Assembly: GCA_937973635.1 (NCBI GenBank)
Contig: CALJJZ010000054.1
Coordinates: 1 to 36,715, forward strand
DNA from: an uncultured Bacillota bacterium
GTDB lineage: Bacteria; Bacillota; Dethiobacteria; DTU022; UBA8154
DNA: 36,715 bases
Direction of reading: 5' to 3'
This document shows, piece by piece, positions 1-36,715 of this stretch (position 1 is its first letter; the number at the start of each line of letters is the position of its first letter). A program made the translations under genes and the position numbers. Below the pieces are notes generated by a model. It made no database searches, was not told the origin of the DNA, and saw only the letters and a program-made list of their open reading frames with translations.

Positions 1-293
1 AGGCCGACCCCGGCCAGGGCGTCCCGCAGGGCGATGCTGTAATGGGAAAAGGCTCCGGGATTGATGATAATGCCCTGGTACCTGCCCACGGCCCCGTGGA
101 TCAGTTCCAGCAGCTCGCCTTCACTGTTGGACTGGCGGCAGCTCACTTTTACCCCCAGCTGCGCCGCTTCCCTATGGAGCAGAGCGTCCACCTCTTCCAG
201 GCGCAGCCTGCCGTAAATCGCCACCTCCCTGCTGCCCAACAGGTTGAGGTTTGGCCCGTGCAGCACCAAAAAACTTTTTTGTATCTCCTCCAT
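1..293 (-). CDS. aroQ: 3-dehydroquinate dehydratase, type II (partial, C-terminus outside window)
   Basis: This enzyme dehydrates 3-dehydroquinate to 3-dehydroshikimate, the third step of the shikimate pathway, in the cytoplasm. The visible 97 residues carry the type II signature: LHGPNLNLLG at residues 11-20, an Arg/Tyr pair in SREVAIYG (the Tyr corresponds to the catalytic tyrosine of the family), and INPGAFSHYS at about 77-86 with the family's catalytic His. Family members are about 145 residues long, so roughly one third is missing past the left edge. The ATG at 293 follows a GGAGG about 8 bases upstream. It is the last visible gene of the aro operon, 63 bp after aroK. Confidence 0.96.
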   Translation of the reverse strand, partial: MEEIQKSFLVLHGPNLNLLGSREVAIYGRLRLEEVDALLHREAAQLGVKVSCRQSNSEGELLELIHGAVGRYQGIIINPGAFSHYSIALRDALAGVG

Positions 294-356
294 GCAGCTA
301 CCTCCGTTTACCATAATACATTTAAATTTAATCTTAGCAGAGGCGGCAACCGGCTC

Positions 357-908
357 TCAAACATCCCCGCCCTGCAGCCTGGCAAGGATCTCTGCCGCCG
401 TTTGCCTTATGCTCCTGCCGCAGGTCTCCAGGCTTAGATCCGCCTCCAAGTAAAAGGGTTTTCTTGCTTCCAGCAGTTCTTGCAGCCTCCTTAAAGGCTC
501 CTGCGCCGACAACAAGGGCCTGTCGCTGCCGGCCCCAATCCTGCGGTAGGCTTCCCCCGCCGACACATGGAGGCAGACAATCAGACCGTTTTCCCTCATG
601 GCCGCGAGGTTGCCGGGCCGCAGGACGGCGCCGCCGCCAGTAGAGACCACACAGCTCCCGGGCGTTTTCCGGCCCAGCATCCTCAGCACTTCCCCTTCCC
701 TGTCGCGGAAATAGGCTTCGCCATAGAGCCTGAAGATCTCCCCTATGCTCATTTTCTCCATGGCGCTGACCAGCTCGTCAGTATCAAAAAACTCCACCTG
801 CAAACATTCGGCCAGGACTTTGCCCACACTGGTCTTCCCCGCGCCCATAAAGCCCGTAAGGAAAATATTTTTCTTTAGCTTCAATACCCCTTGATTTTTC
901 ATCTCCAT
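357..908 (-). CDS. aroK: Shikimate kinase
   Basis: Shikimate kinase phosphorylates the 3-hydroxyl of shikimate with ATP. The 183-residue product is of normal size. It has the Walker A loop GFMGAGKTS at residues 19-27, the DTD shikimate-binding motif at 42-44, an arginine in AYFRDREGEVL, a GGG substrate loop in VSTGGGAVLR, and the lid arginine in GSDRPLL. I chose the ATG at 908 because a G-rich GGGGGGCGG site lies about 5 bases upstream. A longer form from a TTG at 947 has no good ribosome site and adds a low-complexity Gly-rich stretch. It sits between aroE (56-bp gap) and aroQ (63-bp gap) in the aro operon. Confidence 0.96.
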   Translation of the reverse strand: MEMKNQGVLKLKKNIFLTGFMGAGKTSVGKVLAECLQVEFFDTDELVSAMEKMSIGEIFRLYGEAYFRDREGEVLRMLGRKTPGSCVVSTGGGAVLRPGNLAAMRENGLIVCLHVSAGEAYRRIGAGSDRPLLSAQEPLRRLQELLEARKPFYLEADLSLETCGRSIRQTAAEILARLQGGDV

Positions 909-964
909 GCTGCCGCCCCCCGTTGCCGTCCCCTGCTCCCTGCCCAAACTCTTATTTTACAGCC

Positions 965-1819
965 TCAAGCCCCGGTCAAAGCCCCCTGCATCACTTCCAG
1001 GGGCGGTGCTTCGCCGGTAAATATGGCAAAGGCCCGGGCACCTTGCCCCAGAAGCATATCCAGGCCGTCCACCGCCTGCATCCCGTTGTCCCCGGCCCAC
1101 CGGCTGAAGGGGGAACGGCCCGTGCCGTAGCGCAGATCCACGGCCCTTTTGCAACCCCAGGATACCCGCCGGGGCAGGAGGCCCGCCGCTGCCGGGTCCG
1201 TGCTCAGCGCGTTAACCAGCAGGTCCGCGGCGTCAACTTTACGAAGCAAAGAAGCCTGCTCCAGCTCCACCGTCTCCACCTTCCCCGGCTTAAAGATACC
1301 ATTTTGCGTTAACAGCGCAGCCAGCTCTTCGGCTCGGGCCGGGGTACGGTTGGCAATAATAAGGGAGCCGGCCCCCGCCCTGGCCAGAGCCAGGGCGACA
1401 GCTCCGGCAGCCCCGCCTGCTCCCAGCAGCAAGATCCTGGCGACAAGGGGAGAAGCCTCCCCCGTTGCCTTTTGCAGTAGGTAAAAGAAGCCGTCGCTGT
1501 CGGTGTTATACCCCGTCAGCCTGCCCTCTTCGTTCTTAATCGTATTCACGGCCTGCAGCAGGGAGGCCTCGGCGGCAAGGTCGTCCAGATACGGGACGAC
1601 GGCTTCCTTATGCGGAGCCGTTACATTCACACCCTTCAGCCCTAGGGCCGCAATAGCCCTGACCGCTGCGGGCAAAGCGTCCCGGCGCACAAGGAAAGGC
1701 AGATAGCAACAGTTCAGCCCCCTGGCCCTGAAGGCGGCGTTGAACATGGCCGGCGACAAAGTGTGGCTGACCGGATCCCCGAAAAGGCCCATTACCGCTG
1801 TCTTACCGTTGATTAACAT
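965..1819 (-). CDS. aroE: Shikimate dehydrogenase (NADP+)
   Basis: AroE reduces 3-dehydroshikimate to shikimate with NADPH. The 284-residue product shows the substrate-binding motif LSPAMFN at 21-27, the catalytic lysine in NVTAPHK (K71), the catalytic aspartate in GYNTDSDG (D107), a glycine-rich dinucleotide loop GAGGAAGA at about 133-140, and NRTPARAEELA after it, typical of the NADP-specific loop. The start at ATG 1819 is preceded by AAGGAG about 10 bases upstream. An ATG at 1840 is also possible (adds 7 residues), but its GGAGGG lies almost on the start codon. It follows aroB by 59 bp. Confidence 0.95.
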   Translation of the reverse strand: MLINGKTAVMGLFGDPVSHTLSPAMFNAAFRARGLNCCYLPFLVRRDALPAAVRAIAALGLKGVNVTAPHKEAVVPYLDDLAAEASLLQAVNTIKNEEGRLTGYNTDSDGFFYLLQKATGEASPLVARILLLGAGGAAGAVALALARAGAGSLIIANRTPARAEELAALLTQNGIFKPGKVETVELEQASLLRKVDAADLLVNALSTDPAAAGLLPRRVSWGCKRAVDLRYGTGRSPFSRWAGDNGMQAVDGLDMLLGQGARAFAIFTGEAPPLEVMQGALTGA

Positions 1820-1878
1820 CCCATACCATCTCCTTATCATCTCCCTCCAGATCCGGATCGGGCTGTGGAACCCGGCAG

Positions 1879-3003
1879 CTAAAGGAGGGCCCCTTCCAGG
1901 TACTCTGCCAGGACCTGCTCCACAAGGGGGAAAGGGGGCCCTTTACAGGCTATTACTCGGCCCAGAGCCACAGGAAGGATAAAAATTAGCTCCTCCCCCT
2001 CTTTCTTTTTATCATAGTAGAGGGCGGCGGCAACCTTCTCCCTGCTCAAGCCCCGAGGGGGCGGCGGTACCTGCAGCCGGCCCAGCACCCTGCCAATCCT
2101 CTGTGCCTCCCCGGGGGAGAGCAGCTTTAAAAGGACGGCAAGCCTCGCTGCCATGGCCATGCCGCAGGCCACCGCTTCCCCGTGCAGGTAGTAACCATAT
2201 TCCGTTGCCGCCTCCAGTGCATGGCCGAAAGTATGCCCAAAATTGAGGATGCGCCTTAAGTCCTTTTCCCGTTCGTCCCGGCATACTATCTCCCCTTTGA
2301 TGGCCACAGCCCGGGCTATGAGCCAGGGAAGCCATGCCCCCCGGGCACGGAGCAAAACAGCCGCCAAAGGAGCGCCGGAACTGCGGGAGAGCAGAGACTC
2401 AAGATGAATAAAAAGCTTCTGCTCCCAGATCACCCCATATTTTACCAGTTCAGCCAGCCCGGCATTAAATTCCCGCGGCGGCAGGGTCTCCAGCGTGGCG
2501 GTATCGCCCGCGACCAGGGAGGGCTGGTAAAAAGCGCCGATCAGGTTTTTCCCTAGGGGATGGTTGACAGCCACCTTGCCGCCGATACTGCTGTCTACCA
2601 TGGCTAGAAGGGTCGTGGGCACCTGGATATAGGGGATACCCCTGAGGTAAGTGGCCGCCACAAAACCCGCCAGGTCGCCTACTACCCCCCCGCCCAGGGC
2701 CACAATGGCGGTATGCCTGTCCAGACCCGCTTCCAGGGCACTCGTGTACAGGGTTAAGGCCGTGGCGAAGGATTTATCCTTTTCCCCTCCTTCCAGCACT
2801 GCCAGCTCGGCCTTGAAGCCGGCGCGGCGCAGGCTCTCCAGGCAATTGGCGCCGTAAAGCGGCGCCACGTTCCCGTCGCTCACCACCAGGAGAGGGCAGG
2901 CCGGCAGGCGGGACAGGGCCAGCACACCAAGTTTGTCCAGAATACCGCGGCCCAGATAGACAGGGTAAGCGCCAGACCCTGTCCTTAATTTAATTTTCAA
3001 CAT
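1879..3003 (-). CDS. aroB: 3-dehydroquinate synthase
   Basis: AroB converts DAHP to 3-dehydroquinate using NAD+ and a divalent metal. The 374-residue protein contains the NAD/metal core GGGVVGDLAGFVAATYLRG, then the block from VPTTLLAMVDSSIGGK to the NLIGAFYQP segment, and the metal-binding histidine regions RILNFGHTFGHALE and YYLHGEAVACG. The ATG at 3003 has GGGGGAG about 8 bases upstream and overlaps the end of aroC by 14 bp, which suggests translational coupling. A start at 3051 would extend the overlap and has no ribosome site. Confidence 0.96.
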   Translation of the reverse strand: MLKIKLRTGSGAYPVYLGRGILDKLGVLALSRLPACPLLVVSDGNVAPLYGANCLESLRRAGFKAELAVLEGGEKDKSFATALTLYTSALEAGLDRHTAIVALGGGVVGDLAGFVAATYLRGIPYIQVPTTLLAMVDSSIGGKVAVNHPLGKNLIGAFYQPSLVAGDTATLETLPPREFNAGLAELVKYGVIWEQKLFIHLESLLSRSSGAPLAAVLLRARGAWLPWLIARAVAIKGEIVCRDEREKDLRRILNFGHTFGHALEAATEYGYYLHGEAVACGMAMAARLAVLLKLLSPGEAQRIGRVLGRLQVPPPPRGLSREKVAAALYYDKKKEGEELIFILPVALGRVIACKGPPFPLVEQVLAEYLEGALL

Positions 3004-4180
3004 AAGGCTTCTCCCCCAGATATGCTTTAACCAGCTCCAAGTAGTGCGCAAAGGCCGTTTCCATTTCGGTCAGCGAATCTGCGGAAAATTTTTCCGTAAA
3101 GGCCCGAGCAAGCTCCCAGGCCACCACCGCTTCCCCCACAACGGAGGCGGCAGGAACGGCGCAGATGTCCGCACGCTCCACCGCCGCGTCTTTTGCTTGC
3201 CCGTCGGCCAAGTCTATGCTGGGCAGGGCTGCCCTCAGGGTGGGTATGGGCTTCATGGCCGCCCTTAAAATCAGGGGCTGACCGTTGCTTATGCCCCCTT
3301 CGAGCCCTCCGGCGCGGTTGCTCGCTCGGGAAATTCTCCCCTGCCCATCCCGGACAATGGCATCATGGGCCAGGGAACCGGGCCGCGCCGCAGCGGTAAA
3401 ACCCAGGCCGATCTCCACGCCCTTGATTCCGGGAATACTCATCAGCGCCCCGGCCAGGCGCGCGTCCAGGCGCCTGTCCCAGTGGACATAGCTTCCCAGG
3501 CCCGGCGGGAGCCCGTCAACCTGCACCTCAAAGATTCCGCCCAGTGTATCTCCCCGCTCTCTGGCATCGTCCACGCTTTTCTGCATCAGGAGCTCCGCTT
3601 CCCCGTCAAGGCAGTAGAAAAGGGTGCCGGCTGTCTTTTCTCTGATGACAGCGGCGCTCCATGCCTGCGCCCGGGTTCTGGCTGTGACTTCCCCCACGGC
3701 AACGACATGGGCGGCAATGATAACCTGGAAATGGGCTAGCAGCGAGGCGGCGACGCTGCCCACAGCTACACGCATGGCCGTCTCCCTGGCACTGGCCCGC
3801 TCCAGCACATCGCGCAGGTCGGGAAGGAGGTATTTAATACCGCCGGCCAGGTCGGCATGGCCCGGCCGGGGACAGGTAAGCTGCTTCTCTGCCGTGGCGT
3901 GGCGCGGGTCCGGCGAGAGCACCCCTTGCCAGTTCGGCCAGTCTTTGTTCTCCATGAGCAGGGAGAGAGGGCTGCCCGTGGTCTTGCCAAAACGGACGCC
4001 GGAGAGGATCTGCACACGGTCTTTCTCCAGGGACATACGCCCTCCCCGGCCATAGCCCCCCTGGCGCCTGGCCAGCTGCCGGTGCAGATAAGCTTCGTCC
4101 AGGGTCAGGCCCGCCGGTAACCCTTCGATAATCCCCAGCAGCGCAGGGCCGTGGGATTCGCCTGCCGTTAAATAACGCAT
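2990..4180 (-). CDS. aroC: Chorismate synthase
   Basis: AroC makes chorismate from EPSP by 1,4-trans elimination of phosphate with reduced FMN. The 396-residue product opens with MRYLTAGESHGPALLGIIEG, the first family signature, and carries the GHADLAGGIKY region, ERASARETAMRVAVG, and the conserved SNRAGGLEGGISNGQP block that binds flavin and substrate. The ATG at 4180 has GAGGTG upstream and lies 9 bp after the aroA stop. Its 3' end overlaps the aroB start. Confidence 0.97.
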   Translation of the reverse strand: MRYLTAGESHGPALLGIIEGLPAGLTLDEAYLHRQLARRQGGYGRGGRMSLEKDRVQILSGVRFGKTTGSPLSLLMENKDWPNWQGVLSPDPRHATAEKQLTCPRPGHADLAGGIKYLLPDLRDVLERASARETAMRVAVGSVAASLLAHFQVIIAAHVVAVGEVTARTRAQAWSAAVIREKTAGTLFYCLDGEAELLMQKSVDDARERGDTLGGIFEVQVDGLPPGLGSYVHWDRRLDARLAGALMSIPGIKGVEIGLGFTAAARPGSLAHDAIVRDGQGRISRASNRAGGLEGGISNGQPLILRAAMKPIPTLRAALPSIDLADGQAKDAAVERADICAVPAASVVGEAVVAWELARAFTEKFSADSLTEMETAFAHYLELVKAYLGEKPYVEN

Positions 4181-4189
4181 TTTTACACC

Positions 4190-5494
4190 TCAAACAGTTA
4201 TATTTTGCAAAAGCTCAAAAAAGCGGGGGAAAGAAATCTGGACCGCCTCAACCCCCTGGATAGTCATCTTATCCCGGGCAAAAAGGGCGGCTACAGCCAG
4301 CGCCATGGCAATGCGGTGATCGCCGTGGCCGTCCAGACAGGCACCCTTGAGGCCAACCCTTCCCGGGCCGCCTTTCCCCATAATGACGAGGCCGTCGGGA
4401 AGCTCTTTTACAGCAGCGCCCATTTTTTCCATTTCCAGGGTCAAAACGCGTAGGCGGTCCGTTTCTTTAAAGCGCAGCTCCTCCGCCCCCCTAATTACCG
4501 TTTCCCCCGCAGCAAAAAGGGCGGCCACGGCCAGGACGGGTATTTCGTCCACCAGGCGCGGGATCATGGCGGCGCCTATTTCCAGACCTTTTAAGGGAGC
4601 GCCGCCTTTAATGTAGAGATCGGCCACCGGCTCAAAATTATATTCCCTCCGGTTGAAAATTTTAATCTCCGCCCCCATCTGCTGCAGGACCTCCAGAATA
4701 CCCGTCCTGGTAGGGTTTATCCCCACTTCCTCCAGTAAAAGCTCCCCCTTCGGTGCCAAAGCCGCCGCCACCAGCAAAAAAGCAGCGGAGGAGAGATCGC
4801 CGGGCACCTTCAACTTCCCGGCCTTTAACTTGCAGGGGGCTTCCAGTAAAAGTGTTTCTTTTTTCCGTTTCACGCGACCCCCCAGGTAAGCGAGCATACG
4901 TTCCGTATGGTCCCGGGAAGGCAACGGCTCTGTCAGCTCTGTCGTCCCATCGGCGTACAGGGCCGCCAGCAGGAGAGCAGATTTGACCTGGGCGCTGGCC
5001 TGGGGCAGCCTGTAGCGGAGAGGCTTAAGCTCCCCGCCCCTGACACAGAGGGGTAAAAGGGTGTTGTGGCAGCGCCCGTGGAGGGTTGCCCCCATCTCTA
5101 TTAAAGGCGCCGTTACCCTCCCCATAGGCCGGCTTCTTAAAGAGGCGTCTCCCGTGACGGCGGAAAAAAAAGGCTGGCCGGCGAGTATCCCCAGGAGCAG
5201 GCGGGCGGTGGTGCCCGAATTGCCGGCGTCCAGCACGTCCCCAGGCTCCTGCAGACCCCGCAAGCCCTTCCCCTTTACCTGCAGCCGCTGCCAGTCGCCG
5301 GAGAATTCCACGCCCAGTTCCTCCAGGCATCTGTATGTGCTCAAGGGGTCCCCCGCCTCCAGCAATCCCTCCATCTCTACCGTCCCCTCCACAAGGGAGG
5401 CAAGGAGCAAAGCCCTGTGGGTGATGGATTTGTCTCCCGGCACCCTGACCTGCCCCTGTACCCGCTCCCTGGGTTCTATGGTAATCTCCATCAT
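4190..5494 (-). CDS. aroA: 3-phosphoshikimate 1-carboxyvinyltransferase (EPSP synthase)
   Basis: AroA joins phosphoenolpyruvate to shikimate-3-phosphate. The 434-residue product shows the family motifs in order: GDKSITHRALLLASL at about 20-34, GNSGTTARLLLGIL near 92-105, SLRSRPMGRV near 118-127, and near the C-terminus LRFKETDR and GHGDHRIAMAL. The length and motif spacing match bacterial EPSP synthases. An AAGAGGAGAG site precedes the ATG at 5494 (a second ATG follows directly). It lies 24 bp after tyrA and 9 bp before aroC. Confidence 0.97.
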   Translation of the reverse strand: MMEITIEPRERVQGQVRVPGDKSITHRALLLASLVEGTVEMEGLLEAGDPLSTYRCLEELGVEFSGDWQRLQVKGKGLRGLQEPGDVLDAGNSGTTARLLLGILAGQPFFSAVTGDASLRSRPMGRVTAPLIEMGATLHGRCHNTLLPLCVRGGELKPLRYRLPQASAQVKSALLLAALYADGTTELTEPLPSRDHTERMLAYLGGRVKRKKETLLLEAPCKLKAGKLKVPGDLSSAAFLLVAAALAPKGELLLEEVGINPTRTGILEVLQQMGAEIKIFNRREYNFEPVADLYIKGGAPLKGLEIGAAMIPRLVDEIPVLAVAALFAAGETVIRGAEELRFKETDRLRVLTLEMEKMGAAVKELPDGLVIMGKGGPGRVGLKGACLDGHGDHRIAMALAVAALFARDKMTIQGVEAVQISFPRFFELLQNITV

Positions 5495-5518
5495 TGCAAA
5501 CTCTCCTCTTTTCTTTCC

Positions 5519-6400
5519 TCATCTGAGCAGGGAACGCCTTAAAGACGCAGCCCGAGCCAGTTTTTCTTTCGCCCCTTTTTCCCGCCCTCCTTCCAGGTCG
5601 GCAAAAAGGGCGTCCAATTCACACCGAAAGCTCTGCAGAGATTCTTTTAAAAAAGCCCTGTTGGTGGCAAAAATATCATACCAGACGGCAGGCTCCCCCA
5701 TGGCAATACGGGTCGTATCTTTAAACCCCGAGCCGGCAAGGCCGAGGAGCAGCTCCCGCTCTTCTTCCGTGCCACGGTCAAGGGTGTTTACCAGGGCGGC
5801 CGCGACCAGCTGCGGCAGGTGGCTGACCAGGGCCACCAGCCTGTCGTGTTCTTCCGCCCCCAGTATAAGGGGACGGGCGCCCACGGCCCGGACCGTTTCC
5901 TGCATTTTCTGCAGGGCGGCAGCAGAGGTACTCTTTACAGGCGTCAGCAGATAAAGGGCGCCCTGCAGCATTAAAGGGTCTGCAGCGGCAACCCCCGCCT
6001 TCTCCGAACCGGCCATGGGGTGGCCACCTATAGCCGCCAATCTCGGAGGCAGGACCTTTGCCATCTCCCTGACAATCTCCCCTTTTGTACTTCCCAGGTC
6101 GGTCACAAGGGCGCCTTCCGGCAGGTAAGGAGGGAGCTTCCCCAGGGTTTCCAGGATCTGCCCCACCGGCATGGCAAGGACAACCAGTTCGGCGTCTTTA
6201 AGGGCCCGGGGCAGCTCTGCCGTCCGCTCCACGGCCCCCTTCTCCCGGGCCTCGAGCATGGCCCGGGGATCATGGTCATAGCCCCAGCACTCCTGCACCA
6301 CGTTGTATTTTCTCAGGGCCAGGCCCAGGGAGCCTCCCATCAGGCCCAGGCCCAGAATGCAGCATTTACGGTATAAAGGGTTTTTACAGGGTCCGGCCAA
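5519..6400 (-). CDS. tyrA: Prephenate dehydrogenase
   Basis: TyrA oxidatively decarboxylates prephenate to 4-hydroxyphenylpyruvate, the tyrosine branch. The 293-residue protein has an N-terminal NAD-binding fold with GLGLMGGSLGLAL at about 17-29, then GGHPMAGSE and the helical dimerisation domain with HLPQLVAAALVNTLDRGT. There is no C-terminal ACT domain, so feedback control is probably not on this subunit. The start is a TTG at 6400, 17 bp inside the end of aroF, with GAGGGGAG about 12 bases upstream. It follows aroF in the operon, as expected for a leader that senses tyrosine. Confidence 0.93.
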   Translation of the reverse strand: MAGPCKNPLYRKCCILGLGLMGGSLGLALRKYNVVQECWGYDHDPRAMLEAREKGAVERTAELPRALKDAELVVLAMPVGQILETLGKLPPYLPEGALVTDLGSTKGEIVREMAKVLPPRLAAIGGHPMAGSEKAGVAAADPLMLQGALYLLTPVKSTSAAALQKMQETVRAVGARPLILGAEEHDRLVALVSHLPQLVAAALVNTLDRGTEEERELLLGLAGSGFKDTTRIAMGEPAVWYDIFATNRAFLKESLQSFRCELDALFADLEGGREKGAKEKLARAASLRRSLLR

Positions 6401-7400
6401 TGATTTGCGCCACTCCCCTCAACGAATCGATCATCCGGGCAAACTTTTCCGGAACCAGGGACTGGGGACCGTCACAGAGGGCCTCTTTCGGCGCCCTGTG
6501 CACCTCCACCAGCAGACCGTCAGCTCCGGCGGCCACAGCAGCCAGACTCATGGAGGGAACCCATTTCCACTTGCCCGTACCGTGGCTGGGATCCACAAAT
6601 ACGGGCAGGTGGCTCAGTTCCTTGACAATGGGCACGGCGCTGATATCCAGGGTATTGCGGGTATAGGTCGTCTCGAAGGTGCGTATGCCCCTTTCACAGA
6701 GGATGACGCGGTGGTTGCCGTTGCTTACCAGGTACTCCGCCGCCATCAACCATTCTTCAATGGTCGCCGACATACCCCTTTTAAGTAAGACAGGTTTTTG
6801 CAGCTGGCCCAGATCTTTAAGCAGCTTAAAGTTCTGCATATTGCGTGCACCCACCTGAATAATATCGGCATAGCGGGCCACAATTTCCACAGCGTGCTGG
6901 TCCAGCACTTCTGTAATGATGGGAAGGCCGGTTATCTCCCTGGCTTCGGCCATAATCTTCAGCCCTTCTTCCTCCAGTCCCTGGAAGCTGTAGGGAGAAG
7001 TACGCGGCTTATAGGCCCCGCCCCTTAAAATATCCGCCCCTCCCTCTTTCACAGCAAGGGCAGTTTGAAGGTATGAATCCCTATCCTCCACAGCGCAGGG
7101 GCCGGCCATGAGCACAACTTTGCCCCGGCCGATCTCCACGCACCCTACGGAAAAGGCGGTCTTTTCCTGCTTAAACGCCCTGCTTACCAGCATAAAGGGG
7201 GGTGAAACGAGGACAACCCTGCTCACGGAAGGCATTACCTCCAGCGCCTCTTTCACGTCCTCCCGGGGAGGGCCGAGGGCGCTGAGGACAGTGCAGTTTT
7301 CACCGGTGCTGCGGTACACCTCGTAACCGAAACCCCTGATCCTCACCTCGACCTCCAGTATTTCCCCTTCCTCGGCGCTTGCATCCAGGACAACAATCAT
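6384..7400 (-). CDS. aroF: 3-deoxy-7-phosphoheptulonate (DAHP) synthase, class I-beta with N-terminal regulatory domain
   Basis: This enzyme condenses PEP and erythrose-4-phosphate, the entry step of the pathway. The 338-residue protein has a ferredoxin-like N-terminal domain (about 1-75, starting MIVVLDASAEEGEILE) like the Tyr/Phe-sensing domain of the Thermotoga enzyme, then the TIM-barrel core: MAGPCAVEDRDSY, LRGGAYKPRTSPYSFQG, QVGARNMQNF, LLKRGMSATIEEW and FVDPSHGTGK. The ATG at 7400 has AAGGAGG about 8 bases upstream. The same frame stays open upstream through the T-box leader, but that stretch is untranslated RNA. First gene of the aro operon. Confidence 0.96.
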   Translation of the reverse strand: MIVVLDASAEEGEILEVEVRIRGFGYEVYRSTGENCTVLSALGPPREDVKEALEVMPSVSRVVLVSPPFMLVSRAFKQEKTAFSVGCVEIGRGKVVLMAGPCAVEDRDSYLQTALAVKEGGADILRGGAYKPRTSPYSFQGLEEEGLKIMAEAREITGLPIITEVLDQHAVEIVARYADIIQVGARNMQNFKLLKDLGQLQKPVLLKRGMSATIEEWLMAAEYLVSNGNHRVILCERGIRTFETTYTRNTLDISAVPIVKELSHLPVFVDPSHGTGKWKWVPSMSLAAVAAGADGLLVEVHRAPKEALCDGPQSLVPEKFARMIDSLRGVAQIIGRTL

Positions 7401-7481
7401 GGACAAATCCTCCTTTTTTCGGGCAAATCTCCGGCAGGAGCTTAATCCCTGCCCCGGCAAACCGGCAGAACCCCGGCATGA

Positions 7482-7520
7482 TAAAATTAAAAAGCTTCCA
7501 TCCCCTAGGGACGGAAGCTT
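7482..7520 (-). terminator. T-box regulated intrinsic terminator of the aro operon
   Basis: The minus strand forms a stem from AAGCTTCCGTCCC and GGGGATGGAAGCTT with a very short loop, followed by TTTTTAATTTT. Its 5' arm contains the CCGTCCCT that pairs with the T-box sequence in the antiterminator, so the two structures are mutually exclusive. Confidence 0.92.
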
Positions 7521-8041
7521 ATACTTCACGCGGTACCACCCTGGTTGGGCACACAGTGCCCCCCTCATTAGAGGGTACGGACTCAAATCCTGCATCCGTC
7601 CCCCAAACGATCATTGCCGTCAAGCAGCAGTGGCGCCAGGTACGGACCGGTTTTTCCAGCCTTATACCCCCTTCCTTTTAACGGTGGAAGTTTCCGTCAA
7701 AGCCTACTTGCCGGCAAGGCAACACCGGCTTTCGGTTTGCTCCTCAGGAGTGTATTTCAGTAACTCCGGGGTACCGGGTTGCACCAACCCCCGGCTCTCT
7801 TAAACCCCGCCGGTTACTTACTCCTCTCCCTCATCGCTTTGCTTTATTTCCAGTTAAGCGAAGCGCTCGCATCGCCGGTTATAACAATTTTTTGCCTTCC
7901 AGGGCTGCTTCAGCCCGCGACTCCAGAGGGAACTTCACCCTCCTGTTATCCCGGCAGGCTTTCAGCCCATGGCCTCCCGTCTCTGAAGGAAACATTGGCG
8001 GGTTACTTTCCTCTTTCCTTGTCTTGTGCAATTAAAATTTG
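7482..8041 (-). promoter_or_regulatory. T-box leader RNA with two specifier stems (Phe UUC and Tyr UAC) ahead of aroF
   Basis: The leader is about 560 nt. The T-box sequence AACCAGGGTGGTACCGCG reads on the minus strand at 7546-7529 and is followed by CCGTCCCT, its antiterminator partner. Upstream are two separate Stem I modules. Module 1 (about 7923-8016) has AGAGG/CCTCT lower stem, AGTA loop-E strand, a CAGAGA motif, and GAAG followed by TTC (7932-7930). Module 2 (about 7746-7825) has AGGAG/CTCCT, AGTA, AGAGAG, and GAAA followed by TAC (7754-7752). Only one antiterminator/terminator is visible. Uncharged tRNA-Phe and tRNA-Tyr should be the ligands. T-box identity is certain; the two-stem reading is my own folding. 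Confidence 0.93.
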
Positions 8042-8047
8042 AGATTG

Positions 8048-8076
8048 ATGTTACCACAGTGTTTTACTGCTGTCAA
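8048..8076 (-). promoter_or_regulatory. Sigma-A type promoter of the aro operon
   Basis: On the minus strand TTGACA (8076-8071) and TAACAT (8053-8048) are separated by exactly 17 bp. Transcription would begin near 8041, just upstream of the first T-box specifier stem. Confidence 0.85.
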
Positions 8077-8100
8077 CTGGTCTCAGGCAAAAATTTTTTA

Positions 8101-8130
8101 TTGCTAAGCAGCAGAAGGAGAGGTTAAAAT
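8101..8130 (+). promoter_or_regulatory. Possible pheA promoter
   Basis: TTGCTA (8101-8106) and TAAAAT (8125-8130) are 18 bp apart on the plus strand, back to back with the aro promoter. The match is only moderate. No T-box or attenuator is visible between here and pheA. Confidence 0.4.
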
Positions 8131-8180
8131 ATGTTTTAAAGATTTTTTAAAGATTCCCAAAGAAAGAAGCAGCGTCAGCT

Positions 8181-9014
8181 ATGGACAAAGTATGCGCTTA
8201 TCTGGGTCCGGCCGGGACTTACAGCGAAGAGGCGGCCCAAAAATACGCCGGCGGCACTTACCTGTTAAAGCCTTACCCTTCCTTCGACAGCGTTTTTGCC
8301 GCCGTAGCCGACCAAGAAACGGCAAGGGGCCTGGTCCCCGTGGAAAATTACCTGGAAGGGTCCGTCAACCTGACCCTGGACCTCCTTTTAAAGTTTGCCG
8401 CTGCCGTTAAAATCCACGGCGAGCTGCTCTGTATAATCAGGCATTTCCTGCTGGCCCGGCCTGGCCAAAAAGCCGCACAGATCAAAGAAATCTTTTCCCA
8501 CCCCCAGGCACTGGCCCAGTGCCGCTCCTATTTGGACAGATATTTTCCCGAGGCCGCCCGTATCGGTATGTCCAGCACAGCGGAAGCCGCTGCGTTAGTA
8601 GCCCAAAGCCCGGGGAAAGCCATGATCGCTTCGCAGCAGGCCGCCGAACTCTACGGCCTGGAGGTGCTTAGGGCGGAGATCCAGGACGAAGCCCTTAACA
8701 TTACCCGTTTCCTCGTCCTCGCCCGGGAAGACGCACCCCCTTCGGGAAGGGATAAAACCTCCCTCTTAATCGGGCTGCCCGACCAGCCGGGAAGCCTCCA
8801 CAGGGCCCTCGGGGTCTTCGCCGCAGCGGGGCTGAACCTGACAAAGATCGAATCGCGCCCCATCCGGGGTGAACCGGGTAAATATATCTTCTTCCTGGAC
8901 ATCGAAGGCCACCGGGAAGAAGAAAAGATGGCCAAAGCGCTGCAAAAGACCGGGGATGGCGCCCTCTTTTTGAAAGTCCTGGGCAGTTATCCCCGCGCCG
9001 CCGCCCCGCTGTGA
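8181..9014 (+). CDS. pheA: Prephenate dehydratase with ACT domain
   Basis: PheA converts prephenate to phenylpyruvate, the phenylalanine branch. The 277-residue monofunctional enzyme has YLGPAGTYSEEAA at 7-19, VPVENYLEGSV at 52-62, the catalytic Thr-Arg-Phe motif in NITRFLVLA (TRF at 175-177), and a C-terminal ACT domain (about 193-270) with the Phe-binding KIESRP motif. There is no chorismate mutase domain. The ATG at 8181 has only a weak purine-rich site upstream. It is the only intact plus-strand gene and converges on the trpF homologue with a 28-bp tail overlap. Feedback inhibition by Phe is expected from the ACT domain. Confidence 0.96.
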   Translation: MDKVCAYLGPAGTYSEEAAQKYAGGTYLLKPYPSFDSVFAAVADQETARGLVPVENYLEGSVNLTLDLLLKFAAAVKIHGELLCIIRHFLLARPGQKAAQIKEIFSHPQALAQCRSYLDRYFPEAARIGMSSTAEAAALVAQSPGKAMIASQQAAELYGLEVLRAEIQDEALNITRFLVLAREDAPPSGRDKTSLLIGLPDQPGSLHRALGVFAAAGLNLTKIESRPIRGEPGKYIFFLDIEGHREEEKMAKALQKTGDGALFLKVLGSYPRAAAPL

Positions 9015-9682
9015 TGGTACTGTTCAGGGGCAAAAGCGAAATTTACCCGTGACAGCTTCTGGTAATCCCACCTGCGAATCTGGGTTACCAGTCCCCGCAG
9101 CAGCTCCTGGTCAATAAGGCCGTCCCGTTCCACACTGCCGGTAAGATCAAGGCCGTAAGGCTTCAGCACCCTGAGCACGCCTGTGAGGTTATCCCGGTTT
9201 AACCCTCCGGCAAGGACAAGGGGAAACCTTTCTATGGAGAACGGCAGGGCCAGGCGCCAGTCAAAGACCAGGCTCCCGCTGCCTTTCTTGCCGGGAGGCC
9301 TGTTCTGCAAAAGGATCGCGCTGCACCTGTACTGCCGGCACCTCGCCACCGAAAGGTCGGGAGAGATGGGAAAGGCCTTGATCACCTTGTAAGAAGGGAA
9401 GAGGCAGCAGTACTCCTCTGTCTCCTCCCCGTGGAACTGCAGGGTATCCAGCCCGCAAAAAGCAGCTATCTCCTTTACCTGCTCCGCCTCCTCGTCCTTA
9501 AAAACTCCCACCCTGCCGATAAACGGAGGCAGCTCTTTAATAATGGCCGCGGCTTTTTCCGGGCTTACCCGCCGGGAACTGGCCGCAAAGACAAACCCCA
9601 GGGCATCCACCCCTGCTTGCACCGCTGCCAGAGCGCTTTTAAGGGTGCGGATGCCGCTTACTTTGACGCGCACATGGCTCAT
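8987..9682 (-). CDS. TrpF-like protein (phosphoribosylanthranilate isomerase family) lacking both canonical catalytic residues
   Basis: The 231-residue protein aligns along its length with TrpF: VKVSGIRTLKSALAAVQAG at the N-terminus, GFVFAASSRRVSPEKA, RVGVFKDEE, LQFHGEE, VFDWRLA, VLAGGLNRDN and GLDLTGSVE. Known TrpF enzymes use a Cys in VKICG as general base and an Asp in ILLD as general acid (Cys7 and Asp126 in the Thermotoga enzyme). Here these are Ser9 and Gln126. The terminal phosphate loop (normally DVSSGVE) is also altered. Either chemistry is impaired or the protein has a changed role. The ATG at 9682 has AAAGGAG about 11 bases upstream. It is preceded by a Trp-type T-box and stands alone. 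Confidence 0.85.
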   Translation of the reverse strand: MSHVRVKVSGIRTLKSALAAVQAGVDALGFVFAASSRRVSPEKAAAIIKELPPFIGRVGVFKDEEAEQVKEIAAFCGLDTLQFHGEETEEYCCLFPSYKVIKAFPISPDLSVARCRQYRCSAILLQNRPPGKKGSGSLVFDWRLALPFSIERFPLVLAGGLNRDNLTGVLRVLKPYGLDLTGSVERDGLIDQELLRGLVTQIRRWDYQKLSRVNFAFAPEQYHHSGAAARG

Positions 9683-9737
9683 TTTTACGTCCGCTCCTTT
9701 ACCAATATTTTTCTCCTCAAAGAAAACCCGAGCAATA

Positions 9738-9775
9738 GAAAAAGCCCCTTGCCCCAAATAAGGGCGAGAGGCTTC
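9738..9775 (-). terminator. T-box regulated terminator upstream of the trpF homologue
   Basis: On the minus strand GCCTCTCGCCC pairs with GGGCAAGGGGC (two mismatches) around a short loop, followed by TTTTTCTATT. The 5' arm includes CGCCCTT, which can instead pair with the T-box sequence. Confidence 0.88.
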
Positions 9776-10079
9776 CTTTCGCGGTGCCACCTTAATTGCC
9801 GGCACAAAAAGAACCGACATCTCTTCCAGGTACGGCCCCATCAATGATCAAACAAAGCGCATCATTTCATGGGCGATACCCTGAACTCTGTTAACGGCGT
9901 TCACTCCGGCAACAGCTACTTGGCCTTTAAAGCCGTTCGCCATGCAATTCCCGAGTCCATTCGCTCTCTGCGCCCGGGCCGGGCTCGCACCTTCCCCGGC
10001 TCTCTGTGCCGCCGCTGAAGAGTTACTAGTCTCGTTCATCATTATTTGCCTGTTCGGTTTTGCCTGTTTGCTGTAATTG
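9738..10079 (-). promoter_or_regulatory. T-box leader RNA with Trp (UGG) specifier ahead of the trpF homologue
   Basis: The T-box sequence AAGGTGGCACCGCG reads on the minus strand across 9793-9780. Stem I lies at about 9952-10034 with a CGAG/CTCG lower stem, the AGTA loop-E strand, CAGAGAGCC in the apical arm, and GAA followed directly by TGG (9959-9957) and A. The specifier therefore reads Trp, which agrees with the downstream gene family. A regulated terminator follows at 9738-9775. Confidence 0.9.
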
Positions 10080-10112
10080 CCTTCATTTATAGCGCATTTT
10101 TGCCTGTTTGTC
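10043..10112 (-). repeat. Three short direct repeats around the trpF-homologue promoter
   Basis: CAAACAGGCA occurs exactly twice on the minus strand (10110-10101 and 10070-10061), 40 bp apart, and CGAACAGGCA once more at 10056-10047. The first copy begins inside the -35 box and fills the promoter spacer; the others lie in the early transcript. They could be protein-binding sites or chance repeats. Confidence 0.5.
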
Positions 10113-10114
10113 AA
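10086..10114 (-). promoter_or_regulatory. Sigma-A type promoter of the trpF homologue
   Basis: On the minus strand TTGACA (10114-10109) and TATAAA (10091-10086) are exactly 17 bp apart. The start site should be near 10079. Confidence 0.88.
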
Positions 10115-10158
10115 TACTCTGGGCAAAGGCTTTCACGCTTCTACCCTTAACTTAAAAC

Positions 10159-10929
10159 TTAGACCTCCTGCCATATTTTTTGCAGGACATGTTTTGAATG
10201 CAGGACGTACTCTTTGTCCCGTGAGAATATTTCCAGGGTAATCGTCCCGTCATATATTTTTTTCAAATAAGCAAGGAGCTCGCGCCAGTCGATATTGCCG
10301 GCGCCAAGGGGCAGGTGCAGGTCCCTGTGCCCGTCATTGTCGTGCAGGTGGATATGCTCCAGCCGCGCCCTGAAAAACTGCAGGTAATCGAGGGGTTTTC
10401 GCCCCAGCAGGTTGAGATGCCCGATATCGGCGTGGAAACCTAGCTTTTTGTTGGCGCTCAAAATCTTGTGGATGTTCTCCTTGGTGCAGCGCCGTGTGTC
10501 CAGGGATTCATAGACAATCATTATGCCAAGGGGGGCGGCGTATTCGGTAATTTCCCCCAGCGCTTCAAGCTGGTACTTAATCCCCTCCAGGTCGCTGAAC
10601 AAGCCGGAAGGCCAGTTGGCGTGGACTGTGACTTTGGGTGTCTCCAGTTCGGCGAATACCTGCAGGTAGCCCTGTACCAGCTGCACGGCGGCCCGGCGCA
10701 GGCTTTTATGCTCCGAGCCCAGGGGCAGGTTCCAGGCCGTATGGCCGACGCTGGACAAGGCATAAGCTGCCAGGGCATTTTTAATTTTCTTTATCTCCAG
10801 TTTTTCCGGCACATTTCTGTCCGGTTCCAGGAACAGATCCACGAAGTCAAAGCCGTTTTCGCCAATCCACCTGATTTCTTCCAGAATATCCCGGCGTGGA
10901 TGCGTGGGGAAGCCGATCTTCAAGCGCAA
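10159..10929 (-). CDS. Sugar phosphate isomerase/epimerase-like TIM barrel protein
   Basis: The 256-residue protein belongs to the xylose-isomerase-like TIM barrel family (AP endonuclease 2 fold). Visible metal-ligand candidates follow the family order: His in VTVHANWP, Glu in IVYESLDT, Asp and His in GFHADIGHLN, His in HIHLHDNDG, the DLHLPLGAGNIDW segment, and Glu in TLEIFS. Members isomerise or epimerise sugars, inosose or hydroxypyruvate; the substrate here is not predictable. The TTG at 10929 sits very close to AAGGGGG; a TTG two codons later (10923) has better spacing. It is 30 bp after the M24 gene and ends the cluster. A promoter-dense T-box region follows. Confidence 0.8.
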   Translation of the reverse strand: MRLKIGFPTHPRRDILEEIRWIGENGFDFVDLFLEPDRNVPEKLEIKKIKNALAAYALSSVGHTAWNLPLGSEHKSLRRAAVQLVQGYLQVFAELETPKVTVHANWPSGLFSDLEGIKYQLEALGEITEYAAPLGIMIVYESLDTRRCTKENIHKILSANKKLGFHADIGHLNLLGRKPLDYLQFFRARLEHIHLHDNDGHRDLHLPLGAGNIDWRELLAYLKKIYDGTITLEIFSRDKEYVLHSKHVLQKIWQEV

Positions 10930-10959
10930 CTACCCCCTTACCGGAGCTCAGCCTCCGGC

Positions 10960-12162
10960 CTAAACATAAATGATCCCTTCCTCAAACACGGTCAGGGCCT
11001 GCGGACCGCTTGCGGTCATCACATAAGTGTTTTCCAGGCCCATGGCACCGTCCGCGAAGCAAAACTTGGGCTCCAGGGCGAAAACCATCCCTTCCTCCAG
11101 GGGGATCTCAAAACCAGGCGCGAAGACGGGAAGCTCGTCCAGCTCTATGCCCACGCCGTGGCCGATAAAAGTCACAGGGTCGGGAAAACCCAAAAAATGC
11201 CCGGCAAAGGGGCTCTGCCCCGCCATCTCCATGGCCCGCTCATAAAGCCTGCTGCAGGCTACGCCGGGACGGGCCATCTTCTCCATCTCCTTGAGTATTT
11301 CCACCGCCAGGGCATGGGCGGCGGCCAGGTGGTGCGGCAGCTTCCCCGGGCAAAAAACCCTGGTCTGGTCCAGCATATAACCGTCCTGGATATAGCTGTA
11401 GTCTATTAGTACCGGCTCGTCCCTGTTAATCACCTTGGTATAGGAGCCCTGGGCAAAAGCGGGGCTGACCCCTTTGCCGCCTACGGACCCGTCAAAGTAG
11501 CTGGGGTCGGTGTTACCGCCCGAGAGGAGGTGAACGTAAAAGAGGTCCTGGTTAAAGCCCCGCACCCGCATTACCCCGGCATGGCCGTGCCGTCGGGAAA
11601 GCTCCAGGATCTTGGCGGACATCTCCAGCTCGGTCATACCCGCGCGCAGGTTATCCCGGATAAAAGCAAAAACCAGCCCGTGAAAGCTGCCGATCTCCCG
11701 CAGTATCTCCACTTCATAAGGCGATTTGACCATACGCACAGTTCGAACAAGGGCACTGAGATCGACTATTTCAGCTTCCTTAAAAAGCTTCTGGTAATAC
11801 AGGTACTGGTTGGCCGGCAGCACATCCAGCTCAAAGCCCAGCCTCTTTAAGGAGCCGTAACCATAGGCATGCAAAACCGCGCCTATTTCTTTCAAGCTTT
11901 CCAGCCCGATGATCCGCTCTCCCTCAAGGGAGGACTCCAGCCTCGCCCGCTCCAGGTTTTTTTTAACCATCAGTAGAGGTTTACCCTGTGCCGGGACAAA
12001 AAGGTGGGCGCGCTGCACTGTCCCCGTAAAGTAAAAGAGGTCGGCATTCTGGACAATGACCGCCCCGTCAATGTTCTGCTGCTTCAACCCTTCCTGCAGC
12101 TTCGTAATCCTTTGGTCCAGCTCAGCTTTCGGTGTATACCGCAACAGCAATCTCCCTCCCAT
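10960..12162 (-). CDS. M24 family metallopeptidase (Xaa-Pro dipeptidase / creatinase fold)
   Basis: The 400-residue protein has a creatinase-type N-terminal domain (about 1-145) and a pita-bread catalytic domain. All five dinuclear metal ligands of M24 peptidases are visible: D254 and D265 in the segment VLIDYSYIQDGYMLDQTRV, H335 in FIGHGVGIE, E364 in FALEPKF and E377 in GLENTYVMT. The family includes Xaa-Pro dipeptidases, metal-free creatinase and DMSP lyase DddP; the full metal set favours a metal-dependent hydrolase. The ATG at 12162 has a poor ribosome site, whereas GGGAGGGAG lies correctly before a TTG at 12144, so the true protein may be six residues shorter. It lies in the MttB cluster, 77 bp after the carbamoyltransferase-like gene. 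Confidence 0.85.
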   Translation of the reverse strand: MGGRLLLRYTPKAELDQRITKLQEGLKQQNIDGAVIVQNADLFYFTGTVQRAHLFVPAQGKPLLMVKKNLERARLESSLEGERIIGLESLKEIGAVLHAYGYGSLKRLGFELDVLPANQYLYYQKLFKEAEIVDLSALVRTVRMVKSPYEVEILREIGSFHGLVFAFIRDNLRAGMTELEMSAKILELSRRHGHAGVMRVRGFNQDLFYVHLLSGGNTDPSYFDGSVGGKGVSPAFAQGSYTKVINRDEPVLIDYSYIQDGYMLDQTRVFCPGKLPHHLAAAHALAVEILKEMEKMARPGVACSRLYERAMEMAGQSPFAGHFLGFPDPVTFIGHGVGIELDELPVFAPGFEIPLEEGMVFALEPKFCFADGAMGLENTYVMTASGPQALTVFEEGIIYV

Positions 12163-12239
12163 GCAGCAATCTCTTGGCTGTCATCATTGCCAAATATCTG
12201 CCTTTAAGCTTACAAGATCGCACCGGCGCGGGTAAAGGG

Positions 12240-13361
12240 TTATTTCTCCTTCCCCGTTTCCAGAAAAGATGACCCCTCTGCGGCGCCCAATCGGAGGATC
12301 TCCTCCGCCACCCCGAAAATCATGGCCAGCAGGGCCGCCCTGATCCACATACCGTTCCTGACCTGGCGCCAGTACACCGCCCGGGGGTCGTTGTCGATCT
12401 CCGGGGAGATCTCCTGCCGGCGGGGCAGCGGGTGCATAATCACGGCATGGGGCTGCAGGAGGCCGATGTTTTCCGGGGTGATGGAGTAATCCTGAATATT
12501 AATCGTCTTTTTCTCCCCGCCTTCCCGTTCGTCCCATTCATCCTGCAGGCGCGTCATATAGACGGCATCGGCCACGGGCAGCACGCTCCTAAAATCCTCC
12601 GTCAACGTATAGGGAACCCCGTGCCGGTCCAGGTAGGAGAGGATATCGGCGCCGATCTGCAGCTCCCGGGGCGCTACAAAGTACTGTTTAACCCCTGTAA
12701 ACCTGGTAAGGAGCGAAGCAAGGGAACGGACAGTCCGCCCCCTTAAAAGGTCACCCACAAAGGCAATGGTTTTCCCGTCCACGCCGCCTTTGTCCTGAAA
12801 AGAGTGCATCAGGGTATAAACATCAAGGAGAGCCTGGGTAGGGTGCTGGTCTTTCCCCGAACCGCCGTTAATTACCGGCACAGGCCTGTTGGAGTTGTTG
12901 AGCACCTGGGCGATGTAGCTGGCAAAATCTGCCTTGTAATGGCGCATGATAATCACGTCATAATATGAGGAAAAGGTACGAACCGTGTCCGCCTCAGATT
13001 CCCCCTTTACCTCGGAAGAGGTGCTCGTATCCCTCACGTCCGCCGTTTTCATCCCCAAGATCTGGCAGGCGGATTGGAAAGACAAAAAGGTCCGCGTTGA
13101 CGGCTGGACAAAATAGAGCATCGCCCTCTTATGGCTCAATAAGGAAGCAAGGCGGTCCGCCCCGGCTTTGCTTTTGCTGATCAGTCTGATGGTGGTGGCC
13201 AGCGCGCTTATCTCCTCTAAAAATTTCCGGTCATATTGTTCGGTACTGAGACAGTGAAACACCCGGGAAGCCATAAAAGAGGACACACCCTTTCTTATTA
13301 TTTTGTCTTCATTTCCTGACCGGCAATGATTACGCTTTTGTCTTTTGTCTATTCTAAGCAT
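12240..13361 (-). CDS. Aspartate/ornithine carbamoyltransferase family protein (PyrB-like)
   Basis: The family transfers a carbamoyl group from carbamoyl phosphate to an amine, normally aspartate or ornithine. Motifs present (numbering from 13361): PSTRT at about 87-91 (carbamoyl phosphate), SSEVKGESEADT supplying the mobile lysine loop, HPTQALLD at 173-180, FVGDLLRGRTVRSL, and HPLPR at 310-314, which is the aspartate-transferase form of that motif. No regulatory chain or other pyr gene is nearby. The ATG at 13361 has GGAGG with ideal spacing and gives a 29-residue basic extension; an ATG at 13274 fits the usual family N-terminus but has a weak site. The amine acceptor may not be aspartate, given its location in a methyltransferase cluster. 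Confidence 0.85.
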   Translation of the reverse strand: MLRIDKRQKRNHCRSGNEDKIIRKGVSSFMASRVFHCLSTEQYDRKFLEEISALATTIRLISKSKAGADRLASLLSHKRAMLYFVQPSTRTFLSFQSACQILGMKTADVRDTSTSSEVKGESEADTVRTFSSYYDVIIMRHYKADFASYIAQVLNNSNRPVPVINGGSGKDQHPTQALLDVYTLMHSFQDKGGVDGKTIAFVGDLLRGRTVRSLASLLTRFTGVKQYFVAPRELQIGADILSYLDRHGVPYTLTEDFRSVLPVADAVYMTRLQDEWDEREGGEKKTINIQDYSITPENIGLLQPHAVIMHPLPRRQEISPEIDNDPRAVYWRQVRNGMWIRAALLAMIFGVAEEILRLGAAEGSSFLETGKEK

Positions 13362-13417
13362 TTTTTGGCCTCCGGGCAATAGTTTTCCTTGAAAGGAGAA
13401 AAATAAATCGGCCCGCT

Positions 13418-14347
13418 TTAGCGAGCAAAGTGGCCCCGGCCGTTTTTGAAAAGGATGCGTTTTAATTCACGGCAGGTAAAATAGGGGTCGTCATTTTTAA
13501 GATAAGGCAATAAAATTTTCTTCTGCCGCAGGAGCTCGGAGGATAGTTGTGCTTCTATTTGGTCCGGTTTATAGAGGGCAGCTTTACTGATAATCCGGCC
13601 AAAGGGATTGACGATCTCGCTGCCGCCCCAAAAACGGTAAACGGCGCCGGCATCCTCACCCCTTTCTGCGGCGCAGCAACAGGGATCCGGCAAACTGCTT
13701 TGATCCCGGCCGGCCAGCGACTCTTCGCCTACCCGGTTGGCACAGATGCCATAGATGCCAAAAATCCGGGAATAGAAAGTATTGATCACGCCCCAGGTTT
13801 CCCTGTTGCTGAATTCCGTTCCCATGGAACCACGGGAAGAATTGACAATAGTAACGAAGACATCAGCTTTTTGGGTAATGCCGAGGTAGGGCAAAGACGG
13901 GTGCCACATATCATTACAGATAAATACGGCCATATGGTACCTGTGCAATCTGAAGGTACGGATCCGTTTGCCCGTGGAAAATATCTTGCCTTCTTCAAAA
14001 ACACCATAGTTGGGCAGGTTGAGCTTGCGATAGGCAAAAAGTATTTCTCCGTCCACTGCTACCAGCGCTGAGTTGTAAAAATTCATAGAACGCGATTCTT
14101 CAATAAACCCTACAATAGCGGCTGTCCCCCTGGAAGCGGCTGCCAGGGCTTTAATTTCGGCTGAGTCCAGCCGCAGGGCGGCTTCATGGTAACGTTTACC
14201 TACGAAATAGCCCGTTAAAGCCAGTTCAGGAAAAACTACCAGCTGGGACCCTTTTTCCCGGGCATGATGGATCTTTGTAATCACTTCTTCGAGATTGCCC
14301 TGGACGTCCAGCAGCCGCGGCGCCGTTTGACAGATCGTAACCTTCAA
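13418..14347 (-). CDS. Carbon-nitrogen hydrolase (nitrilase superfamily amidase)
   Basis: The 309-residue protein carries the nitrilase-superfamily catalytic triad: E41 in FPELALTGY, K108 in YRKLNLPNY and C144 in VFICNDMWHP. It hydrolyses an amide, carbamoyl or nitrile bond through a thioester; family members include N-carbamoyl amino acid amidases, omega-amidases and the glutaminase domain of NAD synthetase. An insertion with three consecutive cysteines (about residues 216-240) follows the core. The start is a TTG at 14347 with GGGGAGGA about 8 bases upstream; the ATG just before it is out of frame and stops after two codons. It lies 32 bp after the asparagine-synthetase-like gene, so an ammonia- or carbamoyl-linked partnership is possible. 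Confidence 0.85.
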   Translation of the reverse strand: MKVTICQTAPRLLDVQGNLEEVITKIHHAREKGSQLVVFPELALTGYFVGKRYHEAALRLDSAEIKALAAASRGTAAIVGFIEESRSMNFYNSALVAVDGEILFAYRKLNLPNYGVFEEGKIFSTGKRIRTFRLHRYHMAVFICNDMWHPSLPYLGITQKADVFVTIVNSSRGSMGTEFSNRETWGVINTFYSRIFGIYGICANRVGEESLAGRDQSSLPDPCCCAAERGEDAGAVYRFWGGSEIVNPFGRIISKAALYKPDQIEAQLSSELLRQKKILLPYLKNDDPYFTCRELKRILFKNGRGHFAR

Positions 14348-14379
14348 AACATGTTCCTCCCCGCCTAAAATAACAGCGT

Positions 14380-15837
14380 TTACTTGAAAGGATCCCAGCG
14401 GGCGGTAAGCTCCTCATACGCACTGGGAAATTGTTCCTGAAAAAGCCGGTAAAAATAGAGCTCTTTGGGAGACTGCAGGGAGATGCCGCTGCTGCTTGCA
14501 GGTGTCTGCTTCAGCTCTTTTTCTCCGATATTGTCGGGAATAACCCTTTCCAGCTGGTCATCTACGCCCACACCCCGGGAAAACCTCATCTTGGGGCGGT
14601 CTGCAATCTCCCGGGGCAATATGTCCCGGAAAGCTTCCCGCAGGATCCATTTCTCTACCGCTTTTTTTTCTCCATGCACTTTAAATTCCAGGGGGAGGAG
14701 ATTGCTCAGCGCCACTACCGCCGGGTGCAGAAAGGGGGCATAGTATTCGATACTGTTCGACATCCAGCCCCGGTCAAGCCTGCGCAGGGCCGTATTGTAA
14801 GCTATATCAACCAATTTTCTGGCTACTTTTTCCTTTTCCTCCGCATCGGCAATATCCTGCAGCTCCCTGAAATAGCCACCAAAAAGTTCATCGGCTCCCT
14901 CGCCCACCAGCACGCCGTTTACATGCCCTGCAGCAAGGCGCGCCGTATAGTAGTTGGCAATAAATCCCGCAATGCAGTCTTCATCAAAGGATTCCAGGTA
15001 CCACACCGCTTTGGGAATTATTGCTTTTATATCCTCCAAAGTTATTTCATAGACGTGGTGCTCTACCCCCAGCTCCGCCGCCAGCAACCTGGCGTACTGC
15101 AGATCTTCACCGGGATGATCTGCCAAAGTAGCGGTAAAAGCCTTTAACTCTGGATTGTAACGGCAGGCAATGGCCAGAATAATAGAACTGTCCAGCCCGC
15201 CGCTCAAAGCCACCCCGCCGATTTCCCCGTTTCCCTGAAAAAGGGCGTCTTCCACCGCCTTAAAGATCACTTCCCGCACCACCCTTTGCGCCTCCTCCAG
15301 GCCGCTCCAGGGAGGGAGCTCCACGGGGACCTCTGCAAAGGGCCTGCACCCCTCCAGGGTAGAGTAGTAATGTCCCGGCGGTAGCTCCTGCACATAAGGG
15401 GCAAACCCTTTCAGCGCCTTCGCTTCCGAAGCGAAGTAAAACTCCCCCCAGGGGGACTGGTAATAAACCAGCGGGCGGGCGCCCACATGGTCCCGGGCAA
15501 TAACCCATTCTGCGTCGTCTGCAATGGCACAGGCATAGCTCCCGCCGGTGTTGGAGAACGCTGCTTTACCATGGCGCAAGTACTGCTCCCGCAAGCGGGC
15601 AGTACCGGCAATGCCGCACCCGTCGGTATCGGGCAGCAATGCCCCGTCCATAATTACATAAGGAGCATTTTCTCCGCTCATCTCCTCCATGTTCGCTCCC
15701 GCATAGGCAATGGCGCCAGAGCGGAGCCTCCGCGTTATCGGGGGAGCCTCCGCTCCCCGGTGCCTGATTACTCCCATCATCTGCCTGACCTTTTCCAGGG
15801 CCTCCCCTTTACCCCTATAACCAGCCAGACCTGCCAT
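14380..15837 (-). CDS. Asparagine synthetase (AsnB) family protein without the glutaminase cysteine
   Basis: The 485-residue protein has the two-domain AsnB layout. The N-terminal class II amidotransferase-like domain begins MAGLAGYRG: the position of the essential Cys2 (normally MCGI) is Ala, so it should not hydrolyse glutamine. Remnant features such as IRHRG and the FASEAKALKGF segment remain. The C-terminal ATP pyrophosphatase domain looks intact, with SGGLDSS at 212-218 and GEGADELFGGY at 312-322. It may use free ammonia, or another amine as in beta-lactam synthetase-type relatives, to make an amide from an AMP-activated acid. The ATG at 15837 has AGGAGG about 7 bases upstream; an upstream in-frame start overlaps that site. 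It lies 14 bp after MttB-1. Confidence 0.85.
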   Translation of the reverse strand: MAGLAGYRGKGEALEKVRQMMGVIRHRGAEAPPITRRLRSGAIAYAGANMEEMSGENAPYVIMDGALLPDTDGCGIAGTARLREQYLRHGKAAFSNTGGSYACAIADDAEWVIARDHVGARPLVYYQSPWGEFYFASEAKALKGFAPYVQELPPGHYYSTLEGCRPFAEVPVELPPWSGLEEAQRVVREVIFKAVEDALFQGNGEIGGVALSGGLDSSIILAIACRYNPELKAFTATLADHPGEDLQYARLLAAELGVEHHVYEITLEDIKAIIPKAVWYLESFDEDCIAGFIANYYTARLAAGHVNGVLVGEGADELFGGYFRELQDIADAEEKEKVARKLVDIAYNTALRRLDRGWMSNSIEYYAPFLHPAVVALSNLLPLEFKVHGEKKAVEKWILREAFRDILPREIADRPKMRFSRGVGVDDQLERVIPDNIGEKELKQTPASSSGISLQSPKELYFYRLFQEQFPSAYEELTARWDPFK

Positions 15838-15851
15838 AATATCGCCTCCTG

Positions 15852-17324
15852 TCAAAAATTTTTCTCCGCAAGGCGCCCCTGCGCCAACCTTTCCTCAACG
15901 ACGCTTAAATCGAGGGGCGCTTCGATCTTCTTTCCCCGGTAAAGGTATCCCTCCCGCAGGCCTTTACGGGCCGCCTTTATAAAAACGGTGCTGCTCCCCT
16001 GGTGTACCGCCTTTTCAATAATTTCAAGCTGCTTCTCCATATATGCTTCTTCGTAGGGCTCCAGGGCGTTTTCCACATGCCGGATACGGGCAAGCAGTTC
16101 CGCTTCCGTCTTTTCCTCTGGCTGGACCCCAAAGCAGCTCAGCACTTCCAGCGCGGCATTCAAAACCAGCTGTGATGCCTCCAGGGAAGGGTTTTTACGG
16201 AACTTCTCTTTCACGAGCTTAAGGGCATAGTCATCAAGGACATACTGGTAATAAGCCACAGAGACAACCTGCTCAAGCATACCCAGGGCGCTGTTGATAT
16301 ACTGTCCGCCGCATGCCGCCTCATAGACCCAGCTGAGCACTTTTTCGCTGAGTCCCTGGGCCGTAGGTTCTGCTTCATCGGAGACCCCTGCCGTACCACA
16401 ACAGGGAAGGTTGTAAAAACGGCAGATTTGCGCCGCCAGGGCCAGCCGCCGGATACTATCCGGCTGGCACCAGCGCGGCGAAGCATCGCTGTGGAGGTTG
16501 GCAGTGACAGGGATGCCCCGGTACAGGACCCTGGCGCCGGGCCGGGCGCTATTGGCCAGCACAAGGCCAAATAACAGTTCAGCATTGAGCTGCAGCAGCT
16601 CTCCCACTTCAGAAAATGGTGCCGTAGTCCCGCCCTGGGGACAACTGGAAATAGCCACGGGGATATCCTTTTGCACAAGGGCAAGCAGTTTCTCCCCTGC
16701 AGAGCTGTCCATAGTCAGGGGGCTGGAAACGAGGCTGACAATAAAAGAAAGATATGCCGGGTCGCCAACAATCTCCAGCACACTTTCAAGGCGCTCCGGC
16801 TTAAACAGGTTGGCAAGATTCATCGGTTTTGTACAGAACTGGCGGAAAATCTTCGCCTTGGCCACGTCTTTCTGGTCGTCGGGGAGATCGCATTCCACGG
16901 GACGTGTAATAAAATCAACCTGGTGCAGCTGATTGCAGAGGGCAACGATCTTCCGCAGGTCTTCCGTCCCTGCCGGCTTTTTAGCCCATCCATTGGAAGT
17001 CCGTTGTACAAGATAGAGCGCCTGGCCGCCGGTACCAAACTTTACCCGGTTATCTGCGCCGTTGATTGTAAAACTGTAAGCCGGATCCGGTGCGCCGAAG
17101 TGGATACTCCTGGCAGACTGGGCCAAGGCTCCTTCCACCAGCTCCCGGGAGAGCAGTATCCTCTCTCCTCGCCGCTGTGCTCCCCTTTCCAGGAGCATTT
17201 TGGCTATGCCTGTATGGGTTACCCTGACGCCTACCCGGGATAAAAGCTCGCAGCTTCCTGCGTGGAGCAAGTGCATTTCAGCTGAAGAAAGCATCTTGAG
17301 CTGCTGTTTTGCTGCGACGATCAT
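15852..17324 (-). CDS. Trimethylamine methyltransferase (MttB) family protein, copy 1 (non-pyrrolysine)
   Basis: The 490-residue protein belongs to the MttB family (TIM-barrel methyltransferases that move a methyl group from a quaternary or tertiary amine to a corrinoid protein). Recognisable segments are FGTGGQALYLV near the N-terminal third, SSCPQGGTTAPF, AELLFGLVLANSARPGARV, and the barrel segment CCGTAGVSDEAEPTAQG. There is no in-frame amber codon, so it is of the pyrrolysine-free type, whose members include glycine betaine, proline betaine, carnitine and butyrobetaine demethylases. Its start shares ATGA with the corrinoid gene stop, implying translational coupling. The C-terminal region (about 390-490) differs from copy 3. 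Substrate unknown. Confidence 0.9.
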   Translation of the reverse strand: MIVAAKQQLKMLSSAEMHLLHAGSCELLSRVGVRVTHTGIAKMLLERGAQRRGERILLSRELVEGALAQSARSIHFGAPDPAYSFTINGADNRVKFGTGGQALYLVQRTSNGWAKKPAGTEDLRKIVALCNQLHQVDFITRPVECDLPDDQKDVAKAKIFRQFCTKPMNLANLFKPERLESVLEIVGDPAYLSFIVSLVSSPLTMDSSAGEKLLALVQKDIPVAISSCPQGGTTAPFSEVGELLQLNAELLFGLVLANSARPGARVLYRGIPVTANLHSDASPRWCQPDSIRRLALAAQICRFYNLPCCGTAGVSDEAEPTAQGLSEKVLSWVYEAACGGQYINSALGMLEQVVSVAYYQYVLDDYALKLVKEKFRKNPSLEASQLVLNAALEVLSCFGVQPEEKTEAELLARIRHVENALEPYEEAYMEKQLEIIEKAVHQGSSTVFIKAARKGLREGYLYRGKKIEAPLDLSVVEERLAQGRLAEKNF

Positions 17325-18004
17325 GATACTTTACTCACTTCTTCCAGTTTGTCGAGGGCCTCCCTTACATCGCGGCAATAATAATCAGCACCGATTTTAT
17401 CCGCAAACTCCTGGGAGGTAGGCGCCCCGCCGATAAAAACCTTAAGCCCGGGGATATTTTCTTCCTTGATCAGCCTGACCACATGCTCCATCTCGACCAT
17501 CGTGGAGGTCAAAAGGGCGGATAGGCCCACGTAGTCAGGCTTGTAGGCCCTGATTTCCTGCAAAATAGTCGCCGCCGGCACATCGATGCCCAGGTCCTTA
17601 ACCTGATAGCCTGCACCTTTGAGCATGGTGGCGACAATATTTTTGCCGATATCGTGCAAATCGCCTTCAACAGTGGCAATGAGGAACTTTCCTTTAGTGG
17701 AATGGCTGACGGCCTGAAGTGCGGGGCCGATTATCTCCATAGCTTTACCCACACATTCGGCACTGGCAAGCATATCAGCCAGGTTGTATTCCTCCGCTTC
17801 AAAGAGCTGTCCTACCTTTCCCATGGCTACTCTAAAACTTTCAACCAGGACTCCCGGTTCAATCTCCGCCTTCAGGGCCTCTTCCAGCAGCTCCAGGGTT
17901 CCCGGAGTCCCTTCCATCGTCCCGTCAAAACCTTCATCGTCGGCATCAAGATGCCCCATGACAATACTGTGTTCCAACTTCGCCAACAACTCATCTTTAG
18001 ACAT
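17321..18004 (-). CDS. Corrinoid protein of a methyltransferase system (MttC/MtbC-like)
   Basis: This 227-residue protein carries the cobalamin on which MttB-type enzymes load the methyl group. The N-terminal helical cap (about 1-100) contains MGKVGQLFEAEEYNLADML. The Rossmann-like B12 domain has DLHDIGKNI at 115-123, giving the D-x-H-x-x-G motif with H117 as lower cobalt ligand, then VGLSALLTSTM and FIGGAPTSQEFADKIGAD. The N-terminal cap has a short acidic insertion around residues 20-38 compared with typical MttC. AAGGAG lies upstream of the ATG at 18004. It is the only corrinoid protein in the cluster and so must serve all three MttB copies, unless others exist elsewhere. Confidence 0.95.
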   Translation of the reverse strand: MSKDELLAKLEHSIVMGHLDADDEGFDGTMEGTPGTLELLEEALKAEIEPGVLVESFRVAMGKVGQLFEAEEYNLADMLASAECVGKAMEIIGPALQAVSHSTKGKFLIATVEGDLHDIGKNIVATMLKGAGYQVKDLGIDVPAATILQEIRAYKPDYVGLSALLTSTMVEMEHVVRLIKEENIPGLKVFIGGAPTSQEFADKIGADYYCRDVREALDKLEEVSKVS

Positions 18005-18025
18005 GGTTAAAAATCTCCTTATCTT

Positions 18026-19543
18026 TTATTTGCTTACGAGGCCGGGTATTTCTTTAAAGACCCGGCTGATCGTATCCGCGGGCAGCGCTTTTGTCTCCGC
18101 GGCAAGGCAATGCTCCAGTTTCGCCTGAGCCCGGAGCAAAACCTGATCCTCTTCGCCGTCTGAGGAAAATTCGTAGGTGCTGGAAACCACTTTCCGGCGC
18201 AGCTGTCTCCTGATCCCCCGGATGAACATACCCGAACCTTTTACATTTTTGTCGATTTCCCGGACTGCCGCCGCGATCTCTTCCCGGTCAAAATCAGGGG
18301 CACGCAACAGCTCCTTGACCAGAGCAATGGAAGCGTTGTCAAGGACGGCTTGCAGCGGCGAAAAAATATTGGTACCGTCTAGCAGGCCGAAAGCATAATG
18401 GATATAATGTGCTCCTGCAGCGGCCACCTCTTTATAGGAGAACATTTTTTCCACCGTCGCCTGGATCCCCGGGCGATTGGCATCGCCCACGCCTGCTGAA
18501 GCATAGCAGGGTATGCCATAAAAGCGGGCCAGCTGCACGCATGCCATGGCATAGTGACTGAACTCCGCTGTGCCATAGCAGTCTTCAAGCGTGTCAAGCC
18601 TTGCCCGGACGGGGACAGCTCCGTACAAAACGGGGGCGCCGGGATTGGCAAACTGGGCCAGGGCAATTCCGGCCAGGATCTCGGCGTTGGTCTGGATGGT
18701 TATCCCCTCTTCCTGAATCGGCGCCGTTACCCCGCCCTGGGGGGACGTTGATATGACCATGGGGATCTTTTCCCGGGCTATGGCGAGCACTTTTTCGGAA
18801 CTGTCCGAAACCATGAAAAGGGGGCTCCTGACAGGGCATACGATAAAAGAGAAGGGCAGATAGGGCTGCTCCTCGGCGATGATCCTGGCCAGGGAAATTA
18901 CCGCAGGCAGGGCCTCCAGCTCGCTGAGTCCGCCCTGCACATGCTTTGTCGTATGGCACAGAGAAGTGAAAAAAACATTTACGTCCTTGTTGGCCTTGTT
19001 TATCTCCGGGTCCTGGATATTGACGTTCCGGATAAAAAAATCCGCATGTTCCAGCTGCTCCACGAGGCGAGCCGCATCGGCCAGTGCGGCCAGAGACCCC
19101 GGTTCTTCCTGGTACACAGGGTGGTGCAAGACCCTGTCTGCGTCAGCCGTACTGACAAATTTATCCATCCGGGAACGTAAATAGATGTTCGCCTCCGCGC
19201 CGGTGCCAAAATAAACGTGGGGCAGGTCCGCCTGCAGGAGCAGCGTATGGCGGGGATCCCGGGCACCGAGGACAACTGTGGAGGGAACGCCAGAGAGGGC
19301 TTTCTGCAACAACCTTTCCGGGAAATATACTTTCCACATTTTTTGTTTGTCGTCTCCCGCCTCCTCAACTCTGCATCCCGCAGCATGGTAAACCCCGGCC
19401 GCTTTTGCTCCGGCGCAACAGAGACCCGTTTCCGCCAGCAGCTTCTTTGAGGCGCCGTCTATGGCCCGGGTCTGCTCCGGGGTTAAACGCTCTACAGGCC
19501 GGACAGGCAGGGCTTTTTTGTGCTGTATACCTGTTTTTTCCAT
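18026..19543 (-). CDS. Trimethylamine methyltransferase (MttB) family protein, copy 2 (non-pyrrolysine)
   Basis: This 505-residue MttB homologue has YFGTGAEANIYLRSRMDKF, STSPQGGVTAPI, AEILAGIALAQFANPGAPV, and CYASAGVGDANRPGIQATVE, paralleling copy 1 in the barrel core. It is the longest of the three and has an extended C-terminal helical part. No amber codon interrupts it. Copies 1 and 2 share the PQGG-T-AP motif, where copy 3 has LCGGTAPM, so 1 and 2 look more alike. The ATG at 19543 overlaps the stop of the MtrH-like gene (TAATG), with AAGGAG upstream. Substrate unknown; separate specificities for related methylamines are the simplest reading of three copies. Confidence 0.9.
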   Translation of the reverse strand: MEKTGIQHKKALPVRPVERLTPEQTRAIDGASKKLLAETGLCCAGAKAAGVYHAAGCRVEEAGDDKQKMWKVYFPERLLQKALSGVPSTVVLGARDPRHTLLLQADLPHVYFGTGAEANIYLRSRMDKFVSTADADRVLHHPVYQEEPGSLAALADAARLVEQLEHADFFIRNVNIQDPEINKANKDVNVFFTSLCHTTKHVQGGLSELEALPAVISLARIIAEEQPYLPFSFIVCPVRSPLFMVSDSSEKVLAIAREKIPMVISTSPQGGVTAPIQEEGITIQTNAEILAGIALAQFANPGAPVLYGAVPVRARLDTLEDCYGTAEFSHYAMACVQLARFYGIPCYASAGVGDANRPGIQATVEKMFSYKEVAAAGAHYIHYAFGLLDGTNIFSPLQAVLDNASIALVKELLRAPDFDREEIAAAVREIDKNVKGSGMFIRGIRRQLRRKVVSSTYEFSSDGEEDQVLLRAQAKLEHCLAAETKALPADTISRVFKEIPGLVSK

Positions 19544-20370
19544 TACCCCTGCTCTCCTTTCTCGAACAGCCCGCTCCTCACAGCTCTAGAGTACCTGCGG
19601 CAGAATTTGTCTTTTCCCGCCAGCAGGTTCCCCATGATAATGGCCCGTTGCACGCTTTTGGAGGTGGGATCGCAAATTACCGCAGAAAGGCCAAAGCAGA
19701 TAGCTGTAGTAAGGAAGGCCCCGTTGATTAAAAAACGTTTCTTCAGACCGTGGGAAATATTGGTAAGGCCCATTGCTGTCCGGGCTTCCGGGAACAGCTC
19801 GCCGATCCCGCGTATGGTCTGTAAAGTTACCATAGCCTGGACGGCGTCAGTGGACAGCGGCATGACCAGGGGATCAAAATAAAGGAGATCGGCAGCCAGC
19901 CCCCTTTTTTCCGCTTCTTTAAAGATTGCCTCACAAATAGCCAGGCGCCTGGCAGCGTCAGGGGGAATGCCCTCTTTGTCCATGGCCAGAGCGATGAGGG
20001 GCACCCGGTGCCGGCAGGCCAGCTCCAGGATCGCCAGGGAGGCCTCATCAAGTTCACCGGTTATGGAATTAAGCATCCACGGCCTGCGCCCGTCTAGATG
20101 TTTAGCAGCATATTTGAGCACCTGCGGGCTTGCCGCATCCAGGGCCAGCTTCTTGCTTGTACACTCCAGGGCCAGATCGATAAGCCAGCAGAGATCTTCT
20201 TTTTCCTGCGCCAGCCCACCGGAACCGCTTCCTGCGTTGAGGTCGATATAATGCGCGCCCGCAGCATCCTGCATCATAATCTCCTCTTGGATTGCCTTTG
20301 CATCTTTCTGCTCAAGGGCAGCCCTGATCCGCTTTCTTGTGGCATTAACCCGTTCTCCGATGACAATCAT
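19543..20370 (-). CDS. Methyltetrahydrofolate:corrinoid methyltransferase (MtrH/MtgA/AcsE-like, pterin-binding)
   Basis: The 275-residue protein belongs to the pterin-binding TIM barrel family. In non-methanogens with MttB-type systems this role (as in MtgA for glycine betaine) moves the methyl group from the corrinoid protein to tetrahydrofolate. Visible features are VIGERVNATRKRI at the N-terminus, QDAAGAHYIDLNAGSGSG with the pterin-binding Asp-Leu-Asn, LALDAASPQVL, MLNSITGE, LIALAMDKEGIP, and GLTNISHGLKKR. The ATG at 20370 has AAGGAG five bases upstream; an upstream ATG at 20388 would overlap copy 3 more. It is 2 bp after MttB-3 and overlaps MttB-2 by one base. Confidence 0.92.
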   Translation of the reverse strand: MIVIGERVNATRKRIRAALEQKDAKAIQEEIMMQDAAGAHYIDLNAGSGSGGLAQEKEDLCWLIDLALECTSKKLALDAASPQVLKYAAKHLDGRRPWMLNSITGELDEASLAILELACRHRVPLIALAMDKEGIPPDAARRLAICEAIFKEAEKRGLAADLLYFDPLVMPLSTDAVQAMVTLQTIRGIGELFPEARTAMGLTNISHGLKKRFLINGAFLTTAICFGLSAVICDPTSKSVQRAIIMGNLLAGKDKFCRRYSRAVRSGLFEKGEQG

Positions 20371-20372
20371 AA

Positions 20373-21842
20373 TTACTCCTTTCCACACTTCACCCCGGCA
20401 GGGAGATAGCTCTTCTCCTGCTCGCCCAGGATAGCCTTGACAATTTCATGGGCCCGCCGGGACGCCGTAGTAGCCCCCTCCGCAAGCCAAAGGGGACGTT
20501 GGTGGCGGTCGCTGAGCCCAGGTTGGTAATGTTCCGTACGCAGAAATTTCCTTGTATGCCTGCCGGTGATAAAGTTGCCGCCGGGGCCGGCTGCAATAAT
20601 CTCCTCCAGACAGAGAGACTCAGCAGAAACGTTAATCCCTTTAATCGCCCGCTTTACCATGCCGATAATCTCATTATCAATTATCAACTTCTCTAAACTT
20701 ACCGTACAGGCAAATTCCATCAGCCCGGCGGCATCATGGATAAAATCAGCACCGGACAAACCCACAAGCATATTCGTCAGGGCCGCCTCATAGCCGCATT
20801 GGGCGTCCAGCGTCTTGGAGTCGCTGATCCCGGCCGTACCATAGTAGGGAAGCCCGTAGTAACGGGCCAGCTGCGCCGCTGCGGCATTGATTAGGCCGCT
20901 TTCCACCGGGGCACCCAGGTAACGCATCGTGCGCATATCCATGACAGAAGCAACGCAACCGTAGATTACTGGAGTACCGGGATTAATTAGCTGCGCCAAC
21001 ATAATATGAATAAGGGAATCACAGTTCTGGACAACCAGCGTGCCGGCCAACGACATCGGTGCGGTGCCGCCGCATAAAGGCTCCACCGGTACAGCCAGCG
21101 GCAGGCCTTCTCTGGCGATTTTAATTAAAAACGACCCATACTTTTTGTCGAGGCGCAAAGGGCTGAGGCCGCAAGTGATAAAAGAAATAAAGGGCCGCCG
21201 GCGCAATGCCGCCTCCGAACCGGCAATATCTTCAGCCAGCCCGATTACTTCGTCTATCCCCCCGGCGGTGTAAACCCCGCCCATGACGTGCTTGTCCGTA
21301 TAGGTAAGCCCCGCCCTAAACCGATGTATATCCACTTCTTCAACACTAAGGTCGTGGGGATAAGTAGGCAAAAGGCAGATATCTAGATGCTCCATGCGGT
21401 CAACGACCCTGATTACCCGCTCTAGGTCCTTTAAAGTGGCGGGCCTGCTTTCTTTCTGCCCGTAATCCAGGATATTTAATGCCGTGCCGCCGGTACCGAA
21501 ATAAACTTCGCCTGATCCAAGGACACAGTCATGCTTTTCTTCCCTGCCATAGAGGGTTACCGTAGAAGGGACCAGGGAGAGCAATTCCCTGACAGTGTTT
21601 TCCTCTACTTTAATCAGCCGTTTGCCCTCATCAATGGTTTTAGCTACCTTTTTAAAAAAGGCAAAGGCCTCCGGCTCATAAACTTCGAACCCGGCTTCAG
21701 AGAGCACCTCCATGCTTGCCCGGTCAATCTGCAAAAGATCGTCCCGGTCCAGGGGTTTGTATCGAGGGACACGGCCACCTTCAACCGCCGCCTGCCGCTC
21801 CCCTTCCGGCACGGCTAACCCTTTATTTTTAATCCCTTTCAC
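20373..21842 (-). CDS. Trimethylamine methyltransferase (MttB) family protein, copy 3 (non-pyrrolysine)
   Basis: First gene of the cluster, 489 residues. It looks the most like classical MttB homologues: YFGTGGTALNILDY, the FITCGLSPLRLDKKYGSFL segment, EPLCGGTAPMSLAGTLVVQN, YYGTAGISDSKTLDAQCGYE, and the C-terminal GNFITGRHTRKFLRTEHYQP. The frame is open throughout, so there is no pyrrolysine codon. The start is a GTG at 21842 with AAGGATG about 10 bases upstream. An imperfect dyad and AT-rich promoter-like sequence lie about 80-105 bp upstream. Confidence 0.92.
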   Translation of the reverse strand: MKGIKNKGLAVPEGERQAAVEGGRVPRYKPLDRDDLLQIDRASMEVLSEAGFEVYEPEAFAFFKKVAKTIDEGKRLIKVEENTVRELLSLVPSTVTLYGREEKHDCVLGSGEVYFGTGGTALNILDYGQKESRPATLKDLERVIRVVDRMEHLDICLLPTYPHDLSVEEVDIHRFRAGLTYTDKHVMGGVYTAGGIDEVIGLAEDIAGSEAALRRRPFISFITCGLSPLRLDKKYGSFLIKIAREGLPLAVPVEPLCGGTAPMSLAGTLVVQNCDSLIHIMLAQLINPGTPVIYGCVASVMDMRTMRYLGAPVESGLINAAAAQLARYYGLPYYGTAGISDSKTLDAQCGYEAALTNMLVGLSGADFIHDAAGLMEFACTVSLEKLIIDNEIIGMVKRAIKGINVSAESLCLEEIIAAGPGGNFITGRHTRKFLRTEHYQPGLSDRHQRPLWLAEGATTASRRAHEIVKAILGEQEKSYLPAGVKCGKE

Positions 21843-21918
21843 CTTTGCTTCATCCTTTCACTTTTTTTTGACCGCGGCCTTTCTCCCCCCTACAGTCTTT
21901 TTTCCCAAAGAAAGAGCT

Positions 21919-21947
21919 ATAATATAGAACATATGTCCATAATATTA
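21919..21947 (-). promoter_or_regulatory. Imperfect dyad, possible operator/promoter of the MttB cluster
   Basis: The core GGACATATGTTC is palindromic at ten of twelve positions, and both flanks carry TAATAT/ATATTA arms. A TATATT hexamer fits a -10 box on the minus strand, but no good -35 box stands 17 bp upstream, which would suit an activator-dependent promoter. Confidence 0.4.
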
Positions 21948-22319
21948 AAACAAAAAGGCGTCCGTTTATCCAAACGTATACATTATGCCTAAATGTAAAG
22001 TTTTGGGGATTTTAAGCGCCGGCTGTTACGGACAGCCGGTTGTCCTGTACGGGGATGGTCCGGTGGCTTTGCCAAGGGGTAAAATGAGGGGTAAGCACAG
22101 CGGTTGTTGTTTGCTCCGATAAACTGCCGTCCACTGCATGCTCCTGCCATAAGGCGACGTTGGAAATAGGTATTCATTTTTCGGGCCTGGCAGCAGGTCT
22201 TTCTTCTTCACTACCCTAGCCTGCTTTGAACCAGGCGCTCAACACCTCCCGGTCAATTAAATGTAGTTGGCCTCTATACATAAAAATATTCGACGTTAAA
22301 ACTTAATTCCCTTTTTTTT

Positions 22320-22350
22320 ACCAAAAAAAACCCGCGGGGAAAACCGCAGG
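22320..22350 (-). terminator. Intrinsic terminator after the acyl-CoA synthetase gene
   Basis: On the minus strand CCTGCGG pairs with CCGCGGG (one G-U pair) around a short loop and is followed by eight T residues. It lies about 50 bp after the stop codon at 22400. Confidence 0.85.
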
Positions 22351-22399
22351 CACCGGTGAAAAAACCTGCAGACCCGGCCCTGAGGTATTAATTGTTAAT

Positions 22400-24598
22400 T
22401 TAATCCAGGCATACGGCAGTTTCGTCCAGGCAGAGGGAGAGCCTTTTTTTCTTCTCCATTTCTTCCTCGCTGAGGATAATCCTGGCATCCACGATGGTCA
22501 GCCCGTCCTCGTGGACAATGACGGGGTTCAGATCCAGCTCATGGATCAAGGGGTAGGCCTCCACTAGTTCTGAGACTTTTACGATCAGCCGGACGATGGC
22601 CTCCTTGTCGCAGGGAGGGCGCCCCCTTACGCCGTCCAGGATCGCCGACGATTTGAGCTCGCCGAGCATGGAGGCGGCCACATTCCGGGAAACGGGGAGC
22701 ACCCGGAAAGAAACGTCCTTTACCACCTCCACCAGGATCCCCCCCAGGCCAAACATGACGATGGGGCCGAACTGGTCGTCTATTTTGGTGCCGATAATCA
22801 CCTCCACCCCTTCGCCGGACATGCGGGAGACGATACAGCCCTTGATTTCGGCATCAGGCATATATTCCCGGGCATTTTTGGTAATTTTCCTGAAGGCCTC
22901 CCGCACTTCCCGCTCGTTTTTCAACCTCAACATTACCCCTCCCGCATCGGACTTGTGCAAGATCTGGGGCGACACGATCTTCATAGCCACTTCATAACCG
23001 ATTTCGGCGGCAATTTTGACCGCTTCCTCCTCGTTGACGGCCAGCCGGTCCAAGGAGACGGGCGCGCCCTGCAGCCTCAGGAGCTCTTTGGCCTCATGTT
23101 CCAGCAGGGCCTTCCTGCCCTCGGCAAGGGCATTGTCAATAATCTGCTGGCCCCGGGGAAGGGCATTGGCACCCCAGTTGAACTGGAAATTTCCTTCCCG
23201 GTGCTCCCTTAGCATATAAGCACCATAAAGGGAGAGGGCCTCCACGCATTTACAGGCGATCTCCAGGGAATCGTACACCGGGATATTGTAGTAACGCAAC
23301 AGGTCCAGGGAATGGGGCCGAGCGAAATTGTAGAGGCTGTGCAGCACAATGGGTTTACGGGTCTTGCGCACCAGTTTGCCCATGCGATGGGCCGCGTCCT
23401 CTTCCATGAAGGCCAGTTTTTTGGCAAAGCGGATGCCGTAACCTCCAAACAAGCCCACGACCAGCAGCCCGTGGATATTTTTGTCGTTGAGGAGTATCTC
23501 GGCACAATCGGCAAAGATGGCCGGGTTCTGGTCGGTGCCCCCCGCCACGTCGATGGGATTGGCTAAAGAGGCGTTGTCGGGGAGGATGGCCGCAAGCTTT
23601 TCCCTAGTTTCATTTTCCAGTTCAGGGATCTTGATGCCTAGCTCGGTGAGGTAATCCGCAGCGATAGTGGCATGGCCGCCTCCATCGGCAAGGATAGCGA
23701 TGGCTTTTTCTTGCATCAGGGGGAGGGAAGCCAGGGACTCGGCAATGGGAAACATCTCGTCCGAATGTTCCACGGTAATGATGCCCGCCCTTTTAAAGGC
23801 GCTGCTGGCCACCTCCGAGATACCGGCCAGCGCCCCCGTATGGGAGCCGGCAGATTTGCTGCCCTTGGCGGACCTGCCGCTTTTAAAAAGGACGATAGGT
23901 TTTACCCGCGTGGTCCTGCTTGCCTGCTGCAGAAACTTGCGCCCCTCCCTCAGTCCTTCCACGTACATGAGGATCACCCGTGTGCCCGGGTCTGCGGTGA
24001 AGTACTCCAGGTACTCATGGAATCTTATATCCGCCTCATTGCCCACGCCCACATAATAATTAAAGCCCATCTGGCTTTTGAGACCGGCTTCGGTGATCAG
24101 CGTCAGGGCAATGTTACCGCTCTGCGTTAAAAGGGCAATAGAGCCCTGGGGGACATTTTTCAAGCCCACCAGGTTAAGGCCTTTATGCACATTGATCATC
24201 CCCGATGTATTGGGGCCAATGATGCGGATATGGTTATCCCTAGCTACCTGGACGACCTCTTCCTCGAAACGCCTCCCCTCTTCTCCCAGCTCACCAAAGC
24301 CTCCCGCAATGACAACGGCACCCGCCACGCCCTTTTCGCCTAGCTCCTTGAGGATGCCTTTCAGCGTCCGGGCAGGGGTTGTAATCAGGGCCAGGTCGAC
24401 CTCATCGGGGATCTCCAGTACCGATCTGTAACACTTCAGGCCGAGAATAGACTTTTCCTTCGGATTTACCGGATAGATGCGCCCTTCGTATTTTTCCTCC
24501 TGGAGAGTCTTAATAGCCTGGTAGCCCCGTTTCGTCTCGTCCTTGGAGGCCCCGATAATCGCTACGGACTCCGCTTTAAAGATCCTGTCGAAGCTCAT
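22400..24598 (-). CDS. Acyl-CoA synthetase, ADP-forming (acetyl-CoA synthetase alpha+beta fusion)
   Basis: The 732-residue protein interconverts acyl-CoA, ADP and phosphate with acid, CoA and ATP; in anaerobes it usually conserves ATP from an acyl-CoA. Domains in order: CoA-binding Rossmann domain (about 1-135, SVAIIGASKDETKRGYQA), succinyl-CoA-ligase-like domain with the phosphorylated His of the family in SAGSHTGALAG (H253), and a C-terminal ATP-grasp domain with KIVSPQILHKSDAGGV and GLGGILVEVVKD. Length fits the fused single-chain form. GGGGGAG precedes the ATG at 24598, one base after the enoyl-CoA hydratase stop. The frame stays open upstream but that belongs to the neighbouring gene. 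Acyl specificity is not predictable. Confidence 0.93.
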   Translation of the reverse strand: MSFDRIFKAESVAIIGASKDETKRGYQAIKTLQEEKYEGRIYPVNPKEKSILGLKCYRSVLEIPDEVDLALITTPARTLKGILKELGEKGVAGAVVIAGGFGELGEEGRRFEEEVVQVARDNHIRIIGPNTSGMINVHKGLNLVGLKNVPQGSIALLTQSGNIALTLITEAGLKSQMGFNYYVGVGNEADIRFHEYLEYFTADPGTRVILMYVEGLREGRKFLQQASRTTRVKPIVLFKSGRSAKGSKSAGSHTGALAGISEVASSAFKRAGIITVEHSDEMFPIAESLASLPLMQEKAIAILADGGGHATIAADYLTELGIKIPELENETREKLAAILPDNASLANPIDVAGGTDQNPAIFADCAEILLNDKNIHGLLVVGLFGGYGIRFAKKLAFMEEDAAHRMGKLVRKTRKPIVLHSLYNFARPHSLDLLRYYNIPVYDSLEIACKCVEALSLYGAYMLREHREGNFQFNWGANALPRGQQIIDNALAEGRKALLEHEAKELLRLQGAPVSLDRLAVNEEEAVKIAAEIGYEVAMKIVSPQILHKSDAGGVMLRLKNEREVREAFRKITKNAREYMPDAEIKGCIVSRMSGEGVEVIIGTKIDDQFGPIVMFGLGGILVEVVKDVSFRVLPVSRNVAASMLGELKSSAILDGVRGRPPCDKEAIVRLIVKVSELVEAYPLIHELDLNPVIVHEDGLTIVDARIILSEEEMEKKKRLSLCLDETAVCLD

Positions 24599-24599
24599 C

Positions 24600-25409
24600 C
24601 TATCTCCCCCTAAAAACGGGATTTCTCTTCTGGGCAAAGGACTCCACGCCTTCCTGCCAGTCTTCTGTATCCATACAAGCCAGGATGGCGTCTGTTTCCA
24701 GCTGCAGCACCGTCTCCAGATCGAGCAAAAAGGAGCGCTGCAAGTGCTTTTTGGCCATGGCGATGGAGAGGGGGGCTTTGCGGGCAAGCTCGGCGGCAAA
24801 AGCCATGACCTTATCCATAAATATGGTTATAGGATAAGAAGCAAGGGCAAGGCCCAACTCCACCGCCGCTGCCCCGTCCAGGATCCGGCCCGTGTAGATA
24901 AGCTCTTTGGCCCTCATTAGGCCCACAGCACGGGGGAGGTGCAGCGTCACACCGCCGCCCACGAAAGTCCCCAGCCCCGTTTCGGGGAAAGCAATGCTGG
25001 CCTCCTCCGACATAAAGATAAAATCGCAGGCAAAAGCCAGCTCGGCGCCGGCACCGCGGGCAGGCCCGTTTACAGCAGCGATAACGGGCCGGGGATAATG
25101 GTACAAAAGGCGCGCCGCTTCATGGGCCTGCTCAATGTACTGCCTTTTCTGGGCATGGGTGCGCTCACCGGAGGAATGTTTTTTTAAATCGGCCCCGGCA
25201 CAAAAAGCCTGCTTCTCTATACCGTCTTTGCTCCTCACCGAACCGGTGAGGACGACTACCCGCACTTCATCGCTTTGTCTGTATTTCTCTAGAAGATCCG
25301 TTATCTCCCCGTACATCTCTTCATTTACAGCATTCATTCTTTCCGGTCTGTTCAGCCTCAGAATCAGGACACCGCCGCTGATTTCGTACTTGATGGTAGA
25401 ATAGTCCAT
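24600..25409 (-). CDS. Enoyl-CoA hydratase/isomerase family protein
   Basis: The 269-residue crotonase-fold protein shows the oxyanion-hole loop FCAGADLKK, then GPARGAGAELAFACDF with the first catalytic Glu position, and FPETGLGTFVGGGVTLHLPR with the second. Both glutamates of classical enoyl-CoA hydratases are therefore present. The ATG at 25409 follows GGGGAGGAGAG. It is the first gene of a two-gene operon with the ADP-forming acyl-CoA synthetase, so an unsaturated or hydroxyacyl-CoA is probably converted and its thioester energy recovered as ATP. A link to the neighbouring methyltransferase cluster (for example carnitine-like compounds) is possible but unproven. Confidence 0.92.
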   Translation of the reverse strand: MDYSTIKYEISGGVLILRLNRPERMNAVNEEMYGEITDLLEKYRQSDEVRVVVLTGSVRSKDGIEKQAFCAGADLKKHSSGERTHAQKRQYIEQAHEAARLLYHYPRPVIAAVNGPARGAGAELAFACDFIFMSEEASIAFPETGLGTFVGGGVTLHLPRAVGLMRAKELIYTGRILDGAAAVELGLALASYPITIFMDKVMAFAAELARKAPLSIAMAKKHLQRSFLLDLETVLQLETDAILACMDTEDWQEGVESFAQKRNPVFRGR

Positions 25410-25466
25410 ACTCTCCTCCCCGGAAGATGAAGTTGATTGGCATATTAGAATAAACCCATTTCTCTG

Positions 25467-25495
25467 ATTATATTGAATTACAGCAGCTAAGTCAA
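25467..25495 (-). promoter_or_regulatory. Sigma-A type promoter of the enoyl-CoA hydratase operon
   Basis: On the minus strand TTGACT (25495-25490) and a perfect TATAAT (25472-25467) are exactly 17 bp apart. This gives a leader of about 50 nt before the ATG at 25409. Confidence 0.88.
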
Positions 25496-25587
25496 ACGAA
25501 AAGCAGCGCTGAGTTACATAATCCTTTCTGTTTCCCCTTTTAAAATACCTTCCACATAACAGGACTGGCGCATCGGTCTGATTTTTC

Positions 25588-25622
25588 ATAGTGTAGGCCC
25601 CTCCCACAAAGCCCCACACTAT
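25588..25622. repeat. Inverted repeat between the lipoprotein and enoyl-CoA hydratase genes
   Basis: ATAGTGT (25588-25594) and ACACTAT (25616-25622) form a perfect 7-bp stem that extends by further GG/CC pairs with a bulge. No U-tract follows on either strand, so it is not a standard terminator, although its place after the lipoprotein stop would suit one. Confidence 0.45.
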
Positions 25623-25647
25623 TGTCTCATAAGTGTCCAGTGTTATT

Positions 25648-26469
25648 TTAATCCAAGGCCGCCATTTCGTCTGCCCAGGCAAAATAGGCGCGCCAGAGAA
25701 ACATCCCTTCTTCGGCAAAATTTATCATTAGTTCCTGCTGCTGGCTTTCTATAAGCTGATTAACCTCCACAGCCAGCCCCCTTGCCCTTTGCAAAATATC
25801 TATCAGGCCCCCGTAAGAGGGCACACCGTAGCCCCTTACTTTTCGGATCAGGCCATCTATTTTTTCCAGGTCAAAAGCGTAAAGCATAGCAGGATCAAAC
25901 CTTGATAAATCATGGGTTGTATAGGCTACAAGCTGATCCAAGAGGACTAAGACCTCTATGACAACGCCGTCGGAAGCGAGCATAGCGTATTCCTTGAGTG
26001 ACGGGGAGAGCTTGCCGGCATCAGCCACCGCTATATTCTCCACATTAATCCTCAGCGGGGTAGTGTAGCCAAAAAGGTCTGTCTTTTCCCCTACTTCCAG
26101 CACGCCGGTGACCGTTACCGGTTGTTCAGTGTATTTGATCGGCCTGCCAGGGGACGCCAAGGCAGGGATGGCGCTTATGGGCGTATTTGTGCCGGGAATA
26201 CAGTACGGGCAGACTACAAGGGGCATATTCGTAAGGTAAACAAAACTGCCGTCAAGGGGCGACTGTATGGCCATAAATCCTGTGAGGGAAACTCTTTTCC
26301 CGTCAAGTTCCCGCACCCGCAAGGAAAGATTGTTATCCTCATCTACCAGTTCCCGGAAATGAAGGACAACCACCCCGGCCTGCTTCCCCGGCGAGCACCC
26401 CGCGGACAAAAGCACCAGCAGCAAAATAAGCTCTATAATAAAAACAAAAACAAAGGTCGTTTTTTTCAT
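25648..26469 (-). CDS. Lipoprotein with OB-like domain and CPYC motif (possible DUF3299/zinc-system component)
   Basis: The 273-residue protein has a signal peptide (1-24) and lipobox LSAGC with the lipidated Cys at 25, so it should be anchored outside the membrane. Residues 55-145 form a beta-rich segment, DGKRVSLTGFMAIQSPLDGS followed by FVYLTNMPLVVCPYC (C87 and C90), that recalls small metal-linked DUF3299 proteins. The C-terminal half is helical. It overlaps the end of the His-rich permease by 4 bp. The context (FtsX-type permease with His-rich loop, ABC ATPase) resembles zinc-regulated ABC systems such as Vibrio ZrgABCDE. That assignment is from memory of gene order and motifs, not a search. 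Confidence 0.65.
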   Translation of the reverse strand: MKKTTFVFVFIIELILLLVLLSAGCSPGKQAGVVVLHFRELVDEDNNLSLRVRELDGKRVSLTGFMAIQSPLDGSFVYLTNMPLVVCPYCIPGTNTPISAIPALASPGRPIKYTEQPVTVTGVLEVGEKTDLFGYTTPLRINVENIAVADAGKLSPSLKEYAMLASDGVVIEVLVLLDQLVAYTTHDLSRFDPAMLYAFDLEKIDGLIRKVRGYGVPSYGGLIDILQRARGLAVEVNQLIESQQQELMINFAEEGMFLWRAYFAWADEMAALD

Positions 26470-27708
26470 GCTCTCTCCTCCAATGGGTCGTGCCGGTAAA
26501 CAGGGGCGATGGAAAGAAGGGCAGAGACAACAATAATGACAAAGACAACAAGCAAAATCAGGGCCTCGCCAGGATAACGCTGGGCGCTGTCCACTACCAA
26601 GCCAAAATTTACTGCCGTAAACCTGTTAATCAGCAAAAGGGCGAGGTAGCTCAAGAAAAATGATATAGCCATACTCACAGCAGCGAGGGAAACAGTTTGC
26701 GGGACAAAGAGGGAGATGATGGTTTTGCGCTTAAGGCCCACCAGGCGCATGACCAGTATGTCCTTTTTGCTGTCCTCAACAAAGAAGGCCGTGGTAACAT
26801 AGATGACCATGGCTGCCATAAACATGATTACCGCCGCCAGGGCATACAAGATGTCACGGCCGAGGGTGAGATTGCCAAGCAGTTCCCTTAAAACAGAAGC
26901 CGGGTTAATGGCCTGAACCCCAGGGATCTCCTTGTAAGCAGCTACAAGGCGGGTGTGGGCGGCGAGGCTCTCTGTCCTGAGTAGAATGGAGACAAGATCC
27001 CCCTTTAGCTCTCTGTGATCGTGGTCGTGGCCGTGCTCACCGTGGTCGTGGCCGTGATCCTCGTGCCCAGGCTCGTGATCGCCGTGGTCGTGGTCAGCAT
27101 GGACGATCCAGACAGACACTTTCAATAGCCGTAAAGATGACATTATCTGCTGCCGTCCTGGTTTTAGCTAGCACACCCACTACACGGTACTCAAAATCGT
27201 CTTGTATATGCCCATTTGCGGCAAAGCCATGGGCGCCTACAAATACGTCGCCGAGACGCAAAAGGCCTGCCCGGGCAATGTTGTAACCGATGACAGCTTC
27301 ACCTGGCTGTGCAAAGAGCTGGCCTTCTTGCAGCTCATAGCGCTCCAGGTAAGTAGGAACGGTTCCGATAATACGCGCGGTGCGGTAGAAATCACCGGTG
27401 GCAAAGGGATAAATTTCTCTCACCTCCGGATTGTTCCGCAGTTTTTCATAGTGTTCATAAGAGATTGTACCCAGGGGGTTTTCCACAAAAAACACTGTCG
27501 CCAGGGCAAGCTGGAGCGGGCTTCCTTCAGGGCCAACAATAGTATCGTAAAAGCCTGCTGTGGCAATAACACCGTCCTGGACTTGGCTGGCCGTGTTATA
27601 GCTGACCAGGGCAATGGTAGCGCACAAGATGATGGCTATGGAGGCAAGGACTGCCCTGGTCAGTTTTGTCCTGAGGTTTTTCAGGGCGAAACGCAGCATC
27701 TTCAGCAT
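26466..27708 (-). pseudogene. FtsX-type ABC permease with His-rich periplasmic loop, frameshifted
   Basis: Two overlapping frames make one FtsX/MacB-like permease. The N-terminal part (27708-27094) has one membrane segment (about residues 15-37) and a periplasmic domain ending NVIFTAIESV. The C-terminal part (to 26466) continues VWIVHADHDHGDHE, runs through a His/Asp-rich metal-binding stretch (HGHDHGEHGHDHDH), then three membrane segments. The break is a tandem GTCT GTCT on the minus strand (plus strand 27110-27117). Removing one GTCT restores ESVWIVHAD in one frame. The ATG at 27708 has GAGGTGAG upstream and overlaps the ATPase stop. A sequencing error or slippage at the repeat would also explain it. 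Confidence 0.8.
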
Positions 27709-27995
27709 GGCAGTCTCACCTCGCTTAACACGGAGATTTCCAGGGCCACGTCGAAATATTCCTTCATACTGTAATCATGGGAGACAGCAAGGACAAGAAT
27801 ATGGAGGCTGGCGGCGTAACTTGCGATTAGCGACATTATTTCTCCGGCCAGCCTGGGGTTCAGGTTGCCCGTAGGCTCATCGGCCAGCAGCACCGCAGGT
27901 TCTTTAATCAGGGCTCGAGCAACGGCCACCCTCTGTTTCTCGCCGCTGGAGAGGGTCATTACTTTTTTATGCTTTTTGGAGCTGAGGCCCAAGGT
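27702..27995 (-). pseudogene. ABC transporter ATPase, C-terminal half only
   Basis: The remaining 96 or so residues contain the signature [17 protein letters not shown], Walker [13 protein letters not shown] and the switch His region VLAVSHDYS of MacB/LolD-type ATPases. The Walker A loop and the whole N-terminal half are absent. The sequence upstream switches directly into the 3' end of a phosphomannomutase-like gene, so a deletion seems to have fused the two. Without Walker A it cannot bind ATP normally. It precedes the frameshifted permease with overlapping stop and start codons, as in an operon for a transporter that is now broken. Confidence 0.85.
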
Positions 27996-28815
27996 ATTCC
28001 CTGTACTTATCCGTCAAGCCGCTGGCGGGAACCGTCTCCCCAAGCTGGTCCACTGCGGCCCGGGCAAAATCGTCGCGGGAAAAGAGCTGTTCCAGTTTCC
28101 GTTCATCATTGCGGGAGAGGTTCATTCCCTCCCCGTCGAAAAACCGCAAGCAGACGCTGTCTTTTGCTTCCGCCGGCACATAGAGGTAGATCCCCCCTAG
28201 GCCCCGTATAAGTCCACGGCAAAACGGGAGATGGCACAGGTATCTCTCCCAGTTCATATACTTCAAGCCCGGTAGAGATGAGGCCAAGCCTAACCGCATC
28301 TTTCAAGAAGCTGGCAGCTGCTGCCCCTGCATGGCCCACCACGACCCTTTTCCCTCGCCCCAGCATGGAACCAAAAGCCGCACCCAGGCTCGCCGCCGCT
28401 TCTACGCTGCATTCGCCGTTAAGCCTACCCTTGACGCCATCAAAGCCAAAAAGGAAGCGGCAGGCCCTGCTACCCCAAACAAGGTTGGAATGCAGCTTTA
28501 TACCGCTTTCTACATGCTTGTAGGGCCAGACCTTAACTCCCGGCCTGACCACGCTTCCTGTACCGAGGATACTTTTATCTGCCATGACGGCGCCTTCATA
28601 AACTACGGCCCGTTCTTCCAGCTGCGCCTTTTGCCCCAGGATACCCCCTTTGAGGGCTGCCCCAGCAGCAATGTTGGCCCCATCCCAGACGATGTCCCTC
28701 TTTACCACAGCACCAGGGCCGATATGATTATGGGCGCCGATAACAGCATAGTCGCCCACCACAGCCCCGCTAGAGATGCGGGTACCGGCACCTATAAATA
28801 TAGGGGGCAGCAGGC
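27967..28815 (-). pseudogene. Remnant of a nucleotidyltransferase-phosphomannomutase fusion protein (ManC/ManB-like)
   Basis: The readable part begins in hexapeptide repeats of a left-handed beta-helix (PPIFIGAGTRISSGAVVGDY, HIGPGAVV, SILGTGSVVRPGVKVWP) and continues into a phosphohexomutase-like domain (GKRVVVGHAG, GLEVYELGEIPVP, then GGIYLYVPAE and LRFFDGEGMNLSRNDERKLE). The N-terminal nucleotidyltransferase domain is missing. Two single-base losses break the frame: restoring one C after GTGCC near 28232 gives PVPISRFAVDLYGA, and one C near 28199 gives GALGGIYLY. The 3' end runs into the truncated ABC ATPase. No function is expected. Confidence 0.8.
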
Positions 28816-29178
28816 AGCGATTTTGATACCTACGACAAAAGCAGCCGCCCTACTTTGCAGGATGTTTTATACGGTTACATCAATCAAAAAGGGGCTATTG
28901 ATGCGGATATTTTTTACCGGGCAGGCATTGCTCCGAGGGATTTTTCCAAGGTGGGAGATCCCCTTTACAAGCCGGATAAAAAAACAGTCCTGGCCCTGGC
29001 CCTGGGGTTGAATAAAATACAAGGAGGCAGGCTGCTCAGTGCGACCGGCTATGCCTTTTCCAACAGCGATACTTTTGACCTGGTTATCCAGTTTTGCATG
29101 GGAAAGGAAATCTACAGCATGGATAAAGTCAACCAGGCCCTCAACATCTTCGGGCTGGAGCCTCTTTTGAGAACCTAA
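28812..29178 (+). pseudogene. C-terminal domain fragment of a larger protein (XRE-like domain found with macro-domain proteins)
   Basis: About 120 codons are open on the plus strand after a TAG at 28801-28803. There is no ATG or ribosome site at the front. The sequence TLQDVLYGYINQKG, FYRAGIAPRDFSKV, YKPDKKTVLALALGL, SATGYAFSNSDTFDLVI and VNQALNIFGLEPLL matches my memory of a C-terminal helical domain in Firmicute proteins, often attached to macro (ADP-ribose) domains. It starts where the phosphomannomutase remnant stops, on the opposite strand, so it looks like the tail of a gene left by rearrangement. It might be a standalone gene from the TTG at 28855, but this is less likely. Confidence 0.6.
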
Positions 29179-29201
29179 AGAATTGAGAACCCCCAAAAAG
29201 C

Positions 29202-29500
29202 TTACCCCTGGTTGAGGCATTTAACATTGCAGGCCAGCATGGGCAGGCTTCCCAGTTTGCCTGCTACCAAGCTGAGGACGGTCTGCCAGAGGCCCAGGAG
29301 GGGGGAAAGATGCAGGGAGATGACCAGCCCGGCGCTCCATATCCCAGGAGATCAACAGTATAGGGAAGCCCGGCCACTTACCTGGTCTTTTCTCTGCCAT
29401 AGGCCAGGAACCCCGCCGCCGAAGGAAACTAGACGCCAACAACAAAGCCTGAAAAAAGGCCATAAGGGGTAAACAGCGTAAAAAGCGGCCCTCCCAGGAA
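29202..29500 (-). pseudogene. Possible decayed membrane-protein gene
   Basis: Two hydrophobic reading segments in different frames on the minus strand (FLGGPLFTLFTPYGLFSG, ending in TAG, and SLHLSPLLGLWQTVLSLVAG, ending at TAA 29202) look like fragments of an integral membrane protein. Neither has a start or a recognisable family. It could be chance coding potential. Confidence 0.25.
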
Positions 29501-29783
29501 GCGCCTTGCCAGAAATTGCAAAAGAAGGATAAGAAAAAAATTGTGCAATGGTTCCTTCTCCACCGTGGCAGACTGCATAGCGGAATTGTATAGCTTCCTC
29601 TAATATTTTTACGGTTTAGGCATAACCCTACTCCCCTCCGGGACAACGCAAACTCTGATTCAGCAATTACCCCATTAATATTATTTCCTTCAGGGGCGTG
29701 TTTTTTGTCCTAAGCTTCTTTACCTTCCCTTACGTCTACCTGGTCGCAGGCTTTGCCCTAGCAGATAATTTTACATGTGGCAA
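29501..29783. other. Intergenic stretch before moeA 3' end
   Basis: No gene is supported here. A perfect 8-bp inverted repeat, CATGTGGC (29774-29781) and GCCACATG (29799-29806), straddles the moeA stop codon and is followed on the minus strand by an A/T-rich run without a clean U-tract. It may be a weak terminator for the molybdoenzyme operon. Confidence 0.4.
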
Positions 29784-31058
29784 TCAAAACGTCCCCGTGC
29801 CACATGACAATGTCAGCCCGCTCAAGCTGTGCGGAGCTAGGACTTCCTGCTGGCGGGGCAGGCTTAAAAGGCGGACCGTTACTTTTTCCCCTGCTTCCAG
29901 GGCGGGGGTGCCAGCCGGCAGGCAGATTAGGGCATTGGCATCTCTAAAAGAACTGAGCACCCCTGACCGCTCCAGGCCAGCGCTGCGCACCGTAAAACCT
30001 TCTTTGCCCAGGGAGCAAATAGCACGCATAAAACGATTTTGAGATCCTGCTGCCGGGATACTGTGCTCCAGCAGCGCGCTAATTTCTGGGCGCTGCCAGT
30101 TTTTTAAAGATACCTTCGCCAAGAGGCACGGGCGTACCAGCTGTTCAAAGGAAACATATGCTGCCGCGGGATTTCCCGGCAGGCAGAAAAATAGCTTTTT
30201 ATTTTTTACCGCCGCCAGGGCGGGGGTGCCCGGCTTCATAGCTACTCTCCAAAAAAGGATATGGGCACCGATTTTTTTTATGGCACCGGCAACAAGATCG
30301 TCATCGCCGACCGACACGCCCCCTGTGGAGATTACAAGGTCGCTCTGCTCCAGGGCTTTTTCCAGGCTACAGGCAAGGGCCTCTGTACTGTCCCCCACTA
30401 TTCCAAAGGGGTTAGGGACCGCTGCACATTCGGAGATTAGGGCACAAAGCATGGGCGTGTTGCAATCGTATATTTGTCCGAAAGAAAGGCGTTCTCCACA
30501 AGGCTTTAGTTCAGAGCCCGTCGCTAATACAGCAACCCTAGGTTTTTTAAAGACGTCTACCCTTTGCAGGCCCAGGGAAGAAAAAATCCCTATATGGATC
30601 GCTTCGATCAAGGTCCCTTTTTCTACTACGGTAGTCCCCCGTCTTATATCCTCACCGGCAGAGGCTACATTAGCCTCGGGAGGTAAGGGGTTATGCAGGA
30701 AAAGCAGATTGCCGACACGTAAAACCTTTTCCTGAGGGACAACTGCGTCTGCCCCTCTGGGGAAAGGGTCCCCTGTAAGGATGCGTATGCACGTGCCGCT
30801 TTTGACATAAATACTCTTCCCTTTTGTTTTAGCTAAAACTGCGAGCGTTACCGGCTGTTCAGGAGAGGCAGCAAACGTATCTTCCGCCCGTACAGCATAG
30901 CCGTCTAGGGGCGAACGCTCAAAAGGGGGGACGTTCATTGGCGCTAAAACCGGTGCAGCGGTAACTCTGCCCAATGAGTCGGGCAAAAAAACCCTTTCTG
31001 CTTCAAGGGGAAATGCGTGTTCTAAAACCAGCGTCAGGGCATCTTTTAAGCTCACCAT
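29784..31058 (-). CDS. moeA: Molybdopterin molybdotransferase
   Basis: MoeA inserts molybdate into adenylylated molybdopterin to give molybdenum cofactor. The 424-residue protein shows the domain order of the family: PFERSPLDGYAVRAEDT in domain I, ILTGDPFPRGADAVVPQE, AGEDIRRG, GLQRVDVFKKPRVAVLATGS opening the molybdopterin-binding domain, IYDCNTPML, DLVISTGGVSVGDDDLV, and FWRVAMKPGTP with CLPGNPAAAYV. The ATG at 31058 has AAAGGAGG about 10 bases upstream. It is the last gene of the molybdoenzyme operon, which suggests cofactor supply is made together with the enzyme. Confidence 0.95.
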   Translation of the reverse strand: MVSLKDALTLVLEHAFPLEAERVFLPDSLGRVTAAPVLAPMNVPPFERSPLDGYAVRAEDTFAASPEQPVTLAVLAKTKGKSIYVKSGTCIRILTGDPFPRGADAVVPQEKVLRVGNLLFLHNPLPPEANVASAGEDIRRGTTVVEKGTLIEAIHIGIFSSLGLQRVDVFKKPRVAVLATGSELKPCGERLSFGQIYDCNTPMLCALISECAAVPNPFGIVGDSTEALACSLEKALEQSDLVISTGGVSVGDDDLVAGAIKKIGAHILFWRVAMKPGTPALAAVKNKKLFFCLPGNPAAAYVSFEQLVRPCLLAKVSLKNWQRPEISALLEHSIPAAGSQNRFMRAICSLGKEGFTVRSAGLERSGVLSSFRDANALICLPAGTPALEAGEKVTVRLLSLPRQQEVLAPHSLSGLTLSCGTGTF

Positions 31059-31100
31059 TTTGTTTTACCTCCTTTCCGTTTTTATATATAACAAAAAGGG

Positions 31101-32162
31101 TTATTTGCCTGGAAATAGGTTTCGTGCAAGGAGTTTCTTTTTCTGACAGGCAAGGCAAAGAGCTTCGTCTTTAAAGGAGAGCGAGGCCAGGCGTACTTTG
31201 CAGCTGCTGCAGTATATTGCTCCCCTGCTCTGCTTTAATTGAGGTTTTTTCCCTTGTACCCGCAAGACTGCCTTGGTTTTGCGCATGGCCTTTGCATGGC
31301 ATAACATCGCACAGAGGCCGCAACCTTTACAACGCCAGGGGTAATGCCACAGTTCAAGGAGCCCATCTTTAACAACAAGCCTCCAGCCTTGCTGCGAGCA
31401 AAGGGACTGGCAGCGCCCGCAGCAGGTACAGGCCTCGCTCACATTCCAGGTAGGGAAGGTGAGGGGAGCGTTGTTTGAGCTTGCCGCCGCCAGCAGGTGC
31501 CTTCTGGAAGAGGAAGGGGCAGTTTGGTGGAGCGGCAAATATTTCCGCCACATTCTCTCCGAGAAAGATAAAAGTTGTTTTCCGGCACCATGCAGCATTT
31601 CCCTGCGTGTAGAAAGACCAGGAGTTTTCTCGCCTGTCTGTTTAAAGAGGAACTTTACAGGCAGCGCCCGGCCAAGCAGCCTTTCCCCCTCTTTTAAGGA
31701 AAGCCATAATTGTTGCAGGGCAAGGAGGCGATTACATTGGGAGCAGGAGGAAAGGTCCAGCGTAAAGGGGCGCTGCTGTCTTAAAAGGGTGATTGTGGCC
31801 AGCCACTCCCCGGAGAGCCCGCCCAGACAGGCGACTTTAAGCGTACTATCCCTAGAGATAGCGCAACTCAGAGTAAGATTGTCAACTAAAGGAGCTTCTT
31901 TAAGCAAAGTATGCCAGGGCCAGTGTTCCAGGGCCAGTGCCCCGGAAATGCAGGCAGCGGCACAGGTGCCACAGCCAGCACATCGCTCCCTGTCAAAACG
32001 GGGGAGGCGCCTCCATATTTTTACTGCCCCTGTAGGGCAAGATGCTACACACCTCTGGCAAAAGAGGGCAGAAGTGCGGCAATTAAGGCACAGCTCTTTA
32101 AGGACACGGGGCGCCTCCTTTGCTGCATTGAAGAAATTTTCTAGCAGATTGCCAAATAGCAC
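31101..32162 (-). CDS. Multi-cluster 4Fe-4S ferredoxin-domain protein with zinc-ribbon-like C-terminus
   Basis: The 353-residue protein has Cys-rich motifs at both ends. The N-terminal part carries CLNCRTSALFCQRCVASCP and CAGCGTCAAACISG (two clusters likely). A middle segment (about 90-240) has few conserved residues, with CSQCNRLL inside. The C-terminal part has CTCCGRCQSLC, CKGCGLCAMLCH and finally CSSCKVR with CLACQKK, like a rubredoxin or zinc ribbon. It may pass electrons to the molybdoenzyme or help maturation, as NapF/NapG-type proteins do. The GTG at 32162 follows AAGGAGATCTA. I do not recognise a named family of this layout. Confidence 0.75.
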   Translation of the reverse strand: MLFGNLLENFFNAAKEAPRVLKELCLNCRTSALFCQRCVASCPTGAVKIWRRLPRFDRERCAGCGTCAAACISGALALEHWPWHTLLKEAPLVDNLTLSCAISRDSTLKVACLGGLSGEWLATITLLRQQRPFTLDLSSCSQCNRLLALQQLWLSLKEGERLLGRALPVKFLFKQTGEKTPGLSTRREMLHGAGKQLLSFSERMWRKYLPLHQTAPSSSRRHLLAAASSNNAPLTFPTWNVSEACTCCGRCQSLCSQQGWRLVVKDGLLELWHYPWRCKGCGLCAMLCHAKAMRKTKAVLRVQGKKPQLKQSRGAIYCSSCKVRLASLSFKDEALCLACQKKKLLARNLFPGK

Positions 32163-32216
32163 TAGATCTCCTTCCTTACCCGCCTAGCAGCCTTCTTAAG
32201 GGTAATTTGCGCCCTT

Positions 32217-32843
32217 TCATTCATTTAGCCTTTGCCAATGTGACTTTACTGCCTCTACCATTATTCTGGCCATGGCAGGGTAAAAAACAAGCGTTGCTTT
32301 TTGCTGGACCGCTTCCTGGAAGGCCCCTGCCCAAAGCAGGAGGTGGCTTGCTAAAAATTCCCTTTGCAGAGCTCTTACGGCTCCACCCAGGCTATTGTTA
32401 CCCTGTGCTTGGGTTTTACTTTCCAGTTCATCTAACTCGGCCAAAAAACTCAGTTCCAGAGCAATATGGTCCGGCGGCTCTTTGAACCAGCTGTCAACTA
32501 CAAAGCCGGCTTTTTTGTACAAGCGCGCCACCGCCATGGTTGTTTCCCCCATAGCCCTTCTTTCTTCTCGAAAACAGGACTCATAAGGGGGCACCAGCAA
32601 AGAAAAGGGGCCTAGGAAAAGGCGGCTGTACTCAATCTCCAGTTCTTTTAAGCTCAGGCTTCCTCCGGCATAAAGTTCCTCCAACGCCTGCAGGGGAGCA
32701 GCCACGTCCAGCTCAAGGCAGGAGGTGAGCCCCTTAAACGCCTGCAAGTACTCCGCGGTAATTAACTCCTCATCCGGCCGGTAAAGGGCCAGGGCTAAAG
32801 ACCTGTAAAGATCACTTCTGGCTTCAAGAAGGGTTGGAACCAT
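32217..32843 (-). CDS. TorD/DmsD family molybdoenzyme maturation chaperone
   Basis: The 208-residue all-helical protein fits the TorD/DmsD family: RSDLYRSLALALYRPDEEL at the N-terminus, LEIEYSRLFLGPFSLLVPPY (the family motif Y-x-x-LF-GP), YESCFREE, and PPDHIALELSFLAELDE matching the conserved E-P-x-D-H-I region. These chaperones bind the Tat signal peptide of the partner enzyme and hold it until cofactor insertion. AAAGGAG precedes the ATG at 32843. It lies 57 bp after the ferredoxin subunit. Confidence 0.92.
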   Translation of the reverse strand: MVPTLLEARSDLYRSLALALYRPDEELITAEYLQAFKGLTSCLELDVAAPLQALEELYAGGSLSLKELEIEYSRLFLGPFSLLVPPYESCFREERRAMGETTMAVARLYKKAGFVVDSWFKEPPDHIALELSFLAELDELESKTQAQGNNSLGGAVRALQREFLASHLLLWAGAFQEAVQQKATLVFYPAMARIMVEAVKSHWQRLNE

Positions 32844-32900
32844 TTTAATCTCCTTTTTCTTTCATCTTTTTGACTAAACTAAAGCATTGTCTTAGTCATT

Positions 32901-33602
32901 TTATGGGTTGTACTGGCGAATATAGTAAACTTTTGGTTCCGTGCCCAGCTCTTCCCCGAGGCGAAAATGGGGGTATTTCCTCAGGAGCTGAGACACTTTG
33001 CTGTTTGCATCGTCTAAGTCTCCAAAAAAGCGTGCTGCCGACGGACATACTTCATTACAATATGGCTCCAGGCCATGGGACAGGCGATGGTCACACAAGG
33101 AGCATTTCTCCACCTTGTTTTTAGGCCTTATGCCCGGGTAAGTGGTATCCCGGTCAGGGTTGTAATAGGGCAAAACTTTCCCCTTAACCCTTTCCGTTAC
33201 TTCGCGGGGCGAAGCAGTAAGATTACGGATCAGGGGCTGATCGTCTCTCCAAAATTTATGGGGCTCCTCTTCGTTGTAGAAAATTGCGCCATAGGGACAG
33301 GCTTCTTCGCAGAGGCGGCAACCAATGCAAAGGTCCACATCATGTAACGTCAAGCCGTTTGCCGCCTTAAACATCGCCTTGGGGTTAACGGGGCAGACTT
33401 CCACGCAGGGAGCATTTGCACAGTGGTTGCACATCGTGGGGATAAAGGTATATTTTACCTCAGGAAACACACCGGTAGTCTGGTGGATGTGATCGCACCA
33501 GAAGATGCCCTCAGGGACATTGTTTTCAATTTTACAACCCAGGGCACAAGAGCCGCAACCGGTACAGCGATGCAGATCAATGACCACAGCATAATTTGCC
33601 AA
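32901..33602 (-). CDS. 4Fe-4S ferredoxin subunit of molybdoenzyme (DmsB/PsrB-like)
   Basis: The 233-residue protein carries four cluster motifs typical of DmsB/PsrB/NrfC: CTGCGSCALGCK, CNHCANAPCVEVCP, CIGCRLCEEACP, and CSLCDHR with CNEVCP. It should relay electrons between the quinone side and the catalytic subunit. It has no signal peptide, so it is expected to be exported with the Tat-signalled partner. I chose the TTG at 33602, 8 bases after GGAGG; the GTG at 33611 overlaps that site. It begins 16 bp after the catalytic gene. No membrane anchor subunit (DmsC/PsrC) is in the window. Confidence 0.93.
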   Translation of the reverse strand: MANYAVVIDLHRCTGCGSCALGCKIENNVPEGIFWCDHIHQTTGVFPEVKYTFIPTMCNHCANAPCVEVCPVNPKAMFKAANGLTLHDVDLCIGCRLCEEACPYGAIFYNEEEPHKFWRDDQPLIRNLTASPREVTERVKGKVLPYYNPDRDTTYPGIRPKNKVEKCSLCDHRLSHGLEPYCNEVCPSAARFFGDLDDANSKVSQLLRKYPHFRLGEELGTEPKVYYIRQYNP

Positions 33603-33618
33603 TATAACCACCTCCAGC

Positions 33619-36192
33619 TTAAATCGTTTCGATGCGAACCCTGGTCAGGGCATAAAAAGCACTGCTGCCGCTCAGCCTTTCATAGTCAGCGGGCAGAACA
33701 TCGTTGTTGTTGCCGCCGCGGGGTATCCGCTGGTGAAAATTCAAAGCCGCGATGCGCCCATAGGCCCAGTGGCCCTGGCCGAAAGTTTTGGAAACAGTCC
33801 CGGGGGGAACCCCTTCCCATAGTTTTAGCGTACATTCCAGCGCGCCTGTAGGAGAAATCAGCCTGACCCTTTCACCCCCTGCAAGTCCCAATTTTGCAGC
33901 GTCCCGGGGGTTGATTTTAGCTACATCGTCCCATCTTTCGTCTCCAGGGTCCGTGTCTTTAAATTCGTAGTACCAATTGCAGTTGGCAGAACGCCCTTCC
34001 CGGTTCATCCTCGATTTATAGTCCACCAGGACAAGGGGGTATTCCTCTTCTTCACCCCAAATATAGGGGGGCTCATAGTGGGGAACAAAGGCTTTTTCCC
34101 CTGTGGCAAGGTATTTGCATATTGCCAGAATATCGTCCACCGTGGTGTTATGGTTGGCAGCATGGGCCTCCAGCGCTTTTTGGAGCGTAAGGCTGTAAAA
34201 TTCAAATTTGCCTGAGGCCGTGCCGAAGTCATCCCATTTAGTTTTAAAGGTGTATTTTGGAGAATTCCATACCCCGGCAGCCTTGAAATCCTCCCAGCCG
34301 TTAAAGCGATCACCGCGGACATACTCTGCGGGATCCCAGATGGGTTGCAGGCGGTATTTACAGGCAAACTCGGCCAGTTCCAGGCCCGTTTGCGGTTCGG
34401 CTCCCGTTTCCGGGTCTTTAATGCTTTTGCAGTAATCCAGCAGGTTGGTAAAGCCTTTGGCTGCTAGCTTTTCTGCAATCAGCCAGACAACCTCCGTTTC
34501 CGGGTCTTTGCAGTCCCAGACCGGCTCTATTAAAGGGCGGGCCAGCCAACAATGGGTATAGCCGTTGCCTTTCTGGTTCAAATACCCCCACTGTTCAAAC
34601 ATGTGGTGCGTAGAAGGAAGTACCAGATCAGCAAACATGGACATCTCCGAAGCGTGAGTTACAGCATGGACAAAAAAGGGTACTTTGGCCATGGCCTTGT
34701 CCCAGCGTTCAGGTTCAGGGCAGGAAAAATTAAAGTTATTCCAGTAAGCAAAGACAACTTTAACATCGTAAGGATCTTCCGCCAAAATGGCGTCTGCCAC
34801 CCGGTTTGTGACTACCCCGCTGCCGGGGTTAGCGTTTGCCAGGGCCGGAAACTCTTTATAACCCCGCTGGTCAATCTTTTTATGTTTGCGGCCGGCGCTC
34901 GTGATCTCGTCCAGGTAATCGTCAACGGCAGGGAAAGATTTACTGGGCACGCTTGCCCCCCTAATCGTTCCCCCTGTATTATCTGCTGAACCCAAAAGGC
35001 CGTTTAAGGCGTGCACAGCCATGGCCGTGTATGCACCTCTAACCTGCATGGCCGGGCCGCCCCCCAGCCAAACAATGACATGGGGCGCCATTTCTCCCAT
35101 ACGCCTGGCTACAAGCCTGATTTTATTTGCAGCAATGCCGGTCCTTTCTGCGGCCCATTCTGGCGTACAATCTTTGAGCTCCAGGTTCCACCAAGCAATA
35201 AGGCCGTAGGTATAATTTTCCTCAAATAAACCCTCAGGCACCGTCTCTCCTGCGGCAAAGCGATTGACTCCGTCGCTAAAATCACCCACAAATTCACGGG
35301 ACCACAGCCCGTCTACCAGGATAACATGAGCCAAAGCCAAGGCCAGGGCCGCGTCCTCACCGGGTTTTACCGGCAACCAGTGGTTCGCTTTGCTCGCTGT
35401 AGCGGAAAGGCGGGGATCAACTACAGCTACTTCAGCCCTCTCCAGCAGATCTCCCCAGGCATTGAGGTAGTGGGAAACCTGCCGGTTGGAGGAGAGGGGA
35501 TCGCACCCCCATACCAGCACATACTTGGTGTTTTCCACGTCATAATCCCGGTAATCCCAATAGCCCTCCGTATACATGGAGCCAAATTTTTCTGCCTCGG
35601 CGCAGATAGAGCTATGGGAAATATTGTTGGGGCTGCCTAAAATAGCAGGCATACGCCCGTAGAGGAGCTGATTTAACTGGGTATAACGCCCGCGCATAAG
35701 CACGAATTTATGTGTTTCTTTGTGCTCCCGCAATTCCATCAGTTTTTCGGCGATCATCTCTGCCGCCTCGTCCCAGCTTATAGGGACAAACCCTGGGTCT
35801 TCATGCCGCCCTTTGCGGGGATTTGTCCTTTTCATGGGAACCTTTACGCGGTCTGGATCATAAACCTGTTGCAAGGCGAGGTGAGTTTTAGGGCAGCTGT
35901 TCCCCCGGTGCACCAGGGAACGGGCGTTGCTCCTTATTTTAATAGCCCTCCCCTCAACAACATAAACCTCCTTGGCGCACCAGGAGACGCAGCCAGCACA
36001 ACCAGACGGTATCCACTCCCCCTGAGCAAGGGGGCGCACAGCCTCTTTTGTTATAACATCTGTAACATCGCCCTCTGTCTCCTCCGGGGTACGGGGGGAA
36101 CAACCGGAAGAGAGCACGGCTGCAGCCAATGCTGCTCCCGTCATCTTTAAAAAAGTCCTGCGTTTTAAACCCCTTTTCTCCTTTTCTGCCAA
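33619..36192 (-). CDS. Tat-exported molybdopterin oxidoreductase, DMSO reductase family (catalytic subunit)
   Basis: The 857-residue protein opens with a twin-arginine signal RRTFLKMTGAALAAAVLSSG, with C31 in a lipobox-like SSGC, so it may be a Tat lipoprotein. The 4Fe-4S motif uses C65, C68, C72 and C100, followed by K102. At the molybdenum site HSSICAEAEKFGS places C197 as probable metal ligand, as in thiosulfate, polysulfide, tetrathionate and arsenate reductases, rather than the Ser of DmsA. Later blocks include VWGCDPLSSN, DPRLSATA, WLPVKPGEDAALALAL and FGQGHWAYGR. The TTG at 36192 follows GGAGGTATAATAAA. The natural acceptor cannot be told from sequence alone. First gene of the operon. 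Confidence 0.9.
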   Translation of the reverse strand: MAEKEKRGLKRRTFLKMTGAALAAAVLSSGCSPRTPEETEGDVTDVITKEAVRPLAQGEWIPSGCAGCVSWCAKEVYVVEGRAIKIRSNARSLVHRGNSCPKTHLALQQVYDPDRVKVPMKRTNPRKGRHEDPGFVPISWDEAAEMIAEKLMELREHKETHKFVLMRGRYTQLNQLLYGRMPAILGSPNNISHSSICAEAEKFGSMYTEGYWDYRDYDVENTKYVLVWGCDPLSSNRQVSHYLNAWGDLLERAEVAVVDPRLSATASKANHWLPVKPGEDAALALALAHVILVDGLWSREFVGDFSDGVNRFAAGETVPEGLFEENYTYGLIAWWNLELKDCTPEWAAERTGIAANKIRLVARRMGEMAPHVIVWLGGGPAMQVRGAYTAMAVHALNGLLGSADNTGGTIRGASVPSKSFPAVDDYLDEITSAGRKHKKIDQRGYKEFPALANANPGSGVVTNRVADAILAEDPYDVKVVFAYWNNFNFSCPEPERWDKAMAKVPFFVHAVTHASEMSMFADLVLPSTHHMFEQWGYLNQKGNGYTHCWLARPLIEPVWDCKDPETEVVWLIAEKLAAKGFTNLLDYCKSIKDPETGAEPQTGLELAEFACKYRLQPIWDPAEYVRGDRFNGWEDFKAAGVWNSPKYTFKTKWDDFGTASGKFEFYSLTLQKALEAHAANHNTTVDDILAICKYLATGEKAFVPHYEPPYIWGEEEEYPLVLVDYKSRMNREGRSANCNWYYEFKDTDPGDERWDDVAKINPRDAAKLGLAGGERVRLISPTGALECTLKLWEGVPPGTVSKTFGQGHWAYGRIAALNFHQRIPRGGNNNDVLPADYERLSGSSAFYALTRVRIETI

Positions 36193-36715
36193 TTTATTAT
36201 ACCTCCATCGCTGTTTCTATGCTCTTTTGTCTTTCCACCATTAAACTGCTGCCCATATCAAGTGCAGCAAAAAAAACAGCGCATTTAATAAATGTCCTGC
36301 CTTTTTGTTTTTTATGTTTTTTTTAAAAAAAACTCTTTCTCCCAGCATCAGCAAATATTGACATCGTTTAGAAAGCCAGAGATTTGCAAGACAATTTGCC
36401 AGGTACATTTGGTCAACTCTTTACATCCTTTGGCCACAATTTAGCTCCTGCATAAATTATTACACACAAAACTCACACCTCAAGTACATGCAAAGCACTA
36501 CCAGAAATAACATATAAGTAATAGGAATAGTAATAATAGTAGTATCAGTATACAAAAAAGCGGTTCTTACTGTCAAGATAAAATTAGCAATTGAAGGTCC
36601 TGCGGGGGGCGGGAAAAAAGGGGCGATCTTTCGCTTTGTTAGTGTAAAATTACTGTAGGCTTTTAAGAAGGGATTTCCTATCTTAGAAGAGAAGAGGAAC
36701 CTCACATTCACCACG
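36193..36715. other. AT-rich upstream region of the molybdoenzyme operon, no supported gene
   Basis: No gene is supported. The strand upstream of the catalytic gene has poly-T/A runs and a possible -35 TTGACC at about 36411-36416 without a convincing -10 box. A minus-strand frame of 84 codons reaching the right edge lacks a ribosome site and has unusual composition. A stretch of GTA-rich low-complexity sequence lies at about 36505-36550. The right edge may carry the start of another gene that I cannot judge. Confidence 0.5.

What the first reader, a model, noticed from the sequence alone, without database searches (positions are those of the whole stretch)
10159..21842. Ten-gene corrinoid methyltransferase cluster with amide/carbamoyl chemistry: candidate undescribed catabolic pathway
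Three MttB-family enzymes, one corrinoid protein and one MtrH-like enzyme form a tightly coupled methyl-transfer core (gaps of 21 bp or less, some overlapping). The same strand continues into an AsnB-like amide synthetase, nitrilase-family amidase, PyrB-like carbamoyltransferase, M24 hydrolase and isomerase-like barrel. Known MttB systems (trimethylamine, glycine betaine, proline betaine, carnitine) do not need such partners. A hypothesis is growth on an N-methylated amide, ureido or guanidino compound (creatine-like) or a methylated amino acid peptide: methyl groups to tetrahydrofolate, then removal or transfer of amino or carbamoyl groups.
Basis: partly seen in the sequence, partly recalled or inferred. 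Interest (0 to 1): 0.75.

Follow-up and report, generated by a model that had tools for sequence, protein, structure and literature searches.

The report
Soda-lake demethylation operon with altered asparagine synthetase
A conserved eight-gene set from soda-lake bacteria probably strips methyl groups off betaine-like compounds for growth, and always carries an asparagine-synthetase-like enzyme with lost glutaminase residues and an altered substrate site, a partner not reported for such systems in the papers searched.

Summary
The ten genes are present as described, on the minus strand. Relatives split them. A core MttB2-MttC-MttB3-AsnB* recurs in every sufficiently long locus found (about 15 genomes: Dethiobacteria, two Spirochaetaceae bins and one dubious archaeal bin, many from soda lakes). 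MtrH and MttB1 usually precede it; a nitrilase and/or TIM-barrel gene often follows. Two high-quality genomes carry the set intact; their sizes match 'Ca. Contubernalis alkaliaceticus' and Dethiobacter alkaliphilus. PyrB and M24 do not belong: PyrB is the only aspartate carbamoyltransferase found in this genome, and PyrB and M24 orthologues in relatives lie elsewhere. So no carbamoyl chemistry is needed and a creatine-like substrate is not supported. Best reading: corrinoid N-demethylation of a betaine-type osmolyte into tetrahydrofolate and the Wood-Ljungdahl pathway. The odd part is AsnB*. Its catalytic cysteine is Ala or Ser in all orthologues, a glutamine-binding loop is deleted and the aspartate-site Arg is gone, while the ATP site is intact. 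I propose it amidates the substrate or an intermediate, as choline kinase MthK primes choline; the nitrilase would hydrolyse that amide or supply ammonia. The module is well supported by homology and synteny; substrate and AsnB* role are inferred.

The parts
20373..21842 (-). MttB1: non-pyrrolysine MttB-superfamily methyltransferase, closest of the three to MtgB/MttB
   Evidence: PF06253 318 bits; PDB hits MttB 255 bits and MtgB 245 bits; Ile at the Pyl334 position, FGTG motif kept
19543..20388 (-). MtrH/MtgA-like methylcorrinoid:tetrahydrofolate methyltransferase (start codon uncertain)
   Evidence: Pterin_bind; PRK07535 233 bits, below its 259 cut-off
18026..19543 (-). MttB2: divergent non-pyrrolysine MttB paralogue
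   Evidence: PF06253 167 bits; own clade, support 0.98, outside MttB1/MtgB/MttB; upstream of MttC in every locus with upstream sequence
17321..18004 (-). MttC: corrinoid protein with DLHDIGKN cobalamin-binding motif
   Evidence: PF02310/PF02607; pyl_corrinoid 159 bits, below cut-off
15852..17324 (-). MttB3: second divergent non-pyrrolysine MttB paralogue
   Evidence: PF06253 134 bits; model matches MttB 7xcl Z 29.6, rmsd 3.8, 393 aligned, and MtgB 9yce Z 28.0 (mean pLDDT 67); orthologues 58-76% identical
14380..15837 (-). AsnB*: asparagine-synthetase-like amide synthetase with degenerate glutaminase domain (ATG at 15837 after an upstream TTG at 15855)
   Evidence: Asn_synthase 177 bits; Cys1 is Ala/Ser in all orthologues, NGE loop deleted, SGGLDSS kept, Asp-site Arg lost; model matches AsnB 1ct9 Z 32.9, rmsd 4.2, 449 aligned
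13418..14347 (-). Nit: nitrilase-superfamily amidohydrolase related to the NAD synthetase glutaminase domain
   Evidence: CN_hydrolase; best PDB hit glutamine-dependent NAD+ synthetase 5kha, 83 bits, shared KxNLPNYGVFxE segment; next to AsnB* in window, G001, G021, G022, G360, L039 and after TIM in G422
10159..10929 (-). TIM: AP-endonuclease-2-type TIM barrel, nearest named family CbiR but below its cut-off
   Evidence: PF01261; NF041277 CbiR 72 bits versus cut-off 105; beside the core in G002, G016, G422, G479, G480

Best explanation
An accessory catabolic module of Dethiobacteria. MttB1, MttB2 and MttB3 move methyl groups from an N-methylated, probably betaine-type compatible solute to the cobalt of one corrinoid protein (MttC). 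[quoted passage not shown] AsnB* cannot use glutamine as an ordinary class II amidotransferase does and, by its altered site, probably does not act on aspartate. It uses ATP to adenylate a carboxylate of the substrate or of a partly demethylated intermediate and forms an amide with free ammonia or another amine. The nitrilase then hydrolyses that amide or supplies the ammonia. The TIM barrel is accessory. PyrB and M24 are inserted neighbours. Shown here: gene set, synteny, intact and lost motifs, acetyl-CoA synthase gene in the hosts. Inferred from families: methyl transfer and direction. Inferred with little direct evidence: betaine class of substrate, amide step, roles of Nit and TIM.
For: Core order conserved. 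In the class scan, strong AsnB* matches (over 800 bits) occur in 12 of 98 genomes, and in all 12 the gene is next to MttB3 or in a locus that has it. G422 holds eight genes in one run with gaps of about 50 bp or less. All three MttBs lack pyrrolysine but keep the FGTG corrinoid-contact motif (motif from PMC9842639). Methyl-THF fate: acetyl-CoA synthase gene in all 7 genomes tested, metF inside the operon in L040/L043, CooS downstream in L042/L093. Betaine-type substrate: ProV/OpuAC-type transporter genes start about 370 bp after Nit in G360; related MttB2-MttC clusters of family f3 enclose a betaine-type ABC transporter. AsnB* motifs. Precedent for ATP priming before demethylation: MthK (PMC12155760).
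Against: No substrate, expression or biochemistry. The transporter is adjacent in only one module locus, and haloalkaliphiles need betaine uptake for osmotic balance anyway. Nit is missing beside AsnB* in several loci, so neither of its proposed roles is universal. Glycine betaine itself is demethylated elsewhere without an amide step. Priming with AMP-forming chemistry costs two ATP equivalents unless recycled. No report that D. alkaliphilus grows on betaines was met in the papers read.
Confidence: 0.45

Rival explanations
1. Plain stepwise betaine demethylation, MttB1 then MttB2 then MttB3 removing three methyl groups in turn. AsnB* and Nit only handle the nitrogen of the end product.
For: Three MttBs share one MttC and one MtrH-like enzyme. 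Stepwise glycine betaine to dimethylglycine to sarcosine is the supported model in strain DCMF, whose cluster also has three MttBs and one MTII (PMC9768040). No GrdB-type reductase gene was found in G000 or G422, which fits full demethylation.
Against: AsnB* has lost the aspartate-site Arg and the glutaminase residues, odd for plain nitrogen assimilation. It is at least as tightly linked to MttB3 as MtrH or MttB1 is.
Confidence: 0.25
2. AsnB*, Nit and the CbiR-like TIM barrel tailor the corrinoid cofactor (side-chain amide or nucleotide-loop exchange) so that it suits these methyltransferases.
For: TIM is nearest to the cobamide-remodelling enzyme CbiR among named families; two amide-bond enzymes are linked to a corrinoid system.
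Against: TIM is below the CbiR cut-off (72 versus 105 bits). The published CbiR subset was selected for cobamide-gene neighbours (PMC7733943), which the loci examined here do not show. TIM and Nit are each absent from some loci.
Confidence: 0.1
3. A biosynthetic module that makes or modifies an N-methylated amide or osmolyte, AsnB* forming the amide or lactam as beta-lactam synthetase does.
For: Beta-lactam synthetase and CarA are solved AsnB relatives that do not use glutamine (my knowledge) and match the AsnB* model (Z about 29 and 23). The related f3 cluster contains a SAM methyltransferase and L037 an adenosylhomocysteinase gene.
Against: AsnB* keeps the AsnB GEGADE Glu, where beta-lactam synthetase is recalled to have a catalytic Tyr (my knowledge). 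Characterised MttB enzymes are used for demethylation. AsnB* is closer to AsnB in sequence (118 versus 71 bits).
Confidence: 0.12
4. One reading: growth on a creatine-like, ureido or carbamoyl compound using PyrB and M24.
For: PyrB and M24 lie between Nit and TIM on the same strand.
Against: PyrB is the only ATCase detected in a 96% complete genome. PyrB and M24 orthologues in relatives are away from the module and no other module locus has them.
Confidence: 0.03

Closest known systems
Glycine betaine MtgB-MtgC-MtgA systems (Desulfitobacterium, Acetobacterium, strain DCMF)
   Same: Non-pyrrolysine MttB enzyme, corrinoid protein and methyl-THF methyltransferase; DCMF's cluster also has three MttBs and one MTII (PMC9768040)
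   Different: None in the papers read carries an AsnB-like synthetase or nitrilase; MttB2 and MttB3 are separate divergent clades
Choline MthK-MthB-MthC-MthA system of Eubacterium limosum
   Same: ATP-dependent priming enzyme encoded with an MttB system; methyl goes to THF (PMC12155760)
   Different: The primer is a kinase acting on an alcohol; here it would be an acyl-adenylating amide synthetase, and the function is unproven
Asparagine synthetase B (1ct9) and beta-lactam synthetase (1jgt)
   Same: Same two-domain fold (Z 32.9 and 28.8), intact SGGLDSS ATP loop and GEGADE motif
   Different: Catalytic Cys is Ala/Ser, glutamine-binding loop deleted, Thr-Thr-x-Arg aspartate motif replaced by D-C-x-[A/V/T/S/F]
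Pyrrolysine MttB trimethylamine methyltransferase
   Same: Fold (Z 29.6) and FGTG corrinoid contact
   Different: No pyrrolysine: Ile or Val at that position; scores below the TIGR02369 cut-off
f3 MttB2-MttC-SAM methyltransferase-OpuC clusters in the same order (L119-L121)
   Same: MttB2-like 45% and MttC-like about 46% identical, with an MttB1-like gene nearby
   Different: SAM methyltransferase and betaine-type transporter in place of MttB3, AsnB* and MtrH

Membership tests
MttB superfamily (PF06253) | MTTB domain over curated cut-off | tested here: met
   318, 167 and 134 bits versus cut-off 25
MttB superfamily (PF06253) | Corrinoid-contact Gly-Thr motif (Gly110-Thr111 of MttB) | tested here: met
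   FGTG in MttB1, MttB2, MttB3 of window, G360 and G422
Pyrrolysine trimethylamine methyltransferase (TIGR02369) | In-frame pyrrolysine at position 334 and equivalog score over 525 | tested here: not met
   Ile/Val at that column, ORFs uninterrupted; 416, 196, 140 bits
Glycine betaine MtgBCA system | MttB enzyme, corrinoid protein and methyl-THF methyltransferase encoded together | tested here: met
   MttB1-MtrH-MttB2-MttC-MttB3 contiguous
Glycine betaine MtgBCA system | Activity on glycine betaine | not testable with these tools
   No enzyme assay possible
Asparagine synthetase (glutamine-hydrolysing) | N-terminal catalytic Cys and glutamine-binding residues | tested here: not met
   Ala/Ser at Cys1 in all orthologues; NGEIYN segment deleted
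Asparagine synthetase (glutamine-hydrolysing) | ATP loop SGGLDSS and RPK-FS-GVG segment | tested here: met
   Conserved in the AsnB* alignment
Asparagine synthetase (glutamine-hydrolysing) | Aspartate-site Thr-Thr-x-Arg motif (role from my knowledge) | tested here: not met
   ETYDVTTIRA of 1ct9 aligns with ES[FY]D[EQ]DCI[AVTSF]G
Asparagine synthetase (glutamine-hydrolysing) | NCBIfam equivalog cut-off (TIGR01536 267, NF006949 499) | tested here: not met
   185 and 254 bits
CbiR cobamide remodelling phosphodiesterase | NF041277 score over 105 | tested here: not met
   72 bits
CbiR cobamide remodelling phosphodiesterase | Hydrolysis of cobamides | not testable with these tools
   Needs an in vitro assay
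Aspartate carbamoyltransferase (PyrB, 12240-13379) | TIGR00670 over cut-off and only ATCase of the genome | tested here: met
   262 versus 237 bits; the other OTCace_N hit is ArgF beside ArgD

The most novel reading that the evidence does not exclude
AsnB* turns the carboxylate of N-methyl amino acids (for example dimethylglycine or sarcosine) into an amide, which makes the tertiary or secondary amine a usable methyl donor for MttB2 and MttB3. This would be an ATP-paid alternative to pyrrolysine for removing the second and third methyl groups, with Nit recycling the amide.
Probability: 0.12. Interest if true: 0.85.

Novelty: new variant of a known kind. Interest (0 to 1): 0.55.

Why it matters
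[quoted passage not shown] An amide synthetase obligately encoded with two new MttB clades points to a new activation step or substrate. It can be tested if the two high-quality genomes are what their sizes suggest, because D. alkaliphilus AHT1 is in culture. It also adds a likely methylotrophic capacity to soda-lake Dethiobacteria.

Tried and rejected
Carbamoyl or creatine pathway: rejected by synteny and by PyrB being the only ATCase detected. Ordinary asparagine synthesis by AsnB*: rejected on motifs, and the genome holds another full-length AsnB with the N-terminal Cys at C35. Pyrrolysine trimethylamine enzymes: rejected. CbiR identity of TIM: below cut-off. orf92 (9848-10126) as an eleventh gene: overlaps a T-box leader. 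Chance neighbourhood: rejected by conserved order. Coupling to the upstream acyl-CoA synthetase/ECH genes: a terminator-like hairpin lies between and no relative shows the link, apart from a 31% identical ACS homologue in L028. A structure-based substrate pocket comparison was not possible because model coordinates are not released. Searches of the open-access library for MttB together with asparagine synthase found no paper describing the combination. The promoter scan found 17 sites against 8.8 expected and cannot settle operon ends.
Full report
Observation. Upstream, a terminator-like hairpin at 22351-22330 follows the acyl-CoA synthetase gene. Downstream, a T-box leader at 10048-9757 opens the TrpF-like gene's operon, so the set is bounded on both sides. 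The six genes from MttB1 to AsnB* overlap or nearly touch; gaps widen after Nit.

Which genes belong together. A whole-genome search with MttB3 in 60 relatives gave a clean break between orthologues (62-76% identity) and other MttBs (36% or less). A scan of 84,980 species genomes gave 12 loci, all from MAGs and many from one soda-lake sediment series, including two Spirochaetaceae bins and one short Woesearchaeota-binned contig that may be misbinned. A phylum search added G360 and G422 and the class search added G478, G479 and G480 (G478 and G480 appear to be the L044 and L037 contigs). In every locus long enough, MttB2-MttC-MttB3 is followed by AsnB*; only in L040 and L043 does a metF gene stand between. 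MtrH precedes MttB2 in most loci and MttB1 precedes MtrH in most of those. L037, L038 and others instead have a 46% identical MttB1-like gene after AsnB*. Nit follows AsnB* in the window, G001, G021, G022 and G360, in L039, and after TIM in G422. TIM is beside the core in G002, G016, G422, G479 and G480.

Which genes do not. PyrB and M24 occur with the core only in the window. The genome's other OTCace_N gene is ArgF beside ArgD, so the window gene is the only ATCase detected. PyrB orthologues (62-78%) and M24 orthologues (65-71%) in relatives lie in unrelated surroundings.

Named hosts. G360's contig is 3,558,951 bp; the published 'Ca. Contubernalis alkaliaceticus' chromosome is 3,558,949 bp (PMC10608574). 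G422 (3.1 Mb, about 30 contigs, rounded) resembles Dethiobacter alkaliphilus AHT1 (3.12 Mb, 34 contigs; PMC5609068). These identities are inferences from size. In G422 the order is MttB1-MtrH-MttB2-MttC-MttB3-AsnB*-TIM-Nit with gaps of about 50 bp or less.

The methyltransferases. No pyrrolysine: the position is Ile in MttB1 and Val in MttB2 and MttB3. The Gly-Thr corrinoid contact described for MttB (PMC9842639) is kept. MttB2 and MttB3 form separate, supported clades outside the MttB1/MtgB/MttB part of the midpoint-rooted tree. The MttB3 model matches MttB and MtgB structures (Z 29.6 and 28.0), though its mean confidence is modest (pLDDT 67).

AsnB*. The model (mean pLDDT 81) matches asparagine synthetase B over nearly its full length (Z 32.9). 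In all orthologues the N-terminal Cys is Ala or Ser, the NGEIYN segment is deleted and the SGGLDSS loop is intact. The aspartate-site motif ETYDVTTIRA of 1ct9 is replaced by ES[FY]D[EQ]DCI[AVTSF]G. That this motif binds aspartate is my own knowledge. Other AsnB-like proteins in the class that lack the Cys keep the Arg (family f3) or replace it with Gln, Asn or His (G006, G012, G018, G422, G028). AsnB* is thus a conserved, probably active ATP-dependent amide synthetase of unknown acid, not a glutamine-dependent asparagine synthetase.

Pathway fit. All seven genomes tested hold an acetyl-CoA synthase gene, metF sits inside two operons, and a CODH cluster follows the module in G021/G022. A ProV/OpuAC-type transporter follows Nit in G360. 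A sister cluster type in family f3 places MttB2-like and MttC-like genes with a SAM methyltransferase, an OpuC-type transporter and an MttB1-like gene. Both contexts point to betaine-type osmolytes, abundant in hypersaline sediments, but haloalkaliphiles import these anyway.

Mechanism. The nearest precedent for an extra ATP enzyme is MthK, which phosphorylates choline before MthB demethylates it (PMC12155760). By analogy AsnB* would prime a carboxylate as an amide and Nit would remove the amide or supply ammonia. This is inference. The main rivals are plain stepwise demethylation with AsnB* in nitrogen handling, cofactor tailoring, and biosynthesis. No open-access paper found joins an MttB system with an asparagine-synthetase-like gene; subscription journals were not searchable.

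Verdict. New variant of a known kind: an MttB/MttC/MtrH demethylation operon with two new MttB clades and an obligate degenerate-glutaminase AsnB partner. Module and gene boundary are well supported; substrate and AsnB* role remain open.

Noticed in passing
window 7504-7843 (-) and 9757-10048 (-): Two T-box leaders, upstream of DAHP synthase and of the TrpF-like gene; the second overlaps the mechanical ORF 9848-10126, which is therefore probably not a gene.
   Followed up: partly
L119:5871-15725, L120:4483-14272, L121:4130-13988: Family f3 clusters: MttB2-like, MttC-like, a 415-aa SAM methyltransferase of no named family, an OpuC-type betaine transporter, a CBS-domain protein and an MttB1-like gene.
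   Followed up: partly
L157:7504-8931 (-) in G422: Second AsnB-like protein without the catalytic Cys (Ser) and without the aspartate-site Arg (Asn), divergent from a betaine-type ABC transporter operon; a wider family of degenerate-glutaminase AsnB proteins exists in the class.
   Followed up: partly
L151:4880-6409 (-) in G479: One open reading frame appears to fuse an MtrH-like and a corrinoid MttC-like domain.
   Followed up: no
L090:5834-6602 in G009: TIM gene split over three frames in a 99% complete genome where no MttB3 was found, perhaps a relic of a lost module or an assembly error.
   Followed up: no
L105:273-7416 (G000:C9): Separate MttB-MttC-MtrH set in the same genome with a sodium-solute-symporter-type transporter and a sigma-54-type regulator (reading of the translations, no family search run).
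   Followed up: no
window 28106-28762 (-): Short ORF with a hexapeptide repeat and only the first domain of a phosphoglucomutase; the surrounding ORFs look broken, possibly a decayed nucleotidyltransferase/phosphomutase gene.
   Followed up: no
L040, L043 (Spirochaetaceae bins) and L039 (Woesearchaeota bin): The module in bins from other phyla: horizontal transfer or misbinning of short contigs.
   Followed up: no
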